Origin: Halopenitus persicus
GTDB lineage: Archaea; Halobacteriota; Halobacteria; Halobacteriales; Haloferacaceae
DNA length: 64,000 nt
Direction: 5' to 3'
Assembly (NCBI RefSeq): GCF_002355635.1
Contig: NZ_AP017558.1
Span: 2,790,001-2,854,000 of the forward strand
Each line of letters starts with the position of its first letter. Position 1 is the first letter of the stretch. The translations under genes and the position numbers were made by a program. The notes under the pieces are model-generated. The model was not told the origin of the DNA and did no database searches. It saw only the letters and a list, made by a program, of their open reading frames with translations. Shown here piece by piece: positions 1 through 64,000 of this stretch.

Positions 1-107
1 CCGTTTCCGTTGCCGCCGTTACCATTGCCGCTACAGCCGGCCAGCGCGACGATACCCGCTGCGCCGGTCACTTCGAGGAATCGCCGTCGTGTTCGTTGGG
101 ATGACAT
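1..107 (-). CDS. Tat-exported lipoprotein, N-terminal fragment
   Basis: Only the first 35 codons lie in the window. They read MSSQRTRRRFLEVTGAAGIV followed by ALAGC and a Ser/Gly/Asn-rich stretch. Three consecutive arginines before FLEVTGA, a hydrophobic core and the lipobox LAGC indicate Tat export and lipid anchoring at the outer face of the membrane. The Gly/Asn linker is typical of haloarchaeal solute-binding lipoproteins and halocyanins, but the mature domain is off the window, so the function is unknown. A TATA-like TATATATG lies about 30 nt upstream on the minus strand (near 133-141), fitting a leaderless start at 107. Confidence 0.75.
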   Translation of the reverse strand, partial: MSSQRTRRRFLEVTGAAGIVALAGCSGNGNGGNGN

Positions 108-315
108 ACCTTATTAAAAATGCCAACCGAGACATATATAGTTACTTGTTACATACTATATGAGGGTATTTGAATGAACGAATGACTCGTTTATCCTGGA
201 ATAGGTTCCGGATATAACGTGTACATTGGTAGATCTGACCACGGGTTGGTTGATCGCGACCGGGTCCTCGGCCGGCCGCGTCATTTTTACGCCGTCTCCG
301 TGTAGATACACGTCT

Positions 316-771
316 ATGTCCGCGGACGACCCGACCACGTCCGGCGAGTCGACCGACGTCGAGGGACGCATCGACGAGCTCCTCGACGCGGAGACGGTGG
401 CCGTCGTCGGCTGCTCGACCACGCCCGAAAAGGCGGCCCACCGGATCCCGAAGTACCTCCAGGAGCACGGCTATCGGATCGTCCCGGTGAATCCGTACGC
501 CGAGACCGTCCTCGGCGAGCCGGCCTACGACGCCGTGACCGAGGTCCCGCGCGAGGTCACGATCGACGTGGTCGACGTGTTCCGCCCGAGCGAGGACGTC
601 CCGGGCGTGGTCGACGACGTTCTCGAACGTCGGGATCTCGCGGGAGACGTCGGCGGCCTCTGGCTCCAGCTGGGGATCCGCAACGGCGAGGCGGCGGCAC
701 GGGCCGAAGCCGCAGGGGTCGCCGTCGTGCAGGACCGCTGTATGAAGGTCGAACACGAGCGTCTGCGGTGA
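316..771 (+). CDS. CoA-binding domain protein (YccU-like)
   Basis: A 151-residue single-domain Rossmann protein of the CoA-binding family. The nucleotide-binding motif VAVVGCSTTPEKAAHRIPKY is at about residues 28-47. Family signatures GYRIVPVNPYAE, LWLQLGIRN and VVQDRCMKVEH follow in the expected order. The ATG at 316 was chosen because translation from further upstream adds 30 residues with no family character. Members of this family bind CoA, but their cellular role is mostly unknown. It stands alone here and no operon partner is evident. Confidence 0.85.
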   Translation: MSADDPTTSGESTDVEGRIDELLDAETVAVVGCSTTPEKAAHRIPKYLQEHGYRIVPVNPYAETVLGEPAYDAVTEVPREVTIDVVDVFRPSEDVPGVVDDVLERRDLAGDVGGLWLQLGIRNGEAAARAEAAGVAVVQDRCMKVEHERLR

Positions 772-865
772 CGGAGCCACGTGGCACGCGCGGGATCGGC
801 CGCGTGGCGGTTGACCCTGGAGGATCCGCCGTCAGACACTACTTCGTCGACGTCATAGGTGAGGT

Positions 866-1096
866 ATGCCCTCCATTGACACGGACGACGTCGAGGCGAT
901 CGTCCGTCTCGTTTCCGAACACCCCGGCAGTACGGCCACCGAGCTCACTGAGCACGTCGCCGATGCGGGGATCGATCCCCGCCGGACGAACCGGCTCCTG
1001 CAGGCCGCCGTCCGCCGCGACGCACTCATCGAATCCCGATCGACCTACTGGGTCGTCCGTGACGCCGAGAACGAGCCCGAGGGGATAGACGGCTAG
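866..1096 (+). CDS. Small winged-helix-type protein, paralogue A
   Basis: A 76-residue protein with a predicted winged-helix fold: an N-terminal helix, the segment TATELTEHVADAGIDPRR, a recognition-helix-like segment TNRLLQAAVRRDALIE, and a wing ending in RSTYWVVRD. It is a close paralogue of the protein encoded at 3900-4124; the core GIDPRRTNRLLQ.AVRR and the STYW wing are shared. It could bind DNA, but no effector domain is present. The stop codon lies inside a 17-bp tandem duplication (1084-1117). Confidence 0.7.
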   Translation: MPSIDTDDVEAIVRLVSEHPGSTATELTEHVADAGIDPRRTNRLLQAAVRRDALIESRSTYWVVRDAENEPEGIDG

Positions 1097-1117
1097 CAGC
1101 GATAGACGGCTAGCAGC
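1084..1117 (+). repeat. 17-bp tandem duplication over a stop codon
   Basis: The sequence GATAGACGGCTAGCAGC occurs twice, perfectly and without spacing. The first copy contains the TAG stop (1094-1096) of the winged-helix gene, and the second copy carries a duplicate of that stop in the 3' flank. Confidence 0.95.
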
Positions 1118-1186
1118 GTGAGAGCGTGCGCGACGTCGGCGGCGGTGGACACGAGCCGCCCTCGGCCACCTGACCGGTGGTGATGG

Positions 1187-2299
1187 TCAGCGCCGGTTGA
1201 CCCGAAGCGCTTTCAACAACATGACCACGAGCGCCGCGAGCGCCGCCGTGACCCCGAAGCCGGGTTCCTCCGTCGTGGTCGGCTGCGTCGTCGGTCCCGT
1301 CACGGTGTCGGTCGCCGTAGGTGGCTGCGTGGTCGGGGGTCGTTCGGACGTTCCCGGTGCCGTAGTCGGGTGCGGTGATGAGGTCTCGGTCGGGGATGCA
1401 GCGGGCGTCGCAGTCGGTGACGCAGTGGGTGGTGGTGACGTGGTGGGCGTCGGTGAGGCGGCGGGGGTCGACGTGTCATCGGTGCCGACGGTGAACCGGA
1501 TCGTTTCGACCGCGTCGCCGGTGGTCAGATCGTCGACCCCCTCGACGCGGAGCGTGTACGTTCCGTCGTCGACGGCGCCGAGGTCGAACAGCCAGTAGGC
1601 GGTGCTGGCGTTCGTCGCCCCGATCCCCTGTTCCTCCCGTGCGAGAGTGTCCGCGTCGACGTCGTCGGGAAGCCGGTCGGATTGGGCCTGGGTCGGGTCC
1701 GTCGAGAGGACCTCGCGCTCGATCGAGAGGTCGCCGTCGTGGTCGATCAGGTCGACCTGGAGGTCCTCGGCCGCGGCGTAGTTCCAGTCGACGACCACGA
1801 GCAGGGACTCGTCTCGCTGCAGCTCCGAGGGGTCCTCGAGCTCGCTTCCGACGCTGTTGTAGAGGGTGACCGTCCGGATTCGTGGTTGCTGGACGCGCAC
1901 CGTGAGGTCGTCGCCGGCGTATCGGCCGGCCGGCTGGTCGGCCGGGATCGCGTTCGACAGCCGGAACGGTTCACCCTCGCTCCGCCCGGCGACCCCCTCG
2001 AGTACGGTGTCGGTGACGTCGCGACCGGTCGTGTCGTACCACGTCGCGATATCCCGTTCGCCCTGGAAGACGGTATAATAGCTCCCGTTATCGAGCACGA
2101 TCTCGCCGGATCCCGTCGTCGGGTCCCATCGACCGCGTGGGGCCGCCGTCTCGAAGCCGGATGACTGTGCTGCCGCCTCGCCGATCGGGCTCGCCGTTCC
2201 CGGCGAGGTCGCCACGTCGTCGACCGCCAGTCCCCAGCCGCCGAGCACACAGAGGACGATGACGGCACACGTGAGGGCGCGGATACTCTGGGAAGTCAT
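1187..2299 (-). CDS. Secreted surface protein with PGF-CTERM anchor
   Basis: The start at 2299 gives a 370-residue protein with an N-terminal signal segment (RALTCAVIVLCVLGGWGLA). Next comes a domain like those of haloarchaeal S-layer-related proteins (YYTVFQGERDIATWYD, IPADQPAGRYAGDDLTV), then a beta-rich segment. A Thr/Pro/Ser-rich stalk of about 80 residues, a likely glycosylation region, leads to a C-terminal PGF, hydrophobic helix and basic tail (EEPGFGVTAALAALVV...NRR). That tripartite tail is the PGF-CTERM signal processed by archaeosortase A. The role is probably structural or adhesive at the cell surface. It is divergent from the pilin gene at 2537. Confidence 0.8.
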   Translation of the reverse strand: MTSQSIRALTCAVIVLCVLGGWGLAVDDVATSPGTASPIGEAAAQSSGFETAAPRGRWDPTTGSGEIVLDNGSYYTVFQGERDIATWYDTTGRDVTDTVLEGVAGRSEGEPFRLSNAIPADQPAGRYAGDDLTVRVQQPRIRTVTLYNSVGSELEDPSELQRDESLLVVVDWNYAAAEDLQVDLIDHDGDLSIEREVLSTDPTQAQSDRLPDDVDADTLAREEQGIGATNASTAYWLFDLGAVDDGTYTLRVEGVDDLTTGDAVETIRFTVGTDDTSTPAASPTPTTSPPPTASPTATPAASPTETSSPHPTTAPGTSERPPTTQPPTATDTVTGPTTQPTTTEEPGFGVTAALAALVVMLLKALRVNRR

Positions 2300-2440
2300 A
2301 CCAATTACCACGGTCGTGAGGCCTATGAATCTAACCGCACGTCCAGAAGTGCATCCGGCGGTGAATCCGAACTTCTTGGAGCGCACGCGAGGGCCCGGAC
2401 CGACCGGAACACGAACTCCCGCCAGGAATATCAAGTCCGA

Positions 2441-2493
2441 TAATTTCGGGAGAACTATTAAGTGTCTAATTTCGGTTGTTTCATTCAACAACC
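2441..2493 (+). promoter_or_regulatory. Pilin promoter with direct and inverted repeats
   Basis: TAATTTCGG occurs at 2441-2449 and again at 2467-2475, flanking the TATA-like ACTATTAAG. Next to the second copy, GGTTGTT (2474-2480) and AACAACC (2487-2493) form a perfect 7-bp inverted repeat with a 6-nt gap. The dyad falls where transcription of the pilin gene would be expected to start, so it could be an operator or a 5'-leader hairpin. The repeats are seen directly; the regulatory role is inferred. Confidence 0.45.
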
Positions 2494-2536
2494 ATCACGC
2501 GGGGACGCTCCGGCGATGGTTGGTGTGAGACAACCC

Positions 2537-3037
2537 ATGAACCTGAAACAGCTCTTTGCCGACGATCGTGCAGTCAGCCCCGTGATCGGCGTGATCCTGA
2601 TGGTGGCGATCACCGTCATCCTCGCCGCCGTCATCGGGACCTTCGTCCTCGGAATGGGCGACGACCTCCAGAACACCCAGCCGACCGCCAGCTTCAATAT
2701 GGACTTCGATACGACTCCGGACCCAAACGCGGTGACGATCTCTCACGCCGGCGGTGACACCATCTCGGAAGATGATAGTCTGACCGTCTCCGTGACATCC
2801 GCCAAACGTCTCAACGCTAGCGATAGTGAGGACGGCGGTACTTGGAGCGACATCGGCGATCCTTATAGCTGGGACACTACCGGTGGAGTTGGTGCAGGTA
2901 GTTCACAGACGCTCTACCTTTACGAAGACGATGGGGGAACCAGCAATGCTGAGTGGAGCGGTGAAACGGTCTCGGTGAACTGGGAGTCGGCCGACGGTAG
3001 CTCCTCGGCGCAGCTCGCATCCCAGACCGCGCCCTGA
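2537..3037 (+). CDS. Type IV pilin (archaeal Pilin_N family)
   Basis: A 166-residue secreted pilin-like subunit. The N-terminus MNLKQLFADDRAVSPVIGVI and the following hydrophobic helix to about residue 37 form the class III signal of archaeal type IV pilins. Prepilin peptidase would cut just before AVSPVIG. The rest is a Thr/Ser/Asp-rich beta domain with the segment NAVTISHAGGDTI seen in this family. The ATG at 2537 was chosen because it places the charged n-region directly before the cleavage motif. Its divergent neighbour is a PGF-CTERM surface protein, so the locus is devoted to surface structures. Confidence 0.85.
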   Translation: MNLKQLFADDRAVSPVIGVILMVAITVILAAVIGTFVLGMGDDLQNTQPTASFNMDFDTTPDPNAVTISHAGGDTISEDDSLTVSVTSAKRLNASDSEDGGTWSDIGDPYSWDTTGGVGAGSSQTLYLYEDDGGTSNAEWSGETVSVNWESADGSSSAQLASQTAP

Positions 3038-3281
3038 TCCGGTCCACCCGAATCCCTCCAGCCCCGCTGACGTTCGCGGCGTCGGATTCGACGCCGCACC
3101 TTCCGCACATCGGTTTCGACGAGGTGGATGAGCCACCCAGTCACAGCGACGATCAAACGCGTCGCCGACCCGTGTTTTAGCGACCTTACAAGGCGTTTCT
3201 CTCAGACACGAGTAACCGAAATGGCCGTCAGCAAAAGCAGACATTCCGAACGATTTTGGCTGGCTGGCTACAAGGGCAGGT

Positions 3282-3467
3282 ATGGAATTCGATTTCGGAC
3301 GGTCGGTGGCGCCACTCGTCGTGATCGTCGCCGTCGCAACGGTCGCGCTGACGTCTATGATGGCTCCCTCGACGGTCTTTATGATGGTCCTTCCGTCGAT
3401 GATCGTTTTCTCGGTCATCGCGTTCTTCCTCGGGATGAAATACGGCGAGTTCCGTGCCGGTCCGTAA
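3282..3467 (+). CDS. Small membrane protein, two TM segments
   Basis: A 61-residue protein with two hydrophobic helices (VAPLVVIVAVATVALTSMM and MMVLPSMIVFSVIAFFLGM), a short acidic N-terminus and a polar C-terminus (KYGEFRAGP). It resembles a conserved haloarchaeal family of tiny membrane proteins of unknown function, possibly the one called DUF7333; that name is from memory. No partner gene is adjacent. Confidence 0.65.
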   Translation: MEFDFGRSVAPLVVIVAVATVALTSMMAPSTVFMMVLPSMIVFSVIAFFLGMKYGEFRAGP

Positions 3468-3899
3468 TGGATCCGCTTGCTCATCCGGATTCCGGAACGT
3501 GCCGCTGATGGCGCTCCGGGGATGACGTCGGCTGGGGACTCACAGCAGGTTTGTCTGCCCGTGCTGCGTACCGACGCACGGGTTTCTTTTTCCGAACCGA
3601 ACGAGAGTCGGTCACATCGCGGTTTGAGCGCCGTGTGCAACCGGTAGGCGGCGAGTACCTTTGTGGTAAGCCCCCGAAATACCGGTGTCGGAGCGATCCG
3701 ACGGGCGGCACCGATCCGGACGTCGCACCCCCCACACCACCCCCCCACCCATCCGATTCGTCTCGATCGGGGCCGCCACCTTTTCAAAAATCCTCCGTCC
3801 TCGTCACCGTGGTCGCGACCGACCGGCCCATGCAGTCGGCGGCGCCGAGCGGATGGTAGTCGCCTCATAACTACGCCGTCCGGGCCGCTCTCTCCGCGT
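3468..3899. other. Intergenic stretch with no convincing gene
   Basis: Open frames here have no recognisable protein character and a proline-rich, shadow-like composition. The only structured element is a hairpin followed by a T-rich tract at 3558-3593. A C-rich run lies at about 3728-3750. Confidence 0.6.
3558..3593 (+). terminator. Stem-loop with T tract
   Basis: CCCGTGC (3558-3564) pairs with GCACGGG (3576-3582) across an 11-nt loop and is followed at once by TTTCTTTTTCC. The position, about 90 nt downstream of the small membrane-protein gene, suits a terminator. Archaeal termination relies mainly on the T tract, so the stem may not be essential. Confidence 0.45.
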
Positions 3900-4124
3900 A
3901 TGGCCGTCACCGAACCGGACGAGGTCGGGACGATCGTTCGGATCGTGCTCGACAACCCCGGCTGTACGGCCGTGGAGCTCGCCGAGCTCGTGGCCGCGGA
4001 GGGGATCGACCCCCGCCGAACGAACCGGCTCCTGCAGATCGCGGTTCGGCGTGGCGACCTCATCGTCTCCCAGTCGACCTACTGGGCGATCCGGGACACC
4101 TTCGACGGCTTCGAGGAGATCTAG
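3900..4124 (+). CDS. Small winged-helix-type protein, paralogue B
   Basis: A 74-residue paralogue of the protein at 866-1096. It shares the order VELAELVAAEGIDPRRTNRL, LQIAVRRGDLIVSQ and STYWAIRD. The ATG at 3900 matches the start of the paralogue; upstream in-frame sequence is low-complexity and unrelated. The fold suggests a DNA-binding winged helix without an effector domain. Immediately downstream lies a fragment of a DUF234-type ATPase. Confidence 0.7.
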   Translation: MAVTEPDEVGTIVRIVLDNPGCTAVELAELVAAEGIDPRRTNRLLQIAVRRGDLIVSQSTYWAIRDTFDGFEEI

Positions 4125-4142
4125 CACTCCCCGCTCCCGTTC

Positions 4143-4478
4143 GTGCAAGACGTCGTCGCCCCCAGCGACGGCTCGACGCGGATCGCCGGCGAGGCGAAAT
4201 TCACCAGCGCCCCCCTCGGCTATGACGTGCTTTCGGGTCTCGAAGACGACGTGGAGCACATCGACTGGACACCCACCGGAGGTGGTGAGCCGACGTATGA
4301 ATTCGCCTTGTTCGGCCGCTCCGGGTTCAAACGCTCCGTCGAGGAAGCTGCAGACGAGCGTGATGACCTCCGTCTATTCGATCTATCCGAGATCGTTGCC
4401 GTCGGTTTTTCAAACCCCGTGAGGGAACGACTTCGAAGATGCCCCTCACCCGTTTCTGACCTTCGAGGAACGAGTTAA
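4143..4478 (+). pseudogene. C-terminal remnant of a DUF234-type ATPase
   Basis: The reading frame gives DVVAPSDGSTRIAGEAKFTS, then GYDVLSGLEDDVEHIDWTP, FALFGRSGFKRSVEEAA and LRLFDLSEIVAV. This order matches the C-terminal nuclease-like part of archaeal AAA/DUF234 proteins; compare EIDIVGLAPNDDRILFAECK and FALFSKSGFVEGLEDHL in the full-length gene at 14648. No AAA or winged-helix part precedes it, and the start would be an isolated GTG. It is therefore a 5'-deleted remnant. Confidence 0.65.
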
Positions 4479-4528
4479 CACGGAGCAGCTCGATCAGCAC
4501 CGACGGACTACCGTCGATCTGGCGACAC

Positions 4529-4882
4529 TCACAGCCAGTCCGCACCCCAGGCGTCGAGCGACTCGAACACGGGACAGAGGGCATCTCCCTTCTCAGTCAG
4601 CGTGTAGTAACTCGCGACGGGCGACTCGAACTCCTTACGGTTCTCGATGAACTCCTCTTCCTCTAAGTCGTCGAGCACCCGCGAAAGCGTGTAGGAACTC
4701 GCACCCGTCGAGCGCTTGAGTTCGTTGAACCGCTTTTCACCGTCACGCAGGTCGTTCAGGACGATGAGCTTCCACTTCGCCCCCATCTCTTCGACGGCTC
4801 CGACGACGTTGCAGACGTCCGCATTCCGCAGTTCGACCTCGGTGTCGTCGTCAGCGTCAGCCTCGGGTGGTTTGGTCGCCAT
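4529..4882 (-). CDS. HxlR-family transcriptional regulator
   Basis: A 117-residue winged-helix protein with the HxlR order: N-terminal cysteine in DVCNVVGAVEEMGAKWKLIV, then GEKRFNELKRSTGASSYTLS, VLDDLEEEEFIENRKEF and a wing with YYTLTEKGDAL. The conserved cysteine near residue 24 and a second one in ALCPVF could sense redox or electrophile stress, as in bacterial relatives. It is divergent from the SDR/DoxX pair. The two starts flank one palindromic TATA box and a long dyad (4880-4942), so it probably controls itself and that operon. Confidence 0.85.
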   Translation of the reverse strand: MATKPPEADADDDTEVELRNADVCNVVGAVEEMGAKWKLIVLNDLRDGEKRFNELKRSTGASSYTLSRVLDDLEEEEFIENRKEFESPVASYYTLTEKGDALCPVFESLDAWGADWL

Positions 4883-4942
4883 TACTTGGTCACACTATTG
4901 TTGCCTGATCTATATATAGGTTTGGGAACAAACTAGGTAATG
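4880..4942. promoter_or_regulatory. Shared divergent promoter with symmetric TATA and dyad
   Basis: CTATATATAG (4910-4919) is a perfect palindrome about 30 nt from both start codons (4945 plus strand, 4882 minus strand). It could serve two leaderless genes in opposite directions. CATTACTTGGT (4880-4890) and ACTAGGTAATG (4932-4942) form an 11-bp dyad with 9 matches that overlaps or abuts the two starts. The arrangement suits repression of both genes by the HxlR protein. Confidence 0.6.
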
Positions 4943-4944
4943 TA

Positions 4945-5646
4945 ATGGAACTACAAAACTCGACGGTGCTCGTAACCGGTGCAACCGGCAACATGGGCCC
5001 GTACGTGACGGATTCGCTCGTCGACAGTGGCGCCACTGTCATCGGTACCTACGTCACCGAAACCGCGAGAGATGACGTCGAAAACCGCGTCGAAAACGCC
5101 GATGCAGTATCGTACTACCAGGTCGACCTGACCGATCAGGCAGCCGTCGAAGACTTCACCGAGACGATCGTCGACGACCACGGATCGATCGATCACATCG
5201 TCGGACTCGCCGGCGGTTTCTCGATGGGCAGCGTCAACGACACCGACGCCGAAGCCTTCCAGGCTGCACTGAATCGCCACGCGACGACGGCGTTTCTGAC
5301 GGTCAAGGCCTTCGTGGACCACCTCGACGACCGGAGCAGTGTCGTCCTGTTCAGTTCCGACCGTGCCATCAACCCCGTCGGCGGCACGCTCGCGTACGAC
5401 GTCGGCAAGGGTGCAGTCCGGACGCTGACCGAGTCGCTCGACGCCGAACTCGACGCCCGGGTCAACGCCGTTGCCCCGTTCCTCATCGACGTGCCGGGGA
5501 ACCGCGAGGCGATGCCCGACGCCGACTTCTCGGAGTGGACGGCCCCGGAGGCCATCGTCGACGAGGTGCTCCACTTGCTTTCGAACGAGGGTGTTACGGG
5601 CCAGATCGTCCCGATGACGGGCGGGCAGTCAGAGGTGGCGGAGTAA
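4945..5646 (+). CDS. SDR-family NAD(P)-dependent oxidoreductase
   Basis: A 233-residue short-chain dehydrogenase/reductase. The cofactor motif TGATGNMG is at residues 11-18, with an acidic VDLTD later, and IVGLAGG replaces the usual NNAG. VVLFSSDRA supplies the catalytic Ser, YDVGK supplies the Tyr and Lys, and VNAVAPFLIDVPGN fits the C-terminal lid region. The substrate is not evident. The stop overlaps the start of the DoxX gene by one base (TAATG), so the two are translationally coupled and probably under HxlR control, perhaps for quinone or aldehyde stress. Confidence 0.85.
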   Translation: MELQNSTVLVTGATGNMGPYVTDSLVDSGATVIGTYVTETARDDVENRVENADAVSYYQVDLTDQAAVEDFTETIVDDHGSIDHIVGLAGGFSMGSVNDTDAEAFQAALNRHATTAFLTVKAFVDHLDDRSSVVLFSSDRAINPVGGTLAYDVGKGAVRTLTESLDAELDARVNAVAPFLIDVPGNREAMPDADFSEWTAPEAIVDEVLHLLSNEGVTGQIVPMTGGQSEVAE

Positions 5647-6137
5647 TGGCCGAGACCGTGTCACGTCGAGACTCACCCGAGGCAGCTTCGCAGTTGAGTC
5701 TGATCTTTCTTCGCCTCGCTCTCGGGATTCCGATGCTTGTTGGAGGAGTCGGCAAAGTCTTCGGAATCGGTCCGAAACCGCTGGGTCCCGAGGGGTTCGC
5801 AGGCTTCTTGGCGAGTCTTAGCGTGCCATTTCCCTCGATCGCGGCGTGGGGTGTCGGTCTCCTCGAACTAGTCGGCGGTATCTTGTTACTGGCCGGCTTA
5901 GCTGTCCGAATCACGAGCGCATTGATCGCGATCGATATGCTCGTCGCGACGGTTCTCTACCACCTTCCGAATGGGTATCCGGCCACGAGTGGCGGTATCG
6001 AATTGACGCTCGCGCTGGCTTTGCTCGCAGTCGCGCTCGTGTTGAGTGGTCCTGGATCACTTTCACTCGAATATGTGCTGTTCAACCGAGCGGACTCCGC
6101 CGCTGACGTATCTCAGTCGAGGAGCACGGACGTCTAG
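5646..6137 (+). CDS. DoxX-family membrane protein
   Basis: A 163-residue protein with four hydrophobic segments. The first carries SLIFLRLALGIPMLVGGVGK, typical of DoxX/YphA-type proteins; WGVGLLELVGGILLLAGL and the last two helices follow. DoxX-like proteins sit in the membrane and are often linked to redox or thiosulfate/quinone metabolism. Here it is coupled to an SDR by a 1-nt stop/start overlap. The ATG at 5646 was chosen for this overlap and because upstream translation is out-of-frame SDR sequence. Confidence 0.8.
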   Translation: MAETVSRRDSPEAASQLSLIFLRLALGIPMLVGGVGKVFGIGPKPLGPEGFAGFLASLSVPFPSIAAWGVGLLELVGGILLLAGLAVRITSALIAIDMLVATVLYHLPNGYPATSGGIELTLALALLAVALVLSGPGSLSLEYVLFNRADSAADVSQSRSTDV

Positions 6138-6160
6138 TACAGCGCCTACACCCACCTCCG

Positions 6161-6303
6161 TCAACCCGTCTGTTGCAGGATTCCACGACGGCGTTCGTAT
6201 TCGTCGCGTTTGTGGTTGAGGTAGTCTGCGTTACCGAGGAACGCTCCTGTACTGGTGACGGCGAGGTACCCATTCACGTTCACATCGCCGCCGAGAATCA
6301 CTC
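6161..6303 (-). pseudogene. TnpB fragment (RuvC-I region)
   Basis: The minus strand encodes VILGGDVNVNGYLAVTSTGA, then FLGNADYLNHKRDEYERR and RGILQQTG before a stop. This matches the first RuvC segment and following helix of haloarchaeal TnpB proteins, where the Asp of GxDxNV is catalytic. Neither the N-terminal domain nor the zinc ribbon is present. It is a relic of an IS200/IS605-type element that landed just after the DoxX gene. Confidence 0.6.
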
Positions 6304-6449
6304 CGTTCTCGGTCGATTCGTCGGCAGAATCAGGGTTCGACTCCTTTCTCGACAGCAACGTGGCGGTAGTCCGAGACGTCGAGCATCCCAAGCACGACTA
6401 TCTCACACCCCACCGCGGTCGTCGGAGGGATGGGTGAAGTTCTCGTTCG

Positions 6450-6595
6450 GATACACGGTTGCAGCCCGGTATCTAGACGATTCTGAGGAGCTGGTTCGAG
6501 AGCGCTATTCGCATACCGAGGCTGGTGACCTCGGTGACATTGCGACTAAAGCGCTCGCCGACGTGGATGGGACCGTTCATCCATCGGAGCAATGA
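6450..6595 (+). pseudogene. Possible tyrosine-recombinase C-terminal fragment
   Basis: The frame ending at 6595 contains TVAARYLDDSEELVRERYSH followed by TEAGDLGDIATKALADVDG. The pattern of a helix, xxYLxxS, and then RYSH recalls the C-terminal catalytic region of phage-type integrases, where the Tyr is the nucleophile. Nothing upstream resembles the rest of such an enzyme and the frame runs into unrelated sequence. The assignment is tentative. Confidence 0.35.
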
Positions 6596-6621
6596 TTCGT
6601 TCTGAACCCGAAGTCGCAATA

Positions 6622-7044
6622 TTACCCCACTCGAATCGTCCCGACCATCCCCGAGCTTTCATGTGGGATACAATAGTATTCGTACGTTCCGGGGTGATCG
6701 AACGTGTGCTCGTAGTACTCACCGGGAGCGGTGAGCCCGTCGCTGATCCGGTTCCTCGAAGCACGCTCTGACCTGAAGCCTCCACTTGCGAAGTATGTGG
6801 ATTCGTCCGGAATCCCGTCTGTATACGCTGTGACCGTATGCTGAACGTCGCTCTCGTTCGTCCACCTGACCGTCTCTCCTGACTCGATCGTCGCGGTCTT
6901 CGGTTCGAACGTGTGGGTGTCGGGCATCGTGACGGTCTGGATCGACGATGCCTGCCCGCCCAAACAGCCAACGGTGCTGAGCGTCGCCAGGGTCGCAGCG
7001 CCGCGTCGTATCAACGTTCGCCGGTTGTAGATCTCACGTGACAT
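6622..7044 (-). CDS. Halocyanin-like blue copper lipoprotein
   Basis: A 140-residue cupredoxin. The N-terminus NRRTLIRRGAATLATLSTVG followed by CLGG is a Tat signal with a lipobox. The plastocyanin-like domain has FEPKTATIESGETVRWTNES, the first copper His in QHTVTAY, and the C-terminal ligand set in YYCIPHESSGMVG (Cys, His, Met). It should carry electrons at the outer face of the membrane. It follows the ZIP gene after 24 nt and is probably the last gene of the multicopper oxidase/ZIP operon, where it could be the electron acceptor or donor for the oxidase. Confidence 0.85.
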   Translation of the reverse strand: MSREIYNRRTLIRRGAATLATLSTVGCLGGQASSIQTVTMPDTHTFEPKTATIESGETVRWTNESDVQHTVTAYTDGIPDESTYFASGGFRSERASRNRISDGLTAPGEYYEHTFDHPGTYEYYCIPHESSGMVGTIRVG

Positions 7045-7068
7045 TATACCAGGATCGGGCGGTGCCTA

Positions 7069-8319
7069 TTAGAGTACCACGAAGAGGTCGGTCACGTACA
7101 TAACACCGAGACCGAGCAGGAACGCGAGCAGGTTCGGGGCGCTGGTCACACGACCGCCTGCGTCCCGAACCATTCGCGCGATCTCCCAGTTGACCTGCAG
7201 GATGGCCCCCACTCCGATAGCGAGGAAGAAGGCACCGATCGTCGGCGAGTACGCCAGACTCCCGATCCATCCACCGAGGATGACGGGTGCGCCGGCGATG
7301 ACGCCGAGCGCGGCGAAGTGTTTGATCGATGGGCGCTCTCCGCGAGCGACCGGCGCGACGATTGCCGGGCCTTCCGTCACGTTATGGAGCATAAACCCGA
7401 TCACGAGGAACGCGCCGAGCGACACACGCCCGAGTGCGAATGAACTCCCGATCGCCAACCCCTCGGCGAGATTGTGCAGGCCGATTCCGATCGCGACCAA
7501 ATAGGCGATCCAAAGACCGCTGCTCGCCCGACTATCACCAGCGGCGACACGGCCCTCACGCCACGCACTGATCGCCTGTACCAAGAGGAGTGTGCCGAAG
7601 ATCCCGAAGACGACTAAGAGGTTGCCTTCGTAGGCACCTGGAATTCGCTCGGCGAGTTCGAACGCCTCGAACCCAGCATCGAACGCGAGGAATCCCAAGA
7701 CACCGGCCGCGAACACCAGCACGACGTGCAGCCACCGGTCGCTCATCGCCTTGATGTAGGGGAACCACAGCATCCCGAGTGCGACCGGAATGACGCCGAC
7801 GAACAGCCCGATGACTGCAAGCGTCCCGAGAAGACTGAGGCTAAATCCGGGTGACTGACTCGGCGCGACGATGGTGTTGTGGAACGTCGCTCCGTCAGAG
7901 AGGACGAGAGCGACTTCGAGATCCCATCCTGGATTCCAGTGGTACGGGACCACGATCTGTGCGCTTTCCATCGGGGCGAGCGTCTGGTCACCACCGGCTC
8001 CTTCGACCCGGAAATTCCAGTAGGCCTCATTGACGAGAACCTGTGATATCGTCACGGATTCGGGCCCGTTGTTCGTCACGTGCAGTACGACCGTTTCGTC
8101 GGTCGGAAGCGTCGTGTGCGTGACCGTTACGTCCGGAAGCGGTTCGCCGCTCTGAACGCCGGCGAGCGGTGACGTGAACGCGAACACGCCCAGGACAAGC
8201 ACGAGCAACACAATCGGGAGGAGCGCACTGACCCATCGCGGTAGTCCGAGCGGTTGTGCGATCTCTTCGTCAGTCGTTACACCGCCGTCCGTCGTCGTAT
8301 CCTGTGGGGAATCCGTCAT
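7069..8319 (-). CDS. ZIP metal transporter with extracytoplasmic domain
   Basis: A 416-residue membrane protein. The C-terminal part (from about residue 165) is a ZIP permease with paired metal-binding motifs HNLAEGLAIG and HNVTEGPAIV. Unusually, it is preceded by one TM segment (about 30-50) and a beta-rich outside domain of about 110 residues (VTVTHTTLPTDETVVLHVTN, VVPYHWNPGWDLEVAL). The start ATG follows the stop codon of the oxidase gene with no spacing, so the two are coupled. The transported metal is not evident; the operator upstream of the operon suggests iron or manganese. Confidence 0.85.
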   Translation of the reverse strand: MTDSPQDTTTDGGVTTDEEIAQPLGLPRWVSALLPIVLLVLVLGVFAFTSPLAGVQSGEPLPDVTVTHTTLPTDETVVLHVTNNGPESVTISQVLVNEAYWNFRVEGAGGDQTLAPMESAQIVVPYHWNPGWDLEVALVLSDGATFHNTIVAPSQSPGFSLSLLGTLAVIGLFVGVIPVALGMLWFPYIKAMSDRWLHVVLVFAAGVLGFLAFDAGFEAFELAERIPGAYEGNLLVVFGIFGTLLLVQAISAWREGRVAAGDSRASSGLWIAYLVAIGIGLHNLAEGLAIGSSFALGRVSLGAFLVIGFMLHNVTEGPAIVAPVARGERPSIKHFAALGVIAGAPVILGGWIGSLAYSPTIGAFFLAIGVGAILQVNWEIARMVRDAGGRVTSAPNLLAFLLGLGVMYVTDLFVVL

Positions 8320-9591
8320 TTAGACCACCTCGAAGAAGCTCATCCAGCCGAGTTCGGCGAACTCCGACTGATGCGCGTGGAACATATACAGCCCCAGTTC
8401 GTGATCCGAGTAGTCGATCTCGATGATGCCGCGCTGGGCCTGCGTTTGCATGATCGTGTCCACGGTCTTGCGCGTCGGCGTCAGCGTCGTCCCGTGGTCG
8501 TAGTAGTCGAAGAATTGCGAGTGCGTGTGGAACGAATTGATGAGGTCGAACTCCGTGGCGTTGGCGAGATACACGCGCTGGCGTTCGTTCTTGTCGATCT
8601 GGATGGGACGTTTCGTCTCGCCCGCCGTCCAGTTGCCGTCACCGTCGGTGCTACCGACCCCGTAGCCGAACGCCCGCGTGTTCACCGCGTAGACCTCGTT
8701 GCCGCCGTCGAAATTGGTGTCGAACGAGTTCATTACCATCACCATCTCGTTGACCGCGTTGTTTTCGGCGTACTCGTGGTTCCGGCTCTTCGCCGCTTCG
8801 ACGAGCAGCGTCCGGAGGTCGTCAGTGATCGGACCGGGGTAGTTGACGTAGTCGCGTGGGTTCTCCCTGACGCGCTCGGGGTCCGGATCGACGATGATCG
8901 TCCCGTAGAGTCCGCGGTGGATGTGCTCTTTTAGTGGGAGCGAGTGGCAGTGATAGAAGTGCGTGCCGGCGGGCTGGGCGATCCACTCGTAGGTGAAGGA
9001 TTCACCCGTATCGAGCACGCCAGGCCCGTTCTGCGGGGTCCCGTCCATTCTCGGGTTGAGATTCTTCAGGTGTGGATGGATCGTGTGAGCGTGCCGTCCG
9101 AGGTTCGTGAAGTTGACGCGGATCAGATCTCCTTCAACGACGCGGATCGTCGGACCCGGAACCTGGCCGTTGAATGCCCACGCCTGGAACTCGATGCCTG
9201 GTGCGATGGTAATCGTCGTGTCGACAGCAGTGAACTCGAACTCCCGGACGGTTCGGCCATTCTCCTCGTAGACCTGCTGCGGAACGTTATCCTGGCCGCT
9301 ATCTCCAGTATTGAAGGCAGTGAGGAACTCGTGAGGATCGAAATCCAAATCCCGGTATTCGCCCACCGCACCGAAGTTACCGTGTTCATTCTCGTGCTTC
9401 TGGTCGGATGAAGCGCTTGCTCGGGAACTCCCGAGTCCGACTGCTGCACTCCCGGCGACACCGAGACTACCGAGTACCGTACGACGACTGACGCTTGTTT
9501 CGCCGGTGAGTGAGCCGACCAATCGCTGTTCGAGTCGTTCTGTGATCTCCGCTGCACTGTCGTAATCTATCGATGGCATGATTTCCTCCAC
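8320..9591 (-). CDS. Two-domain multicopper oxidase
   Basis: A 423-residue secreted oxidase (or 419 from the second ATG at 9579). The Tat signal is SRRTVLGSLGVAGSAAVGL near residues 35-55. Domain 1 has the copper motifs HTIHPH and HFYHCHSLPLKEHIHRGLYG. Domain 2 has NSFHTHSQFF and MFHAHQSEF. The four HxH motifs are those of a trinuclear cluster, and the only type-1 Cys is in domain 1, the pattern of type-C two-domain oxidases. The substrate could be a metal ion (ferroxidase or manganese oxidase) or organic. It is the first gene of the operon and has a metal-regulator-like operator upstream. Confidence 0.85.
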   Translation of the reverse strand: MEEIMPSIDYDSAAEITERLEQRLVGSLTGETSVSRRTVLGSLGVAGSAAVGLGSSRASASSDQKHENEHGNFGAVGEYRDLDFDPHEFLTAFNTGDSGQDNVPQQVYEENGRTVREFEFTAVDTTITIAPGIEFQAWAFNGQVPGPTIRVVEGDLIRVNFTNLGRHAHTIHPHLKNLNPRMDGTPQNGPGVLDTGESFTYEWIAQPAGTHFYHCHSLPLKEHIHRGLYGTIIVDPDPERVRENPRDYVNYPGPITDDLRTLLVEAAKSRNHEYAENNAVNEMVMVMNSFDTNFDGGNEVYAVNTRAFGYGVGSTDGDGNWTAGETKRPIQIDKNERQRVYLANATEFDLINSFHTHSQFFDYYDHGTTLTPTRKTVDTIMQTQAQRGIIEIDYSDHELGLYMFHAHQSEFAELGWMSFFEVV

Positions 9592-9633
9592 TGGGTGTGC
9601 CTTCGAACAGTCATATGTGCTAGTTGGCCCAGC

Positions 9634-9676
9634 AAATATATAAATTAGACGTGTCTAAACTTTAGATGAGCCTAAA
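9634..9676 (-). promoter_or_regulatory. TATA box and tandem DtxR/SirR-like operator
   Basis: On the minus strand a TATA-like TTTATATATTTG (9634-9645) lies about 45-55 nt before the oxidase start. Directly upstream are TTAGACGTGTCTAA (9645-9658; perfect 6-bp arms) and TTTAGATGAGCCTAAA (9661-9676; imperfect dyad), spaced about 17 bp centre to centre. TTAGxC...GxCTAA is the type of site bound by DtxR/MntR/SirR metal-dependent repressors. Occupancy would cover the BRE and TATA, predicting metal-dependent repression of the operon. Confidence 0.6.
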
Positions 9677-9769
9677 CTAATGGGTCGGATCTCCCGCCCT
9701 TGACCGCAGGCGTGAATAGCGTAACTCGGTTGACGTACATACCGGAGAGCAACTGCTACGGGACTTGTT

Positions 9770-10005
9770 GGACGCGCCCGCTGCTCTCTGAAACCAACCC
9801 AACTCCCAGCGCCTCATACGGTACAACGACGAAGACGGGTTCGAGGGTGAAGACGTATGGGACGCCCATACAGGCCAACTCGAAGGCCGGTACAAAGGCG
9901 TTCTCGGTGCGTCCACCGCCCAACGGGTGATCCTATCGATGGCATAAACGCAAAAACAGCGGAGCGTGGCGGTCGTTCTTCCGCCTGAGAGATCAGTCCC
10001 ACGAC
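9770..10005 (+). pseudogene. TnpB N-terminal fragment, frameshifted
   Basis: One frame reads QRLIRYNDEDGFEGEDVWDA, HTGQLEGRYKGVLGASTAQ and then a stop. After a shift near 9945 it continues as RKNSGAWRSFFRLRD. Together these match the N-terminal region of haloarchaeal TnpB proteins, where a RYKGxxxxTAQ segment precedes RxNSxAWRSFF. The catalytic half is absent. It is a relic of a TnpB subtype different from the intact gene at 10721. Confidence 0.55.
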
Positions 10006-10034
10006 GAGTCGAACGCATCGGCCACGGATCACCC

Positions 10035-10370
10035 TCAGCTGTCTTCAACGAGGCTGGAAATGATCAATCGCTGGATCCCACGTCGCAGCAGACCACTGGC
10101 GGCCGGCTTCGAAACGTCGAGCGTGTCCGCAACCTCGCTGAGCGTTACGTCGCGTGGATCCTTGAAGTACTCTGCTTCGAATGCGACGAGTAACGCCTCA
10201 CGCTGCGTTTCAGTCAATCCCGCAGTTGTCTTCCCGAGACTCGCATAGTCGCTTACCTGTCGGAACTCGATGTCGATACTGTTGGCTTGAGCGTAGTCCC
10301 ACATATCGGCCAGCGTGTCTCGATCGGGTATCCACAGAGAAATGAGCCACGCGTTGCCTTCGTTTTCCAT
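10035..10370 (-). pseudogene. HTH-10 (bacterio-opsin activator type) regulator, 5'-truncated
   Basis: The frame gives GNAWLISLWIPDRDTLADMW and a C-terminal HTH-10 domain: LTETQREALLVAFEAEYFKD, DVTLSEVADTLDVSKPAASG, LLRRGIQRLI. Whole proteins of this class are about 210-230 residues, but here only about 110-130 remain. The frame can be extended upstream to about 10420, where a stop and then IS-like hairpins appear. The HTH end looks intact, so a short DNA-binding peptide could still be made from the ATG at 10370. Confidence 0.65.
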
Positions 10371-10448
10371 CCAAGCGCGACACCGTCCGCTTTCGAGATC
10401 ACCGGCGGGAACGTCTTTGCGTCGTCAGTGTACGCAAAGCTGTGAACC

Positions 10449-10470
10449 GCCTCGGGGTCAAGCCCGAGGC
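10449..10470. repeat. Hairpin with GGGGTCAAGCCC core
   Basis: GCCTCGGG and CCCGAGGC form a perfect 8-bp stem around GTCAAG. A related hairpin lies in the opposite orientation at 12741-12755. The pair brackets the tnpB region and probably marks ends of IS-type elements. No transposase gene is obviously attached to it. Confidence 0.6.
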
Positions 10471-10568
10471 TTCCGTCTTCCCGCAGTTGAGTCAATCACC
10501 GCGTCTGAAAAATTAGCATCCTGCAAACGGTCGCGAGCGATTCGATTACGTTGATCTCACGTTTATAC

Positions 10569-10612
10569 AGAATCAAGGAGAATACCTGACCCTTTAGGGT
10601 CAGGATGAATCC
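10569..10612 (+). mobile_element. Solo IS200/IS605-type right end
   Basis: AGAATCAAGGAGAA (10569-10582) is followed by the hairpin CCTGACCC-TTTA-GGGTCAGG (10585-10604) and GATGAATCC. The same 14-bp leader precedes the right-end hairpin at 46154-46199. This copy has no tnpB directly upstream, only a truncated regulator and the TnpB fragment at 9770. It looks like a solo end left by deletion, or a non-autonomous palindromic element. Confidence 0.6.
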
Positions 10613-10692
10613 GACAACCCATTCCACAGTCCACCGTCAATAATAGGCCCGGATATTCCACCGGTCTCAATCAGAACCATTACAAGAGAGTG

Positions 10693-10710
10693 TGTATAAG
10701 TGCTTATACA
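10693..10710. repeat. Left-end hairpin and promoter of tnpB
   Basis: TGTATAAG-TG-CTTATACA is a perfect 8-bp dyad ending 10 nt before the tnpB ATG. It contains a TATAAG box at about -25. It may be both the subterminal hairpin of the IS left end and the promoter. Confidence 0.5.
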
Positions 10711-10720
10711 GACGTTCAGA

Positions 10721-12043
10721 ATGCTGGAAATCCATCGGACCCACCGAGCGAAAATCCTCAACCACAGCCAAGTGGCTGAGATACTCGACCGGCACGGGTG
10801 GAGTGCCAGTAAACTCTGGAACGTCGCTAACCATCACTCCCGCCAAGTGTGGGATGACACGGGCGAGATCCCCGACCACGGCGACCTCAAAGACGAGTTG
10901 AAGACTCACACCAACTACAAGGGACTGCATTCGCAGTCCAGTCAGCGCGTTCTGGAGGAACTCGCTGAAGCCTTCAACTCGTGGAAAGAAAAGAGGAAAT
11001 TCGACGACCGTGCGAATCCGCCCGGCTACCGCAAGAAAAACTACTACGACAACCAAGGCCGTCGAGTCCACGAAGAACACCCGCGAAGTACGGTGACGTG
11101 GAAGCAAAACGGCATTCGACACGACACCAAACACAACCGTGTTAGGCTCTCAAAGGGCGCGAATCACAAGGAACACCCGAAAGCGTGGGAATACATCCTT
11201 GTCGAATACGAAACTCGCCCCGGCGTCACCGTCGAGAACCTACAACAAGTTCGTGCCGTCTACGACAAAGCAAAGGGACGCTGGGAACTTCACCTCGTCT
11301 GCAAAGACGAAATCGTGACTCCCGATGCTCCCGGCGAGGAGACGGCGGGTGTTGACCTCGGCATCTGTAACTTCGCCGCCGTCGCGTACAGCACCGAGCA
11401 AGCCGACTTGTACCCCGGTAACCGCTTGAAGCAGGACGGGTACTACTTCCCGAAAGAACTCGCCAAGTGCGATGACTCGGGTGGCGAAAAAGCCACTCGG
11501 TTGCACGCCAAGTGGTCGGAGCGCCGCAGTCACTTCTTCCACAGCCTCGCTAAGCACATCGTTGAGCGGTGTGTTGAGGAGAATGTTGGACGAATCAACG
11601 TTGGGAAACTCGCTGGTGTTCGTGAGGACGAGAATGGCGAGTCGAAGAACTGGGGGCGGCACGGGAACCTCGATTTACACGGCTGGGCGTTCGACAGGTT
11701 CTCGAACATCCTCGAATACAAGGCGAAGGTCAAGGGCATCGAAGTCGTAGAAGTGGATGAGCGCGACACGAGTAAGACGTGTTGCGTCTGCGGTAGGAAA
11801 GACGAGAGTCAGCGTGTCGAACGCGGCCTGTACGTGTGTGAGGTGTGTGATGCGGCGTTCAACGCTGACGTGAATGGGGCGGAGAACATCCGTCTCAACA
11901 TCAACGACGAAAGTAACTCCGAGTCTTCGGCCAGTGTGGACGAGGATAGGAGTACCGGCTGGTTGGCACAGCCCGAAGTCTACCTGTACGACTTGTCCAG
12001 CGGATTCCAACCGCAGGCACAAGTGGTAGACTCCAAACCCTAA
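10721..12043 (+). CDS. tnpB: RNA-guided endonuclease TnpB (IS1341-type, lone)
   Basis: A 440-residue TnpB. It has the N-terminal domain with YKGLHSQSSQRVLEELAEAF, RuvC-I with TAGVDLGICNFAAV (catalytic Asp), a long helical insert, RuvC-II around GRINVGKLAGVRED, a zinc ribbon CCVCGRKDES...YVCEVC, and RuvC-III NADVNGAENI (Asp). The position that is usually Glu in RuvC-II (xxxEDL) reads VGKL here, so the second acidic ligand is uncertain. No Y1 transposase tnpA is nearby. The ATG at 10721 is preferred to GTG 10700 because it clears the left-end hairpin. The 3' end and following right end should form the guide RNA. Confidence 0.85.
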   Translation: MLEIHRTHRAKILNHSQVAEILDRHGWSASKLWNVANHHSRQVWDDTGEIPDHGDLKDELKTHTNYKGLHSQSSQRVLEELAEAFNSWKEKRKFDDRANPPGYRKKNYYDNQGRRVHEEHPRSTVTWKQNGIRHDTKHNRVRLSKGANHKEHPKAWEYILVEYETRPGVTVENLQQVRAVYDKAKGRWELHLVCKDEIVTPDAPGEETAGVDLGICNFAAVAYSTEQADLYPGNRLKQDGYYFPKELAKCDDSGGEKATRLHAKWSERRSHFFHSLAKHIVERCVEENVGRINVGKLAGVREDENGESKNWGRHGNLDLHGWAFDRFSNILEYKAKVKGIEVVEVDERDTSKTCCVCGRKDESQRVERGLYVCEVCDAAFNADVNGAENIRLNINDESNSESSASVDEDRSTGWLAQPEVYLYDLSSGFQPQAQVVDSKP

Positions 12044-12061
12044 TATCCCAACCCAGCGGTG

Positions 12062-12105
12062 CGGTACCGTGGGATTCCCGCGTCTTCAGGCGCGGGAGGA
12101 TGTCA
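12062..12105 (+). ncRNA. Right end of the tnpB element, putative omega-RNA 3' part
   Basis: CCCGCG (12077-12082) and CGCGGG (12091-12096) form a stem with a CTTCAG-containing loop. It is followed by AGGATGTCAA, the end motif also seen at 46190-46199. In TnpB systems the guide RNA spans the tnpB 3' end and right end, and the guide begins just outside the element. Here the guide would start at about 12106 (TCCCGTGG...). Transcription is inferred, not shown. Confidence 0.5.
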
Positions 12106-12225
12106 ATCCCGTGGATGAGCCACCAGAGCGCATGTACGAATGACTGCTGATTACCGTTCACTCAAAGGTATAGTTAGAGTGAATAAGTGAAGGGTTAATT
12201 AATATACATTTCTTGTTGCTCCTCT

Positions 12226-12426
12226 ATGGTGAAGCAGTCATCGTCACCACATAGGCCCCGCGACGACGTGCCCTCTGACAACGAAGAGGTGGCTAAACTC
12301 CGCCTCATACTGAACCACAAGCCCTTATCAGCATTAATAGAACACGGGTTGGTCAAAATTGACAAAGAGAATGAGGTCGTAGTGAAAGGTCCCAACTTCG
12401 AGGAGGGACGGTCACTCATAGACTAA
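12226..12426 (+). CDS. Short wHTH-like protein, possible DUF7344 remnant
   Basis: A 66-residue frame. SDNEEVAKLRLILNHKPLSA followed by LIEHGLVKIDKENEVV resembles the second half of haloarchaeal DUF7344-type winged-helix regulators, where an H..L..L...GLxxxD motif is typical; compare the full gene at 12834. An AT-rich TTAATTAATATACATT about 20 nt upstream could be a promoter. It may be a shortened regulator or a gene fragment. Confidence 0.45.
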   Translation: MVKQSSSPHRPRDDVPSDNEEVAKLRLILNHKPLSALIEHGLVKIDKENEVVVKGPNFEEGRSLID

Positions 12427-12510
12427 CCTGGACTGAGCGAAACGGAGTATAGACCCGGCGAGAAACTCCGCGAAGCACTTGCTGAAGATCTCGGTGACAC
12501 GTAGCGAGCG

Positions 12511-12545
12511 GAAGCCCACCCCTTCAGGGGTGGGAGGAGGTCAAA
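12511..12545 (+). mobile_element. Solo IS200/IS605-type right end
   Basis: GAAGCCCACCCC-TTCA-GGGGTGGGAGGAGGTCAA has an 8-bp perfect stem (12515-12522 with 12527-12534) and the AGGNGGTCAA-type end. No tnpB is attached upstream. It is the second solo end within 2 kb. Confidence 0.6.
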
Positions 12546-12740
12546 CGCGCGAAGACGACGATTCCGAGCAGTACTTCAACGGCCGCGCTGGCAAACCCGG
12601 TGCCGACGACGGGGAGTAGTTCACCAACCGTTTTCTCAGGACATCATCGACGGATGGTTGCAGCCGATCGATAACTCCACCACTCACCACCCACACCTAT
12701 CGATCGGTTCTTTTCTACAGGCTGAGCAGGCGGAGTGTCT

Positions 12741-12755
12741 CGGGGCTTGACCCCG
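12741..12755. repeat. Inverted copy of the GGGGTCAAGCCC hairpin
   Basis: CGGGG-CTTGA-CCCCG is, read on the minus strand, CGGGGTCAAGCCCCG. It shares GGGGTCAAGCCC with the hairpin at 10449-10470 in the opposite orientation. The two may be the outer ends of a composite insertion covering about 10.45-12.76 kb. Confidence 0.5.
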
Positions 12756-12833
12756 CGGTACTTCACAATCCAATGCGTTTGATAGAGTCTGGGTAATAAT
12801 CATACGACATTGCAAATCCAATAGGAAAAACTC

Positions 12834-13238
12834 CTATGTGCAACCTGTACTCGCCTGCCGCTCCTGTTCAAGCCGTTGACACCCGATAACTAATGAGTCA
12901 GGCATATTGACTGCTTCCGAGTGGAGCGCTTCGAAAACCACCCCGATTTCATCGAACTGCGGGCCACGAGAGGCGGTTAACGGATCCGTCTCCCACGTAA
13001 TGAAATCGTTATCCGCTAACATCGGCAGATGAACGTGGTACAGTTCCATCCGCAGCACTTCAGGATCCGTCGGGAGGTTCGGCATTACGGCGCTCTCGGG
13101 TAATGGAACCGATTGATTCGGTGGAGTGTCCAACAAAGAGACAATGAGTTGACGGCGTGGCTCAGCCGAGAGCGCTTTGAATATCCTATCCCAATTCTTA
13201 CTGACTTGTTTACCGTTCTCATAGTTTTCCACTGTCAT
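12834..13238 (-). CDS. Haloarchaeal winged-helix regulator (DUF7344-like)
   Basis: A 134-residue protein with WDRIFKALSAEPRRQLIVSL as the first helical pair and a wing region ELYHVHLPMLADNDFITWET. That combination is characteristic of the haloarchaeal ArsR-like DUF7344 group. The C-terminus (FEALHSEAVNMPDSLVIGCQ) is a short helical tail. It is probably a DNA-binding regulator with an unknown target. A TATA-like AAATATTTATG lies about 30 nt upstream on the minus strand (13270-13280). The low GC of the gene fits the accessory island. Confidence 0.75.
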   Translation of the reverse strand: MTVENYENGKQVSKNWDRIFKALSAEPRRQLIVSLLDTPPNQSVPLPESAVMPNLPTDPEVLRMELYHVHLPMLADNDFITWETDPLTASRGPQFDEIGVVFEALHSEAVNMPDSLVIGCQRLEQERQASTGCT

Positions 13239-13470
13239 TTTTGTGACCCGTAAGTACCACCCAAACGTACATAAATATTTGTGATATATAGGAAAATATT
13301 GCGTGTACGTATCCTAGTTCGAAAACAGTCGTGTTGTCGTCGCGGGATCTCCACTATCGGTCGCAACGTCGATGTCGACTCCGGTCCAGTGTTTCGGCCG
13401 ACCGTCGAAACCGCATCTCCGTACGATAGTAGTCGATAGAATTTTTTACTCGGAAACTATGCTGTCTGTA

Positions 13471-13995
13471 ATGGATCACCTCAACGAGATCTCGGTCGAA
13501 GAACTCCAAGAGGCGCTTGACAACGTTGACGGAAACAAGCCGACACAACGGTTGTTAGCTGCGATCGCGTACAAAAACGGCGTCACACAAACTGAACTTG
13601 CCGAGTGGTACGATACAGAACGAAAAACGATCTATAACTGGCTCACCCGACTCGATACTGACGACCCACTTGAACAAGCTGCTACTGATGCTCACCGATC
13701 TGGTCGAAAACGAAAGCTCTCAGAAACACAGCAAGAAGAATTTGAGCAAACAGTCCACGAATCACCCCAAGCGATCGGCGTTGACGCGCCAGCGTGGACG
13801 CCGGCGCTCGCGCAAGACTATCTTAAAGAAGCGTACGGCGTCGACTACTCACCCGCGAGCTGTCGGCGGTTGTTGAAAGAGGCGGGATTGAGTTATCAAA
13901 AACCACGCCGTTCAGCCGCTGAATCTGACGAAGACGACCAAGACGAGTTCTACGACGAGATCAAAAAAAGCGACGGGAGATGGACGCCACAGTAG
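13471..13995 (+). CDS. IS630 transposase, OrfA (helix-turn-helix part)
   Basis: A 174-residue first frame of an IS630-type transposase. It has tandem HTH regions (AYKNGVTQTELAEWYDTERK with TIYNWL, and the segment ending in SCRRLLKEAGLSYQKPRR) that bind the element ends. It stops in RWTPQ after the A7 slippery run. A -1 shift there would join it to orfB. The translated sequence is roughly 80% identical to OrfA of the copy at 61150. Confidence 0.8.
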   Translation: MDHLNEISVEELQEALDNVDGNKPTQRLLAAIAYKNGVTQTELAEWYDTERKTIYNWLTRLDTDDPLEQAATDAHRSGRKRKLSETQQEEFEQTVHESPQAIGVDAPAWTPALAQDYLKEAYGVDYSPASCRRLLKEAGLSYQKPRRSAAESDEDDQDEFYDEIKKSDGRWTPQ

Positions 13996-14471
13996 TGTGT
14001 ATCGATCAAACCACGAAATCCGTCCAAGCCGAGCCGCGTGCCGCGCGGAAACCACGCGGCACGCGGCCCTCCGTCGAATTATCGGGTTAACGCGACTGGA
14101 CGTGCTTGCTCGGCGCGATCACCGAGAACGGTGATCGCTTCTTCTCTCGATTCTCAGAGTATATCACCGCAGCTCATACAAAACTGTTCATTTTAGCACT
14201 CTGTGAAGAATGTGAAGACGATCTGATCGTCGTTCTCGATGGCGCACCGGACTTTCAGGCGTCGGCCGTCACGGAGCTGGCGGCCCGTGACGACCTCGCC
14301 TTCGTGACGCTCCCCTCGTACTCACCGGAGTTGAACCCAGTCGAAGAATGCTGGAGACAGCTCCAAGGAGCTCTTAGCAACCGGTTCTTCGACTCACTCG
14401 ACGAACTGACAACCGCGATCGACACCGCTCTTGATCAGATCTCGATCCCAAATGTGTGTAACTATTTCTAG
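13980..14471 (+). pseudogene. IS630 transposase, OrfB (DDE part), interrupted
   Basis: The frame starts MDATVVCIDQTTKSVQ (first Asp of DDE_3) and ends with VVLDGAPDF (second Asp) and SPELNPVEECWRQL (Glu). A TAA at codon 37 (14088-14090), in the context SG-stop-RDW, interrupts it between the first and second catalytic residues. A perfect 13-bp inverted repeat (14033-14045 with 14055-14067) lies upstream of the stop, inside codons for EPRAA...RGTRP. Confidence 0.8.
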
Positions 14472-14647
14472 TGACTACTATAGTTGGTGCTCGACTGGTG
14501 TGTGCGTGACGCGCTCTTCCCCACCCTACTGCGCTACTTGGCCTACGGCCTGCGTTGCTTCTTGAGGACGGGGACTCCGCGCTACCGCGAGTTGAAATGC
14601 CGCGCCAAAACGCATAAGTCATTATCGCAGTAATCATTATTCAAAGT

Positions 14648-16039
14648 ATGATGTTTTATGACCGGGGAGAGGAGCTGGATGCGCTTTCGTCTGCGTTTGA
14701 GTCGCCCGGATCGGACGTATTCGTCGTCTACGGGCGTCGGCGTGTCGGCAAGACGGAATTGTTGAAGGAGTTCTGTGCTGATCGGCCGCATATTTACTTT
14801 CTCGCGGCGCAGGAAGCCGAGCATCGACAGCGCGAGAAGTTCATCGACCAGGTTGCAGCGTTCTTTGACGATCGCACCCCACGGATCGACGGGTTGGACG
14901 AGGCCTTCGACTACCTCGGGGAGAAACTTCGTTCCGAGGCGGTTGTGGTTGTGATCGACGAGTTCCCGTATCTCGTCGCGGAGAATGACTCGGTTCCATC
15001 GTACGTGCAGGGATTCGTCGACGAACAGCTCCAAGAGACCGATTCGATGCTGGTTCTCTGTGGGTCAAGCGTGAGTACGATGGAATCGGAAGTACTCGGC
15101 CACGAGAGCCCATTGTACGGTCGTCGCACGGGACAACTCGACGTGCAGCCGTTCTCATTTCAGCAGGCCCGTGAGGTCATCGACTATGAGATGGCGGACG
15201 CGATTCGATCGTACGCAATTACTGGTGGGACGCCGATGTATCTCACGCTGTTCGATTACGGAAGATCGCTCGCGGACAACATCCGGTCGCAGGTGTTGTC
15301 GCCATCAGCCGTACTGTACAACGAGCCGGAGTTCTTGCTTCGCACGGAGCTTCGGAATCCAGCGCGGTATCTGAGTATTCTCGAAGCGGTTGCGCTGGGG
15401 CACACGACGCCGAACGAGATCTCGGGAGCAACGGGAATCGATGCCGGTCCGCTATCAAAGTATTTGCAGACGTTGCGGCAGCTCCGACTGATCGATCGGG
15501 AAGTCCCTGTGACCGCATCGGGGAAGAAGTCGAAGCGATCGCGGTACCGCGTCGCTGACGAGTTCCTTCGGTTCTGGTTCCGGTACGTTGAGCCGAACCG
15601 CTCCAGTATCGAAGAAGCACCGGACATCGTCTACGACGGAACGATCGCCCCTGATCTCCCGATGCACGTTGCCACCGCGTTCGAGGACGTGTGTCAGGAA
15701 GCCGTGTGGGAAGGGATTCAACGCGGTGAGTTTGAGCCGTACTCGGAGGTCGGCCGCTGGTGGTACGGGGAAGATGAGATCGATATTGTTGGGCTTGCAC
15801 CGAACGACGACCGGATCCTGTTCGCCGAGTGCAAGTGGACAACGGATCCAGTCGGGACCGCGCTCGTCGAGGATCTGCAGGCAAAAGCAGGGAACGTTAG
15901 ATGGGGGTCAGATGAGCGGAAGGAGTGCTTCGCGCTGTTCTCAAAGAGCGGGTTCGTTGAGGGACTCGAAGACCATCTCGACGAACACTGGTCGTTGTGG
16001 AATCTTGCAAAGATGGATGATCTCCTCACGCCGTCCTGA
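14648..16039 (+). CDS. AAA ATPase with DUF234 nuclease-like domain
   Basis: A 463-residue archaeal ATPase. The N-terminal AAA domain has Walker A in VVYGRRRVGKTELLKEF, Walker B VVVVIDEFPYL and LVLCGSSVSTME. A winged-helix stretch (NEISGATGIDAGPLSKYLQT) follows. The C-terminal DUF234 domain has DEIDIVGLAPNDDRILFAEC and K, the D...ExK core of a PD-(D/E)XK nuclease fold. Such genes are common in archaeal accessory regions and may act in defence or mobile-element maintenance. A decayed relative is at 4143. It stands alone between IS debris and a zinc-ribbon gene. Confidence 0.85.
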   Translation: MMFYDRGEELDALSSAFESPGSDVFVVYGRRRVGKTELLKEFCADRPHIYFLAAQEAEHRQREKFIDQVAAFFDDRTPRIDGLDEAFDYLGEKLRSEAVVVVIDEFPYLVAENDSVPSYVQGFVDEQLQETDSMLVLCGSSVSTMESEVLGHESPLYGRRTGQLDVQPFSFQQAREVIDYEMADAIRSYAITGGTPMYLTLFDYGRSLADNIRSQVLSPSAVLYNEPEFLLRTELRNPARYLSILEAVALGHTTPNEISGATGIDAGPLSKYLQTLRQLRLIDREVPVTASGKKSKRSRYRVADEFLRFWFRYVEPNRSSIEEAPDIVYDGTIAPDLPMHVATAFEDVCQEAVWEGIQRGEFEPYSEVGRWWYGEDEIDIVGLAPNDDRILFAECKWTTDPVGTALVEDLQAKAGNVRWGSDERKECFALFSKSGFVEGLEDHLDEHWSLWNLAKMDDLLTPS

Positions 16040-16170
16040 AGGGCGCACTCGTCAGGTCGTCGGGCAGAGAGCACGCAGGGATCATCACGCCTCACGTTTC
16101 ACCCGTAACGAAACACGACGTATTCCACCGGCCATTACTATTTCAGGGTGGCGCGCGAATAACTTGTTGT

Positions 16171-16326
16171 ATGCCTCACGGACAAGATGTTGAGGACGAG
16201 AATGACCCGACAAGCCCCTCCAGCTACGAGTGCTTGGAATGTGGCACCATTGTCGAATCGGACACCCATCCCGGCATCTGTGACTGTGGCGGCGATTTCC
16301 ATAACCGCGCGAAATCACTCGAATGA
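16171..16326 (+). CDS. Small zinc-ribbon protein (rubrerythrin-like domain)
   Basis: A 51-residue protein. SYECLECGTIVESDTHPGIC followed by DCGGDFHN carries two CxxC-type knuckles (CLEC and CDC) that should bind one metal ion. It resembles small haloarchaeal proteins annotated as rubrerythrin-like. The gene is preceded by an AT-containing stretch and followed by a hairpin at 16378-16402. A partner is not evident. Confidence 0.75.
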   Translation: MPHGQDVEDENDPTSPSSYECLECGTIVESDTHPGICDCGGDFHNRAKSLE

Positions 16327-16377
16327 CTCCAGGCCACTCGCAGTTGTAGCGGGCTGAGTGGTAACAAGACTTGCTCT

Positions 16378-16402
16378 GCAAGATGCGCGCCCTACATCTT
16401 GC
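16378..16402. repeat. 8-bp perfect stem-loop
   Basis: GCAAGATG (16378-16385) and CATCTTGC (16395-16402) are perfectly complementary with a 9-nt loop. It lies 52 nt after the zinc-ribbon gene in a non-coding stretch. It has no T tract, so it may be an RNA processing or IS-end structure rather than a terminator. Confidence 0.45.
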
Positions 16403-16524
16403 ACGGCGAGATACACATCACATCAAAGGAGATACAACTCCTGTGCAAAACCGCATCGAGGGCGGGTGACAGATGCCTGCACTCCGCTCTCGTCGTTCGA
16501 TGTAGTGCATCGAAAGCAAGGGTA

Positions 16525-16698
16525 TGGGGCCGGAGGGATTTGAACCCCCGATCGACTGATATCTCCGGTTTGCCTCGGTACTCCAGAACGTCGTCAACGC
16601 GGCCGATGATCAGTCGCCCGCTCGGTATATCAGTCTGGAGTTCGTCACCGGGCGTCACCTCTGGAGTCAGTCGCCATGCCTGGCTTGGCCACAGCCCC
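16525..16698 (-). tRNA. tRNA-Trp (CCA) with intron
   Basis: Exon 1 (16661-16698, 38 nt) begins GGGGCTGTGGCC and ends at GACTGACTCCAG. Exon 2 (16525-16560, 36 nt) begins ATCAGTCGATC and ends with the TTCAAAT T-loop and CGGCCCCA. Joined, they give acceptor GGGGCTG/CGGCCCC, anticodon stem ACTGA/TCAGT and loop CTCCAGA with anticodon CCA. The 3' CCA is not encoded. The 100-nt intron sits after anticodon-loop position 37, as in other haloarchaeal tRNA-Trp genes. A box A-like CTTTAGCG lies about 35 nt upstream. Confidence 0.95.
16561..16660 (-). ncRNA. tRNA-Trp intron with C/D-box-like guide
   Basis: On the minus strand the intron contains GTGACGA and TTGACGA (C/C'-like) and CTGA and CCGA (D/D'-like) motifs. 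TTCTGGAGT stands just before a D-like box and is complementary to ACTCCAG of the anticodon loop. In other haloarchaea this intron acts as a C/D RNA guiding 2'-O-methylation of its own tRNA. The motifs are visible here; activity is inferred. Confidence 0.65.
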
Positions 16699-16777
16699 GT
16701 CGTGATCTCGTGTTCGTCCGTTACCGAGGTTTCGCTAAAGGGGTTTCGATCCGCTCCGATCGGCCGCGGGCGGTCAC

Positions 16778-16999
16778 TCACCGGTCGTCGTCGGCCCAGT
16801 CGCACTCCTGGCACTTCCGGCCGACGACGAACTCGGTCACCGAGGGCATATAGCCGACCCGGATCACGTCCCCGCCACACTCCGGACAGTCGCAGTCGGC
16901 GTCCTCGATCGACTCCGCCTCCAGGATCGACTCGCCCTCGATGAGTTCCGCCAACGTCTCGGGAGTCACCATCCGCCCCTGCACGACGCGATTGCTCAT
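16778..16999 (-). CDS. Small zinc-ribbon protein (DUF5795-like)
   Basis: A 73-residue protein. The N-terminus MSNRVVQGRMVTPETLAELI is followed by an acidic hinge, CDCPECGGDVIRVGYMPSVT and EFVVGRKCQECDW, giving two CxxC knuckles of a zinc ribbon. It matches a conserved haloarchaeal family, probably DUF5795. It lies 37 nt downstream of a DUF5794-like membrane protein gene on the same strand and is probably co-transcribed. The function is unknown. Confidence 0.75.
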   Translation of the reverse strand: MSNRVVQGRMVTPETLAELIEGESILEAESIEDADCDCPECGGDVIRVGYMPSVTEFVVGRKCQECDWADDDR

Positions 17000-17036
17000 A
17001 CGCCCCACTGGCGTGGCGATACCTAAAGGGCGGCGG

Positions 17037-18236
17037 TCACAGCCACGGGGCGCGGGTCGCGCCAGCATCGGCACGCGCCGGGTCGTCCACCTCGCCGCAG
17101 TCGGCCGGGTCGACGTCGGGCTCCTCGCGGTTCCGGTCCTCGGTCGCCTCGGAATCGGAGTCGTCCGACTCCGAGAGTCCGAACGCCGCGGGTGCACGCG
17201 GCGTGTTCGCCGGGTCACGGTCGGCGCGGACGCCCGCAGATCCGCCGTTGGGAGCGGGCCGCGGGACGGCACCGTGGGCGTTCACGTCGACGGCGACGAG
17301 CGAGGGGTCCACCCCCGCGATCCGGTCCGGCGCCTCGGGAACGTCGATCGGCAGCGGCTCCGGATCGCCGCGGGGTTCCTTGCGTCCCTCGACGTCCCGG
17401 CCGTCCGCTCCACCGTCGTCGCCGCGGTCGCCCGCGCCGCCGTCGGGGTCGTCGTCGGAGTCGCCGCCGAGCCCGCCGCGGCGACCGCTGGCGGTCACCG
17501 AGGGGTCCGCGTCGGGGTCGTAGGCGAACAGGCCCGTGACGATGAGGACGGCCAGGGCGATCGGCGCGTCCGTCCGCAGGATCCCCAGGATGGGCAGCGC
17601 GAGGACGCCCAGCGCGACTGCGGAGCCGAACCGGAAGCGGTCGATGTTGACGTGGCCGCGGAGCTGCGGGGCCGCGATGGCGACGAACAGCGCGAAGCCG
17701 ACGCCGACCGCCGCCGCGGCCGCACCGCGGGCGACGATCGTCGGGTCGCTCGAGAACGCCAGCTCCGCGCCGGCCGGCGAGACGCTCGCGACCAGCCCGA
17801 GGGCAATGATGATGCTGGGTCTGGGCAGCACGTCGCCGATCTTCGCGGAGGCCGTCTTGGCGGCGATCGTCAGGATGACCAGCCCCGCGAACCGCTGGAA
17901 GATCTCGAGGTCGAGCAGGCCGGCCAGCGTCGGCGCGATCGCGGCCTGGAGCGCGGCCAGCGGCACCACGAGTGCGCCGATGAGCAGCACCGACGCCACC
18001 TGCTCGCGCCGGGTGCCGTCCATCTCCGCGAGGATGACCGCCATCGTCGCGGAGCCGCCGAAGATCAGCAGGCCCGTCTCGAGGATCCCGATCGGCGTCG
18101 AGAGCGCGCCGGCCAACACGAGCGCGGGGAAGATCCCGTCGATGAGCGGGAGCGCCATCACCGTGGCTAACAGCTTGGTTGCACCGCCCACGTGGCGTTC
18201 CAGCCGGAGCGCAACCGGGTGTTGGGAGACGCTCAT
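17037..18236 (-). CDS. Haloarchaeal membrane protein (DUF5794-like)
   Basis: A 399-residue protein. The first 245 residues hold about eight hydrophobic segments (LIDGIFPALVLAGALSTPIG, SIIIALGLVASVSPAGAEL, AVALGVLALPILGIL). The C-terminal 150 residues are a disordered, Asp/Gly/Pro-rich tail. It resembles the haloarchaeal DUF5794 family, whose role is unknown. The conserved pairing with the following DUF5795-like zinc ribbon suggests a shared function. Confidence 0.75.
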   Translation of the reverse strand: MSVSQHPVALRLERHVGGATKLLATVMALPLIDGIFPALVLAGALSTPIGILETGLLIFGGSATMAVILAEMDGTRREQVASVLLIGALVVPLAALQAAIAPTLAGLLDLEIFQRFAGLVILTIAAKTASAKIGDVLPRPSIIIALGLVASVSPAGAELAFSSDPTIVARGAAAAAVGVGFALFVAIAAPQLRGHVNIDRFRFGSAVALGVLALPILGILRTDAPIALAVLIVTGLFAYDPDADPSVTASGRRGGLGGDSDDDPDGGAGDRGDDGGADGRDVEGRKEPRGDPEPLPIDVPEAPDRIAGVDPSLVAVDVNAHGAVPRPAPNGGSAGVRADRDPANTPRAPAAFGLSESDDSDSEATEDRNREEPDVDPADCGEVDDPARADAGATRAPWL

Positions 18237-18885
18237 TCAGGCTGGCAGGCCCTGACCGTGGGGCAAACGGCAGTAGCCGGACGAACCACGATAGCCGAGC
18301 CGCCGGATCGTGGATTCGAATCCGAACCGTTCCGAGCAGCCGCCAGCAAATGTGAATGTGCCGGAATTCGCTTTCGCGTCGAGGGCGACGCTCGGCTGGC
18401 CGGCAACACTCATACTGGCGGAACTGTCGGAGTCCATACGTACATCTACTGAACAGAGGGACATAAGCGTTGTGCGAGGAGCGTTCGCATACGGCGCCGA
18501 TAGTACGTTACGATCGCATATTATGCCACTATTTTTGATCGAACGTAGCGTTATGGGTGAGGTTGCGCGACGAAGGAACGAGACCCCTTCGGACGACCGG
18601 GGCGACCGATCCCCCCCGTTCGCCGTCGTCGGCCGCTCTCGCCGGTTTCCCGTCCGCCGCCGACCCCACCGTTCCCACGCGCTTCCGGCCGACCCCACCG
18701 TTCCCACGCGCTTCCGGCCGACCTCACCGTTCCCACGCGTTTCCGGCCGGCCCCACCGTTCCCGGTCGTTTCCGACCGTCCTCGATCGATCCGTCAGTGT
18801 GTACAGATCACGAGCGTGAGTGTGACGCAGTTGCACGTCGATGCGGACTCGCAACGTTTTTGCGGACGACGCGATGACGGTTTAT
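18237..18885. other. Intergenic region upstream of guaB
   Basis: Apart from the 29-bp repeats at 18660-18775, I see no supported gene. A minus-strand open frame covers most of it, but it translates the repeats into arginine-rich filler and has no recognisable domain. AT-rich patches near 18490-18550 and the TTTATATGG just before guaB could be promoter elements. Confidence 0.6.
18660..18775 (+). repeat. 29-bp tandem repeat, four units
   Basis: The unit CCGACCCCACCGTTCCCACG plus CGCTTCCGG occurs at 18660-18688 and 18689-18717 (identical). It is repeated at 18718-18746 (two changes) and 18747-18775 (more diverged). It is non-coding, about 110 bp before the guaB start. Confidence 0.95.
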
Positions 18886-20385
18886 ATGGCGACAGACGAT
18901 CCGGCAACCGGACCCTTCTCCGAGAAGCTTCGTGTACCCGAGGCGTTGACCTTCGACGACGTGCTGTTGCGACCGAAGGAGAGCCGCGTCGAACCCGACG
19001 AGGCCGACGTCTCGACGCGCGTCTCGCGGACCGTCGAGATCAACGTCCCCGTGCTCTCGGCCGCGATGGACACCGTGACGGAATCCGACCTGGCGATCGC
19101 GATGGCCCGCGAGGGCGGCCTCGGCGTGCTCCATCGAAACATGACCGTCGAGGAGACCGCCGAGGAGGTCGAGCGCATCAAGCGCGCCCACGAGCTCGTC
19201 ATCCGGCGTGAGGACGTCGTGACCGTGACGCCGGGGATGACCGTCAGCGAGGCCGACGCCACGATGGAGGGCGAGGGCGTCTCGGGTGCACCGGTCGTCG
19301 ACGACGACGACGACGTCGTCCTCGGGATCATCTCCGGGACGGACATCCGGCCGTACCTCGAGGTCGGCGACGAGGACGCGGTCCGGGAGGCGATGACCGA
19401 CGAGGTCATCACCGCCGGCGAGGACGTGACCGCCCGGGAGGCGCTCGAGCTGATGTACGACCACAAGATCGAGCGCGTTCCGGTCGTCGACGCGGAGGAT
19501 CGCCTCGTTGGGCTCGTGACGATGCAGGGCATCCTCCAGCGACGCGAACACGAGCAGGCCGCTCGTGACGAGGACGGCCGGCTGCTGGCCGGCGTCGCGG
19601 TCGGGCCCTTCGAGGAGGAGCGCGCGGTCGCCGCCGACGAGGCGGGTGCCGACGTGCTCTTCATCGACTGTGCACACGCCCATAACCTGAACGTCCTCGA
19701 GTCCGCCGAGGCGATCAAGGGGACCGTCGACGCCGACGTCGTCGTCGGGAACGTCGGCACCCGCGAGGCGGCCGAGGCGGCCGTCGAATTCGCCGACGGG
19801 CTCAAGGTCGGGATCGGACCGGGTTCGATCTGTACGACCCGCGTGGTCTCCGGCGCGGGGATGCCCCAGATCACCGCCGTCTCCGAGGTCGCGGACGTCG
19901 CCTCGGCCGCCGACGTGCCCGTGATCGCCGACGGCGGGATCCGGTACTCCGGCGACGCGATCAAGGCGATCGCGGCCGGCGCGGACGCGGTGATGCTCGG
20001 ATCCTACTTCGCCGGGACGGACGAGGCACCCGGCCGCGTCATCACGATGAACGGCAAAAAGTACAAGCAGTACCGCGGGATGGGCTCGGTCGGCGCGATG
20101 CAGTCGGGCGGCGGCGACCGCTACCTCAAGGACGCCGACGAGGACGAGGACTTCGTTCCGGAGGGCGTCGAGGCCGCAACCCCGTATAAGGGTTCGCTCG
20201 CCTCGGAACTCTATCAGCTCGTCGGCGGCATGCGGTCCGGAATGGGCTACGTCGGCGCCGGAACGATCCCGGAGGTCAAATCGCGCGCCGAGTTCGTGCG
20301 CGTCTCCGCTGCCGGCCAGACTGAAGGGCATCCCCACGACGTGATGATCACCGACGAGGCGCCGAACTACAGCCCGAACGAGTGA
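18886..20385 (+). CDS. guaB: Inosine-5'-monophosphate dehydrogenase
   Basis: A 499-residue IMP dehydrogenase, which oxidises IMP to XMP in GMP synthesis. It has the N-terminal [13 protein letters not shown], a Bateman module with two CBS domains at about residues 95-210, and the catalytic loop [17 protein letters not shown] with the active-site Cys. The IMP-binding [26 protein letters not shown] and the flap [12 protein letters not shown] are also present. The ATG at 18886 fits family starts; an upstream in-frame ATG at 18841 would add 15 atypical residues. It is monocistronic. Confidence 0.95.
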
Positions 20386-20503
20386 GCACCGCCGGCGGAA
20401 GCGGCCGATCGACGAGCGGCGAACGCGAACGACAAGGGGTATTTTGATATAGCGGGGCGATAGAACACCCGAACGAGCGACTCAGTCGCGATCTCGATGA
20501 CAC

Positions 20504-21115
20504 ATGAGTGAGGAACCCCCTCTCGTCCTCGTCGTGGAGGACGAGCCTGACCTGGCAGACCTGTACGCCGCATGGCTGGGCGATGAGTATCGCGTCCGAA
20601 CGGCGTACGGCGGTCGGGAAGCGCTCGACGCCCTCGACGACGAAGTCGACGTGATCCTGTTGGACAGGCGGATGCCGGGACTGTCGGGCGACGAGGTGCT
20701 CGTGGCGGTCCGCGACCGCGGGATCGACTGTCGCGTTGCGATGGTCACCGCCGTCGAGCCTGACTTCGACATCGTCGCGATGGGGTTCGACGACTATCTC
20801 GTCAAGCCGGTCACCAAGGACGCCCTCCGCGAGACGGTCGACGAGCTCTACGAGCGCAGCCAGTACGACGCCGGCGTCCAGGAGTTCTTCTCGCTGGCCT
20901 CGAAGAAGGCGCTGTTGGAGTCCGAAAAGAGCCAGGCGGCCCTCGAGGAGAGCGAGGAGTACCGCCAGCTCACCGCGGACCTCGAGGCACTCAAGGAGGA
21001 TCTCGACGACACCGTCACCAGCATGGACTCACACACTGACTTCGAGACGCTGTTCCGCGGCTTCGGCGACGGAACGCCCGACGACGGAGCGTTCGAGGAA
21101 CTGGACGACGGCTAA
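20504..21115 (+). CDS. Response regulator with HalX domain
   Basis: A 203-residue protein. The receiver domain (residues 6-120) has the acidic pair VVEDEPD, the phosphoacceptor Asp in VILLDRRMPG, MVTA and the Lys of DYLVKPV. A C-terminal HalX-type helical domain follows (QYDAGVQEFFSLASKKALLE, EYRQLTADLEALKEDL). HalX regulators are haloarchaeal and lack a DNA-binding domain. No histidine kinase is adjacent, so the input is unknown. Confidence 0.9.
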   Translation: MSEEPPLVLVVEDEPDLADLYAAWLGDEYRVRTAYGGREALDALDDEVDVILLDRRMPGLSGDEVLVAVRDRGIDCRVAMVTAVEPDFDIVAMGFDDYLVKPVTKDALRETVDELYERSQYDAGVQEFFSLASKKALLESEKSQAALEESEEYRQLTADLEALKEDLDDTVTSMDSHTDFETLFRGFGDGTPDDGAFEELDDG

Positions 21116-21211
21116 GAACGCGCGGGACCGGACGGGAACCCCGTCCATCGGCTTCCGCTCCCCGGTCGATTTCGGCATACTGTAACCTTCTCTCGGGGCG
21201 GAGATCCTTCC

Positions 21212-22102
21212 TCAAACGTCCCCGAAGGCGGCCGGTTCCTCCCACGCGTCCCGTCCGGAGACGGTGCGCTGCGGGAACGGAATGGTGATGTCCTCCTCGT
21301 CGAACCGCTGTTTCACGGCCGTGACGTACTCGCCGCGGGTCTTGACGAAGTCGGCCCGCGAGGGGTTCTCGATCCAGATCCTGGACTGGAGTCCGACGTA
21401 GGAGTCGGACAGTTCGGTGAGTCGAACGGACGGTGCGGGATCCGCGAGGACGTCGTCCCGTTTCTCCGCCTCCTCGACGATGATGGTCGTCGCGCGGTCG
21501 ATGTCGTCCTCGTAGTCGATCCCGAAGAGGAACTTCAGCCGGAGGGTGTCCTTGGCGACCGGGTTCTTCACGACGCCCTTGGTCAGCTCGTAGTTCGGGA
21601 CGGTGAGCAGCTCGTTGTCGAAGGTTCGGACCCGCGTGACCCGGAAGGAGATGTCCTCGACGACGCCGGAGTGAGTGCCGTTATCCCACTCGATCCAGTC
21701 GCCGATGCGGAACGGGCGGTCGGTGTAGATGAAGATGCCGGCGACGAAGTTTCGAATGACCTCCTGGAGCGCGAAGCCGATGGCGAGCGTGGCCGCGGCG
21801 GCGATCGTCGCCAGCGACCGAAGGAAGCTCCCGTAGCCGGCGAGGCCGAACGCCACGGCCACTCCCGCAAAGAGCACGATGATCGAGGCGATCTTGGCCA
21901 GGGGACGTCGCGCGTGCGGTTCGAGGCCGCGTTCGTCGAGGACCCGCCCGACGATCGGCGAGATGAGCGCGCGATTGGCGAGAACGACGAGCACGATCAC
22001 GCCGAGAAAGACGATCGCCGCCGCGATCGTCTCCGCGAGCGCGTCGCCCAGGACGGGCGCGATGGCGTTGGCGATCGGGTCCACCTGGGCGGGGAGCGGC
22101 AT
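21212..22102 (-). CDS. mscS: MscS-family mechanosensitive channel
   Basis: A 296-residue channel. It has three predicted TM helices, the third being the pore-lining Gly/Ala-rich ATIAAAATLAIGFALQEVIR. Then come the beta domain (PFRIGDWIEWDNGTHSGVVE, PNYELTKGVVKNP) and the alpha/beta domain, as in MscS. It would release osmolytes on hypo-osmotic shock. Its start overlaps the stop of the YhbY-like gene by one base (TGATG read 3' to 5' on the map), so the two are translationally coupled. Confidence 0.9.
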   Translation of the reverse strand: MPLPAQVDPIANAIAPVLGDALAETIAAAIVFLGVIVLVVLANRALISPIVGRVLDERGLEPHARRPLAKIASIIVLFAGVAVAFGLAGYGSFLRSLATIAAAATLAIGFALQEVIRNFVAGIFIYTDRPFRIGDWIEWDNGTHSGVVEDISFRVTRVRTFDNELLTVPNYELTKGVVKNPVAKDTLRLKFLFGIDYEDDIDRATTIIVEEAEKRDDVLADPAPSVRLTELSDSYVGLQSRIWIENPSRADFVKTRGEYVTAVKQRFDEEDITIPFPQRTVSGRDAWEEPAAFGDV

Positions 22103-22347
22103 CAGTGGAACACCGCCGTGTTTCCGCGGGTCTCGATCAGCTCGGCGTCGACGGCGGCGGCAAGGTCGTCCGCCAGGTCCGCAGCGTCGGTCCCGCCGCG
22201 TGCCGACCGGAGGAACTTCACCTTCACGAGCGTTCGGTCGTCGAGCTGGTCAGCGAGTTCGTCCACGACGGCGTCGATCCCGTCCTTTCCGACCCAGACC
22301 GTCACGTCGAGGTCGTGTGCCTGCTTTCGGAGCTGATGATCCGTCAT
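22102..22347 (-). CDS. YhbY-like CRM-domain RNA-binding protein
   Basis: An 81-residue single CRM domain: LRKQAHDLDVTVWVGKDGID, LVKVKFLRS and VDAELIETRGNTAVFH. Bacterial YhbY binds pre-50S ribosomal particles. The GxxG-like motif of the family appears as VGKDG. It is the first gene of a two-gene unit with mscS. Confidence 0.85.
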   Translation of the reverse strand: MTDHQLRKQAHDLDVTVWVGKDGIDAVVDELADQLDDRTLVKVKFLRSARGGTDAADLADDLAAAVDAELIETRGNTAVFH

Positions 22348-22471
22348 ACACCCACTCAGACGCCGCCACCAGTTGAATCTTGAGGCTTCGCGGTCCGATC
22401 GTCACCGCGACACACGGGACGGGTGTCCAGGGTGTCGGCAACGAACGGTCGACGTCGGAGGCTGGCCGTGC

Positions 22472-22750
22472 CTAGGAGAACGGATACCGGTGCGTCGCGC
22501 CGCACTCGAGACACCGAACGACGACGCGGCCCGCCCGCGTGCGAACGCGAGCGGTCACCCCGGGACGTAAATAGACGTCGCAGTCGGAACACGTCTTGCG
22601 TGCGAACGACCGCGGGAGGCGGGCCCGGTTGCGCTCCGCGATCCGCTTCGCGCGGCGGACGTACGTGCGGGCGCGGTCGTACTCGCCGGCGACGACCGCC
22701 TCGCGGGCCAGCGGCAACAGTCGTTCGATGCGCTCCTCGGGGATCCCCAT
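22472..22750 (-). CDS. rnp4: Ribonuclease P protein component 4 (Rpp21/Rpr2)
   Basis: A 92-residue protein. An N-terminal helical pair (ERIERLLPLAREAVVAGEYD, ARTYVRRAKRIAERNRARLP) is followed by a zinc ribbon with CSDC and CLEC. This is the Rpr2/Rpp21 subunit of archaeal RNase P, which pairs with Rpp29 on the RNA specificity domain and helps remove tRNA 5' leaders. The start at 22750 gives the family length. Its upstream neighbour on the same strand is the Gly-rich protein. Confidence 0.9.
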   Translation of the reverse strand: MGIPEERIERLLPLAREAVVAGEYDRARTYVRRAKRIAERNRARLPRSFARKTCSDCDVYLRPGVTARVRTRAGRVVVRCLECGATHRYPFS

Positions 22751-22844
22751 ACTCGAATCCGCGGTGTCGGCCGGAAAAAGGTATTGCGAAGCCGGTCGAT
22801 CCGTTCGGTCCCGCCACCGTGCGAGCCGACCCGCTTGCGACGGC

Positions 22845-23294
22845 CTAGTCGTCCTCGAGCGCCTGCGCGATGCGCTGGAGCTGCCGGGTCGCGTCCCGGA
22901 CCTCGTCGCGAAGCTGGCGGACCTCACGGACGAGCTCCTCGTTGCCGACCTCCTCGCTGCCGCCGCCCTCGCCGGGACGACCGCCGGGACCGCCGGGGGC
23001 GCCACCCGGACCGCCGCCCATCCCGCCGGGACCGCCGCCGCCCATCATTCCGGACATCATCTGCGCGAACGGGTTGCCGCCGCCGCCGCCCATCCCGCCG
23101 GGGCCACCGCCGCCCATCATCTCCTCGGGGCTCGGACGGTCGCCCTCACCCTCCTCGCGTTCCTGTTCGCGTCGCTCGCGGATCTCCTCGACTCGCTCGC
23201 GGAACGACTTCTCCTCGTCGTCACCGTCGGCGCCGTCGGCGCCGTCGGCGTCCGGGTCCGCCGGTTCGTCAGCGTCAGTGGAATCGTCTGCCAT
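22845..23294 (-). CDS. Gly-rich coiled-coil protein of unknown function
   Basis: A 149-residue acidic protein. It has a charged helical segment (FRERVEEIRERREQEREEGE), a Gly/Met/Pro-rich middle with repeats of GGGGPGGMGGG, and a C-terminal coiled-coil helix (LVREVRQLRDEVRDATRQLQ, RIAQALEDD). No catalytic motif is present. The layout suggests an oligomerising helix tethered by a flexible linker. It precedes the RNase P subunit gene by about 95 nt. Confidence 0.7.
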   Translation of the reverse strand: MADDSTDADEPADPDADGADGADGDDEEKSFRERVEEIRERREQEREEGEGDRPSPEEMMGGGGPGGMGGGGGNPFAQMMSGMMGGGGPGGMGGGPGGAPGGPGGRPGEGGGSEEVGNEELVREVRQLRDEVRDATRQLQRIAQALEDD

Positions 23295-23515
23295 AGGCGG
23301 GCTTCGGGAGCCCGTCCGAAAAACGTTGTTCCTCGCGACCGATCGACGCCGCGACGCTGGAGGGCGACCGCGACCGCCGCGCAGTCGGCTGATTCCGGCG
23401 TGATGTGTTTATAAGATCCGAGGGATCGGACCACGCGACCGTCACGGCAGGAGAGTCACTCTCCGGGGGTGCACACTCGTAAAAACGCGAGTTCGATCGA
23501 CGTCGCTGGTCGGCC

Positions 23516-23710
23516 TCAGAGACGGGTGAGGTTCGTCGCCCGCGGCCCTTTTTCAGCTTCCTCGATCTCGAATTCGACTTCCTGTCCCTCTTCGAGGTCC
23601 GGGCCGCCGACGTCCTCCATGTGGAAGAAAACGTCCTCGTCCGCGTCCTCGCTCTCGATGAATCCGTAGCCTCCGGTGTCGTTGAAGAAGGCCACTGTAC
23701 CTGTCGCCAT
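23516..23710 (-). CDS. cspA: Cold-shock domain protein
   Basis: A 64-residue cold-shock OB fold. GTVAFFNDTGGYGFIESEDA has RNP1-like GYGFI, and DEDVFFHMEDVGG has RNP2-like VFFHM; GQEVEFEIEEAEKGPRATNL follows. It binds single-stranded RNA or DNA. The start at 23710 is preferred over an upstream ATG because it gives the standard Csp N-terminus. A TATA-like TTTATTTG lies about 27 nt upstream on the minus strand, fitting a leaderless start. Confidence 0.93.
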   Translation of the reverse strand: MATGTVAFFNDTGGYGFIESEDADEDVFFHMEDVGGPDLEEGQEVEFEIEEAEKGPRATNLTRL

Positions 23711-23783
23711 CGCGTTCGCATAGACGCACAACCGGCAAATAAACGTTTGGGACACGAACCCGCTGTGTGGAACGCGAGCCGCC

Positions 23784-25256
23784 TCACACGCTCTCGACGG
23801 CGGTCCGAACGACCGATCGGGCCTCCGCGACGAGCGCGTCGACGTCGTCGCTTTCGGCGTACAGCCGGACGTAGGGCTCGGTTCCGGACGGACGGACGAG
23901 CACCCAGGAGGCGTCGGGGAACTCCAGGCGGACGCCGTGGGCGGTGGAGACGTCCGCCTCCGGGAACGCCTCCGGCAGGGCGGTCTCGAGACGGGACATC
24001 GTCGACGCCTTCCGCTCGTCCGGACAGTCGACGTTCACCTTCCGGTAGGGGCGTTCGGTCACGGGCGCACGAAGCGCGTCGAGCCCCTCCGCGGCGACGA
24101 GCCGGGCGAGCACCGCCGCCGAGCAGACCCCGTCGATCCACCCGCCGAACCGGGTGTGGGTGTGCTTCCACGGCTCCGCGGCGAAGGCGACCTCAGTGTC
24201 GTCGATTTCGTCCCGGTCGGTTGCCTCGCGGTCGGCGGCCGTTCGCTCGGCAGCCTCGCGCACCGCGGCGATCCCCTCGTGGAGCGCGCCGAGGCGGACG
24301 CGCTCGACGCGCCCGCCGGCCTCTCGAACGCGCTCGTCGATCCGGCCGGAGGCGTTCGGCGTCGTCACCACGACTGGATCCGCGGCCTCGCTGGTGCGCG
24401 TGTACCGCTCGGCGAGGATCGCGAGGACGGTGTCCTCGTGGACGATCGCCCCGTCGGCATCGACGATCACGATCCGGTCGGCGTCCCCGTCGTGTCCGAT
24501 CCCGAACGCGAATCCGCCGTCTACGTCCGGGCGACCGGGGTCCTCGACACCCTGGTTGGCGTCGGCGACGAACGCGCGGAGGTCGGACAGCGTCTCGGGC
24601 GTCGGCTTGCTCCCGCGGCCGGGGAAGTGCCCGTCGACGTTCCCGTTGAGCGTGACGACCTCGGCGCCGAGATCGGCGAGCACGGCCGGCGTCGCCAGCG
24701 AGGCCATCCCGTTCCCGCAGTCGACAGCGATCCGAAGCCCGTCGAGCGGCGCGCCGAACTGCCGAGCGTAGGCGGCGACGGCCTCGCGGTACTCCGCGAG
24801 CACGGCGACCGATTCCGGATCGGTCCAGCGGTCCCAGTCGGCCGATCCGACGCCGTCGGCGACGCGGGTTCCCACCGCGTCCTCCGCGTCGCGGTCGAAC
24901 TCGACGCCGTCCCGAAAGAGCTTGATCCCGTTGTCGTGTGGCGGGTTGTGGGACGCCGTCACGGCGATCCCGTACCGGCCCCGGGAGGCGAACGCGAGCG
25001 CCGGCGTCGGGAGCATCCCGGCGCGCCGAATCCGCGCGCCGCCGGCGGCGGCACCGGCAGCGATCGCGTCGGCGAGCGCCGGACCCGTCACGCGACCGTC
25101 ACGAGCCACCACGATCTCCGGCGTCAGCGTTCCCTCGGCGGCCAGTGCGTCGTCCGCGATCGCGTCGGCGACCGCGCCGCCGACCGCGAGCGCGAGTTCG
25201 GGCGTGACGTGCGAATCGACGTCGCCGCGGATCCCCGCGGTTCCGAACAGGTCCAT
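23784..25256 (-). CDS. Phosphoglucosamine/phosphomannomutase family enzyme
   Basis: A 490-residue phosphohexomutase. It has N-terminal MDLFGTAGIRGDVDSHVTPE, the phosphoserine loop in GIAVTASHNPPHDNGIK, the metal-binding loop GIGHDGDADRIVIVDADG, the sugar loop near FAAEPWKHTHTRFGGW and the phosphate loop VRPSGTEPYVR. It interconverts hexose (or hexosamine) 1- and 6-phosphates for glycan or glycolipid synthesis; the exact sugar cannot be told. It is divergent from acylphosphatase over a shared palindromic TATA box. Confidence 0.88.
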   Translation of the reverse strand: MDLFGTAGIRGDVDSHVTPELALAVGGAVADAIADDALAAEGTLTPEIVVARDGRVTGPALADAIAAGAAAGGARIRRAGMLPTPALAFASRGRYGIAVTASHNPPHDNGIKLFRDGVEFDRDAEDAVGTRVADGVGSADWDRWTDPESVAVLAEYREAVAAYARQFGAPLDGLRIAVDCGNGMASLATPAVLADLGAEVVTLNGNVDGHFPGRGSKPTPETLSDLRAFVADANQGVEDPGRPDVDGGFAFGIGHDGDADRIVIVDADGAIVHEDTVLAILAERYTRTSEAADPVVVTTPNASGRIDERVREAGGRVERVRLGALHEGIAAVREAAERTAADREATDRDEIDDTEVAFAAEPWKHTHTRFGGWIDGVCSAAVLARLVAAEGLDALRAPVTERPYRKVNVDCPDERKASTMSRLETALPEAFPEADVSTAHGVRLEFPDASWVLVRPSGTEPYVRLYAESDDVDALVAEARSVVRTAVESV

Positions 25257-25276
25257 ACCGGGGTTTCACGGCGCCA

Positions 25277-25284
25277 CTTATAAG
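25277..25284. promoter_or_regulatory. Palindromic TATA box shared by divergent genes
   Basis: CTTATAAG is a perfect palindrome. It is centred about 28 nt before the acylphosphatase ATG (25309) and about 24 nt before the mutase ATG (25256, minus strand), so one box could direct two leaderless transcripts. Confidence 0.6.
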
Positions 25285-25308
25285 ACTCCGCTGGTCGTCG
25301 CTCCGACG

Positions 25309-25602
25309 ATGACCGAGCGAAGCGACGACGACCGCGTTCGCGCGCACGTCCACGTCTCCGGCCACGTGCAGGGCGTCTACTACCGCGCGACCACCAGGGA
25401 TACCGCACGCGAGCACGGGGTCGACGGGTGGGTGAAGAACCTGCCTGACGGGCGCGTCGAAGCCGTCTTCGAAGGACCCCGATCGGCCGTCGAGTCGATG
25501 ATCGAGTGGTGTCACGAGGGCAGCCCGCGCGCGACCGTCGAGGACGTCGCCGTCACGTACGAGGATCCGGCCGGGATCGAGGGGTTCGAGATCCGACGGT
25601 AG
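25309..25602 (+). CDS. acyP: Acylphosphatase
   Basis: A 97-residue acylphosphatase that hydrolyses carboxyl-phosphate bonds such as those of acetyl or carbamoyl phosphate. The phosphate cradle is GHVQGVYYRATTRDTAREHG, with its Arg, and the catalytic Asn is in GWVKNLPDGRVEAVFEG. The ATG at 25309 lies at the expected distance from the TATA at 25277. The N-terminus is acidic and about six residues longer than usual. Confidence 0.92.
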   Translation: MTERSDDDRVRAHVHVSGHVQGVYYRATTRDTAREHGVDGWVKNLPDGRVEAVFEGPRSAVESMIEWCHEGSPRATVEDVAVTYEDPAGIEGFEIRR

Positions 25603-25666
25603 TCGCCGATCCGCGACCGACGGCCGGCGTGAGTCGGTTCCGCTGATGGTAGCCGTCCCGCTACGA

Positions 25667-28600
25667 TTACTCCCAGAACGACTGCGTCCGAGCGTACTCG
25701 CGCTCCTGTTTCAGGATGTCGCGGTAGAACTCGTCCTCGTCCTCGCGGAGCTTCGAGATGATCCGGGCGGCGTTGTGCGGTCCGACGCCGCGGGCGGCCA
25801 TCGCGATTACGGCTCGCTTGCCGTGGCTCTGTACCAGGCTCGCGGACCGGTAGGCGCGCTCGGTGAGTCGCTCCTGCTCGTCGTCCTTCTCGTCCGCCCG
25901 GACCGCGGCGACGGTTTCTTCATCCCACGGGTTGAGTGCGGCGACGCGGGTCGACCCGCACTCGGGACAGCTCGGCTGGTCCCGGATCCGCCTGACCGGC
26001 GTCCGTCGGGTCCAGTTCCGGCAGTGGAGACAACACAGGAGCATTCGGTCGTCCCGAATGCGCTCGCGGACCGTCTCGATGACGTCGGCGTCGGCGTTCT
26101 CGGGCACGAGGAACTCCCGCCCGGAGGACTCCCCGGCCGAGCCGATCGGGGTCCGTTCCCGCGCCGCGACGAGTTCGATCTCGCCGTCCCGAATCCGGTC
26201 GAGGGTGGTCGCGGCCCCCTCGACGTCGAGGTCCTGGTGGAACACCTCGCGGACCGCCTCCTCGTAGACGGGCGTCCCCTCGAGAGCTGCCAAGAGACGA
26301 CCGCCGCCGAACCGGCCGGAGCCCTCCTGATATCGCTTGACGGTGCCGAACTTCGCCGCGACCTGCGCGAGGGTGAACGCCAGCGTGTCGGCGTTCTTCA
26401 GCGCGAGCTCGAGGTACGACGCCAGGTGGTCCGGGTCGGTCTCCTCGAGGATCTCGATCACCGTTCCGGGATCGATCGACGAGGGAACCTCCAGCTCGAT
26501 CCGGTAGGGGTCGACGTCCATCCCGACCGAGGAGCCGGTCCGCTGGCCGATCAGCGCCGAGAGGAGCCGCGCGAGCGTCTCGTTTATCCGGTGGCCGAAC
26601 GCCGCGTTGACGACGACCGAGCGACCGAGCCCCTCGACGACGATCCGGTCGTCCGTCGGGACCGGATCGTCGGCCTCGACGTGGTCGACGATCGGCTCGA
26701 GTGCGTCCAGGATCGTCGACTCGCCGGCCGGGTACCGTTCCGACAAGCCCCGTGCCACGGCCGCCGGGGGCGCGCCGTTCGCGAGCCGGTTCGCGGCCTC
26801 GGCGCGGATCCGGCCGACCTCGGCCGCCACCGGCTTCGGGACGGGGATCTCGGAGCCGACCCAGGCGGGAACCTCCCCGCCGGGATCCTCGATCGGCGAG
26901 ACGTTGACGCGCTCCTCCTCCTCGTCGACGTCGGTGATCCGCCACATCTCGCCGCGCTGGATGAACGTCTCCCCTGGCCCGGCGAAATCCAGCACGAACC
27001 GCTCGTCGAGGGTTCCGATCTGCCGCCGCGAGGAGAGGTCGTACACCTCGAAGGTCGCCTCGTCGGGGATCATCGAGAGGTTCGCGTAGAAGTACTGCCA
27101 GGAGCCGCCGGACTTCTCGATCGCGTCCGTCTCCTCCTCGAGCCAGAGGACGCGGTTCCCGTCGAGCTCGCGGACCACCGCCCGGAACGTCGCCTCGTCC
27201 AGCTCCCGAAACGGATACGCGCTCGTGACGATCCGGTAGGCCCGCCGGGCGTGGACCTCGCCGAGGTCCATCACGATCCCGACGACCTGGTTGGCGACCG
27301 TGTCGAGGCTCCCGTACTGGATGTTCGCGGGTTCGACCGCGCCGACGGAGCCGCGGCGGGCGATCGCCAGCGCCTCGAGGGCGTCGTCGGCGTCGCTCGT
27401 CACGACCGTGCCCCGCGAGACCCGGTCGCTCCGGTGGCCGGCGCGGCCGACGCGCTGGAGCAGCCGGGCCACCTCGCGGGGACTCCCGTACTGGACCACG
27501 TGGTCGACGCGCCCGACGTCGATCCCCAGCTCCATCGAGGAGGTGCAGATCAGCGCGTCGATGTCGCCCGCCTTGAACCGGTCCTCGACGTCGACCCGGA
27601 CGTCGCTCGAGAGCGATCCGTGGTGGACCTCGACCGAGACGTCGGTCGCCGATCCGCCGTCGGTCCCGGTTCCGTTTCCATCGCCGTCCGACGCTGACAG
27701 CGCCTTGAATCGAGACCCGAGCGCCTCCGCCGTCTGTCGAGTGTTGACGAAGACCAACGTGGACCGGTTCGCCGCCACGACGTCACGGATCGCTCGAACG
27801 TGGCTCGCGATCTCCTCGGTCGTCGCCAACGCGCCGGCGAGGCGCTCGTCCTCCGCGGTGATCTCCGGGCTGACGACCTCGAAGTCGACGCGCGTCCCGG
27901 CCTCGACCTCGACGACCGCGAACTCCCGGTCGCCGGTCCGGTTCGGATCACGGGTCCCGCAGCCGACGAGGAACCGGCCCACCTCCTCGGGAGATCCGAC
28001 CGTCGCCGAGAGGCCGATCCGCTGTACCGGTCCCGCGAGCGCCCGGAGGCGCTCGAGCCCGATGGTGAGCTGGGCGCCGCGCTTGGCCGAGGCGAGCTCG
28101 TGGACCTCGTCGACGACCACGTGCCCCACGTCCGCGAGCGCCTGGCGCATCTTCGATCCGGTGAGGATCGCCTGAAGGCTCTCCGGCGTCGTGATGAGCA
28201 CGTCCGGCGGGTCGTCGGCCTGTTTCGACCGTTCATACTGGGTCGTGTCACCGTGCCGGACGGCGATCTCGAGGCCGAGCGCCTCGCCCCACCACTCCAG
28301 CCGGTCCATCATGTCGCGGTTGAGCGCCCGCAGCGGCGTGATGTACAGCGCCGCGATCCCCTCCGTCGCCCCGTCGTCGCCGACCGTCCCATCGCCGGCT
28401 GCCTCGTCCGCGCTCGCAGCGCGATCGCGAACGATCCGGTCGAAGACCGGCAACATCGCCGTCTCGGTCTTTCCGGTTCCGGTGGGCGCGAGCACGAGCG
28501 CGTTCCGCCCCGCCGCGATCGGCGGGATCGCCTTCCGCTGCGGCTCGGTGGGCTTGGTGAATCCTCGATCCGAGAGCGCCTCTCGGACCGCGGGGCCGAG

Positions 28601-28747
28601 CCGAGCGAACGCGTCCAGTCCCTCGCCGTCGGCGTCCCGAACCGCGTCGGCGTTCGAATCGGCATCGCCGTCCCGAACCGCGTCGACGTCGTCACCGGAA
28701 TCGGCGTCGACACCCTGCGCACCGCCGGACAACGAGGGATCGGACAT
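25667..28747 (-). CDS. lhr: Lhr-type DEXH helicase
   Basis: A 1026-residue superfamily 2 helicase. It has a disordered acidic N-terminus (1-45), RecA domain 1 with LAPTGTGKTETAMLPVF (Walker A) and VVVDEVHELASAKRG (DEVH box), RecA domain 2 with ELGIDVGRVDHVVQYGSP and LLQRVGRAGHR, then winged-helix and Lhr-core domains. Near residue 960 is CCLHCRNWTRRTP...CPECG, a likely zinc knuckle. Lhr proteins are 3'-5' DNA or RNA-DNA helicases linked to repair. It follows the rpa1-rpap-rpe genes on the same strand after 80 nt, consistent with a repair unit. Confidence 0.9.
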   Translation of the reverse strand: MSDPSLSGGAQGVDADSGDDVDAVRDGDADSNADAVRDADGEGLDAFARLGPAVREALSDRGFTKPTEPQRKAIPPIAAGRNALVLAPTGTGKTETAMLPVFDRIVRDRAASADEAAGDGTVGDDGATEGIAALYITPLRALNRDMMDRLEWWGEALGLEIAVRHGDTTQYERSKQADDPPDVLITTPESLQAILTGSKMRQALADVGHVVVDEVHELASAKRGAQLTIGLERLRALAGPVQRIGLSATVGSPEEVGRFLVGCGTRDPNRTGDREFAVVEVEAGTRVDFEVVSPEITAEDERLAGALATTEEIASHVRAIRDVVAANRSTLVFVNTRQTAEALGSRFKALSASDGDGNGTGTDGGSATDVSVEVHHGSLSSDVRVDVEDRFKAGDIDALICTSSMELGIDVGRVDHVVQYGSPREVARLLQRVGRAGHRSDRVSRGTVVTSDADDALEALAIARRGSVGAVEPANIQYGSLDTVANQVVGIVMDLGEVHARRAYRIVTSAYPFRELDEATFRAVVRELDGNRVLWLEEETDAIEKSGGSWQYFYANLSMIPDEATFEVYDLSSRRQIGTLDERFVLDFAGPGETFIQRGEMWRITDVDEEEERVNVSPIEDPGGEVPAWVGSEIPVPKPVAAEVGRIRAEAANRLANGAPPAAVARGLSERYPAGESTILDALEPIVDHVEADDPVPTDDRIVVEGLGRSVVVNAAFGHRINETLARLLSALIGQRTGSSVGMDVDPYRIELEVPSSIDPGTVIEILEETDPDHLASYLELALKNADTLAFTLAQVAAKFGTVKRYQEGSGRFGGGRLLAALEGTPVYEEAVREVFHQDLDVEGAATTLDRIRDGEIELVAARERTPIGSAGESSGREFLVPENADADVIETVRERIRDDRMLLCCLHCRNWTRRTPVRRIRDQPSCPECGSTRVAALNPWDEETVAAVRADEKDDEQERLTERAYRSASLVQSHGKRAVIAMAARGVGPHNAARIISKLREDEDEFYRDILKQEREYARTQSFWE

Positions 28748-28827
28748 CGGCCGAGTTACGGGATCGATCCGATTAAACGCGTCGCACGGTCCCTACAGTT
28801 CGGCCGTCGAGGCGTCCCCAATGGCCG

Positions 28828-29616
28828 CTAGACGTCCCGGTACGGGCCGAGGCGCGTTCCGTCGAGGAGGTACGCCTCCGCCGACGCGATCGCCGTCGGG
28901 AGGAACGGCGAGAGGAACTCGTTCCCTGCGACGTTCACCCAGGTCCCGCCCGACCGGTCGTTGAACGCGGGGAAGACGACGACGTCGGGGTCGGTCCCGG
29001 CAGCGTCGACGGCGGTCGCCTCCAATTCGTCGACGAATGCCTCGGGGTGGAGCGACCCGCGGAGCCACACGCGCTCGATCCGGCTTCCGCCGACCGCATC
29101 CGAGAGCCGAACCTGCGGATGCTCGTGACCCAGACACACGACGTCGGCCGCGAGCACGTCGGGGTCGGGCCAGGTGTGGCCGTGGACGACCCCGACCGAC
29201 GTGCTCGCCGGCCCGCCCTCGGATCCGATCCGGCCGCCGGCCGGCGGCAGCACGTCCAGTCGATCCGCGAACGCCGCCGCGACGCCGGCGTCGTGGTTGC
29301 CGGTCACGAGCGTCATCGGCACGCGGTCGGTCACGGCCGCGATCAGGTCGGCGATCTCCTTCCGTTCGGGACCCTCCGGCTCGGGGATCCGGTGGGCGAG
29401 GTCGCCGAGGACGACCAGCCGGTCGGCGTCCGTCCGGTCGAGCAGCGACAGAACGTGCTCGCGGCGCGTCTCCGCGGCGCTGTCCAGTTCGACGCCGAGC
29501 TCGTACCGGAGCCCGACCTCGATCCCCGCGTGGTAGTCGGCGATCAACAGCGCGCGTTCGTCGGGGAGGTCGGCAACGGCCGCGGGCTCGTTCACGACCG
29601 GCTCGACGACGGCCAC
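28828..29616 (-). CDS. rpe: Metallophosphoesterase of the RPA operon (Rpe)
   Basis: A 262-residue calcineurin-like phosphoesterase (COG1407 type). Metal-binding motifs in order are LLIADYHAG (D-H), LVVLGDLAH (GD), TLVTGNHDAGVA (GNHD), VVHGHTWPD and CLGHEHPQV. The start is GTG, 3 nt after the end of the RPA-associated gene. In haloarchaea the rpa1-rpap-rpe order is conserved, but the substrate is unknown; a nuclease or nucleotide-processing role in repair is a reasonable inference. The bacterial PdeM relatives also occur with Lhr. Confidence 0.88.
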   Translation of the reverse strand: MAVVEPVVNEPAAVADLPDERALLIADYHAGIEVGLRYELGVELDSAAETRREHVLSLLDRTDADRLVVLGDLAHRIPEPEGPERKEIADLIAAVTDRVPMTLVTGNHDAGVAAAFADRLDVLPPAGGRIGSEGGPASTSVGVVHGHTWPDPDVLAADVVCLGHEHPQVRLSDAVGGSRIERVWLRGSLHPEAFVDELEATAVDAAGTDPDVVVFPAFNDRSGGTWVNVAGNEFLSPFLPTAIASAEAYLLDGTRLGPYRDV

Positions 29617-29619
29617 GGT

Positions 29620-31251
29620 TCAGATGGCCTTCAGCCGGTCGTCGCTCGGCTCGTAGCACTTGCCGCTCATCAGCGCGTCGTCGATCGCGTCGGCGACCGC
29701 ATCGGGATCCGCGCCGAGCTCCTCGACGACCGCGTCGATGACCGCCTGACGGGCCGCCCCGTCGCCGTCGTCGAGATCGTCCATCGCTTCGATCGCCGCG
29801 CCGGTGAGGTCGAGATCCGCGTCGGCGGTCGGTGCGTCCGACTCCCCATCGCCGGCTGCGTCGTCACCGCCCGTGGCCGCGTCGCTTCCCAAGTCGGCAG
29901 TCGTGTCGCCCTTCGACCCGCCGGTGTCGGTGGACCCGACCGGCTCGCCGAGGTCGACGTCCGACGCCGTCTCCGATCCGGCACCGTCGTCGGACGCCGC
30001 AGCGCCGGCGCCGTCGTCCGCAGCCAGGTCGTCGGCGCTCGGAACGTCGATGTCCGCCGATCCCGGGTCGTCGACCTCCGTTCCGGTCGAGAAGTCGGTG
30101 CCGAACTCGTCCTCGATTTCCGCCCGCTCCTCCTCGTCCAGCTCGTACATTCCGTCGGGGTCAGTCGGATCGGCGTCCGCCGATTCCACGTCCGTCGACT
30201 CGGCGTCGGAGTCCTCGACCGTGCCCGTCGTCTCGTCCGCAGCACCCCCCTCCGCATCGAAGTCCCCGAGTCGGTCGGCGGCCTCGTTCGCGTCGGGGGT
30301 GTCGTCCGTGGTCGCAACCGATTCGGTCGCGCGCTCGTCGGCGTCGGTCCCGTCGTCCGACGACGGCTCCGTCACTGGCTCGGCAGCGGTGCCCTCGTCG
30401 TCGCCGGCTGGTGCGTCAGTCTCCACGCGTTCGTCGCCGGTTGGTGCGTCAGTCTCCACGCGTTCGTCGTCCTCCGCGCCGCTCGCTGCGGCCTCGTGGA
30501 CGGCGGTCGCGTCGATCGAGACGTCCGTTTCGGGAAGCGGCCCCACGTCGGCCGGACCGCCCCCGTCCGGCGCGATCTCCGGGACGCGAACGTCGTCGCG
30601 CTCGCCGGCGATCAGCTCGAGCGCGTCGATCGCCATCCGGCGAGTCGCCTCGAGGTACGCCCGGGAGGTGCCGTAGTGGTCGATCGCCCGTGGGATCCCC
30701 TCGGCTAGGGCGGTCGGGGCGCCGCCCGCCTCGAGGGCCGTTCGCAGGTCCTCGCCGCGGAGGTCCGACACGAGCGCCGCGTCGAACGTCGCCAGCCGGT
30801 CGAGCGTGGTTTCGGCCGCTCGAACGACCCAGCGGTCGCGGGTGTCGGCGTCGACCTCGTTGAGGCTCTCGGGACGGACCGAGGTGAACACGCGGTCGGA
30901 GTCCTCCGGCTGGAAGGTCCGCGCCTTTCCGGTCAGGGCGACGAACGTCGGCGGGTCGGCGCGCTCAAGGAACGCCTGCTCGTCCGGCTGGTACTGGCCG
31001 GCGTAGGTGACGAACGCGCCGGAGGGGTCGACGACCCGCCCGCGGCGCGTCTCCTCGTTGACGCGCTCGACCTCGGTCAGGACGCCGACGGCGAACAGGC
31101 GGTTGACCCGCGCGCCCAGCGGCGTGAGAACGTAGTTCGGGGCGCGCTCCTCGTCGCTCTCGGAGTAGGATAGCGTCGCGTCGTCGAACTCGCTCGCGAA
31201 GAGCCGGTACGCGACCTCGCGCGTGCCGGGACCCGAATCCGAGCCGCTCAT
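29620..31251 (-). CDS. rpap1: RPA-associated protein (Rpap)
   Basis: A 543-residue protein. The N-terminal OB-fold-like part (1-150) has APNYVLTPLGARVNRLFAVG, GRVVDPSGAFVTYAGQYQPD and ALTGKARTF. A helical segment (160-220) follows. The long acidic low-complexity middle (230-450) has an 11-residue direct repeat DERVETDAPTG. A short C-terminal helical region has ARQAVIDAVVEELGADPDAV. Rpap proteins bind RPA. Its ATG overlaps the rpa1 stop by 4 nt (31248-31251), so the two are coupled. The tail is likely a flexible tether. Confidence 0.87.
   Translation of the reverse strand: MSGSDSGPGTREVAYRLFASEFDDATLSYSESDEERAPNYVLTPLGARVNRLFAVGVLTEVERVNEETRRGRVVDPSGAFVTYAGQYQPDEQAFLERADPPTFVALTGKARTFQPEDSDRVFTSVRPESLNEVDADTRDRWVVRAAETTLDRLATFDAALVSDLRGEDLRTALEAGGAPTALAEGIPRAIDHYGTSRAYLEATRRMAIDALELIAGERDDVRVPEIAPDGGGPADVGPLPETDVSIDATAVHEAAASGAEDDERVETDAPTGDERVETDAPAGDDEGTAAEPVTEPSSDDGTDADERATESVATTDDTPDANEAADRLGDFDAEGGAADETTGTVEDSDAESTDVESADADPTDPDGMYELDEEERAEIEDEFGTDFSTGTEVDDPGSADIDVPSADDLAADDGAGAAASDDGAGSETASDVDLGEPVGSTDTGGSKGDTTADLGSDAATGGDDAAGDGESDAPTADADLDLTGAAIEAMDDLDDGDGAARQAVIDAVVEELGADPDAVADAIDDALMSGKCYEPSDDRLKAI
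30398..30463 (-). repeat. 33-bp in-frame tandem duplication in rpap1
   Basis: Two adjacent 33-bp units with a single visible base difference encode DERVETDAPTG and DERVETDAPAG in the acidic linker. Confidence 0.9.
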
Positions 31252-32666
31252 CGGTCCACCCCCGTGCTTTCGTCGCGATCCGCCGCCGTGGCGTCCTCCG
31301 AGGCCGTCGCCGTGGCGTCCTCCGAGGCCGTCGCCGTGGTTCCCTCGCGAGCGCTCGCGGTGGCGCTCTCAGGACCCCCGTCGGTCGCGGCCCGCGACCG
31401 GACCGTCGAGAGCACGCCTCGAGCCGTCTCGGCCGGGTCGTCGTCCGCGGCCGCGAACTCCTCCGCGTCGAGGTTCGCGCCGTAGTCGTCCACGGAGAGG
31501 TTCCCCCGGACGCGGAAGGCCCGACCGACGAGTTCGTCGGCGATCGACTCGGCGACGACCGACTTGTCCATCGCGTCGCGGGCTGCCTCGCGGGCGTCCT
31601 CGAGGCCGCCGCCGTAGACGGCCGCGGTCAACTCGGTATCGAGGACCACCGTGGTCGTGGCGGTGCCGTCGTCGAGGATCGCCTTCACCCGGAGGTCGTC
31701 CTCGCCCTCGACGTCGCCGTGGCTCCGGCACTGGCCGCTCTGGAGCACGCGGCCACAGTCGGGGCAGCGCTCGATGAACCCCGAACCGTCGCGCAGGTCG
31801 AGCACGGTGCCGACGACCTCGACGTCGAACATCCCGCCGGTGTCGATGGCGTCGGCGATCGACAGCCGCGGCGCGTCCTCGTTGACGGACACGGGATCGG
31901 GAAGCGGCGTGACCGTCGAGAACTCGGTGAGGTTGATCGAAGGGACCCCGCGGAACTCCCGGACGTACACGTCCTCGATCCGGAGGTCGGCGCCGACCTC
32001 GACCGCCGATCGGGGATCCCAGTCGGTGAAGGGGAGCCGAGCCGTGTCGTCGCCGACGACCCCCTCGAGGATCGGCGTCTCGCCGTCGCGTCCCGAGATC
32101 GTCTTCGAGTCGGCCTCGAGGACGCGAACCTCGATGTTCCGCCCGCGGTCGCCGGGCTCGAGGTCGATCAGGTCCCGGTCCCCGCCGATCGGGGCGTCGA
32201 CCGCGACCGTCTCGTCGGCGATCGCGACCGTCGTCGCGTCGCCGAGGTTGAGCTCCGGCTCGCCCTCCCACTCCCGGACGCCGGCGTTGCCGATCGTCAC
32301 CGAGTCGCCCGGCTCGAACCCGAAGTCCTGCCAGGCGGTGTAGGAGATCGTTCCGGTCCCGTCGGCGATCTCGCCCTCCCGGATCGTGATGTCGTCGCCC
32401 TGGTACCGGATCGTTCGCGTTCCGGTCGTGAGCACGCGGACGGTGACGGTGACGTTGCCGTGATCCGTCGTGATCTCCGCGAGGTCGACGGTCGACGGGG
32501 ACGGCGAGGATCCGCCGCTTCCCCCGCCGTGTTTCCGGCGAACGCTCTGTTTGGCCTCGTCGATCGGCACGCTGTACTCCAGCAGGTTCTCCAGGTCCGC
32601 TTTGACCTCCGCTTTATCAATGCCAAGGGTGGAGGCGAGCTCCTCGGCGTGTGCATCTACGTCCAT
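31248..32666 (-). CDS. rpa1: Replication protein A, multi-OB-fold subunit (Rpa1)
   Basis: A 472-residue single-stranded DNA-binding protein. It has an N-terminal helical segment (EELASTLGIDKAEVKADLEN), then OB folds around TVTVRVLTTGTRTIRYQGDD, RNIEVRVLEADSKTISGRDG and MFDVEVVGTVLDLRDGSGF. The zinc motif is CPDCGRVLQSGQCRSHG. A low-complexity Ala/Thr/Glu tail ends it. It protects ssDNA in replication and repair. The start at 32666 gives the family N-terminus. It heads the rpa1-rpap-rpe unit, and its promoter region is shared with the divergent arfC. Confidence 0.92.
   Translation of the reverse strand: MDVDAHAEELASTLGIDKAEVKADLENLLEYSVPIDEAKQSVRRKHGGGSGGSSPSPSTVDLAEITTDHGNVTVTVRVLTTGTRTIRYQGDDITIREGEIADGTGTISYTAWQDFGFEPGDSVTIGNAGVREWEGEPELNLGDATTVAIADETVAVDAPIGGDRDLIDLEPGDRGRNIEVRVLEADSKTISGRDGETPILEGVVGDDTARLPFTDWDPRSAVEVGADLRIEDVYVREFRGVPSINLTEFSTVTPLPDPVSVNEDAPRLSIADAIDTGGMFDVEVVGTVLDLRDGSGFIERCPDCGRVLQSGQCRSHGDVEGEDDLRVKAILDDGTATTTVVLDTELTAAVYGGGLEDAREAARDAMDKSVVAESIADELVGRAFRVRGNLSVDDYGANLDAEEFAAADDDPAETARGVLSTVRSRAATDGGPESATASAREGTTATASEDATATASEDATAADRDESTGVDR
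31285..31332 (-). repeat. 24-bp in-frame tandem duplication in rpa1 tail
   Basis: GCCGTGGCGTCCTCCGAGGC plus CGTC occurs twice in tandem and encodes ATASEDAT repeats in the C-terminal tail. Confidence 0.9.
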
Positions 32667-32790
32667 CGGAACGGGATTCGGCGCCACCGCACAAAAGGAT
32701 TGCTCGCGGACACGCAGCCGGAGCGGACTCCCCCACTGCCCCCGGCCAGTACACCGAAACGACAATGCCGCCGCGGGAGGATTCAGGGAT

Positions 32791-33489
32791 ATGCACGTCG
32801 TCGTCAACGCCGCTCAAAGCGTCGACGGGAAGCTCGCGACGCGCCGGCGTGAACAGCTCCGGATCTCCGGCCCCGAGGATTTCGACCGCGTCGACCGGAT
32901 CCGTGCCGCGGCCGACGCCGTCCTCGTGGGCGTCGGCACCGTGCTGGCCGACGACCCGCACCTCACGCTCACCGAGGAGGACCGCCGCGTCGGCCGGCTG
33001 CGAAACGGCCGTCCCGGGAACCCCGCCCGGATCGTCGTCGACTCGCGCGGTCGAACCCCGACCGACGCACGGATCCTCGACGACGCGGCGACGACGTACC
33101 TGCTCGTCGGCGCTGACGTTCCCGACGACCGACGCGCCACGCTCGAGGCCGCCGGCGCGACGGTGATCGCCGTGGAGGGGAGTGATGCCGCTACGGACGA
33201 CGACAGGTCCCCGGATGGCCGCGTCGACCTCACGGCGGCCCTCGACGCGCTCGCGGAGCGGGGACTCGACCGGATCCTCGTCGAGGGGGGCGGCGAGGTG
33301 ATCTTCTCGCTGTTCGCGGCCGGACTGGTCGACGAGCTGTCGGTCTACGTCGGTTCGATGGTGATCGGCGGCCGGGACGCGCCGACCCTGGCCGACGGCG
33401 ACGGCTTCACCGGCTCGTTCCCGTCGCTGACGCTCACGGGGACCGAGCGGCTCGACGACGGGATCGTGCTCTCCTACGACGTCGACTAA
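32791..33489 (+). CDS. arfC: Diaminohydroxy-ribosylamino-pyrimidinone-phosphate reductase
   Basis: A 232-residue RibD C-terminal-type reductase. It has MHVVVNAAQSVDGKLATRRR, ADAVLVGVGTVLADDPHLTL, PARIVVDSRGRTPTDARILD, ILVEGGGEVIFSLFAAGLVD and DELSVYVGSMVIGGRDAPTL, all in family order. In archaea it reduces the ribosylamino-pyrimidine in riboflavin and F420 chromophore synthesis. A GGGAGG motif about 10 nt before the ATG could serve as a Shine-Dalgarno sequence. It is divergent from rpa1. Confidence 0.9.
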   Translation: MHVVVNAAQSVDGKLATRRREQLRISGPEDFDRVDRIRAAADAVLVGVGTVLADDPHLTLTEEDRRVGRLRNGRPGNPARIVVDSRGRTPTDARILDDAATTYLLVGADVPDDRRATLEAAGATVIAVEGSDAATDDDRSPDGRVDLTAALDALAERGLDRILVEGGGEVIFSLFAAGLVDELSVYVGSMVIGGRDAPTLADGDGFTGSFPSLTLTGTERLDDGIVLSYDVD

Positions 33490-33513
33490 CCGATCGTCCG
33501 ACCCCGTCACCGT

Positions 33514-35868
33514 CTACTCGGCGTGATCGAACCGGTCCAACGCGACATCGAGCATGTCCGGACTGACCGGCTGGAACTCCTCGCGTTCGTGCTCGGGGAG
33601 GTACTCGCGGACGCCGTTCCAGGAGTCGCGGGCGTAGCGGGCATCGAGGAGCACGCGAACGCCCCGCTCGTCGGCGCCGCGGATCACGCGACCGATGGCC
33701 TGTCTGGCCTTTCGAACCGCCGGAACCGTCAGGGCCGTCTCGAAGCCGTCGCCGAAGCGCTCGTCGTAGGCGGCGACGACCGCCCTGGTTCGCGGGCGAG
33801 CGGTATTGATGATCGGCACCCCGCAGACGACCGCCGCGCGGAGCCGGTCACCGCGGTAGTCGACGCCCTCGGTGAGCGTGCCGCGGAGGCTCGTCACGAG
33901 CACCTTTCCGCCGCCGGCGAAGAAGTCGTCCTTGAGCGACTCGGTCACGTGGTCGCCGGAGGACTCGTCGATCAGGACGGGCTTCTCGAGACGGTCCTCG
34001 AGCTCGCCGGCCATCCACTCGGCCTCGGCGTAGTTCGGCATCCCGACGAGCACGTTCCCCGGCCGGCGGGCGACCTCGAGGGTTGCATCCAGGTGTGCGA
34101 GGCGGGTCTCGGTTTCCTCGCCCGGCGCGCCGCGGTTGTCGTGGGTGTACTTCGGCACGTCGACGGCGAGGCTCTCGCGGTTCTCGGGCGGGAACGTGAG
34201 CCCGTGGGTGCGCTCGAGGACCGGCCGGCCCGACTCGGCAAGGTGGTCGAGGCCGGTCACCTCCCGAAAGACGTCCATCGGCTCGAGCGTCGCGCTCATC
34301 AGGACGCCGCCGCCGAACTCGGCGAGCCGATCGCCGATGGCGCGACTCGGCAGGCAGTTGAACAGGGCGAACCGCGCGTTGTAGACGCGCCGCCAGTCGT
34401 CGGGCGGCTCGGTCTCATCCCAGGTGCGCTCGAGGCCGATCGCTCGAAAGAACGTCTCGTGGTCCTCCCGATACCACGCGTTCAGCGTCCGTCCGACCCC
34501 CGGCGCAGCGCGCTGGGCGTCCTCGCCCTCGAGCTCCCGGAGGATCCGCTCGACGACCGCGCCGACCGCCGGTGCAAGCGCCCACACGCGGTCCCCGTAG
34601 CCGTTCGCGTCCGCCCACTCCGAGATCGCGTCGATGCCGGGCGAGTCGGGATCCCGAAGCGGGAGCTCCGCGTCCTCGAGACGATCGGGATCCGCACGCC
34701 AGTCGGGCAGCTCACGGTCGAGATGCTCGGTGATGCGCCGGTCGAGTTCCCCCCGCAGCGCCTCGTAGAACTCCCGGACCCGCTCGACGTCCTCGATCGA
34801 GACGTCGCTGTCGGCAAGCTCGCCCCGGACGACGTCGGCGTCGTCGGTGTACTGTCCCTCGTCGTCGAACCGAACCGGTTGGACCACGCGGGTCAGCTCG
34901 GCGACCGCGTCCCGGAGGCTTCGGTCCGCGACCCCGTCGCTCACCAGGTCCCGCACGCGCGGTTCGAGCATATGGGCCTCGTCGCAGACCACGAAGGTCG
35001 ACTCGTCGAGCAGTGCGCCGGTGAACGATCCGGTCGTCGTCGGGTCGAACGCGTGATAATAGTTCCCGATCACGACCTCGAGTTCGGGAACGAGCGCGCC
35101 CATCACGGAATGCGGACAGGAACCGGCTCCCGCCGCCAGCCGGACCAGTTCCGCGGCGTCGACGTGACCGCGGTCGGTCGCGTCGAAGGGGACGGCCTCG
35201 GCGGGCTCGCCGTCCTCCGGAAGGTCCGCGAGGAAGCCGGCGTAGAACGGACAGTACTCGACCCCCTCGTGTTCCTCGGTGTCCGGACGATAGGGGGTGG
35301 GCTCGCCGTCGACCGAGAGGAAGTCCGCACCGCTCGTACCGCCCGTCCCGGTCGAGCCGCCCGAATCCGCGAGGCCGACCTGCTGGCTGCGGGCGGACGC
35401 GGCGAGCGATTCGGCGGTCGTCGAGCCGCCATCCCCGACGAGCGACCGGGTTCGGTCGCGGAGTCCCTCACACCGTTCGTAAACGTTCTCGACGTCGATC
35501 CCGCCGCGGTTCTCGCGGGCATACGGACAGACGTCCGCCTTGCCGACGAGGGTGATCCCCGAAACCCGTCGGTGGTCCTCGGGAAGGTTCTCGTTGATCG
35601 TCTGCAGGTCCTCCTCGAACTGGCGGAGCTGCTGTTTCACGCTCGTCAGGACGAACACGCGCTCGAACGGCGAGTCCGGGTCGCGAACGCGGTCGATCCC
35701 GGCAGTCAGCGCGAGCATCGTCTTTCCGGTTCCGCAGGCGCCCTCCAGCGCGAGGAAGCCGCCCTCGTCGGCGGCCTCGATCGCCGCGTCGATCCCCTCG
35801 GCCTGTTCGGGATACGGCTCCGGATGACCGAACACGTCCGACCAGGGTGGCTGGGAACTCACTGCCAC
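33514..35868 (-). CDS. XPD/Rad3-type Fe-S DNA helicase
   Basis: A 784-residue DEAD_2 helicase. It has Walker A LEGACGTGKTMLALTAG, the DEAH-type box VVCDEAHMLEP, and C-terminal helicase motifs LRGTLTEGVDYRGD and RKARQAIGRVIRGADERGVR. Cysteines in VCPYARENRGG, YERCEGLRD, EYCPFYAGF and CPHSVMG are placed to bind the Fe-S cluster typical of XPD and DinG. It should act as a 5'-3' DNA helicase in repair. An acidic insert with SGG repeats lies between Fe-S cysteines 2 and 3. Confidence 0.9.
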   Translation of the reverse strand: MAVSSQPPWSDVFGHPEPYPEQAEGIDAAIEAADEGGFLALEGACGTGKTMLALTAGIDRVRDPDSPFERVFVLTSVKQQLRQFEEDLQTINENLPEDHRRVSGITLVGKADVCPYARENRGGIDVENVYERCEGLRDRTRSLVGDGGSTTAESLAASARSQQVGLADSGGSTGTGGTSGADFLSVDGEPTPYRPDTEEHEGVEYCPFYAGFLADLPEDGEPAEAVPFDATDRGHVDAAELVRLAAGAGSCPHSVMGALVPELEVVIGNYYHAFDPTTTGSFTGALLDESTFVVCDEAHMLEPRVRDLVSDGVADRSLRDAVAELTRVVQPVRFDDEGQYTDDADVVRGELADSDVSIEDVERVREFYEALRGELDRRITEHLDRELPDWRADPDRLEDAELPLRDPDSPGIDAISEWADANGYGDRVWALAPAVGAVVERILRELEGEDAQRAAPGVGRTLNAWYREDHETFFRAIGLERTWDETEPPDDWRRVYNARFALFNCLPSRAIGDRLAEFGGGVLMSATLEPMDVFREVTGLDHLAESGRPVLERTHGLTFPPENRESLAVDVPKYTHDNRGAPGEETETRLAHLDATLEVARRPGNVLVGMPNYAEAEWMAGELEDRLEKPVLIDESSGDHVTESLKDDFFAGGGKVLVTSLRGTLTEGVDYRGDRLRAAVVCGVPIINTARPRTRAVVAAYDERFGDGFETALTVPAVRKARQAIGRVIRGADERGVRVLLDARYARDSWNGVREYLPEHEREEFQPVSPDMLDVALDRFDHAE

Positions 35869-35967
35869 GGGATAGTTCGGTTTTCCGGTTAAAGGTTCGT
35901 TCGTCGAGCCGGCGGCGGGTACCCGTCCCTTCGGTTGGCCGGTTGACCTCGTTCGTCGACGTCCCGG

Positions 35968-36351
35968 TCACAGCAGGCTGCGCCCGTAGACGATCACCGC
36001 GAGGTTGTTCGCGAACACGAACAACCCGGCCGCAAGCAGGAGTCCGAGGAAGGCCTCGATCAGTCGCTTGAACGGCCCGCGATAGGCCGGGGGCGTCTCG
36101 CGGACCAGCTGCGCGAGCCCGTAGAACAGGAAGATGAGCAGTCCGACCGCGACCAGATGCACGCCGGCGATCACCCACAGCGGCCGCGCGAGCAGCCACG
36201 CCATCACCGGATTCGACTCGTGTTCGATCCCGACGGCCGCGACCGCGTACATCGACGTCAGGAGGTCGACGGTGATCAGCAGGAAGAGGGCCGCCCCCGT
36301 CCATCTCCAGTACTTGCGAAACCACGGCGTCGGGGCGGACGAGTCAGACAT
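35968..36351 (-). CDS. Membrane protein, DUF5658-like
   Basis: A 127-residue protein with three to four hydrophobic segments (ALFLLITVDLLTSMYAVAAV, LWVIAGVHLVAVGLLIFLFY, LIEAFLGLLLAAGLFVFANN). The D-LT...G...ESNP pattern in the first part resembles DUF5658, a family of unknown function. It lies 99 nt upstream of the helicase gene on the same strand. Confidence 0.65.
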   Translation of the reverse strand: MSDSSAPTPWFRKYWRWTGAALFLLITVDLLTSMYAVAAVGIEHESNPVMAWLLARPLWVIAGVHLVAVGLLIFLFYGLAQLVRETPPAYRGPFKRLIEAFLGLLLAAGLFVFANNLAVIVYGRSLL

Positions 36352-36485
36352 ACGGGCGACTGTTCGCTCGAGCGCGGAAAGGATTGTCGTCGGGGAGGCA
36401 GCGTCGCCGGCTCCGACGTGGCTGTCGTGTGCGATCGACGCATTTCCAACGGATCCCTTACAACGGTGCAGCGGCTACTCCGAAT

Positions 36486-37010
36486 ATGAGCGATTCATCA
36501 CCGAGCGACGTCTCGTCACCCTCGAGTGACGTCCCATCGAACGATTCGTCGACGGCCGACCCGGCCGGCGATGACGACCTCGAGGCGATCCGGGAGCGAA
36601 AGCTGGAGGAGCTGCAGGAGAAGGCCGCGAACGGAACGCTGGGCGCGGACGCGGGCGAGCCCGCCGACGGCGGCGAGACGTCCGCCGGATCGCCCGACGA
36701 TCCGATCCAGTACGAGGGCGGGTCCTTCGAGGACGCGCTGGCTGGCCACGACCTCGTCCTCGTCGACTTCTACGCGGATTGGTGTGGCCCCTGCAAGATG
36801 CTCGAGCCGATCCTGGAGGACGTCGCTGCCACGACCGCCGCGACGGTGCTGAAGGTCGACGCCGACGTGTATCAGTCCCTGACGAGCCAGTACGGGGTCC
36901 GGGGACTCCCGACGATGTTGCTGTTCCGCGACGGCGAGCCCGTCGAGCGTCTCGTCGGCGCCCAAAACGAGGAGCGACTCCGATCGGTGATCGACCGACA
37001 CGCTGCATAG
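36486..37010 (+). CDS. Thioredoxin with acidic N-terminal extension
   Basis: A 174-residue protein. The last 100 residues are a thioredoxin fold with the active site VDFYADWCGPCKMLEP, the cis-Pro loop YGVRGLPTMLLF and a final helix. The first 70 residues are a Ser/Asp-rich disordered stretch and a charged helix (AIRERKLEELQEKAANGTLG) found in several haloarchaeal thioredoxins. It should be a cytoplasmic dithiol reductant. Confidence 0.9.
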   Translation: MSDSSPSDVSSPSSDVPSNDSSTADPAGDDDLEAIRERKLEELQEKAANGTLGADAGEPADGGETSAGSPDDPIQYEGGSFEDALAGHDLVLVDFYADWCGPCKMLEPILEDVAATTAATVLKVDADVYQSLTSQYGVRGLPTMLLFRDGEPVERLVGAQNEERLRSVIDRHAA

Positions 37011-37078
37011 CGCCGAGGACCGGTTCCGGCTCCCGATCCCCGCACGTTTAATCCCGGTCCGACCGAAGCGGACGGTGA

Positions 37079-38581
37079 ATGATCACAGCGGATCGTATGG
37101 CGGCGGTCGACGCCAACGCGGCGGCGCTGGGCGTCCCCCGCAAGCAGCTGATGGAGTCCGCGGGCAACGCGATCGCCCGTGAGGTCCGGACGACCGTCGA
37201 CCCGGGTGCGACGGTGACGCTCGTGTGTGGGCGCGGGAACAACGGCGGCGACGCCTTCGCCGCGGCCCGATTCCTGTCCGGCTACGACGTTCGCGTTCGC
37301 CTGCTCGGACGTCCCGAGTCGATCTCGACGACGATCGCCAGGGAGAACTGGGACGCGCTCGCGGCGGCGGAGATCGACGCCGAGTCGGTCGCCGATCCCG
37401 TCGCCGAACCGGACCGACTGGCCCTCGCGGACGCGGACGTCGTCGTCGACGCGATGCTGGGCACCGGGGTATCCGGTCCGCTCCGGGAGCCCGAACGGAC
37501 GGTTGCGAGACGCATCGCCGAGACCACCGACTCGTCCGCCGACGCTGACGCGACCGTGATCGCCGTCGACGTTCCCTCCGGCGTCGACGCCGATACCGGG
37601 GAGGTCGCGGCGGGCTCGGACGGGGACCGGGTCGCGGTCCCGGCTGACCGGATCGTGACGTTTCACGACGCCAAGCCGGGGCTTGCGGACGCCTTCGAGG
37701 GAAACGACACGAGCGTGGCCGTCACGGTCGCCGACATCGGGATCCCGGACGCCGCCGAGCTGTTCACCGGTCCCGGCGACCTTCTCGGGCTGGATCGGGA
37801 CCCGGAGAGCCACAAGGGCGACCACGGCGAGGTGTTGGTGGTCGGCGGCGGTCCGTACACGGGCGCGCCGACGCTCGCGGCGCGGGCGGCGTTGCGTGCC
37901 GGCGCCGACCTCGTCCGGGTGGCCTGTCCGGAGTCGGTCGCCCGCGAGGTGCAGGGATTCTCGGAGAACCTGATCGTCCACGGGTTCCCGGGCGAGATCC
38001 TCGAACCCCATCACCTCGACCGGATCCGTGACCTCGCGGCCGACCGGGACGTCGTCGTGTTCGGTCCGGGTCTCGGCGACGCCGAGCCGACGCTGTCGGC
38101 CGTCGAGCGCTTCCTCGAGAGCTACGACGGACGCGCCGTGGTCGACGCGGACGCGCTGCAGGTCGTCCCGAACGTGGAGACCGACGCCACGCTCGTGTGT
38201 ACGCCCCACCAGGGCGAGCTGCGGGCGATGGGCGGCCCACGCGCAGAGGAGTGGCGCGACCGCGCCGAGCTCGTCCGCGAGTTCGCGAGCGAAATCGGCC
38301 ACACGATGCTGGTGAAGGGCGCCTACGACGTGGTCTCCGACGGCGATGACCTCCGGGTGAACAGGACGGGGAATCCCGGAATGACCGTCGGCGGGACCGG
38401 CGACGTGCTCGCGGGCACCGTCGGGGCGATCGCGTGCACCCAGCGCCCATTCCAGGCCGCCGCGATCGGCGCGTACGCGAACGGGCGAGCCGGCGATCTG
38501 GTCGTCGAGGACCACGGATACGGACTGGTCGCGACCGACCTGATCGAGCGGATCCCGGAGGCGGTGCGTACCGATGCGTGA
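37079..38581 (+). CDS. nnr: Bifunctional NAD(P)HX epimerase/dehydratase
   Basis: A 500-residue fusion that repairs hydrated NAD(P)H. The N-terminal epimerase domain (1-215) has MESAGNAIAREV, VCGRGNNGGDAFAAARFL, DAMLGTGVSGPLREP and AVDVPSGVDADTGEV. The C-terminal ADP-dependent dehydratase (235-500) has SHKGDHGEVLVVGGGPYTGA, CTPHQGELRAMG and NPGMTVGGTGDVLAGTVGAI. A TATA-like GTTTAATC lies about 30 nt upstream. Its end overlaps the moaC start by 8 nt, so the two are coupled. Confidence 0.92.
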   Translation: MITADRMAAVDANAAALGVPRKQLMESAGNAIAREVRTTVDPGATVTLVCGRGNNGGDAFAAARFLSGYDVRVRLLGRPESISTTIARENWDALAAAEIDAESVADPVAEPDRLALADADVVVDAMLGTGVSGPLREPERTVARRIAETTDSSADADATVIAVDVPSGVDADTGEVAAGSDGDRVAVPADRIVTFHDAKPGLADAFEGNDTSVAVTVADIGIPDAAELFTGPGDLLGLDRDPESHKGDHGEVLVVGGGPYTGAPTLAARAALRAGADLVRVACPESVAREVQGFSENLIVHGFPGEILEPHHLDRIRDLAADRDVVVFGPGLGDAEPTLSAVERFLESYDGRAVVDADALQVVPNVETDATLVCTPHQGELRAMGGPRAEEWRDRAELVREFASEIGHTMLVKGAYDVVSDGDDLRVNRTGNPGMTVGGTGDVLAGTVGAIACTQRPFQAAAIGAYANGRAGDLVVEDHGYGLVATDLIERIPEAVRTDA

Positions 38582-39146
38582 GGACGACGCCGGTTCCGAG
38601 CGTGCGGGCGACGCCGGTTCCGAGGGTGACTCCGGCTCCGACCCCACTACTAGCTCCGGCCCGAGCGGTACGGAGGATCTGACCCACACCACGGACGACG
38701 GCGACGTCCAGATGGTCGACGTGGGCGACAAGCCCGACACCGCCCGCCGGGCGGTCGCCCGCGGAACGATCCGCCTCACGCCGTCGACGATCGAGGCGAT
38801 CGAGGCCGACGCGATCGGGAAGGGCGACGTGCTCGCGACCGCGCGGATCGGCGCCGTGCAGGCGGTCAAACACACCTGGGAGACGATCCCGATGTGCCAC
38901 CAGATACCGATCACGAACGTCGAGACCGACTTCGCCGTCGAGTCCGACCGCGTCGTCCTCACCGTCGCCGTCGAAACGACCGGGAAGACGGGCTGCGAGA
39001 TGGAGGCGCTCGAGGGCGTCACCACCGGGCTGAACGTCGTCTGGGACATGGTGAAGGCGGCCGAGAAGACCGCCGACGGTACCTATCCAGACACGCGGAT
39101 CGCGGACGTCGAAGTCCTCGAGAAGGAGAAACGCGCGATCGAGTAA
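38574..39146 (+). CDS. moaC: Cyclic pyranopterin monophosphate synthase
   Basis: A 190-residue MoaC that forms cyclic pyranopterin monophosphate in molybdenum-cofactor synthesis. The core has MVDVGDKPDTARRAVARGTI, KGDVLATARIGAVQAVKHTW, the substrate motif IPMCHQIPITNVETDF and GCEMEALEGVTTGLNVVWDM. The first 35 residues are a disordered acidic extension with repeats (AGSERAGDAGSEGDSG). It overlaps nnr and lies 39 nt from the converging end of the molybdopterin-dependent fdhA, a user of its product. Confidence 0.92.
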   Translation: MREDDAGSERAGDAGSEGDSGSDPTTSSGPSGTEDLTHTTDDGDVQMVDVGDKPDTARRAVARGTIRLTPSTIEAIEADAIGKGDVLATARIGAVQAVKHTWETIPMCHQIPITNVETDFAVESDRVVLTVAVETTGKTGCEMEALEGVTTGLNVVWDMVKAAEKTADGTYPDTRIADVEVLEKEKRAIE

Positions 39147-39185
39147 GCGACGTACTGACGGCCTGCGTACCGATGAGCGCGCCGA

Positions 39186-41312
39186 TCAGTCGTCGGCGGG
39201 CGCGTCGTCGGGGTCGCCGGCGCCGGCGTCGACGGTGACCTCGATCTCCGCTGCGGCCGCCTTGTACTCGGGGATCTTCGCGCGCTCGTCGAGCACGTCG
39301 TTCGTGAGGACGTTACCGGAGGCGGCCGCGAAGTGCGGCGTCGTCCAGATGACGCCCTCCTTGATGTCCTCGGTGACCTGTGCCTTCACCTCGATCTCGC
39401 CGCGGCGCGAGGTGATCCGCACGTAGTCGCCGTCCTCGACGCCGTACCGCTCGGCGTCGTTCGGGTGAATGTCGACGAAGTTCTCGGGGTGCTGGCTGTT
39501 GAGCCGCGGCGAGCGCCGGCTCATCGTTCCCGTGTTGTAGTGTTCCTCGAGCCGGGCCGTGGTGAGGATCAGCGGGTACTCGTCGTCCGGCGTTTCCTTG
39601 GGGGGCTGGTGGCGCACGCCCTCGATCTGGCCGAGTCCGCTCTCGGTGTCGAAGGTGTCCTCGTAGAGGAACGGGTCGCCCTCGTCGCCCTCCTCATAAC
39701 AGGGCCAGTGGAGCCCCACCTCGCCGAGGCCGTCGTAGGTCATTCCGTGGTAGATCGGACAGACCTCGCGCAGCTCCTCGAAGACCTCCTCGGGGTCCTC
39801 GAACTCGAAGCCGCTGCCCTCGCCGAACAGGCGCGTGCCGACCTCCGAGACGATCTCGAGGTCGTGTTTCGTGTTCTCGTGGACCTTCTCGACGCCCCGC
39901 ATCCGCTGGACGCGTCGGTCGGTGTTGGTGACGGTGCCGCCGCGTTCGGCCCACGTCGTCGCCGGGAGGATCACGTCGGCGTACTCCGCGGTCTCGGTCA
40001 TGAAGATGTCCTGCACGACGGTGAACTCGAGCTGGTCGATCCGCTCTGCCACGCGGTTCGAGTCCGGTTCGGACATTATCGGGTTCTCGCCCATGATGTA
40101 GAGCCCCTTGATCGAGTCGCCCGCCTCGTGGGAGATCTCGACGTTCGTCAGGCCGGGCTCGTCGGGCACCTCGAAGCCCCAGACCTCCTCGACGCTCTCG
40201 CGGGCCTCGTCGTCGTCGACGAGCTGGTAGCCCGGGAGGACGTTCGGCATCGCGCCGACGTCGGAGGTTCCCTGGACGTTGTTCTGGCCGCGCAGCGGGT
40301 TGACGCCGGTTCCGGGTCGGCCGAGGTTCCCCGTGATCAACGCGAGGTTGATCTCGTTTTGGACGTTGTCGACGCCGCAGGTGTGCTGGCTCATCCCCAT
40401 CCCGGTGAAGATGGCGGCGTTGTTCGCGTTCGCGTACTTCTCCGCCGCGAGCTCGATGTCCTCGAGCGGGACGCCGCACTCCTCGGCGGCGGCCTCCTTG
40501 TCGAAGTCCTCGAGGGTCTCCTGCAGGTGCTCGAAGCCCTCCGTCCGCGACTCGATGAACTCCTCGTCGACCCAGCCGTTCTCGAGGACGGTCTTGAGGA
40601 CGATGTTCAGAAGCGGAATGTCGGTCCCGGGCTCGACCTGGAGGTGCATATGGCGGTCGGTCTCGTCGATCTGGAACGACCGCGTGGTCTTGTTCGCGTG
40701 GGGGTCGACCTGGATGACGGTCGCCCCCTCAAGCACCGCCTGCCGGAAGTACTGGCTGTTGGCGATCGGATGCTGCTCGCCGGGGTTGGCGCCCTGGATC
40801 CAGAAGACGTCGGCTGCCTCCTCGAGGTCGGCCATGCTGTTCGTCATCGCGCCCGCGCCGAGGCTGGTCCGCAGCGCGTAGACCGTCGAGGCGTGGCACA
40901 TTCGCGTGCAGTTGTCGACGTTGTTGGTGCCGTATCGGCGGGCGAGCTTCTGGAGGAGGTAGTTCTCCTCGTTCATCGTCTTCGAGGAGCCGAAAAAGCC
41001 CATCGCGTCGGAGCCGTACTCCCCGTGGATGCGCTCGAGCTCGTCGACGACGCGACCGTACGCCTCCTCCCAACTCGCCTCGCGGAACTCGCCGTCCTCC
41101 TTGATCAGCGGGTCGGTCAGGCGGTCCTCGTGGTTCACGACCTGCGTGGCCGCGCCGCCCTTGATGCAGATCCGCCCCTCGTTGACCGGCGCGTCGCCCC
41201 ACGGACGGAACTGAACGTCGCCGGGATCCTCACCCTGGTCGACCTGGATCCCGCAGCCAACGCCGCAGTACGGACAGATCGTCTTGACCGGTTCCGATTC
41301 CTCACTGGACAT
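39186..41312 (-). CDS. fdhA: Formate dehydrogenase alpha subunit (Mo-bis-MGD)
   Basis: A 708-residue molybdopterin oxidoreductase. It has an N-terminal 4Fe-4S motif KTICPYCGVGCGIQVDQG with GRICIKGGAA, then DAMGFFGSSKTMNEENYLLQ. The Mo-ligating Cys and catalytic His are in CTRMCHASTVYALRTS (Cys, not selenocysteine). AANPGEQ-like and NPLRGQNNVQGTSDVGAMPN motifs, and the C-terminal dinucleotide-binding domain (TARLEEHYNTGTMSRRSP), follow. No electron-transfer subunit is adjacent, so it may use ferredoxin or a distant partner. Formate is the likely substrate by family; a related oxidoreductase cannot be excluded. Confidence 0.87.
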   Translation of the reverse strand: MSSEESEPVKTICPYCGVGCGIQVDQGEDPGDVQFRPWGDAPVNEGRICIKGGAATQVVNHEDRLTDPLIKEDGEFREASWEEAYGRVVDELERIHGEYGSDAMGFFGSSKTMNEENYLLQKLARRYGTNNVDNCTRMCHASTVYALRTSLGAGAMTNSMADLEEAADVFWIQGANPGEQHPIANSQYFRQAVLEGATVIQVDPHANKTTRSFQIDETDRHMHLQVEPGTDIPLLNIVLKTVLENGWVDEEFIESRTEGFEHLQETLEDFDKEAAAEECGVPLEDIELAAEKYANANNAAIFTGMGMSQHTCGVDNVQNEINLALITGNLGRPGTGVNPLRGQNNVQGTSDVGAMPNVLPGYQLVDDDEARESVEEVWGFEVPDEPGLTNVEISHEAGDSIKGLYIMGENPIMSEPDSNRVAERIDQLEFTVVQDIFMTETAEYADVILPATTWAERGGTVTNTDRRVQRMRGVEKVHENTKHDLEIVSEVGTRLFGEGSGFEFEDPEEVFEELREVCPIYHGMTYDGLGEVGLHWPCYEEGDEGDPFLYEDTFDTESGLGQIEGVRHQPPKETPDDEYPLILTTARLEEHYNTGTMSRRSPRLNSQHPENFVDIHPNDAERYGVEDGDYVRITSRRGEIEVKAQVTEDIKEGVIWTTPHFAAASGNVLTNDVLDERAKIPEYKAAAAEIEVTVDAGAGDPDDAPADD

Positions 41313-41516
41313 AATGGCATCCCTCCGCGTGTACGTGCATATGTCGTAATCATCGCACTCTCGGGGTATGAGTGTGTTGGTCGATCACGGAAGGCCGGGG
41401 TCGAAACGCCGAACGGCGGTCGGATCGCCTCGCAAGCGAGGGGAGGCCGCCTCGAAACGGTGACCGGGTCGCGTCGAGAAACGTTCAGGGAGCCCGGCGA
41501 CGAACCGTCACGCGAG

Positions 41517-42182
41517 ATGACCGACGCCTCGAACGAAATCGACCTCACGGCCGACACGATCGCGGAGCTCTCCGCCGCGTATCGGGGGGAGGAACCGCTC
41601 TACGCGGTCGAGCAGGAACAGCGCGAGACGCTACCCGACGCGTTCCGCGCCGGCGAGTTCGGCCGGCGGGACGCGGAGTGGGTGGTCCGGTGGTACTTCC
41701 GGCGCCATCTCGGCGCGTACCCGGACCGTGAACGCCGTGCGGTCGAGGAACGGTTCGAATCCAACCCCTTCGACGACGTGATCGCGGCCATCACGAGCGC
41801 GGCCGACCGCGTGGATGATGAGGGGGACGATGCCGGTGGGGACGATGTCGGTGGAGACGATGGGACGGAGGACGACGGGACGGATACCGGCGCCGTGGCG
41901 GACGCGATCGCGACACTCACCGTGCTCGCAGGCGTCGACGTGGGCGTCGCCTCGGCGTTCCTCGCGTTTCTCGCCCCGGAGTCGTATCCGGTCGTGAGCG
42001 AGCGCGAGTGGACGGCGCTTCGGGACCGCGGCGCGCTCGCGGAGCCGTATCCGGATCCGCCCGACGTCGATGCCTACCGCTGCTATCGCTCCACGTGTCT
42101 GGAGATCGCCGCGGAGACCGACCATTCCCTGCCGGCGGTCACGCACGCGCTCTGGCGGCTGCGATCCGACCGCGACGAATAG
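41517..42182 (+). CDS. Conserved hypothetical haloarchaeal protein
   Basis: A 221-residue acidic protein. It has an N-terminal part with AEWVVRWYFRRHLGAYPDRE, an internal Asp/Gly repeat linker (GDDAGGDDVGGDDGTEDDGT), then DVGVASAFLAFLAPESYPVV and YRCYRSTCLEIAAETDHSLP. The C-terminal pattern recalls helical domains that follow helix-hairpin-helix folds, but no catalytic motif is clear and I do not assign a function. The ATG at 41517 was chosen because the acidic, gene-like composition begins there. Confidence 0.65.
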   Translation: MTDASNEIDLTADTIAELSAAYRGEEPLYAVEQEQRETLPDAFRAGEFGRRDAEWVVRWYFRRHLGAYPDRERRAVEERFESNPFDDVIAAITSAADRVDDEGDDAGGDDVGGDDGTEDDGTDTGAVADAIATLTVLAGVDVGVASAFLAFLAPESYPVVSEREWTALRDRGALAEPYPDPPDVDAYRCYRSTCLEIAAETDHSLPAVTHALWRLRSDRDE

Positions 42183-42248
42183 CGGAACGGGCGACGGAAC
42201 GGGAAACGAATCGACGGAACGGGAAACGAAACCGACGGTGCAGCCGGA

Positions 42249-43427
42249 TCACCAGGCGTACCGAAAGAGCAGCCAGAACGTCAGATACGCGCCGCCGGTC
42301 GAGAGGACCGGGACGAGGTTCTGCATCAGGATGACGCGGCCGGTGGTGGTCGGGTCGAAGAGGTCGGCCGCGCTGGGAATGTCCTCGGGGCTCTCCTCGC
42401 CGAGGGTCGGCGCCTCCTCGCCGGGCTCCTCGGCTGCGAGCGCGCCAACGGACACCGTGGTCTCCTCCTCGCCGCGAATGCCGTCGGACAGCGTCGTCGT
42501 TCGGGTGGCGCGGCCCCATCCCAGTCCCACGATCGACATCGTCGCGATGATCACGAACGAGGCCGGAATGCCGATCGCCGACAGGCCGATGACGATCCCC
42601 GAGGAGACGATCGCGACGACGATCGCGGCCGTGAGCGGCAGGTCGGTGAGGTTGTTGCCGAGCGTGTCGAGCGTGCGGCGCGCGATCGTGAGCGCGCCCA
42701 GGGCGACCGCTGCCGAACCGAGCAGTATCAGCAGGTTCATCTCGACGCCGGCCCCGTACAGCGGGGCGATCGCGTTCGCGATGTTGGAGGTACCCGAGGA
42801 GAACGCCATCAGACAGCTGATGGCCACGAGGACGATCGTCCCCACGAACTCGCGCCGCGTGGTGTTCGGGCCGGGACGGGGGACCGGAATCGTCCCCGAC
42901 CGATCCAGTACTATCAGGGACCCGTCGCTCGTCGTGATCGCGACCCAGCGGTTGATCGTCGGATACACGTACCGCCCGATCATCACCGACACCCAGAACC
43001 CCACGAGGGGCGCGACGATCCACCAGACGGCGATCTCGCCCATCACGGCCCAGTTCAACTCGCCCGTCGCCACGCCCAGGCCGGCGATCGCGCCGACGGC
43101 GGTCATCGACGTCGAGGCCGGAACCCCGGTGTAGTTCCCGACGAACAGCGCGCCGCCGATGAAGAACAGCACTACGATGCTGGTCTCGATGGTGAACACG
43201 CCGGCATCGAACAGGAGGTCCCGGCCGAGCGTGTCGACCACGCGCCGCCCGATCGTCCACGCGCCGCCGAAGAAGAAGACCGACATCAACGCGCCGGCGA
43301 GGATCTTCGAGATCACGCCAGCACCCACCGCGGGTCCGAAGGCGGGGCCGGTCGTCGAGCCGCCGATGTTGAACCCGACGAACAGGGCAACGACCAGGCC
43401 GAGCACGATCAACGGATCGGCCGCCAT
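42249..43427 (-). CDS. pit: PiT-family inorganic phosphate transporter
   Basis: A 392-residue permease of the Pit/PHO-4 family. The duplicated signatures are FVGFNIGGSTTGPAFGPAVG in the N-terminal half and FSSGTSNIANAIAPLYGAG in the C-terminal half, both of the GxND type in degenerate form. About ten TM helices flank a cytosolic loop (SDGIRGEEETTVSVGALAAE). It imports phosphate with H+ or Na+. A short direct repeat (GACGGAACGGGAAACGAA) lies just past its 3' end at about 42192-42229. Confidence 0.85.
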   Translation of the reverse strand: MAADPLIVLGLVVALFVGFNIGGSTTGPAFGPAVGAGVISKILAGALMSVFFFGGAWTIGRRVVDTLGRDLLFDAGVFTIETSIVVLFFIGGALFVGNYTGVPASTSMTAVGAIAGLGVATGELNWAVMGEIAVWWIVAPLVGFWVSVMIGRYVYPTINRWVAITTSDGSLIVLDRSGTIPVPRPGPNTTRREFVGTIVLVAISCLMAFSSGTSNIANAIAPLYGAGVEMNLLILLGSAAVALGALTIARRTLDTLGNNLTDLPLTAAIVVAIVSSGIVIGLSAIGIPASFVIIATMSIVGLGWGRATRTTTLSDGIRGEEETTVSVGALAAEEPGEEAPTLGEESPEDIPSAADLFDPTTTGRVILMQNLVPVLSTGGAYLTFWLLFRYAW

Positions 43428-43521
43428 CAGTCGGTTCCCCCCCGTATACCCGCCGTACCGGTGCCTCGGCCGTCGTGCACGTGCCGCCCGATGTTCCGAG
43501 AATCGGCAGCAACGGAGACGG

Positions 43522-44250
43522 TCATTCCGCGCCGTCCCGGGCGTTCATCGTCGGTTGCGATGCACTGGACTCCTCGTTCGCCGCGTCGTCCTCCGTGTCG
43601 CCGCTTGTCTCGTCCTCCGTGTCGTCCGTCTCGTCCTCGGTGTCGTCGTCCGTCTCGTCTTCCGTGTCGTCCGCCGCGTCCTCCGTGTCGTCGTCCGTCT
43701 CGGCGGGATCAACCGTCTCGTATCGACCACGATCGCCCGCGTCCGGCGCCGTTTCGCCGTCCAATTCGGTTCGGCTTGGGCGTCGTTCGATCCGGTCGTT
43801 GACCTCCTCGAGCTGGTCGATGATCGAGTCGATCTCCCCGGAGAGGGCCTCCTCGACGTTCTCGGTCACCTCCTTGGTCACCTTCTGCTCGACGCTCTGG
43901 GTGACCTCCTCGGTCACTTCCGCGGTCACCTGCTCCCCGACGTCCTCGCTGACCTTCTCGGCGACCGTCTGCTCGACGTTCTCCGAAACGTCCTCGGAGA
44001 CCTTTTCGCCGACGCTCTCGGTTACCTCCTCGGTGATCGTCTCCTCGATCTGTTCGGTCACCTCCTCGGTCATCCACTCGGGGTCGAACCGTGACATCTT
44101 CCACCCGACGTGGATCACGTAGGAGACGAGCGCGCCGAGGCCGAACGCGATGCCGACGCCGGTCCCGACCGTGGCGATGAGTACGATCGCGAGAAAGAGC
44201 AGCACCCCGTAGGCGAAATCGACGGTGAAGTCGATCTGGTTGGGTTTCAT
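43522..44250 (-). CDS. Membrane-anchored coiled-coil protein
   Basis: A 242-residue protein. It has two N-terminal TM helices (FAYGVLLFLAIVLIATVGTG, IAFGLGALVSYVIHVGW) and then about 95 residues of periodic amphipathic helix (EEVTESVGEKVSEDVSENVE repeated with variations: EQTVAEKVSEDVGEQVT, EEVTQSVEQKVTKEVTENVE). The tail is disordered and acidic with repeats of DDTEDETD. It may be a membrane-tethered rod. The direction and context give no partner. Confidence 0.65.
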   Translation of the reverse strand: MKPNQIDFTVDFAYGVLLFLAIVLIATVGTGVGIAFGLGALVSYVIHVGWKMSRFDPEWMTEEVTEQIEETITEEVTESVGEKVSEDVSENVEQTVAEKVSEDVGEQVTAEVTEEVTQSVEQKVTKEVTENVEEALSGEIDSIIDQLEEVNDRIERRPSRTELDGETAPDAGDRGRYETVDPAETDDDTEDAADDTEDETDDDTEDETDDTEDETSGDTEDDAANEESSASQPTMNARDGAE

Positions 44251-44416
44251 ATACGTCTCAAGGAGGGCCGGGGTCTTTTGCCCGTTGATACCGACCGTCG
44301 AACGACCTCGATGACTTGCACCGCCGGAACGCCGAGGCGAACCCCGGGGGGAACGGCACCTCGACGTGACCGCAAGCGAAGCGGCTTTGCTCCACGGGAG
44401 GAAACGACGTCTCGAG

Positions 44417-44632
44417 ATGGATCCCGACTCCCGCGACGTGAACGACCGGACGTCTCCGACGGGCGGCTCGAGAACGCTTCGGTTGCTGCTCGGCAACGCG
44501 GTCGGGATGGTCGCGTTCGTCGCCGTCCTGCTGTGGAACGGCGACCTCAGGCTCGCGCTCCTCGCGGGCGTCCTCGTCGCGGTGTTGGCGGCGATCGGCA
44601 GCGACGTTCTCATCGAGGCGTATGACCTGTGA
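44417..44632 (+). CDS. Small two-TM membrane protein
   Basis: A 71-residue protein with a charged N-terminus (MDPDSRDVNDRTSP) and two hydrophobic helices (LLLGNAVGMVAFVAVLLWNG, LALLAGVLVAVLAAIGSDVL). No known domain is recognisable. It could be a conserved haloarchaeal small membrane protein. Confidence 0.55.
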   Translation: MDPDSRDVNDRTSPTGGSRTLRLLLGNAVGMVAFVAVLLWNGDLRLALLAGVLVAVLAAIGSDVLIEAYDL

Positions 44633-44803
44633 CCGATCTCGTCGACCCGCCCGTTCATTCGGGTGGCGTCCTCGACCGACCGCAACTCCCGGACTCGTCA
44701 GCGGGCGAAGCCAGCCGTGTTTTAAATACGTCGAGGACGTAACTGAGCCCGAAACAGTGCAGGTAACACACCACGCCGCGTCCGCCGTCCGCGATCGCGA
44801 CCG

Positions 44804-46132
44804 ATGAGCGGCGAGCCATCGGCGACCGGCGGGGCCGGCAGACGGACCGTCGTCGCCAAACGCGTCGATTCCGGGGCCGCCGACCTCTCCGAGATCGAGC
44901 GGCTCGCGAACGCCGTCGACTACGAGGTGGTTGGCCGGCTCACGCAGACCCGGGAGGAGGACGCGGCCTACATGTTCGGCGAGGGGAAAGTCGAGGAGCT
45001 GGCGGCGCTGGTCGCCGAGACGGACGCCGACTGCGTGATCGTCGACAACGACCTCGGTCCGTATCAGACGTTCAACATCGGCGGGAAGCTTCCCGAGGAC
45101 GTCGCGGTCATCGACCGGTTCACGCTCATCCTCGAGATCTTCGGCGAGCGTGCACGGACTCGAAAGGCCCAGCTCCAGGTCGAGCTCGCGGAGCTGCGCT
45201 ACGAGCTCCCGCGGGCCGAGGCGAAGGCCAGCCTCGCCAAGCGCGACGAGCGACCCGGATTCATGGGGCTCGGCGAGTACGACGAGAGCGTCGAGCGTGA
45301 CATCAAACGCCGCATCTCGGACATTCGCGACGAGCTGGCGTCGATCGCCGAGAAGGAACAGACCCGCCGTGAGGAGCGCCGGGCCTCCGGGTTCGACCTG
45401 GTCGCGCTGGCCGGCTACACCAACGCCGGCAAGTCGACGCTGATGCGGCAACTCGCGGCCGACCTCGACGTCGAGGAGAACGTCGACCGGCACCCGGACC
45501 TGGAGACGACCGCCGAGTCGGAGGACATGCTCTTCACCACGCTCGGAACGACCACGCGGCGGGCCACGCTGGATAAACGGGACGTCCTGCTCACCGACAC
45601 CGTCGGGTTCATCTCGGATCTCCCACACTGGCTGGTGGAGTCGTTCGAATCGACGCTCGATTCGGTCTACCGGGCCGACCTCGTCCTGCTGGTCGTCGAC
45701 GCCAGCGAGCCGGTCCGGGAGATGCGCGAGAAGCTCGTCACCTGCCACGACACGCTCCGCGAGCGCAACGAGGCGCCGATCGTGACCGTCTTCAACAAGG
45801 CCGACCGCCTCGACGAGGAGGCCATCGCCGAGAAACGCGCCGCGCTGTCGGGGCTGGCGCCGAACCCCGTCGTCGTCTCCGCCCGGGAGGGCGACGGAGT
45901 CGCGGCCCTCCGCGACCGCGTCGAGGACGAACTCCCGGACTGGAAACACGAGCGATTGCTGCTTCCGATGACCGACGACACGATGAGCGTCGTCTCCTGG
46001 ATCCACGACCACGGCCACGTCGAGGAGGAGTCCTACGGCGACGACCACGTCACCGTCGCGTTCGCGGCCAAACCCGAGATCGTGTCGCAGGCCCGTGCGA
46101 AGGCGGCCGAACTCTCCCCGGTGGACGCGTGA
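44804..46132 (+). CDS. hflX: GTPase HflX
   Basis: A 442-residue GTPase of the Obg-HflX group, which binds ribosomes. The N-terminal HflX domain has ADCVIVDNDLGPYQTFNIG and VIDRFTLILEIFGERARTRK. A coiled-coil hinge follows. The G domain has G1 LAGYTNAGKSTLMRQL, G3 DTVGFISDLPHWLVE and G4 TVFNKADR. The C-terminal domain ends in SPVDA. A solo IS right end begins 22 nt after the stop, between this gene and a converging membrane protein gene. Confidence 0.92.
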   Translation: MSGEPSATGGAGRRTVVAKRVDSGAADLSEIERLANAVDYEVVGRLTQTREEDAAYMFGEGKVEELAALVAETDADCVIVDNDLGPYQTFNIGGKLPEDVAVIDRFTLILEIFGERARTRKAQLQVELAELRYELPRAEAKASLAKRDERPGFMGLGEYDESVERDIKRRISDIRDELASIAEKEQTRREERRASGFDLVALAGYTNAGKSTLMRQLAADLDVEENVDRHPDLETTAESEDMLFTTLGTTTRRATLDKRDVLLTDTVGFISDLPHWLVESFESTLDSVYRADLVLLVVDASEPVREMREKLVTCHDTLRERNEAPIVTVFNKADRLDEEAIAEKRAALSGLAPNPVVVSAREGDGVAALRDRVEDELPDWKHERLLLPMTDDTMSVVSWIHDHGHVEEESYGDDHVTVAFAAKPEIVSQARAKAAELSPVDA

Positions 46133-46153
46133 GGCGTGGCGCGGCGGTTACGG

Positions 46154-46199
46154 AGAATCAAGGAGAAAGCCTCGCGCTTCAGCGCGGGGAGGATGTCAA
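46154..46199 (+). mobile_element. Solo IS200/IS605-type right end in core DNA
   Basis: AGAATCAAGGAGAA (46154-46167) precedes the hairpin CCTCGCGC-TTCA-GCGCGGGG (about 46170-46190) and GAGGATGTCAA. The leader is identical to that at 10569, and the end motif to that at 12096-12105. No tnpB is present. The TCA of GTCAA (46196-46198) is the stop codon, on the minus strand, of the membrane protein gene that ends here. Confidence 0.65.
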
Positions 46200-46846
46200 T
46201 CCCGTCGTGCGTCGTCGCTCCCGGTTTCGGTCGGTTCGCCGACCGCGTCCGCCGTTTCGATCCCGTTCGACCGCTCCGAACGAACGTCCGCGAGTGCCCC
46301 GTCGACCGCGGCCAGAAATCCTTCCGGGTCGGACGGATACGCCGTAACCGGCTTCGGGCGACCGTGGGTGTGGATCCGGACGCGCCCGCGCCGCCGCCAC
46401 GTGACCGCGAGGCTGCCGACCCCGACGAGGACGAACGCCGCCGCACCGAGCCGATTTCGCGGGATCGAGACCAGCCCGAACGCGACGATCCCGATCCCCA
46501 AAAGCAGCGTGAACCAGTCGACGCTCCGATAGGTGAGTTCGTCGACGACGGTGAGGGGGATCGCACGGCCCTCGGCGGCATCGTCTTGGGGGTCGCCGTC
46601 GTCGCCCTCCCCATCGTCGCCGCCATTCCCATCGCCGCCATTCCCATCGTCACCGCCATTCCCATCGTCGCCGCCATTCCCATCATCGACGTCATCGTAT
46701 AATATGATCCGCCGGCCGGTCACGCGCAGGGCGCCGCCGAACCGGTCCGTTCCGCGGTACCGAACGCGGTCGTTACCCGTGGTTGCGTCAGCGGCCGCGT
46801 CAGTGGCTACAGTGCGGTCGCCGCCGGTCGTGTCCGGGGCGACCAT
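46196..46846 (-). CDS. Membrane protein, 3' end formed by an IS end
   Basis: A 216-residue protein. A polar N-terminal part has DRFGGALRVTGRRIILYDDV, then a Gly/Asn/Asp repeat linker (DDGNGGDDGNGGDDGNGGDG). The rest carries VVDELTYRSVDWFTLLLGIG, a second TM (LGAAAFVLVGVGSLAVTW) and a soluble end (HTHGRPKPVTAYPSDPEGFL). It resembles haloarchaeal proteins with a PH-like domain, but this is uncertain. The stop TGA comes from the solo right end, so the native C-terminus may be shortened or replaced. It follows the NCS2 permease gene by 7 nt. Confidence 0.65.
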   Translation of the reverse strand: MVAPDTTGGDRTVATDAAADATTGNDRVRYRGTDRFGGALRVTGRRIILYDDVDDGNGGDDGNGGDDGNGGDGNGGDDGEGDDGDPQDDAAEGRAIPLTVVDELTYRSVDWFTLLLGIGIVAFGLVSIPRNRLGAAAFVLVGVGSLAVTWRRRGRVRIHTHGRPKPVTAYPSDPEGFLAAVDGALADVRSERSNGIETADAVGEPTETGSDDARRD

Positions 46847-46853
46847 CGGGAGG

Positions 46854-48419
46854 TCACTCCGTGTAGCGCTCGAGAGCGGTCTGGAACTCGTGTTCCTCCT
46901 CGGAGATCGCCTCCCACTGGTCGAGGCCGCGCTCCTCGCGGGTGCCCGGGATAGTGTTGTCGAGCAGCAGGGCGACGATGCCGCCGACCGCCATCCCCGT
47001 CGAGCCGATCACGAAGACCGTGTCGGCGACGATCCGCGTGCCGAGGACCGGGCCGAGAACCGCGACCTGGCGCATCCCCTCGCGGAAGGCCGGGACGCTC
47101 TCGAGCCCGCCGAAGTACGCGGGGATCGCCAGCCCCGCGAACAGCGCGAGGCCGATCGTGAAGACGTTCCGCTGGGCGTCGAGGTCGACGTACTTGAGGT
47201 TCGAGAGGCCCACCGCCGCGATCTGGCCGAACATCGCGATGAACAGGCCGCCGATGATCGGGTCGGGGATCGTCACGATGAGTTGGCTGAACGGGCCGAA
47301 GAAACCGACGACGAGCATCACGACCGCGCCGACCTGCACGACGTACCGGGAGGCCACGCCGGTGATGCCGATCGCGCCGATGTTCTCGGAGTAGGACGTC
47401 GAGCCGTTACCCGTGCCCATGATCCCCGCGAAGACGTTGCCGATGCCCTCCATCCCGATGCCGTGGTCGATCCGTTTCCGCGACGGGGCTCCGACCCCGG
47501 CGAGTCGGGCCACCGCGAAGTAGTCGCCGTAGCTCTCGATCATCGAGGCGACGACGCCCGCGAACATGCCGACGATGTAGGCGGGCGTGAACAGCGGGAG
47601 CCCCCACTGGAAGGGAGTGATCGACAGGACGAGCGGCGCCTCGAGCGCCGACGAGGGAGCGACGTAGCCGACCTGTTCGGGGCCGTAGATCCCGGCCAGC
47701 GAGAGCGCCACGGCGACCAGATACGCCGTCACGACGCCCAGCAGGACGGGGAACAGCCGCGCGTAGCGGCTATAGGTGTCGAGATACTGCGAGAAGCCGA
47801 CGATGCAGACGAGCGTGAGTCCGAGCAGCCACCAGTTCTGTCCGGGCGTCACGATCTGCGACGTGCCGAACAGCGAGAGGCCGATGAGCGCGATCACCGG
47901 AGCGACGACAACCGGCGAGAGGTACCGCTTGAGTCGGCCCATCAGTCCCGAGTAGCCGATCAGGACCTGTACCGTCGCTGCGGCGATGATCGCGCCCTGC
48001 AGTTCCCGTATCGCCAGGTCGAAGGGGCCGCCGACGGCGCCGACGATGGTGAGCGCCGGCGCCAGCAGCGCGAAGGAGGCGCCCTGCACGAGCGGGTACC
48101 GGTTCCCGACCGTGGTCTGGAGAAGGGTGGCGATCCCCGAGACGACGAAGAACGTCCCGATGAGCGTCGTCGCCTGCGCCTCGCTCGGGCCCATCGCGTT
48201 GATGAGCACCAGCGGGACGGCGATGTTCGCGCCGACCATCGTCAGGTAATGCTGGACCCCGAGGAGGAACGACTCCCCCGCGGGCGGTCTGTCCTCGATC
48301 CCGTACTCCACGAAGGAGGCGGCCTCGCGCTGGCTCGCCCGTCCTCCTTCCGGCGTCGCGCTCGTTCCACCGTCGGTCGTCGCGTCACCGTTCGTCGTCG
48401 CGTCGGTTGGGTCACTCAT
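46854..48419 (-). CDS. NCS2-family nucleobase permease (xanthine/uracil)
   Basis: A 521-residue permease with about 14 TM helices. Family motifs: GVQHYLTMVGANIAVPLVLI at the first TM, VQGASFALLAPALTIVGAVG, SMIESYGDYFAVARLAGVGA (with the substrate-binding acidic residue) and GTGNGSTSYSENIGAIGITG. Transport of xanthine or uracil is inferred from the family. The ATG at 48419 gives the typical polar N-terminus of 40 residues. It is co-oriented with the following membrane protein gene. Confidence 0.9.
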   Translation of the reverse strand: MSDPTDATTNGDATTDGGTSATPEGGRASQREAASFVEYGIEDRPPAGESFLLGVQHYLTMVGANIAVPLVLINAMGPSEAQATTLIGTFFVVSGIATLLQTTVGNRYPLVQGASFALLAPALTIVGAVGGPFDLAIRELQGAIIAAATVQVLIGYSGLMGRLKRYLSPVVVAPVIALIGLSLFGTSQIVTPGQNWWLLGLTLVCIVGFSQYLDTYSRYARLFPVLLGVVTAYLVAVALSLAGIYGPEQVGYVAPSSALEAPLVLSITPFQWGLPLFTPAYIVGMFAGVVASMIESYGDYFAVARLAGVGAPSRKRIDHGIGMEGIGNVFAGIMGTGNGSTSYSENIGAIGITGVASRYVVQVGAVVMLVVGFFGPFSQLIVTIPDPIIGGLFIAMFGQIAAVGLSNLKYVDLDAQRNVFTIGLALFAGLAIPAYFGGLESVPAFREGMRQVAVLGPVLGTRIVADTVFVIGSTGMAVGGIVALLLDNTIPGTREERGLDQWEAISEEEHEFQTALERYTE

Positions 48420-48579
48420 GTGTTGATCGTGTCCTTCCGGCGTCGTCTCGTCCGCGTTCACCCGGACAACCTGCACGTTGGTGACGCCACGACACTGATA
48501 AAGACGACGACTCGTGAAGCGCCGGTCGTCGACCGTCGGGACCCGGTCCCTTATCGGCCTCGCGGGCCAACGAACGGGT

Positions 48580-49146
48580 ATGGTCGCGATGGAATCCGAC
48601 TCCGAGCTGGAGCGTGGCGACGCCGCACCGGCCTTCGATCTTCCGGGCGCAGACGGCGACCGCTACCGGCTCGCGGACTTCGACGTCGACGCGCTGCTGG
48701 TCGTGTTCACGTGTAACCACTGTCCGTACGCGCAGGCGAAGTTCGAGCCACTGAACGCGATCGCCGCCGACTACGACGACGTCGCGGTCGTGGGGATCAA
48801 CCCGAACGACGACGAGGAGTACCCGGATGACTCCCCGGATCGAATGCGGGAGCTCGTCGCCGACGGCACGATCGCCTACGACGCGTACCTTCGGGACGCG
48901 GACGCGTCGGTCGCGGCCGCCTACGGCGCGGTCTGTACTCCCGACCCCTTCCTGTTTCGGCGGGACGAGGCGGACGACACCTGGCGGCTGGCGTATCACG
49001 GCCGGCTGGACGACGCCCTCAACCCGGACGAGGAGCCCACCGAGTCGTACGTCAGACGGGCGATCGAGTCGGTTCTGGCGGGCGAGGACGTCTCGATTCC
49101 GGACCGTCCCTCGCGCGGCTGCTCGATCAAGTGGCCCGAGGAGTGA
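48580..49146 (+). CDS. Thioredoxin-fold peroxiredoxin-like protein
   Basis: A 188-residue thioredoxin-fold protein. It has LERGDAAPAFDLPGADGDRY, the redox motif VVFTCNHCPYAQAKFEPLNA (CxxC), VGINPNDDEEYPDDSPDRM, AAAYGAVCTPDPFLFRRD and a final segment RPSRGCSIKWPE. The family includes TlpA/ResA-like and AhpC-like enzymes, here cytoplasmic because no signal is present. An alternative start is the ATG at 48589. It is divergent from the NCS2 permease. Confidence 0.82.
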   Translation: MVAMESDSELERGDAAPAFDLPGADGDRYRLADFDVDALLVVFTCNHCPYAQAKFEPLNAIAADYDDVAVVGINPNDDEEYPDDSPDRMRELVADGTIAYDAYLRDADASVAAAYGAVCTPDPFLFRRDEADDTWRLAYHGRLDDALNPDEEPTESYVRRAIESVLAGEDVSIPDRPSRGCSIKWPEE

Positions 49147-49267
49147 CGGCCTCCCCGTCCTGATGGACGAGGCGTTCTGCTCGAACGTTCGGTAACACCG
49201 ACGTCACCGGCTGATCCTCGCGTCCGCGCCTCGTTAAGTGGATGGAGGCGCTAGTAACCACCACTCG

Positions 49268-49924
49268 ATGTCACAAACCAAGACTGACTACGTTGACGAC
49301 GCCGAGATCGACGCATCGCTCGACCAGCAGCCCGACGAGGAGACGCTCTCCGAGGCGGTCTCGAACCTGGAGGCGAACGGGTTCGAGGTCGTCGTGGTCG
49401 ACTCCGCCGACGAAGCCCTCGAGACCCTCCAGGATCGAATCCCGGCGGGCGCGTCGGTGATGAACGGCCATTCGACGACGCTCGAGGAGATCGGCTTCAT
49501 GGAGTACCTCTCCGAGGGCGACCACGGCTGGGAGAGCCTGCCCGAGGAGATCGGGAGCATCGACGACGAGGCGGAACGGCAGACTGCCCGTCGGAAGGCG
49601 CAGACCGCCGACTACTTCCTCGGCGGCATCAACGCGGTCGCCGCCAGCGGCGAACTGGTCGCAGCCGACCAGTCCGGCAGCCGCATCGGCGCCTACCCCT
49701 TCGCCGCCGGGAACGTGCTCATCGTCAGCGGCGTGAACAAGGTCGTTCCGACGCTCGATGACGCCCTCGACCGGCTCGAGTCGGTCGCGTATCCCCTCGA
49801 AAACGAGCGCGCGAACGAGGCCTACGGCGTCGGATCCGCGATCGCGAAGCAGCTGATCTTCCGCCGGGAGATGGCCGAGGGACGGACGACCGTCGTGCTG
49901 GTGCGGGACGAGCTCGGCTACTGA
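49268..49924 (+). CDS. LUD-domain protein (LutC-like)
   Basis: A 218-residue LUD-domain protein: FEVVVVDSADEALETLQDRI, ASVMNGHSTTLEEIGFMEYL, ADYFLGGINAVAASGELVAA and FAAGNVLIVSGVNKVVPTLD. The family includes the LutB/LutC proteins of lactate oxidation, but no LutA or LutB is adjacent. A TATA-like GTTAAG lies about 35 nt upstream. The real substrate is unknown. Confidence 0.85.
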   Translation: MSQTKTDYVDDAEIDASLDQQPDEETLSEAVSNLEANGFEVVVVDSADEALETLQDRIPAGASVMNGHSTTLEEIGFMEYLSEGDHGWESLPEEIGSIDDEAERQTARRKAQTADYFLGGINAVAASGELVAADQSGSRIGAYPFAAGNVLIVSGVNKVVPTLDDALDRLESVAYPLENERANEAYGVGSAIAKQLIFRREMAEGRTTVVLVRDELGY

Positions 49925-49960
49925 TCCGCGGTTGACGACGCCGTTCGTATCGCCTCCCTG

Positions 49961-50662
49961 CTATCGACCCACGAGGTGACCCATTACGGTCGCTTCGGCC
50001 TTTCTGAGGTGTTCCGCGGCCGTGCCCGTCGAGACGCCGAGCTCGTCGGCGACCTCGGACACCGTCCCGGCCCGCGGCGAGTCGTAGTACCCGTGTTCGA
50101 CCGCGGCCGTCACGGCTGCACGCTGTCGCTCCGTGAGCGTCGTCGCCTGCTCCGCGGGCGCCGCCGCGTCGGGCTCCACGAGTCCCGCGGTCACGGGATC
50201 CGCGTATCGATCGTAGGGGCCGACGGACCGGACGGTCGCTGACAGGCCCTCGGGCAGGTCCTCGACTGCGGCGGCCACGTCCTCCACAGTCCCGACGAGC
50301 GTCAGATCCGTCGTGCCGTCGGGGTTGAAGCGGATCGGCGGGACGATGACGAGGGTCCCCCGTGCGAACGCCGCGATGTAGCTCTCGTCGGCCGGCGTCG
50401 CCTCGTCGCGGACGCAGCAGTGGAACACGCCGTTCGTGGCCGGAGTGAGGGCGTAGTCGATCGTCGACTCGCGGGCTACGAGCTTCGCTCGGAACGGTTC
50501 CGGATCGCCGACGATCCGAAAGACGAACGCGTTCGTCCCGTCGAGCACTGCGTTCCAGTACCGGAGCTCCGCGCGCTCGATCCGGTCGTGGGCCATCTCG
50601 AAGGCGTGCATCGGATGGCGCGTTCCCGGGTCGTGGCTGATCCGAACGCGAGCGTAGCGCAT
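49961..50662 (-). CDS. Bacterio-opsin-activator-type HTH-10 regulator
   Basis: A 233-residue regulator. The N-terminal sensor-like domain has MRYARVRISHDPGTRHPMHA, LRYWNAVLDGTNAFVFRIVG and a His/Cys-containing HCCVRDEATPADES. The C-terminal HTH-10 has LTERQRAAVTAAVEHGYYDS, AGTVSEVADELGVSTGTAAE and HLRKAEATVMGHL. A TATA-like ACTTATTTATATG lies about 29 nt upstream on the minus strand (50686-50698). It is a full-length relative of the truncated gene at 10035. The effector and targets are unknown. Confidence 0.87.
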   Translation of the reverse strand: MRYARVRISHDPGTRHPMHAFEMAHDRIERAELRYWNAVLDGTNAFVFRIVGDPEPFRAKLVARESTIDYALTPATNGVFHCCVRDEATPADESYIAAFARGTLVIVPPIRFNPDGTTDLTLVGTVEDVAAAVEDLPEGLSATVRSVGPYDRYADPVTAGLVEPDAAAPAEQATTLTERQRAAVTAAVEHGYYDSPRAGTVSEVADELGVSTGTAAEHLRKAEATVMGHLVGR

Positions 50663-50752
50663 CTCGATCCCGCATCTTCGGCAGACATATAAATAAGTCC
50701 CGCAGCAGTGAGGCAGCAGCCTCGCCCCTTCGGAACGCCATCGATCGATCGT

Positions 50753-51463
50753 ATGATGCCGACGAATCTCGGTACGACGCTGGCGGAGTTCGGTACGACG
50801 CTGGCGGAGTTCGGTACGACGCTGGCGGAGTTCGGTACGACGCCGACGGAACTCGCGTTCGGGGCCGGCCTGGCGTCGGCTCTGGGCGTGTACGTGATCG
50901 TGCTGGGAACGCTGCTGACCGATCGGGAGTGGTGGCCCCCCGGCGACCGCACGCCGGCGTACTACTGTCACTGGACGTTCGTGGCGGTCTTCGACGCCTC
51001 GTTCCTCGCCACCGCGGTCCTCGAGTGGGGGACGTGGGGGCTGCCCCGCGCCGTGACGGTTACGGGCGTCGTGCTCGCGCTCTGTGGGACCGCGGTCTTC
51101 GCGTGGGGCGCGCGAACGATGCGTTCGGCGGAGACGATGGGCGTCACCGGCGACCTCTACACCGGCGGCCCGTACGCGTACACGCGCAACCCGCAATACG
51201 TCGGGATGATCGTCGGCGTGACGGGGTTCGCCGTGGCCGCGGACGCGGCGCCGGTCGCGGTACTCGCCGCGGTGCACGTCGGCTGGGTGCTGCTCCTACC
51301 GCGGGCGGAGGAGCCGCACCTGCGGGTCTCGTTCGGCGAGACGTACGACCGCTACGCCGAACGCGTCCCGCGGTTCCTCGGCGTGCGAACGCTCAGACGA
51401 GCGGTACAGGGTGGCGAGGATGGGGGCCGGTCGGGGACGATGGGTACCGAGCGGGATCAATGA
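50753..51463 (+). CDS. Isoprenylcysteine-methyltransferase-like membrane protein
   Basis: A 236-residue membrane protein. TM segments include LASALGVYVIVLGTLL, WTFVAVFDASFLATAVLEWG and VTVTGVVLALCGTAVFAWGA. The ICMT/PEMT-type motif TGGPYAYTRNPQYVGMIVGV and EEPHLRVSFGETYDRYAERV follow. These enzymes use S-adenosylmethionine, but the acceptor is unknown. The N-terminus contains three tandem heptads GTTLAEF before the first TM. The start could be 50753 or 50756. Confidence 0.8.
   Translation: MMPTNLGTTLAEFGTTLAEFGTTLAEFGTTPTELAFGAGLASALGVYVIVLGTLLTDREWWPPGDRTPAYYCHWTFVAVFDASFLATAVLEWGTWGLPRAVTVTGVVLALCGTAVFAWGARTMRSAETMGVTGDLYTGGPYAYTRNPQYVGMIVGVTGFAVAADAAPVAVLAAVHVGWVLLLPRAEEPHLRVSFGETYDRYAERVPRFLGVRTLRRAVQGGEDGGRSGTMGTERDQ
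50771..50833 (+). repeat. 21-bp in-frame repeat, three units
   Basis: GGTACGACGCTGGCGGAGTT plus C occurs three times exactly (50771, 50792, 50813). A partial fourth unit diverges at GGTACGACGCCGACGGA. It encodes GTTLAEF heptads, an amphipathic periodicity of 7 at the N-terminus of a membrane protein. Confidence 0.95.
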
Positions 51464-51487
51464 GTCGACCGAGCGGAAGGTGGTCGC

Positions 51488-51928
51488 TCAGTTCTCGTCG
51501 CCGCGGTGGCGCTCGAGCAGTTCGCGGGCGTTCTCGACCGCCGTCTCCTGCTTGGCCGGGTAGGCCTCGACCTTCGCGCGGAGGGTGATCCCGTCGCCGA
51601 GTCGGACGTCGCCGCGGAACGCCGCCTGTTTGTCGAGCCGGAGGAACAGCGAACAGTTCTCGTCGACGCGCTCGTCGAGTTCGCCGATCACCCGATCGAG
51701 ACGCTCGAGGTCGCCGAGCGCGTCGAGAACGTGGCGCATCTCGTCGGCCGTCTCGACCCGGGCGGACAGGACCACGATCCGGTCGCCGTGGTGTCCGACG
51801 TTCTCGACGCGCTCGATCGCGGCATCCTCGGGGAGAAACGTCTCCAGCGCCGCGGTGACGCGTTTCTCGTCCTCGGTTGCGTAGCAGAACGTTCGGAGCT
51901 CGACGTAATGCAGCGGAACCCGGGCCAT
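51488..51928 (-). CDS. RNA-binding protein of the exosome-linked COG1325 type
   Basis: A 146-residue protein. It has VPLHYVELRTFCYATEDEKR, AIERVENVGHHGDRIVVLSA, MRHVLDALGDLERL and CSLFLRLDKQAAFRGDVRLG, and ends with ITLRAKVEAYPAKQETAVE. This matches archaeal COG1325 proteins, encoded near or associated with exosome genes and thought to bind RNA. It is followed on the same strand by a small protein gene after 12 nt. Confidence 0.82.
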   Translation of the reverse strand: MARVPLHYVELRTFCYATEDEKRVTAALETFLPEDAAIERVENVGHHGDRIVVLSARVETADEMRHVLDALGDLERLDRVIGELDERVDENCSLFLRLDKQAAFRGDVRLGDGITLRAKVEAYPAKQETAVENARELLERHRGDEN

Positions 51929-51940
51929 CGTGACGTCGCG

Positions 51941-52168
51941 TTACTCCTCGTCGGCTTCGTCGGCAGCGTCGTCGGCGTCGGCAGCCTCCTCGTCGGCCGC
52001 CTCGAGCGCCTCCGCGGGGACGCCGGTCTCCTGACCGTCCTCGAAGCTCACGGTGTACGTGGCGTCGCCGAACATCGTGTCCATCTTCTGGGTGATCGTG
52101 CCGACCTCCCCGTCGTACTCGCTGTGTTTGTCGCTCAGCACGACGGCGTCGTCCTTCTCGAAGCTCAT
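51941..52168 (-). CDS. Small SH3/KOW-like acidic protein
   Basis: A 75-residue protein. The first 55 residues (SFEKDDAVVLSDKHSEYDGE, VGTITQKMDTMFGDATYTVS, FEDGQETGVPAEALE) look like a small beta barrel of the SH3/KOW type. The rest is an Ala/Asp/Glu tail. It is upstream of the COG1325 gene in the same direction, so a shared transcript is likely. A TATA-like TTTTAGGG lies about 25 nt upstream. Confidence 0.7.
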   Translation of the reverse strand: MSFEKDDAVVLSDKHSEYDGEVGTITQKMDTMFGDATYTVSFEDGQETGVPAEALEAADEEAADADDAADEADEE

Positions 52169-52278
52169 ACGACCACGTTAAAAGGGCGACCCTAAAAGCA
52201 CGTGGATCCGCGGTCGTTCGGGGTTCGGCTCGACCCGCGATCGGGGTCCTTTAGCGCCTGCCGCCCGGCCAGTCGCGT

Positions 52279-52515
52279 ATGAGCTGGCGCGTTCGGCGCG
52301 ACCGGGACGGCATCACCGAGTGGGAACGATCCGACGGCCTCGCGTCGATCCGCAAACGCGAGCGCGGCGACGGAGAAGGCTACGTCGTCCGGATCGATCG
52401 GCTCGAACAGGCGCCGGCGGGCCGGACCTACCGCCGCGAGTCGGTCGCGGATGCGGCCGCCGCCGACGCGCTCGTCGACGAATGGAAGGCGGCGTTCGAA
52501 CGGTCCGAGGCCTAG
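52279..52515 (+). CDS. Small conserved haloarchaeal protein
   Basis: A 78-residue protein: SWRVRRDRDGITEWERSDGL, ASIRKRERGDGEGYVVRIDR and LEQAPAGRTYRRESVADAAA. It looks like a small beta-rich domain with a C-terminal helix (VDEWKAAFERSE). It resembles a conserved haloarchaeal family of unknown function, possibly DUF7543; that number is from memory. Confidence 0.7.
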   Translation: MSWRVRRDRDGITEWERSDGLASIRKRERGDGEGYVVRIDRLEQAPAGRTYRRESVADAAAADALVDEWKAAFERSEA

Positions 52516-52549
52516 GCGACCCCCGCGAGCGGTCTCGCCGGTGCGGCCG

Positions 52550-53332
52550 TTACTGCAGCCGTTTCGTCGCCTCCACGAGCGGGTGGCGCGCGTAGTCGAC
52601 GACCTCGATGTCCGACAGCGAGTCGAGTCCCTCCTGACGGGCGGTCTGGGCCATGCCGAGTTCGACCGGCTCGTCGAGGACGACCACGTAGGCGTCCATC
52701 TCCGCCAGCCCGATCTCCTGGGCGGCCATCACGCGGTGGTGGCCGTCGGCGAGGTAGAGGTCGCCGTCGTTGTCGATGACCACGAGCGGCTCGGCGAGCC
52801 CGTTCTCCAGCTCGTACTCGCGTCCCTCGAGCTCGTCGGCGTACACGCGCGCCTGCGTCGGCGTCAGTCGATCGAGCCGAACGGTGCGGCGCTCCTCCTC
52901 GACGCCCACCCCGTGGATCTGCTCGAGAGTTCGCATCAGCTTCCCCACCTTCTGGGGGGTGGCCCGCTCGATCTGCGACCGGACGACGTCCGTGTTCGAG
53001 ATGATGCCGACGAGGTTGCCGGCGTCGTCGACGACCGGCAGCTTCTGGATGCCCGACCGGAGGATCACCCGGGCGACGTCGGTGATCTTCATGTCCGGAT
53101 GGGACACCACCAGGTCCTCGGACATCACGGTGAATATTTGCGCGTTCTCGTCGGCCAGCAGGAGGTCCCGTGCCGACACGAACCCCTGTACCGTTCGCCC
53201 CTGGGTGACGGGGAATCCGTTGTGGCCGTCGGAATCGATGATCCGTTGTGCGACCTCGGCGACCGTGTCGTCGGGCGCGACGGTCTTGACCTCGCGCGTC
53301 ATGTACTCCCCGACGGTGGGCTTGCCGCTCAT
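52550..53332 (-). CDS. CBS-domain protein with ParB-like nuclease domain
   Basis: A 260-residue protein. Two CBS domains come first (VGEYMTREVKTVAPDDTVAE, residues 6-58, and TVMSEDLVVSHPDMKITDVA, residues 68-120). A ParB/sulfiredoxin-like domain at about 150-235 has VRLDRLTPTQARVYADELEG and LYLADGHHRVMAAQEIGLAE. CBS pairs bind adenosyl ligands, and ParB-type domains bind or hydrolyse nucleotides such as CTP. The fusion suggests ligand-gated ParB-like activity. A TATA-like TTTTAAG lies about 27 nt upstream. Confidence 0.82.
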   Translation of the reverse strand: MSGKPTVGEYMTREVKTVAPDDTVAEVAQRIIDSDGHNGFPVTQGRTVQGFVSARDLLLADENAQIFTVMSEDLVVSHPDMKITDVARVILRSGIQKLPVVDDAGNLVGIISNTDVVRSQIERATPQKVGKLMRTLEQIHGVGVEEERRTVRLDRLTPTQARVYADELEGREYELENGLAEPLVVIDNDGDLYLADGHHRVMAAQEIGLAEMDAYVVVLDEPVELGMAQTARQEGLDSLSDIEVVDYARHPLVEATKRLQ

Positions 53333-53572
53333 CGTCGGGCGTATGGGCGGCGTGCTTAAAAGGGTGCGCCGAGGTCCACGGCCGGCACAGTAGCGTGGTA
53401 ACGGAGGACGACCGGGGTGCACGGGCTCGAGATCGCGGGCGTGGAAACGACGTCTTGATGCACTCACCGGTTCGTTCTCGACTGCGACCCCCGAGGGGCG
53501 ACCGGCATCAGCGGCGATCGCAGCGAGCCGGTCAGGTCACCTTTTAAGCCGGATGGGGATCGATCCGGACGT

Positions 53573-54283
53573 ATGCGAGTCGGACTGATCGCCGACGTCC
53601 ACGCCAACCTCCCGGCGCTGGAGTCGGTGTGGGCGGATATGCCGGCGGTCGATTCGGTCGTCTGTGCCGGCGACGTCGTCGGGTACAACCCGTGGCCGGC
53701 CGAGTGCGTCGAGCGGGTTCGGGAGATCGCCGACGCGGTGGTGGTCGGTAACCACGACCGCACCGTCGAACGCCCGCACGAGTACGCGGCCAACCGGATG
53801 GCCGAGGCCGGCCTCGAACACGCCAACCGGGAGCTAACCGACGCACAGCGCGAGTGGCTCGCCGACCGCCCGCGGTCGGTGACGGTCGCCGACGGCGACC
53901 TGCTCGTGGTCCACGACCACCCCACCATCCAGGACAAATACGTCTATCCGTCCGAGTTCCCGGCCCTGCGCCGCCATCTGGACGACTACCGGGGGCTCGT
54001 CCTCGGGCACACGCACGTGCAACATCGGGAGACCGTCGACGGGAGGGTCATCGTCAATCCCGGCAGCGTCGGCCAGCCCCGGGACGGGGACCCCCGAGCC
54101 GCCTACGCGGTCCTCGAGACCGATGCGAACGCGGAGGGATCGAACTCGGGGGACGAATCACCCCCCGAGCCGATGACGGTCGACCTGCACCGCGTCGAGT
54201 ACGACGTCGACCGCGTCGTCGACCGGATCGCTGACGTCGGGCTCCCCGAACGGACCGGGAGCCGACTTCGGAAGGGGGAGTGA
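53573..54283 (+). CDS. YfcE-like metallophosphoesterase
   Basis: A 236-residue calcineurin-like phosphoesterase. The metal ligands in order are VGLIADVHANLPAL (D-H), VVCAGDVVGYNPWPAE (GD), AVVVGNHDRTVERPHEYAAN (GNHD), LLVVHDHPT and LVLGHTHVQH (GHTH), then IVNPGSVGQPRDGDPRAAYA. Bacterial relatives hydrolyse phosphodiesters, and the NPGSxGxPRD motif is typical. A TATA-like CTTTTAAG lies about 30 nt upstream. Confidence 0.88.
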   Translation: MRVGLIADVHANLPALESVWADMPAVDSVVCAGDVVGYNPWPAECVERVREIADAVVVGNHDRTVERPHEYAANRMAEAGLEHANRELTDAQREWLADRPRSVTVADGDLLVVHDHPTIQDKYVYPSEFPALRRHLDDYRGLVLGHTHVQHRETVDGRVIVNPGSVGQPRDGDPRAAYAVLETDANAEGSNSGDESPPEPMTVDLHRVEYDVDRVVDRIADVGLPERTGSRLRKGE

Positions 54284-54371
54284 CGGCCGGATCGGTCGCT
54301 GGCTGCCGAATCGGCTCGGAGCTGGTTTTTCGACCGAAACGTTCACGGGCCGACTCCGAAACGATCACCGC

Positions 54372-54860
54372 GTGAACGTCGCTGCCCTCCTCCCGATCGT
54401 CGCCGGGATCGCCGCGGTCGCCATCGGCGTGACGCGCCGGCTGTCGATGCTCCTGATCGAGCTCGACGGCGCGACCCTCGCACCCCGGCTGCTGGCGCTG
54501 ACCACCCTCGGCGGTCGGTTCGTCTCGTTCCTCGCCGTGTACGGCCTCGTCCTCGGGACGGCGTATCTGGTCGGTCGGCGGGACGAATCGAGGAGGGGCG
54601 AAACCCGGAAGGGCGAAACCCGGAAGGGCGAAACCCGGAAGGCCGAAGCCGGGACCATCCTCCGAACCGATCGCGTCCTCTCCGCGGGCGGCATCGCCGC
54701 GCTCGCCCATCTGCTCACGGCCGGCGCGATCCTGCTTGTCGTCGAGCTGGCGCAATCGTGGATCGTCACCGCCGCGGTGCTCGTCGGATCGAGCGTCGGC
54801 GTCGGGGTCCAGATCGCGGTCGTCGTGGTCGCCGGACTGGCGCTCGGTGTCCGTCGGTGA
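54372..54860 (+). CDS. Membrane protein with repeat-containing loop
   Basis: A 162-residue membrane protein with about four TM helices (LLPIVAGIAAVAIGVTRRLS, FLAVYGLVLGTAYLVG, ALAHLLTAGAILLVVELAQS, VGVGVQIAVVVVAGLALGV). The middle loop contains the tandem repeat GETRKGETRKGETRKAEAG. It starts with GTG. No known family was recognised. Confidence 0.65.
   Translation: MNVAALLPIVAGIAAVAIGVTRRLSMLLIELDGATLAPRLLALTTLGGRFVSFLAVYGLVLGTAYLVGRRDESRRGETRKGETRKGETRKAEAGTILRTDRVLSAGGIAALAHLLTAGAILLVVELAQSWIVTAAVLVGSSVGVGVQIAVVVVAGLALGVRR
54595..54654 (+). repeat. 15-bp in-frame tandem repeat, four units
   Basis: The unit AGGGCGAAACCCGGA begins at 54610 and 54625 exactly, with a 1-base variant at 54595 and a diverged copy at 54640. 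It encodes GETRK-type loop repeats in the membrane protein. Confidence 0.92.
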
Positions 54861-54954
54861 GGAAGCTCATCTCGTCGATGGGGGAACACATCTCGTCGGT
54901 GAACGGATGAGGCGACTCCGGGTCCTTTAGGACCGCGCCGGCCCCAGACCCGGT

Positions 54955-56094
54955 ATGCACATCGGCGTCGTGATGAACCCGATCGCGGGGATGGGCGGTC
55001 GCGTCGGGCTGAAGGGAACCGACGACAAGGTCGCGGAGGCGCGCGAGCGCGGCGCGGAGCCGCGGTCGCCGGACCGTGCCCGCCGGATGCTGACGCGGCT
55101 CGCCGAACACGACGCGTCGATCCGGATCTCGACCGCCGGGGAGCCGATGGGCGCGTCGATCGTCCGGGATGCGGGGTTCGACCCCGAGGTCGTGTACGAT
55201 CCGGACTCGGGGTTGCCGGCGGACGTGGGCCTGCCGGAGGGAGGCGAGGACGACGAAGCTGCCACGTCCAGCGACGACCGGTACGCGAACGCGTCGACGA
55301 GCGCTGCCGACACGACCGCCGCGGTCGAGGCGTTCGCGGCGGCCGGCGTCGATCTCGTCCTCTTCGTCGGCGGCGACGGGACGGCCGCCGACGTCGCGAC
55401 CGCCCTCCAGGGAACGGAGACGCCGATGCTCGGCGTTCCGGCCGGCGTCAAGGTCTACTCGTCGGTGTTCGCGGTCTCGCCGGAGGACGCCGCCGACGTC
55501 GCGGTCACCTTCGACCGCACCGAGCGTCGGGAGGTGATGGACATCGACGAGGACGACTACCGCGAGGGGGAGGTGTCCCCGGAGCTGCGGGCGGTCGCGT
55601 CCGTGCCGGTCGCCGACGCGCTCCAGTCGTCCAAACAGCTCGGGGGCGGCACGGTCGAGGCGCTCGCGGAGGGCGTTGCCCGCGACGTCGAGCCGGGCGT
55701 GACCTACGTTCTCGGCCCGGGGTCGACCGTCGGCGCGATCAAGGCCGAGCTCGGCTTCGATCCGACGCCCATCGGCGTCGACGTCTGGCGCGACGGCGAG
55801 GTGCTCGTCCGCGACGCGACCGAGTCGCAGATCCTCGAGGCGCTCGGCGAGGAGAACGTCATCGTCGTCTCGCCGATCGGCGGCCAGGGGTTCGTCTTCG
55901 GGCGCGGGAACCCGCAGCTGTCGCCGGCGGTGATCCGACGGTGTGACGTCTCGATCGTCGCCTCCCGGAGCAAGCTCGACGAGCTGTCCGTCCTCCGGGT
56001 CGACACCGACGATCCGGAGCTCGACGCGGCGCTTCGCGGCTGGACCCGCGTGCGGATCGGCGCCTTCGAGACGCGGATGATCGAGATCGTTTGA
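54955..56094 (+). CDS. ATP-NAD kinase-family protein
   Basis: A 379-residue ATP_NAD kinase-family protein (COG3199 type). It has MHIGVVMNPIAGMGGRVGLK, the kinase motif VLFVGGDGTAADVATALQ, LGVPAGVKVYSSVFAVSPED, TYVLGPGSTVGAIKAELGFD, VIVVSPIGGQGFVFGRGN and the late region IVASRSKLDELSVLRVDTDD. The GGDGT motif and length suggest phosphorylation of NAD or a related substrate, but the exact substrate of this subgroup is not settled. Confidence 0.82.
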   Translation: MHIGVVMNPIAGMGGRVGLKGTDDKVAEARERGAEPRSPDRARRMLTRLAEHDASIRISTAGEPMGASIVRDAGFDPEVVYDPDSGLPADVGLPEGGEDDEAATSSDDRYANASTSAADTTAAVEAFAAAGVDLVLFVGGDGTAADVATALQGTETPMLGVPAGVKVYSSVFAVSPEDAADVAVTFDRTERREVMDIDEDDYREGEVSPELRAVASVPVADALQSSKQLGGGTVEALAEGVARDVEPGVTYVLGPGSTVGAIKAELGFDPTPIGVDVWRDGEVLVRDATESQILEALGEENVIVVSPIGGQGFVFGRGNPQLSPAVIRRCDVSIVASRSKLDELSVLRVDTDDPELDAALRGWTRVRIGAFETRMIEIV

Positions 56095-56134
56095 GAGTCC
56101 GTCGCTTTAGGCGCCCCGCTCCGGATCCCGCCCG

Positions 56135-56222
56135 ACTCCATTTATATACTCTCGCGGCTGCGTTTATATACCTTCGCGGCTCAATTTCTCTACTTTCCCG
56201 GCTGCGTTTATATACCGGTCCG
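56135..56222 (+). repeat. 22-bp tandem array of TATA-like boxes
   Basis: TTTATATAC occurs at 56141, 56163 and 56207, with a degenerate TTTCTCTAC at 56185. This is a regular 22-bp period with GCGGCT-type spacers. It lies 140-220 bp before the PhoU-type gene and after the NAD-kinase-like gene. Units of about two DNA turns would put equivalent faces in register. It may be a regulatory array for the downstream gene. Confidence 0.8.
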
Positions 56223-56359
56223 ATTTCGTGTCCGAACCGCCCGGTTCGTCCCGATCGGTACCTTCGCGTTCCGGATCCCGAATTATCCCTTGTATTTTTC
56301 GAGGCGTGTATAATTGTCATAGGGATAGGGTTAAGGTCGCTGACGCGATACCGACGGGT

Positions 56360-57388
56360 ATGGAAACGCGGAAGGTTCAGCGGCTCGGTCCCTCGACGCT
56401 GGCGATGACGCTGCCGGCCGAATGGGCGAGCGAGCACGACGTCGACAAGGGCGACGAGGTCTCGATCCGGATGGGCGGCACGGGGACGCTGACGGTACTC
56501 CCCGAGTCGGCCAACACCGAGGAGTCGGAGGCGACGATCTACGCGGACGACCTCGACTCGGGCGCGGTCGAGCGGGCAATCGTGGCCCAGTACGTGCTCG
56601 GGCGGCGGGTGATCCACGTCGAGAGCGACGGCCCGCTCGGCAGCGACCACATCAACGCCGTCTATCGCGCGGAGACCCAGCTGATGGGTCTCGGCGTCAT
56701 CGAGGAGACGCCCGAGAGCATCGCGATCCGCTGTTCGGTCGATCCGGAGGACTTCACCCTGAACAACCTGCTGCAGCGGCTCGAGAACACCGGCTCGACG
56801 ATGCGCGGCGAGGCGATCAAGGCCCTGGCCCACGGGGACACCGACCTCGCCCAGCGCGCGCTCAACCGGGAGCGACAGGCGAACAAGATTTTCGTGTTGC
56901 TGCTCCGGCTGATCTTCACCTCCTATCAGAACCCGGCGTTGACCCAGGCCGTCGGGCTCGATTCGGGGTTCCCGCTCATCGGCTACCGGTCGGTCGCGAA
57001 GAACCTGGAGCTCACCGCGGACAACGCCGAGGACATCGCGGAGATCGCCTTGGAGACCGACGGCGAATCGCTCGCCGTCGAGCAGTCGACGATGCGGCGG
57101 ATCCGAGAGTTCACCGACCAGGTCGACGAGCTCACGGAGCTTGCGGTCCGGTCGGTCGTCGAGCGGGATTACGACCTCACCGTCGAGTGCCGGCACCTGT
57201 TCCGGGACATCAGCGACCGCGAGTCGGAGATCCTGGACGACCTCTCCGAGATGGACAACGAGGACCTACTCAGGGTCCGGGAGGTGCTCGTCAGCCTCCA
57301 GCACACCGCCGAGTACGCGATGCGGAACGCCGAGATCGCCGCCAACCTCGCCCTCAACGAGGAGTCCGAGCACGTCAAGATCGAGTAG
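56360..57388 (+). CDS. Phosphate-uptake regulator with AbrB and PhoU domains
   Basis: A 342-residue protein. The N-terminal AbrB-like swapped-hairpin domain has RKVQRLGPSTLAMTLPAEWA and KGDEVSIRMGGTGTLTVLP. A middle part follows, then PhoU-type helices (GEAIKALAHGDTDLAQRALN, ATSYQN-like loop, MRRIREFTDQVDELTELAVR). PhoU proteins link phosphate transport to signalling, and the DNA-binding-like N-terminus is typical of archaeal versions. The upstream 22-bp array may control it. The Pst/Pit partner is not adjacent; the PiT gene is 13 kb away. Confidence 0.85.
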   Translation: METRKVQRLGPSTLAMTLPAEWASEHDVDKGDEVSIRMGGTGTLTVLPESANTEESEATIYADDLDSGAVERAIVAQYVLGRRVIHVESDGPLGSDHINAVYRAETQLMGLGVIEETPESIAIRCSVDPEDFTLNNLLQRLENTGSTMRGEAIKALAHGDTDLAQRALNRERQANKIFVLLLRLIFTSYQNPALTQAVGLDSGFPLIGYRSVAKNLELTADNAEDIAEIALETDGESLAVEQSTMRRIREFTDQVDELTELAVRSVVERDYDLTVECRHLFRDISDRESEILDDLSEMDNEDLLRVREVLVSLQHTAEYAMRNAEIAANLALNEESEHVKIE

Positions 57389-57410
57389 CGGAACGTCCGC
57401 TCGACGCGGA

Positions 57411-57420
57411 CCTTATAAGG
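57411..57420. promoter_or_regulatory. Palindromic TATA box of a leaderless small gene
   Basis: CCTTATAAGG is a perfect palindrome centred about 25 nt before the ATG at 57441. No divergent gene uses it, because the upstream gene ends on the same strand. Confidence 0.6.
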
Positions 57421-57440
57421 TGCCGCGCCGAACCGACGAT

Positions 57441-57608
57441 ATGAGCGAGGACCTTCCGGAGGCCGTCGAGCGCTTCCTCGACGAGACCGACACGGCGATC
57501 GCCGAGTACGACCAGGGATACGCCGACGCCGACGCGACGCTGTCGGTTGTTCGTGACCACGTCGAAACGCTCCGCGAGGCGGCCGCGAACGGGGAGGACG
57601 GACGGTAG
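57441..57608 (+). CDS. Small acidic helical protein
   Basis: A 55-residue protein. LPEAVERFLDETDTAIAEYD and AGYADADATLSVVRDHVETL-type helices make two amphipathic segments. No known domain is present. A palindromic TATA at -25 supports expression as a leaderless message. It sits between the PhoU-type gene and menB. Confidence 0.65.
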   Translation: MSEDLPEAVERFLDETDTAIAEYDQGYADADATLSVVRDHVETLREAAANGEDGR

Positions 57609-57728
57609 CCCCGCCCCCGCCCGCTCGGACCCCGACGGTGCAGCCGTGTGGCCGATTCGACCAGCCACGAGCGGCTACGCCGCCGTGCGACTCGTCGCTT
57701 TTTATACGGCCGCGCGCCGATCGACCGT

Positions 57729-58640
57729 ATGGTTTCGCCGATCTTCGATGCGGACGCCTGGGAGCCGGTGACCGACGAGTTCGAGGACATCACCTACCAC
57801 CGCGGCGTCGACGTTCCCGCGGTTCGGATCGCCTTCGACCGGCCCGGCGTCAGAAACGCGTTCCGGCCGGGAACGGTCGACGAGCTGTACGCGGCCCTCG
57901 ACCACGCGCGCAAGCAGGCCGACGTCGGCTGCGTGCTCCTGACCGGGAACGGACCCTCCCCGAAGGACGGCGGCTGGGCCTTCTGTGCGGGCGGCGACCA
58001 GTCGGTTCGGGGCGGCTCCGGCTACGAGTACCGCGACGACGACGAGGCGGCCGACGAGGAGGACGAACTCGTCCGGGAGGCGAAGGCCGGCCGGCTCCAC
58101 ATCCTCGAGGTGCAGCGGCTCATCCGCTTCATGCCCAAACCGGTCGTCGCCGTCGTTCCGGGCTGGGCCGTGGGCGGCGGCCACTCCCTGCACGTGGTCT
58201 GTGACCTCACGCTCGCCAGCGAGTCGGAGGCCAAGTTCCTCCAGACCGATCCCGACGTCGCCTCCTTCGACGGCGGCTTCGGTTCGGCGTATCTCGCCAA
58301 ACAGATCGGCCAGAAGAAGGCGCGCGAGGTCTTCTTCCGCGGGAAGACCTACTCCGCCGACGAGGCCGAGGAGATGGGGATGGTCAACGAGGCCGTCCCC
58401 CACGAGGATCTCGAGACGGTCGCGCTGGAGTGGGCCGACGAGATGACCCGGAAGAGCCCGACCGCAATGCGGATGCTGAAGTACGCGTTCAACATGGCCG
58501 ACGACGGGCTCGTCGGCCAGCAGGTCTTCGCCGGGGAGGCGACCCGGCTGGCGTACATGACTCCGGAAGCCCGGGAGGGTCGCGACGCGTTCCTCGAGGG
58601 GCGCGAGCCCGAGTTCCGGGAGTACCCCTGGCACTACTGA
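57729..58640 (+). CDS. menB: 1,4-dihydroxy-2-naphthoyl-CoA synthase
   Basis: A 303-residue crotonase-fold enzyme that cyclises O-succinylbenzoyl-CoA in menaquinone synthesis. Family motifs: ITYHRGVDVPAVRIAFDRP, NAFRPGTVDELYAALDHARK, WAFCAGGDQSVRGGSGY, KPVVAVVPGWAVGGGHSLHV (oxyanion region), LTLASESEAKFLQTDPDVAS with FDGGFG, and the tail REYPWHY. It is the first of three men genes in the same direction. A TATA-like TTTTTATAC lies about 25 nt upstream. Confidence 0.93.
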   Translation: MVSPIFDADAWEPVTDEFEDITYHRGVDVPAVRIAFDRPGVRNAFRPGTVDELYAALDHARKQADVGCVLLTGNGPSPKDGGWAFCAGGDQSVRGGSGYEYRDDDEAADEEDELVREAKAGRLHILEVQRLIRFMPKPVVAVVPGWAVGGGHSLHVVCDLTLASESEAKFLQTDPDVASFDGGFGSAYLAKQIGQKKAREVFFRGKTYSADEAEEMGMVNEAVPHEDLETVALEWADEMTRKSPTAMRMLKYAFNMADDGLVGQQVFAGEATRLAYMTPEAREGRDAFLEGREPEFREYPWHY

Positions 58641-58706
58641 GGACCGTCGACGGCAACTCGATCGGGGATGGCAACCTTCAGGGAGGCCGGCAGCCAACGC
58701 TCGACA

Positions 58707-59645
58707 ATGAGTGCAACGGAGGTCTCGCGGACGAAGGCGTGGGTCCTCGCCGCGCGGCCGCAGACGCTGCCGGTGGCGGCCGCGCCGGTGCTCGTCGGGG
58801 TCGGCCTGGCCATCCACGACGGCGTCTTCGCGCCGCTGCCGGCGTTGGCCGCGTTCGTCGGGGGCGCACTGATCCAGATCGGCACGAACTTCGCGAACGA
58901 CTACTACGACGCCCTCCAGGGAGCCGACACCGCCGACCGGGAGGGGTTCACCCGGGTGACCGCATCGGGGATCATCGAGCCGCCGGCGGTCAAGCGGGCG
59001 ATGTGGATCACGTTCGCGCTGGCGATCCTCGTGGGGCTCTATCTCGTCTCCGTCGGCGGCGTCGCGATCCTTCTGGTCGGGCTCGCCTCGATCGCCGCCG
59101 GGATCGCCTACACCGGCGGCCCGTATCCGCTGGGGTACCACGGGCTGGGAGACCTCTTCGTCTTCGTCTTCTTCGGGGTCGTCGCCGTGACGGGGACCTA
59201 CTACGTCCAGGCCGCGGCGCTGGTCGCGTCGGCGTTCCCGACCGAACTCGTCGCCGCGGGCCTGTCGGTCGACGCCCTGATCGCGAGCCTGCCGATCGCC
59301 GCCATCGCGACGAACGTCCTCGTGGTCAACAACGTCCGGGACCGCGAGGAGGACGTCCGAACCGGCAAGCGGACGCTCGCGGTGCGGTTCGGCTATCGCT
59401 TCTCACGCCTGCAGTTCGTCGCGCTGACCGCGCTCGCGTACGTCGTCCCCGTCTGGTTCGCGGTCGGACCGACCGGATACGGTCTCGCGGCCCTCGCCCC
59501 GCTGGCCACCCTGCCGCGTGCCGCGTCGATCGTGGACACGATCCGCACCGAGACGTCCGGCGAGGCGCTCAACCCCGCCCTCGAGCGGACCGGCAAGTGG
59601 CTCGCAGCCTACGCCGCCCTGTTCGGGCTCGGGCTGGCGGTGTGA
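58707..59645 (+). CDS. menA: 1,4-dihydroxy-2-naphthoate polyprenyltransferase
   Basis: A 312-residue UbiA-family prenyltransferase with about nine TM helices. The first Asp-rich motif is GTNFANDYYDALQGADTADR and the second NNVRDREEDVRTGKRTLAVR; ASIAAGIAYTGGPYPLGYHG lies between them. It attaches the isoprenoid tail in menaquinone synthesis. The ATG at 58707 is preferred to an in-frame upstream ATG at 58668. It is 66 nt downstream of menB and 16 nt before menC. Confidence 0.92.
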   Translation: MSATEVSRTKAWVLAARPQTLPVAAAPVLVGVGLAIHDGVFAPLPALAAFVGGALIQIGTNFANDYYDALQGADTADREGFTRVTASGIIEPPAVKRAMWITFALAILVGLYLVSVGGVAILLVGLASIAAGIAYTGGPYPLGYHGLGDLFVFVFFGVVAVTGTYYVQAAALVASAFPTELVAAGLSVDALIASLPIAAIATNVLVVNNVRDREEDVRTGKRTLAVRFGYRFSRLQFVALTALAYVVPVWFAVGPTGYGLAALAPLATLPRAASIVDTIRTETSGEALNPALERTGKWLAAYAALFGLGLAV

Positions 59646-59661
59646 CCGGGAGGAACCACGG

Positions 59662-60744
59662 ATGCGCCTGACCGCCGTCTCGCTCGAACTCGACAGCCCG
59701 CTGCGGACCGCCAGCGCCGAGATCCTCGAGCGGGAGGGCTGGCTCGTCGGCCTCGAGCCTGACGCCGACGACGTCCCCGCCCGCGGCGTCGGCGAGGCGA
59801 TGCCGCTGCCCGGCTGGACCGAATCGGCCGCGACGTGTGAGGCCGCGCTGACGACCGCGGACGACGACGGCTTCGACGCCGGGAGCGGCGCCGCATCCGA
59901 CGCTCGGATCCCGGACGCGGACACCCCCGCCGCACGCCACGGAGTCACGCTGGCGCGGGCGGACGCGATCGCCCGTGCCGACGACCGACGACTGACCGAC
60001 CACCTCGCCGAATCGGTCGGGTTCCCGGCGCCGTCCCCGGCGACGAGCGTGCCGGTCAACGCCACCGTGGGTGAGGGCTCGACGGCGGCGGCCACGCGAG
60101 CGGCCAGCCGAGCGGTCGAGGACGGCTACGAGGCATTGAAGCTGAAGGCCGGGTCGCGACCGCTCGCGGACGACCTGGACCGGGTGCGGGCGGTCCGTCG
60201 CGAGGTCGGTCCCGCCGTCGAGATCCGGGTCGACGCCAACGGCGCCTGGGATCGCGGAACTGCTCGGCGAGCGCTCGACGCGATGGCCGACATCGGCGTG
60301 AGTTACGTCGAACAGCCGCTTCCGGCGAGCGACCTGAAGGGGCACGTCGATCTCCGGAACGAGCTCCCGATCGACGTGGCGCTCGACGAGTCCGTCCGCG
60401 AGTTCGGCGTCGATCGGGTCCTGGAGTCCGGCGCCGCGGACGTGATCATTTATAAGCCGATGGTCTTGGGCGGCGTCGACCGAACGGTCGAGGCGGCTCG
60501 ACGGGCCCGGGACGCGGGCGTCGAGCCGATCGTCACGACGACGATCGACGGCGCGGTCGCGCGCACCGCTGCGGTGCATGCGGCGGCCGCGATCCCCGAG
60601 GTTCGTCCCTGTGGACTGGCGACCGGGTCGCTGCTTCGGACCGACCTCGTCGCCGACCCCGCGCCGGTCGAGCGCGGAGCGATCGACGTCCCCGAGGGAC
60701 CGGGGATCGCCGGCGACGCGTTCGACGACCGCGTGTTCGAGTGA
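59662..60744 (+). CDS. menC: O-succinylbenzoate synthase (enolase superfamily)
   Basis: A 360-residue enolase-superfamily enzyme that dehydrates SHCHC to O-succinylbenzoate. The catalytic Lys is in GYEALKLKAGSRPLADD (KxK). Metal ligands are in IRVDANGAWDRGTARRALDA (Asp), SYVEQPLPASDLKGHVDL (Glu) and DVALDESVREFGVD (Asp). A second Lys is in IIYKPMVLGGVDRTVE. An Ala/Asp-rich insertion lies at about residues 65-95. It is the third gene of the men cluster. Confidence 0.9.
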   Translation: MRLTAVSLELDSPLRTASAEILEREGWLVGLEPDADDVPARGVGEAMPLPGWTESAATCEAALTTADDDGFDAGSGAASDARIPDADTPAARHGVTLARADAIARADDRRLTDHLAESVGFPAPSPATSVPVNATVGEGSTAAATRAASRAVEDGYEALKLKAGSRPLADDLDRVRAVRREVGPAVEIRVDANGAWDRGTARRALDAMADIGVSYVEQPLPASDLKGHVDLRNELPIDVALDESVREFGVDRVLESGAADVIIYKPMVLGGVDRTVEAARRARDAGVEPIVTTTIDGAVARTAAVHAAAAIPEVRPCGLATGSLLRTDLVADPAPVERGAIDVPEGPGIAGDAFDDRVFE

Positions 60745-60794
60745 CGGACGTCGGCGGGGCAACCTAAAAGTCGCTCGCCCACGAATCACGGGGT

Positions 60795-60929
60795 ATGGTC
60801 ACGACTACCGAACGGGACGGCGCGACGTGGTTCGCGTGCGAGGTGTGCGGAATGCTCTTCGACGACCGCGAGGACGCGACCCAGCACGAACGGTCCTGTG
60901 AGGGGGAGGATCCGACGTATCTGCAGTAG
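60795..60929 (+). CDS. Small zinc-finger protein
   Basis: A 44-residue protein. WFACEVCGMLFDDREDATQH with ERSC forms a C-x2-C-x12-H-x3-C knuckle that could bind zinc. It resembles short haloarchaeal single-finger proteins; a possible family is DUF7128, from memory. A TATA-like CCTAAAAG lies about 30 nt upstream. It follows menC by 50 nt. Confidence 0.75.
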   Translation: MVTTTERDGATWFACEVCGMLFDDREDATQHERSCEGEDPTYLQ

Positions 60930-60951
60930 CCGGGTCGGAACGACCACGGTT

Positions 60952-61021
60952 CGCCGGCGATCGACCGACCCCGCCGGCGATCGACTGACCCCGCCGGCGA
61001 TCGACCGACCCCGCCGGCGTC
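60952..61021 (+). repeat. 20-bp intergenic tandem repeat
   Basis: CGCCGGCGATCGACCGACCC and single-base variants occur in tandem with an exact 20-bp period, 3.5 units (60952, 60972, 60992, partial 61012). It is non-coding, between the zinc-finger gene and IS630 copy 2. Confidence 0.92.
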
Positions 61022-61149
61022 GAGTGAGTGTCTGCACCTGCCGACGCCCCGCCAACTTATATGTCGTGTGGTGTCGTACCATTGGACGAACCGTGAGCGA
61101 CCTATAGTAATCGTTAGAACTTTCCGCTCAAAGGTTGTTACTATACTCA

Positions 61150-61674
61150 ATGGATCATCTCGACGAGATCTCCGTCGAAGAACTCCAAGACGCCCTCAAC
61201 AATATTGACGGAAACAAGCCGATTCAACGGTTGTTAGCGGCGATCGCGTACAAAAACGGTGTGACGCAGACCGAACTTGCAGAGTGGCATGACACCGGGC
61301 GAAGAACGATCTACAGCTGGTTGATGCGACTTGATACAGACGAACCGCTTGAGCAAGCTGTTTCCGATGCTCATCGATCTGGGAGAAAACGAAAGCTCTC
61401 AGAATCACAGCAAAAAGAGTTCGAACGAACTGTTTATGAACCACCCGAGGAAGTCGGGATCGACGCGCCGGCGTGGACACCGGCGCTCGTCCAAGATTTT
61501 CTCGAAGAAACCTACGGCGTTGAGTACTCTGCCCCGAGTTGTCGGCGGTTACTGAAAGAAGCTGGACTCAGCTATCAAAAACCTCGACGTACAGCCGCTG
61601 AATCTGAGGAATCCGACCAAGACGAGTTCTACGACGAGATCAAAAAAAGCGGCGGGAAATGGACGCCACAGTAG
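61150..61674 (+). CDS. IS630 transposase, OrfA
   Basis: A 174-residue HTH half of the transposase with AYKNGVTQTELAEWHDTGRR and CRRLLKEAGLSYQKPRR, ending in KWTPQ after the A7 run. It is diverged from copy 1 (for example SDAHRSGRKRKLSESQQKEF versus TDAHRSGRKRKLSETQQEEF). Confidence 0.8.
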   Translation: MDHLDEISVEELQDALNNIDGNKPIQRLLAAIAYKNGVTQTELAEWHDTGRRTIYSWLMRLDTDEPLEQAVSDAHRSGRKRKLSESQQKEFERTVYEPPEEVGIDAPAWTPALVQDFLEETYGVEYSAPSCRRLLKEAGLSYQKPRRTAAESEESDQDEFYDEIKKSGGKWTPQ

Positions 61675-62150
61675 TGTGTATCGATCAAACCAAGAAATCA
61701 GTCCAGGTCGAGCCGCGTGCCGCGTGATTTCCGCGTGGCACGCGGCCCTCCGTCGAATTGTCCGGGTAGCGGGACTGGACGTGCTTGCTCGGCGCGATCA
61801 CCGAGGATGGTGATCGGTTCTTCTCCCGATGTACAGAGTACATCACCGCAGATCACGCAAAACATTTCATTTTAGCACTCTGTGAAGAATTTGAAGATGA
61901 TCTGATTATCGTTCTCGATGGTGCACCGTATTTCCAGGCGTCGGCCGTCACGGAGCTGGCGGCCCGTGACGACCTCGCCTTCGTGACGCTTCCCCCGTAC
62001 TCACCGGAGTTGAACCCAGTCGAGGAATGCTGGAGACAGCTCCAAGCAGCCCTCAGCAACCGGTTCTTTGACTCACTCGACGAACTGACAACAGCGATCG
62101 ACACCGCTCTTGATCAGATCTCGATCCCAAATGTGAGTAACTATTTCTAG
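61659..62150 (+). pseudogene. IS630 transposase, OrfB, two in-frame stops
   Basis: The frame MDATVVCIDQTKKSVQVEPR is cut by TGA at codon 23 (61725-61727, likely from TGG) and by TAG at codon 37 (61767-61769). The DDE part afterwards is intact: VLDGAPYFQ and SPELNPVEECWRQL. Codon 37 is also a stop (TAA) in copy 1. Confidence 0.8.
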
Positions 62151-63664
62151 TGACTACTATACGTCCACCGACGACCGACGAGATCGAACGCTACGCCGCA
62201 GCCCACCACATGGACCTCTCCGAGGAGGAGGTCGAGGAGTTGGCGGCCGTCATTCCGGACCTGCTCGGCGCCTACGAGCGGCTCGACGAGCTGTCCGCCT
62301 CGAAGCCGCCGGTCCGATATCCCGACCGGGAGCAAGGGTCGGAGCCGACCGCCGACGAGGATCCACTGAACGCGGTCATTCGGACGTGTACCGTCGAGGG
62401 ATCGGACTCGGGGGTCCTGGAGGGGTACGACGTCGGGCTGAAGGACAACGTCTCGCTGGCCGGCGTCGAGATGACCTTCGGCTCGGACGTGATTCCGGGC
62501 TACGTGCCGGAGATCGACGCGACGATCGTCACCCGGATGCTCGACGAGGGCGCCCGGATCACGAGCAAGTTGAACATGGAGAACCTCGCGTTCTCCGGCA
62601 GCGGCGAGATGTCCGCGTACGGCCACGCGTTGAACCCCCACGACCGGGACCACCTCGCCGGCGGCTCCTCGAGCGGCTCCACGGCCGCGGTCGCGGACGG
62701 CACCGTCGACGTCTCGATCGGCGGCGACCAGGCCGGATCGATCCGCATCCCGGCCGCCTGGTGCGGCGTCGTCGGCCACAAGCCGACCCACGGGCTCGTC
62801 CCGTACACCGGGATCCTCGGGCTCGGCTGCTCGTTCGACCACACCGGGCCGCTCGCCCGGACCGTCCGCGATTGCGCGCGCGTCCTCGAGGCCATCGCCG
62901 GAAAGGACCCGCTCGATCCCCGACAGGGAGCCGTGCCGACGCAGTCGTACGCCGACGCCGTCGCGTCCGACCCGGACCCGGCGGACCTCACCGTCGGCGT
63001 GCTCGAGGAAGGGTTCGGCCACGAGCAAAGCGAGTCGGGCGTCGACGGGACGGTCGAGGCAGCGCTCGACGACCTCGCGGACGCTGGCGCGACCGTCACC
63101 GAGGTCTCGGTGCCGATGCATCTGGACGGGCTTCCGATCTGGAACGGGATCGCCAACGAGGGCACGACTGCGACGATCAACGGCGAGGGAATCGGCCACT
63201 TCGGGAACGGCTACTACGACGCCGACCTGATGGCGGCCTTCGCCGAGGCCCGTCGGGAGAACGCGGACCGGTATCCGCCGACGATCAAGCTGGTCGCCAC
63301 GCTCGGGGAGTACCTCGCCGAGGAGTACCACAGCCACTACTACGCGAAGGCGCAAAACCTCTCGTTGGACCTGGCGGACGCCTACGACGAGACGCTGGCG
63401 GACGTGGACGTCCTCGCGATGCCGACGACGCCCCAGACGGCCCACGAGCGCATTCCCGAGCCCAGCCGGCTCCAGATCCTCGAACGCGCGGTGAACATGC
63501 TCCCGAACACCGCGCCGTTCGACGTGACCGGCCATCCGGCGATCTCGGTTCCCGCGGGCACCAGCGAGGGTCTGCCGGTCGGGTTGATGTTCGTCGGCGA
63601 GCGCTTCGACGACGCGACCGTCCTGCAGGCCGGGCGGCTCCTGGAGCACCGCGTGGAGGTCTGA
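62150..63664 (+). CDS. Amidase, start formed by the IS630 end
   Basis: A 504-residue amidase-signature enzyme. The catalytic Lys is in YDVGLKDNVSLAGVEM. The cis-Ser region is HLAGGSSSGSTAAVAD and the nucleophile Ser is in IGGDQAGSIRIPAAWCG. The C-terminal APFDVTGHPAISVPAGTSEG is normal. The frame begins GTG-ACT-ACT-ATA, which are the last bases of the IS630 right end, and the GTG overlaps the OrfB stop (TAGTG). The native start and promoter seem to be lost. Translation from GTG 62150 or from Met 62211 (MDLSEEE) is possible. The substrate (an amide or nitrile-derived acid amide) is unknown. Confidence 0.85.
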   Translation: MTTIRPPTTDEIERYAAAHHMDLSEEEVEELAAVIPDLLGAYERLDELSASKPPVRYPDREQGSEPTADEDPLNAVIRTCTVEGSDSGVLEGYDVGLKDNVSLAGVEMTFGSDVIPGYVPEIDATIVTRMLDEGARITSKLNMENLAFSGSGEMSAYGHALNPHDRDHLAGGSSSGSTAAVADGTVDVSIGGDQAGSIRIPAAWCGVVGHKPTHGLVPYTGILGLGCSFDHTGPLARTVRDCARVLEAIAGKDPLDPRQGAVPTQSYADAVASDPDPADLTVGVLEEGFGHEQSESGVDGTVEAALDDLADAGATVTEVSVPMHLDGLPIWNGIANEGTTATINGEGIGHFGNGYYDADLMAAFAEARRENADRYPPTIKLVATLGEYLAEEYHSHYYAKAQNLSLDLADAYDETLADVDVLAMPTTPQTAHERIPEPSRLQILERAVNMLPNTAPFDVTGHPAISVPAGTSEGLPVGLMFVGERFDDATVLQAGRLLEHRVEV

Positions 63665-63807
63665 TACCTCCCGGGTGACCCCGTCGGACGTCAAGCACCG
63701 TCACGACGTCAATCAGGCGTCACGTCCGCCCTTGCTGACGATCGGCACGGGAGCGGACGGAGACCACCCCGTCAACATTTATTACTCGATGGGCGCCTCT
63801 TTCGGTC

Positions 63808-64000
63808 GTGTCATTTCCCCGGGCCAAACCGATCGACGCCCTTTATGAAGACGTCGCGAGCTACGACCTCGTCGTGGTACCGGATGCGCCGTTGGCCGGT
63901 GCGTTGAACCGCCGCATTGACCGGCCACGATTGGGATCGTTCGCGACCACGCCCCGTCGCCTCGCGGCGGGACGTCGCGAAGAAGCCGAGGACCGGATTG
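63808..64000 (+). CDS. Hypothetical protein, N-terminal fragment
   Basis: The GTG-initiated frame gives MSFPRAKPIDALYEDVASYD, LVVVPDAPLAGALNRRIDRP and a basic stretch (GSFATTPRRLAAGRREEAE). TATA-like ATTTATTA lies about 28 nt upstream, fitting a leaderless GTG start. The sequence recalls the first part of haloarchaeal nuclease- or helicase-linked proteins, but I do not assign it. The gene runs off the window. Confidence 0.6.
   Translation, partial: MSFPRAKPIDALYEDVASYDLVVVPDAPLAGALNRRIDRPRLGSFATTPRRLAAGRREEAEDRI

Follow-up and report, generated by a model that had tools for sequence, protein, structure and literature searches.

In yeast Fet3-Ftr1 and algal FOX1-FTR1, an extracytoplasmic multicopper oxidase (MCO) serves a metal permease, and the locus described here is alike in outline. 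Fet3-Ftr1 joins a three-domain MCO to an Ftr1 permease, whereas this locus encodes a two-domain type C MCO and a permease of ZIP fold, not of Ftr1 type, under Mn-type DtxR control. The archaeal DtxR/MntR regulons are also comparable, as DtxR-family palindromes likewise control ABC, NRAMP and ZIP importers in them; they were reportedly described by Leyn and Rodionov in 2015, and we know of no MCO-ZIP-cupredoxin unit among them. The accessible literature offered nothing specific about a DtxR-MCO-ZIP unit or about the pSinB module. The novelty of the MCO-ZIP module lies in the system described and not in its principle.

In the ammonia-oxidising archaea, NVIE_000600 and NVIE_000590 are likewise a two-domain MCO gene beside a ZIP-family permease gene. 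As far as the accessible text of PMC7785015 goes, this MCO1-permease pair is read as copper uptake, with no regulator or electron-carrier partner described, and it can be likened to the present locus by description only.

Organization of the locus

The window (the whole analysed stretch of 64,000 nucleotides of Halopenitus persicus DNA) carries on its minus strand three tightly packed genes, in the order MCO, ZIP-fold permease and cupredoxin lipoprotein. Their features, in the order of transcription, were the following:

6599..9682, minus strand: extent of the mobile cassette (blastn similarity to the relatives L061, L063 and L069)
9662..9675: operator 2, TTAGATGAGCCTAA, a palindrome with imperfections, 17 bp further upstream than operator 1 and present in near relatives too
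9645..9658: operator 1, TTAGACGTGTCTAA, a perfect palindrome that borders on the TATA box (sequence, conservation)
9637..9644, minus strand: TATA box, TTTATATA, following immediately on operator 1 in the direction of transcription, an arrangement kept in near relatives
9585-9589, minus strand: GGAGG ribosome-binding site for the MCO ATG at 9579 (sequence, identical in relatives)
8320..9579, minus strand: two-domain MCO (type C), Tat-exported, with a possible longer form from GTG 9591 (Pfam, 7rab match, ligand conservation)
7069..8319, minus strand: divergent ZIP permease with an extra N-terminal helix and an extracytoplasmic domain (invariant HNxxEG motifs, BbZIP-like fold)
7870..8130, minus strand: beta-sandwich ectodomain of the ZIP (residues ~64-150), on which the MCO may dock (predicted strands, conserved residues)
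6622..7044, minus strand: plastocyanin-like cupredoxin, a lipoprotein that has a conserved insertion and H/C/H/M as type-1 copper ligands (Pfam, alignment)

The tight three-gene arrangement proposed in the initial annotation was confirmed at both junctions. The MCO ORF (8320-9591, minus strand, counted from GTG 9591) ends in a TAA abutted by the ATG of the ZIP ORF (7069-8319, minus strand), and the cupredoxin ORF (6622-7044, minus strand) lies 24 nt beyond the ZIP stop, as had been noted; the three genes are supported as one operon-like unit. Since the GGAGG at 9585-9589 is well placed for ATG 9579, this codon is the more likely start of MCO translation, over GTG 9591.

The MCO-ZIP-cupredoxin unit is a mobile cassette. 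DNA similarity to relatives spans from ~9682 to 6599 (blastn). In the relatives the cassette is preceded by a dtxR gene, which is absent from the window copy; no trace of a remnant was found within the window by tblastn and blastn, and this copy has lost its regulator gene. Six-frame translation of 9677-10760, beside the operator, gave no clear transposase-like remnant.

The oxidase, the permease and the third gene

The MCO was confirmed as a Tat-exported two-domain protein, as first described, by matches to Cu-oxidase_3 (8.7e-21) and Cu-oxidase_2 (4.5e-13) of Pfam and by the Tat motif SRRTVLG, read from the sequence; it also matched the structure 7rab with an E value of 5e-107. Two cupredoxin domains, a type-1 (T1) Cys in domain 1 only and eight trinuclear-cluster His assign it to type C. 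All copper ligands were at least 95% conserved among 81 homologues, with H169/C215/H223 at the T1 site and H172, H174, H214, H216, H355, H357, H405 and H407 at the trinuclear cluster; Ala406 occupies the Cys place in domain 2, where N352, E410 and E413 belong to a vestigial T1 pocket. L228 stands at the axial place of the T1 site, and the T1 copper of MCO1 has an axial Leu according to the accessible text of PMC7785015.

The structures 7rab/7rac and 3gdc belong by sequence to the same subfamily, including the FHAHxxEFAELGWM stretch of domain 2, and relative to these proteins the window MCO adds a long N-terminal Tat region. A literature search for a paper on the function of these structures found none. 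We take 3gdc to be a protein of Arthrobacter sp. FB24, a plasmid of which bears a matching ZIP. NirK, which should reach the curated TIGR02376 model and lack the trinuclear His set, was rejected (74.5 against a cut-off of 296.3 bits, and the full eight-His set present). The identities CueO (47.4 against 525 bits) and CopA (89.9 against 479 bits) were also rejected with curated models.

The permease scored 26.1 bits (6.3e-6) with Pfam Zip, under the PF02535 gathering score of 35.1, and 42.8 bits with ZupT, against a curated cut-off of 252, and it is therefore considered a divergent ZIP subfamily. Both HNxxEG motifs were invariant in 51 sequences, and the best fold match was BbZIP (5tsa, Bordetella bronchiseptica; Foldseek probability 1.00, TMt 0.68), which places the protein within the ZIP fold. 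It shares with BbZIP the core fold and the HNxxEG helices, but the Pro of both BbZIP motifs is replaced by Ala and Thr, the position of E240 is non-acidic (HMMER alignment), and BbZIP has no ectodomain. The predicted ectodomain strands cover residues 64-150, with N83, G85, V94, W128 and G143 conserved, and the domain is a possible docking site for the MCO.

The third protein passed Pfam Copper-bind (1.8e-18; 67.2 against 21.2 bits) and showed an RR and the lipobox TVGC, read from the sequence. The earlier term halocyanin-like was right in that it is a cupredoxin, and loose in that the NCBIfam halocyanin model TIGR03102 was not reached (45.3 against 93.8 bits), so a canonical halocyanin label was rejected.

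Among 292 haloarchaeal genomes, 39 encoded both the MCO and an ectodomain-type ZIP. Within the Halobacteria the MCO was present in all genomes with the ectodomain-ZIP (39/39), and the ectodomain-ZIP in 39 of the 40 genomes with the MCO; judged from gene content, the two are near-obligate partners. The gap between their genes was ≤60 nt in 78 of 80 archaeal and bacterial loci, and the pair was found in many bacterial phyla with gaps of ~0 nt. Many plasmid copies sit amid copper or heavy-metal resistance genes. The expectation that the whole triad co-occurs held for this constant MCO-ZIP core and not for the cupredoxin, which is optional (25/43 haloarchaeal loci, as counted from the cluster table of loci and the cupredoxin alignment); at other loci its place is taken by a Rieske protein or by a cytochrome c.

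Operators and linked regulators

Both DtxR/SirR-like palindromes that had been read in the promoter are present, at 9645-9658 and 9662-9675. A lone TTAGN6CTAA match is weak evidence, since the genome contains 22 such sites and, for comparison, 11 matches to the reversed control; conservation across 42 haloarchaeal relatives is decisive for regarding these predicted operators as real. TTAGAYNNRTCTAA stands ahead of essentially every haloarchaeal MCO operon examined: with at most one mismatch it lies within 160 nt in 30 of 42 MCO promoters (0.06 expected from shuffles), one further promoter carries it with two mismatches, and in the other 11 it is located further upstream, before a dtxR gene (or dtxR-like stretch) leading into the MCO.

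Across 19 genomes TTAGAYNNRTCTAA occurred exactly 25 times and the control 4 times, and nearly every TTAGAYNNRTCTAA site adjoined an MCO, ZnuA/ABC-3 importer, sirR, GDT1 or ArsP_2 gene. Outside the MCO operons the sequence is found at a Zn/Mn-type ABC importer, at sirR, at GDT1 and at an ArsP_2 exporter, and the operator is shared with Mn-homeostasis genes, as in an MntR/SirR regulon. The exporter-like GDT1 and ArsP_2 are odd within a purely Mn-repressed gene set.

In the same genome, TTAGG-N4-CCTAA boxes accompany siderophore-type binding proteins, ferritin-like genes and a further DtxR; they differ from the MCO operator in sequence and targets, and the reading of that operator as an iron box was rejected. 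The controlling metal, previously left open among Fe, Mn and Cu, is now more likely Mn, because the operators match the Mn-type regulon and not these separate boxes. The MCO operator lies next to the TATA box, and in Deinococcus between -35 and -10, a position that fits repression.

In 45 of the 83 loci compared, a gene of the DtxR family lies next to the MCO gene; the organism's own genome also encodes a SirR-type protein, and Halorubrum an MCO-linked one. These linked regulators of relatives carry the MntR-type Asp and Asp/Glu metal ligands expected of a Mn regulon in 42 of 45 cases, and the DtxR Met/Cys pair in 0/45; together with the conserved palindromes, the DtxR-family neighbours argue for the DtxR/SirR-type control first suggested. 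On four alphaproteobacterial plasmids an annotated MntR is divergent from MCO-ZIP, and the one tested passes the MntR cut-off. A DtxR-MntH pair is divergent from it on a Deinococcus plasmid, with MntH (Mn2+ NRAMP) above its cut-off. The haloarchaeal regulators scored 204-227 bits, under the 350 bits required by the nearest MntR model, and in Microvirga a Fur-family gene takes the place of the MntR-type regulator.

Proposed function and alternative explanations

On balance, and with modest confidence, we interpret the locus as a mobile, Mn-type-regulated, redox-assisted divalent-metal uptake module, most likely for Mn2+. Under metal sufficiency, a SirR/MntR-type DtxR protein would sit on the two palindromes next to the TATA box, blocking TFB/TBP, and under Mn scarcity the operon would be expressed. 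Metal would be imported through the ZIP, while the exported MCO, possibly docked on the ZIP ectodomain, would perform an O2-using redox step at the channel mouth. In the favoured version, the MCO would oxidise competing Fe2+ (or Cu+) so that the promiscuous ZIP delivers Mn2+, and the membrane-anchored cupredoxin may exchange electrons with the MCO. The original idea of a redox step coupled to divalent-metal uptake is retained in the tie between an extracytoplasmic redox enzyme and a divalent-metal permease; beyond that core the triad is variable. The recurrence of the pair beside manganese-sensing switches points to a little-studied Mn uptake under oxygen. Import of Mn2+ has no obvious need for an oxidase.

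In copper acquisition, which is the model put forward for MCO1 and its neighbouring permease in ammonia-oxidising archaea, the MCO would oxidise Cu+ to Cu2+, the ZIP would import Cu2+ and the cupredoxin would be a copper carrier. Within the accessible text of PMC7785015, MCO1 and the adjacent permease of Nitrososphaera viennensis are moderately up under copper limitation (log2 FC 0.81 and 1.33), but the MCO1 responses of Nitrosopumilus maritimus are conflicting. Some plasmid copies also lie near CopC/CopD, PCu(A)C and copper-type ATPases. However, in haloarchaea both the operators and the neighbouring regulators belong to the Mn type, MntR and MntH stand beside bacterial copies, and ZIPs are not generally established as Cu2+ importers; copper fits this locus less well than Mn uptake and seems unlikely, although it survives best among the alternatives.

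The Mn-type regulator set, with the same box before GDT1 and ArsP_2, could also suit Mn(II) oxidation or detoxification, in which the unit would be induced by Mn, the MCO would be a Mn(II) oxidase and the ZIP would serve either for Mn export or for regaining Mn from the oxide. Mn(II) is a substrate of several MCOs, and in Pseudomonas putida GB-1 intracellular Mn is raised by Mn oxidation (PMC3798386). On the other hand, an operator at the TATA box (between -35 and -10 in Deinococcus) suits repression, importers bear the box as well and ZIPs normally import, which leaves this explanation doubtful and next in rank after copper.

An iron uptake like that of Fet3-Ftr1, with the MCO as ferroxidase handing iron to the ZIP, draws on the functional parallel, in that an MCO works for a permease, on DtxR-family control and on the general knowledge that many MCOs are ferroxidases. 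It is less probable still: the TTAGG-N4-CCTAA boxes are unlike the MCO box, no linked regulator has the DtxR/IdeR Met-Cys pair, and a ferroxidase makes Fe3+, whereas ZIPs carry divalent ions. Zinc uptake under a zinc-responsive DtxR protein retains a slight probability: ZIPs often carry Zn2+, and the binding protein of the co-regulated ABC importer scores about equally with AztC (zinc, 80.6 bits, slightly better) and MntC (manganese, 72.5 bits). It is nevertheless very improbable given that MntR is the nearest regulator model, that the neighbours in proteobacteria carry the annotation MntR and MntH is present in Deinococcus, and that Zn would leave little role for a redox enzyme.

More broadly than the Mn uptake module itself, we tentatively suggest a cross-domain, horizontally mobile class of O2-dependent, redox-gated Mn importers, with the MCO docked on the ectodomain-ZIP, MntR-type repression and, as a third subunit that may be absent, an electron carrier that can be exchanged (cupredoxin, Rieske protein or cytochrome c). 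Since ZIP permeases are promiscuous, the way in which microbes obtain Mn2+ and not Fe2+ under oxic, metal-rich conditions is still debated. The stress tolerance of haloarchaea, Rubrobacter, Deinococcus and Arthrobacter is linked to high Mn, and these four are among the carrier lineages of MCO-ZIP. If the ammonia-oxidising archaeal pair belongs to the same family, its copper-uptake model needs re-examination. An O2-using oxidase near-inseparable from a ZIP under Mn-type control would newly couple redox chemistry to metal selectivity, and, if this holds, a redox-gated importer could admit Mn2+ while excluding Fe2+ or Cu+.

Gene layout and protein features

The cassette of MCO (two-domain multicopper oxidase), ZIP (divergent ZIP-fold permease with an ectodomain) and cupredoxin was organized as follows:

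8320-9579, minus strand: MCO, first gene of three
7069-8319, minus strand: ZIP, second gene of three
6622-7044, minus strand: cupredoxin, third gene of three
9585-9589, minus strand: GGAGG, upstream of the MCO ATG at 9579

In the window, the ZIP start codon directly followed the stop codon of the MCO, and 24 nt separated the ZIP stop from the cupredoxin. ATG 9579 is the best MCO start, because GGAGG precedes it.

The MCO carried the Tat motif SRRTVLG, and no lipobox was found on inspection of its sequence. In sequence searches its residues 58-423 matched the solved two-domain structure 7rab (5e-107), and it also matched 3gdc. The copper ligands were at least 95% conserved in 81 MCO homologues, with H169, C215 and H223 at the T1 site, L228 at the axial place and eight histidines at the trinuclear site. 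The T1 Cys was confined to domain 1, and the protein is therefore a type-C two-domain MCO, from which O2 reduction is expected. Identity as a nitrite reductase was rejected (NirK model, 74.5 vs 296.3 bits). N352, E410 and E413 were conserved in the former T1 pocket of domain 2, where, speculatively, a hard-ligand metal site might lie.

The ZIP matched that of Bordetella bronchiseptica (BbZIP) in sequence (8e-5) and in predicted fold (pLDDT 82, Foldseek probability 1.00), retained both HNxxEG motifs and had in addition an N-terminal helix and an extracytoplasmic beta-sandwich (residues about 64-150). Other haloarchaeal ZIPs found with this query were shorter and aligned only from about residue 159, and therefore lack the beta-sandwich. 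Its aromatic, Gly and Pro positions were conserved; since no conserved His/Cys set was found in the alignment of homologues, docking would be a more likely role than metal binding.

The cupredoxin matched plastocyanins in similarity searches, and its H/C/H/M ligands and an unusual conserved insertion were kept in the alignment of haloarchaea and Actinomycetota. Its RR and lipobox make membrane anchoring probable. It was present in 25 of 43 haloarchaeal MCO loci, being truncated in L069. The third-gene slot was occupied by a Rieske protein in Gloeocapsa and Rhodococcus erythropolis PR4 and by a cytochrome c lipoprotein in an Anaerolineales genome, while many MCO loci had no electron-carrier gene there. 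The sharing of one slot by unrelated carriers suggests that in some lineages the function includes electron exchange with the MCO.

An MCO serving a permease is known in principle from Fet3-Ftr1; the window system is alike in principle and differs in permease, oxidase type and control. The nearest case by description is that of PMC7785015, where MCO1 and a neighbouring permease of ammonia-oxidising archaea are read as copper uptake and were moderately induced by Cu limitation.

Pairing, distribution and mobility

Of 292 haloarchaeal genomes, 40 (in 25 of 77 genera) had the MCO; 39 of these 40, and no others, had the ectodomain ZIP. In the remaining one, G295, the MCO match was only partial, within a 694-aa frame (G295:C1). 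In loci taken from one-per-species genomes, ZIP followed MCO in all but two (L111, L138), both ended by a contig edge, and 78 of 80 junctions had a gap of at most 60 nt, with a median near 0; these figures apply within the range of similarity to the window MCO by which the loci were collected, where some haloarchaeal loci are near-duplicates and those from metagenome bins are possibly misbinned. The order held even where MCO identity fell to 34-50%, in Chloroflexota, Bacteroidota, Actinomycetota, Gemmatimonadota, Armatimonadota and Fraserbacteria. Plasmids extended the range to Alphaproteobacteria, cyanobacteria, Deinococcus and Bacillota, with 144 records carrying MCO and 146 carrying ZIP, counts dominated by a few clonal groups, and almost identical organism tallies.

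In a quick tree, haloarchaeal MCOs formed a single clade nested in bacterial MCOs, and the 18-row group of the window MCO mixed several haloarchaeal families, so the cassette is mobile. No close MCO was found in two same-genus genomes examined. On the Halorubrum salinarum plasmid pHAR02 (L201:8293-11266), genes for a Zn/Cd-type P1B ATPase and for a cation diffusion facilitator come after the cassette. Decaying or odd copies were also observed: the truncated cupredoxin (L069:8546-8794), a ZIP with an in-frame stop (G154:C82), a split ZIP (G271:C152) and a ZIP fragment without MCO (G245:C11).

Linked regulators and operators

A DtxR-family gene lay near the MCO in 45 of 83 loci, mostly directly upstream. 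Compared with two reference sequences confirmed against PDB, 42 of these 45 regulators resembled MntR in having Asp where DtxR has Met10 and Asp/Glu where it has Cys102, and none of the 45 had the Met/Cys pair. PGAP-named MntR genes were divergent from the MCO in Sulfitobacter (206 vs the MntR cut-off of 153), Shinella and two Sinorhizobium plasmids, and three of four alphaproteobacterial intergenic regions contained palindromes with ATAGC..GCTAT arms, which resemble the enterobacterial MntR box. In Deinococcus D7000, DtxR and MntH (582 vs 430) were divergent from MCO-ZIP. Haloarchaeal regulators scored below the nearest MntR model cut-off (204-227 vs 350), so the label MntR-type refers here to ligands and context, not to a curated assignment. 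Thus two lineages of regulator, each with its own kind of operator, come together at the same MCO-ZIP pair.

Of 42 haloarchaeal relatives, 30 had TTAGAYNNRTCTAA (at most 1 mismatch) no more than 160 nt from the MCO start (0.06 in shuffles), and one more had it with 2 mismatches; in the remaining 11 it lay farther upstream, preceding a dtxR gene that leads into the MCO, replaced in L093 by a dtxR-like stretch. Across 19 genomes the exact pattern gave 25 sites vs 4 for the reversed control. Sites away from the MCO, with target families from Pfam runs on one or two members per kind, were:

L180, L185, L191, L194: before ZnuA-type/ABC-3 importer operons
L181, L186, L187, L190, L192, L193: before SirR-type dtxR, mostly then a GDT1-like gene
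L188, L189: before GDT1 (L182, GDT1 by resemblance only)
L195: before ArsP_2

A perfect Mn-type box at 2977 of L184 (G055) was flanked on one side by a DoxX-family gene and on the other by a divergent helix-turn-helix region, and no known metal gene adjoined it; a DoxX gene is also near the window cassette (5535-6137).

TTAGG-N4-CCTAA boxes were commoner in the own genome; they accompanied siderophore-type binding proteins, ferritin-like genes and a further DtxR, and were treated as the iron set. At L035:1461-3972 a two-domain DtxR gene with such a box adjoins three ferritin-like genes and looks like part of the iron regulon. At L044, also in the own genome, TTAGGCACGTCTAA sits between a second DtxR-family gene (6367-6831, minus strand), whose product is without the usual metal ligands, and a divergent ArsP_2 exporter-like gene (7094-8452, plus strand).

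The window copy and direction of control

DNA similarity to relatives stopped at 9680-9682, where relatives have the dtxR gene, and no dtxR trace was found in the window by tblastn and blastn. Both operators were retained, and the copy may rely on an unlinked SirR-like gene of the own genome (L045) with the same D/D ligands. A TnpB/IS605 OrfB-type transposase gene (10700-12043, plus strand; OrfB_IS605 2.3e-25, Cas12f1-like_TNB 5.7e-20) lies some 1 kb beyond the end of the cassette that lost dtxR.

9637-9644, minus strand: TTTATATA, immediately downstream of operator 1

This arrangement was kept in near relatives. From its geometry, a protein bound at operator 1, the perfect palindrome upstream of the MCO, would cover the BRE and hence repress; in Deinococcus, TTAGGTATGTCTAA between TTGACT and TAATAT would likewise be in a repressor position. 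Zinc is a possible cargo of the module, less likely than manganese. With repressor-type operator positions, the MCO-ZIP unit should be switched on when metal is scarce, which suits uptake.
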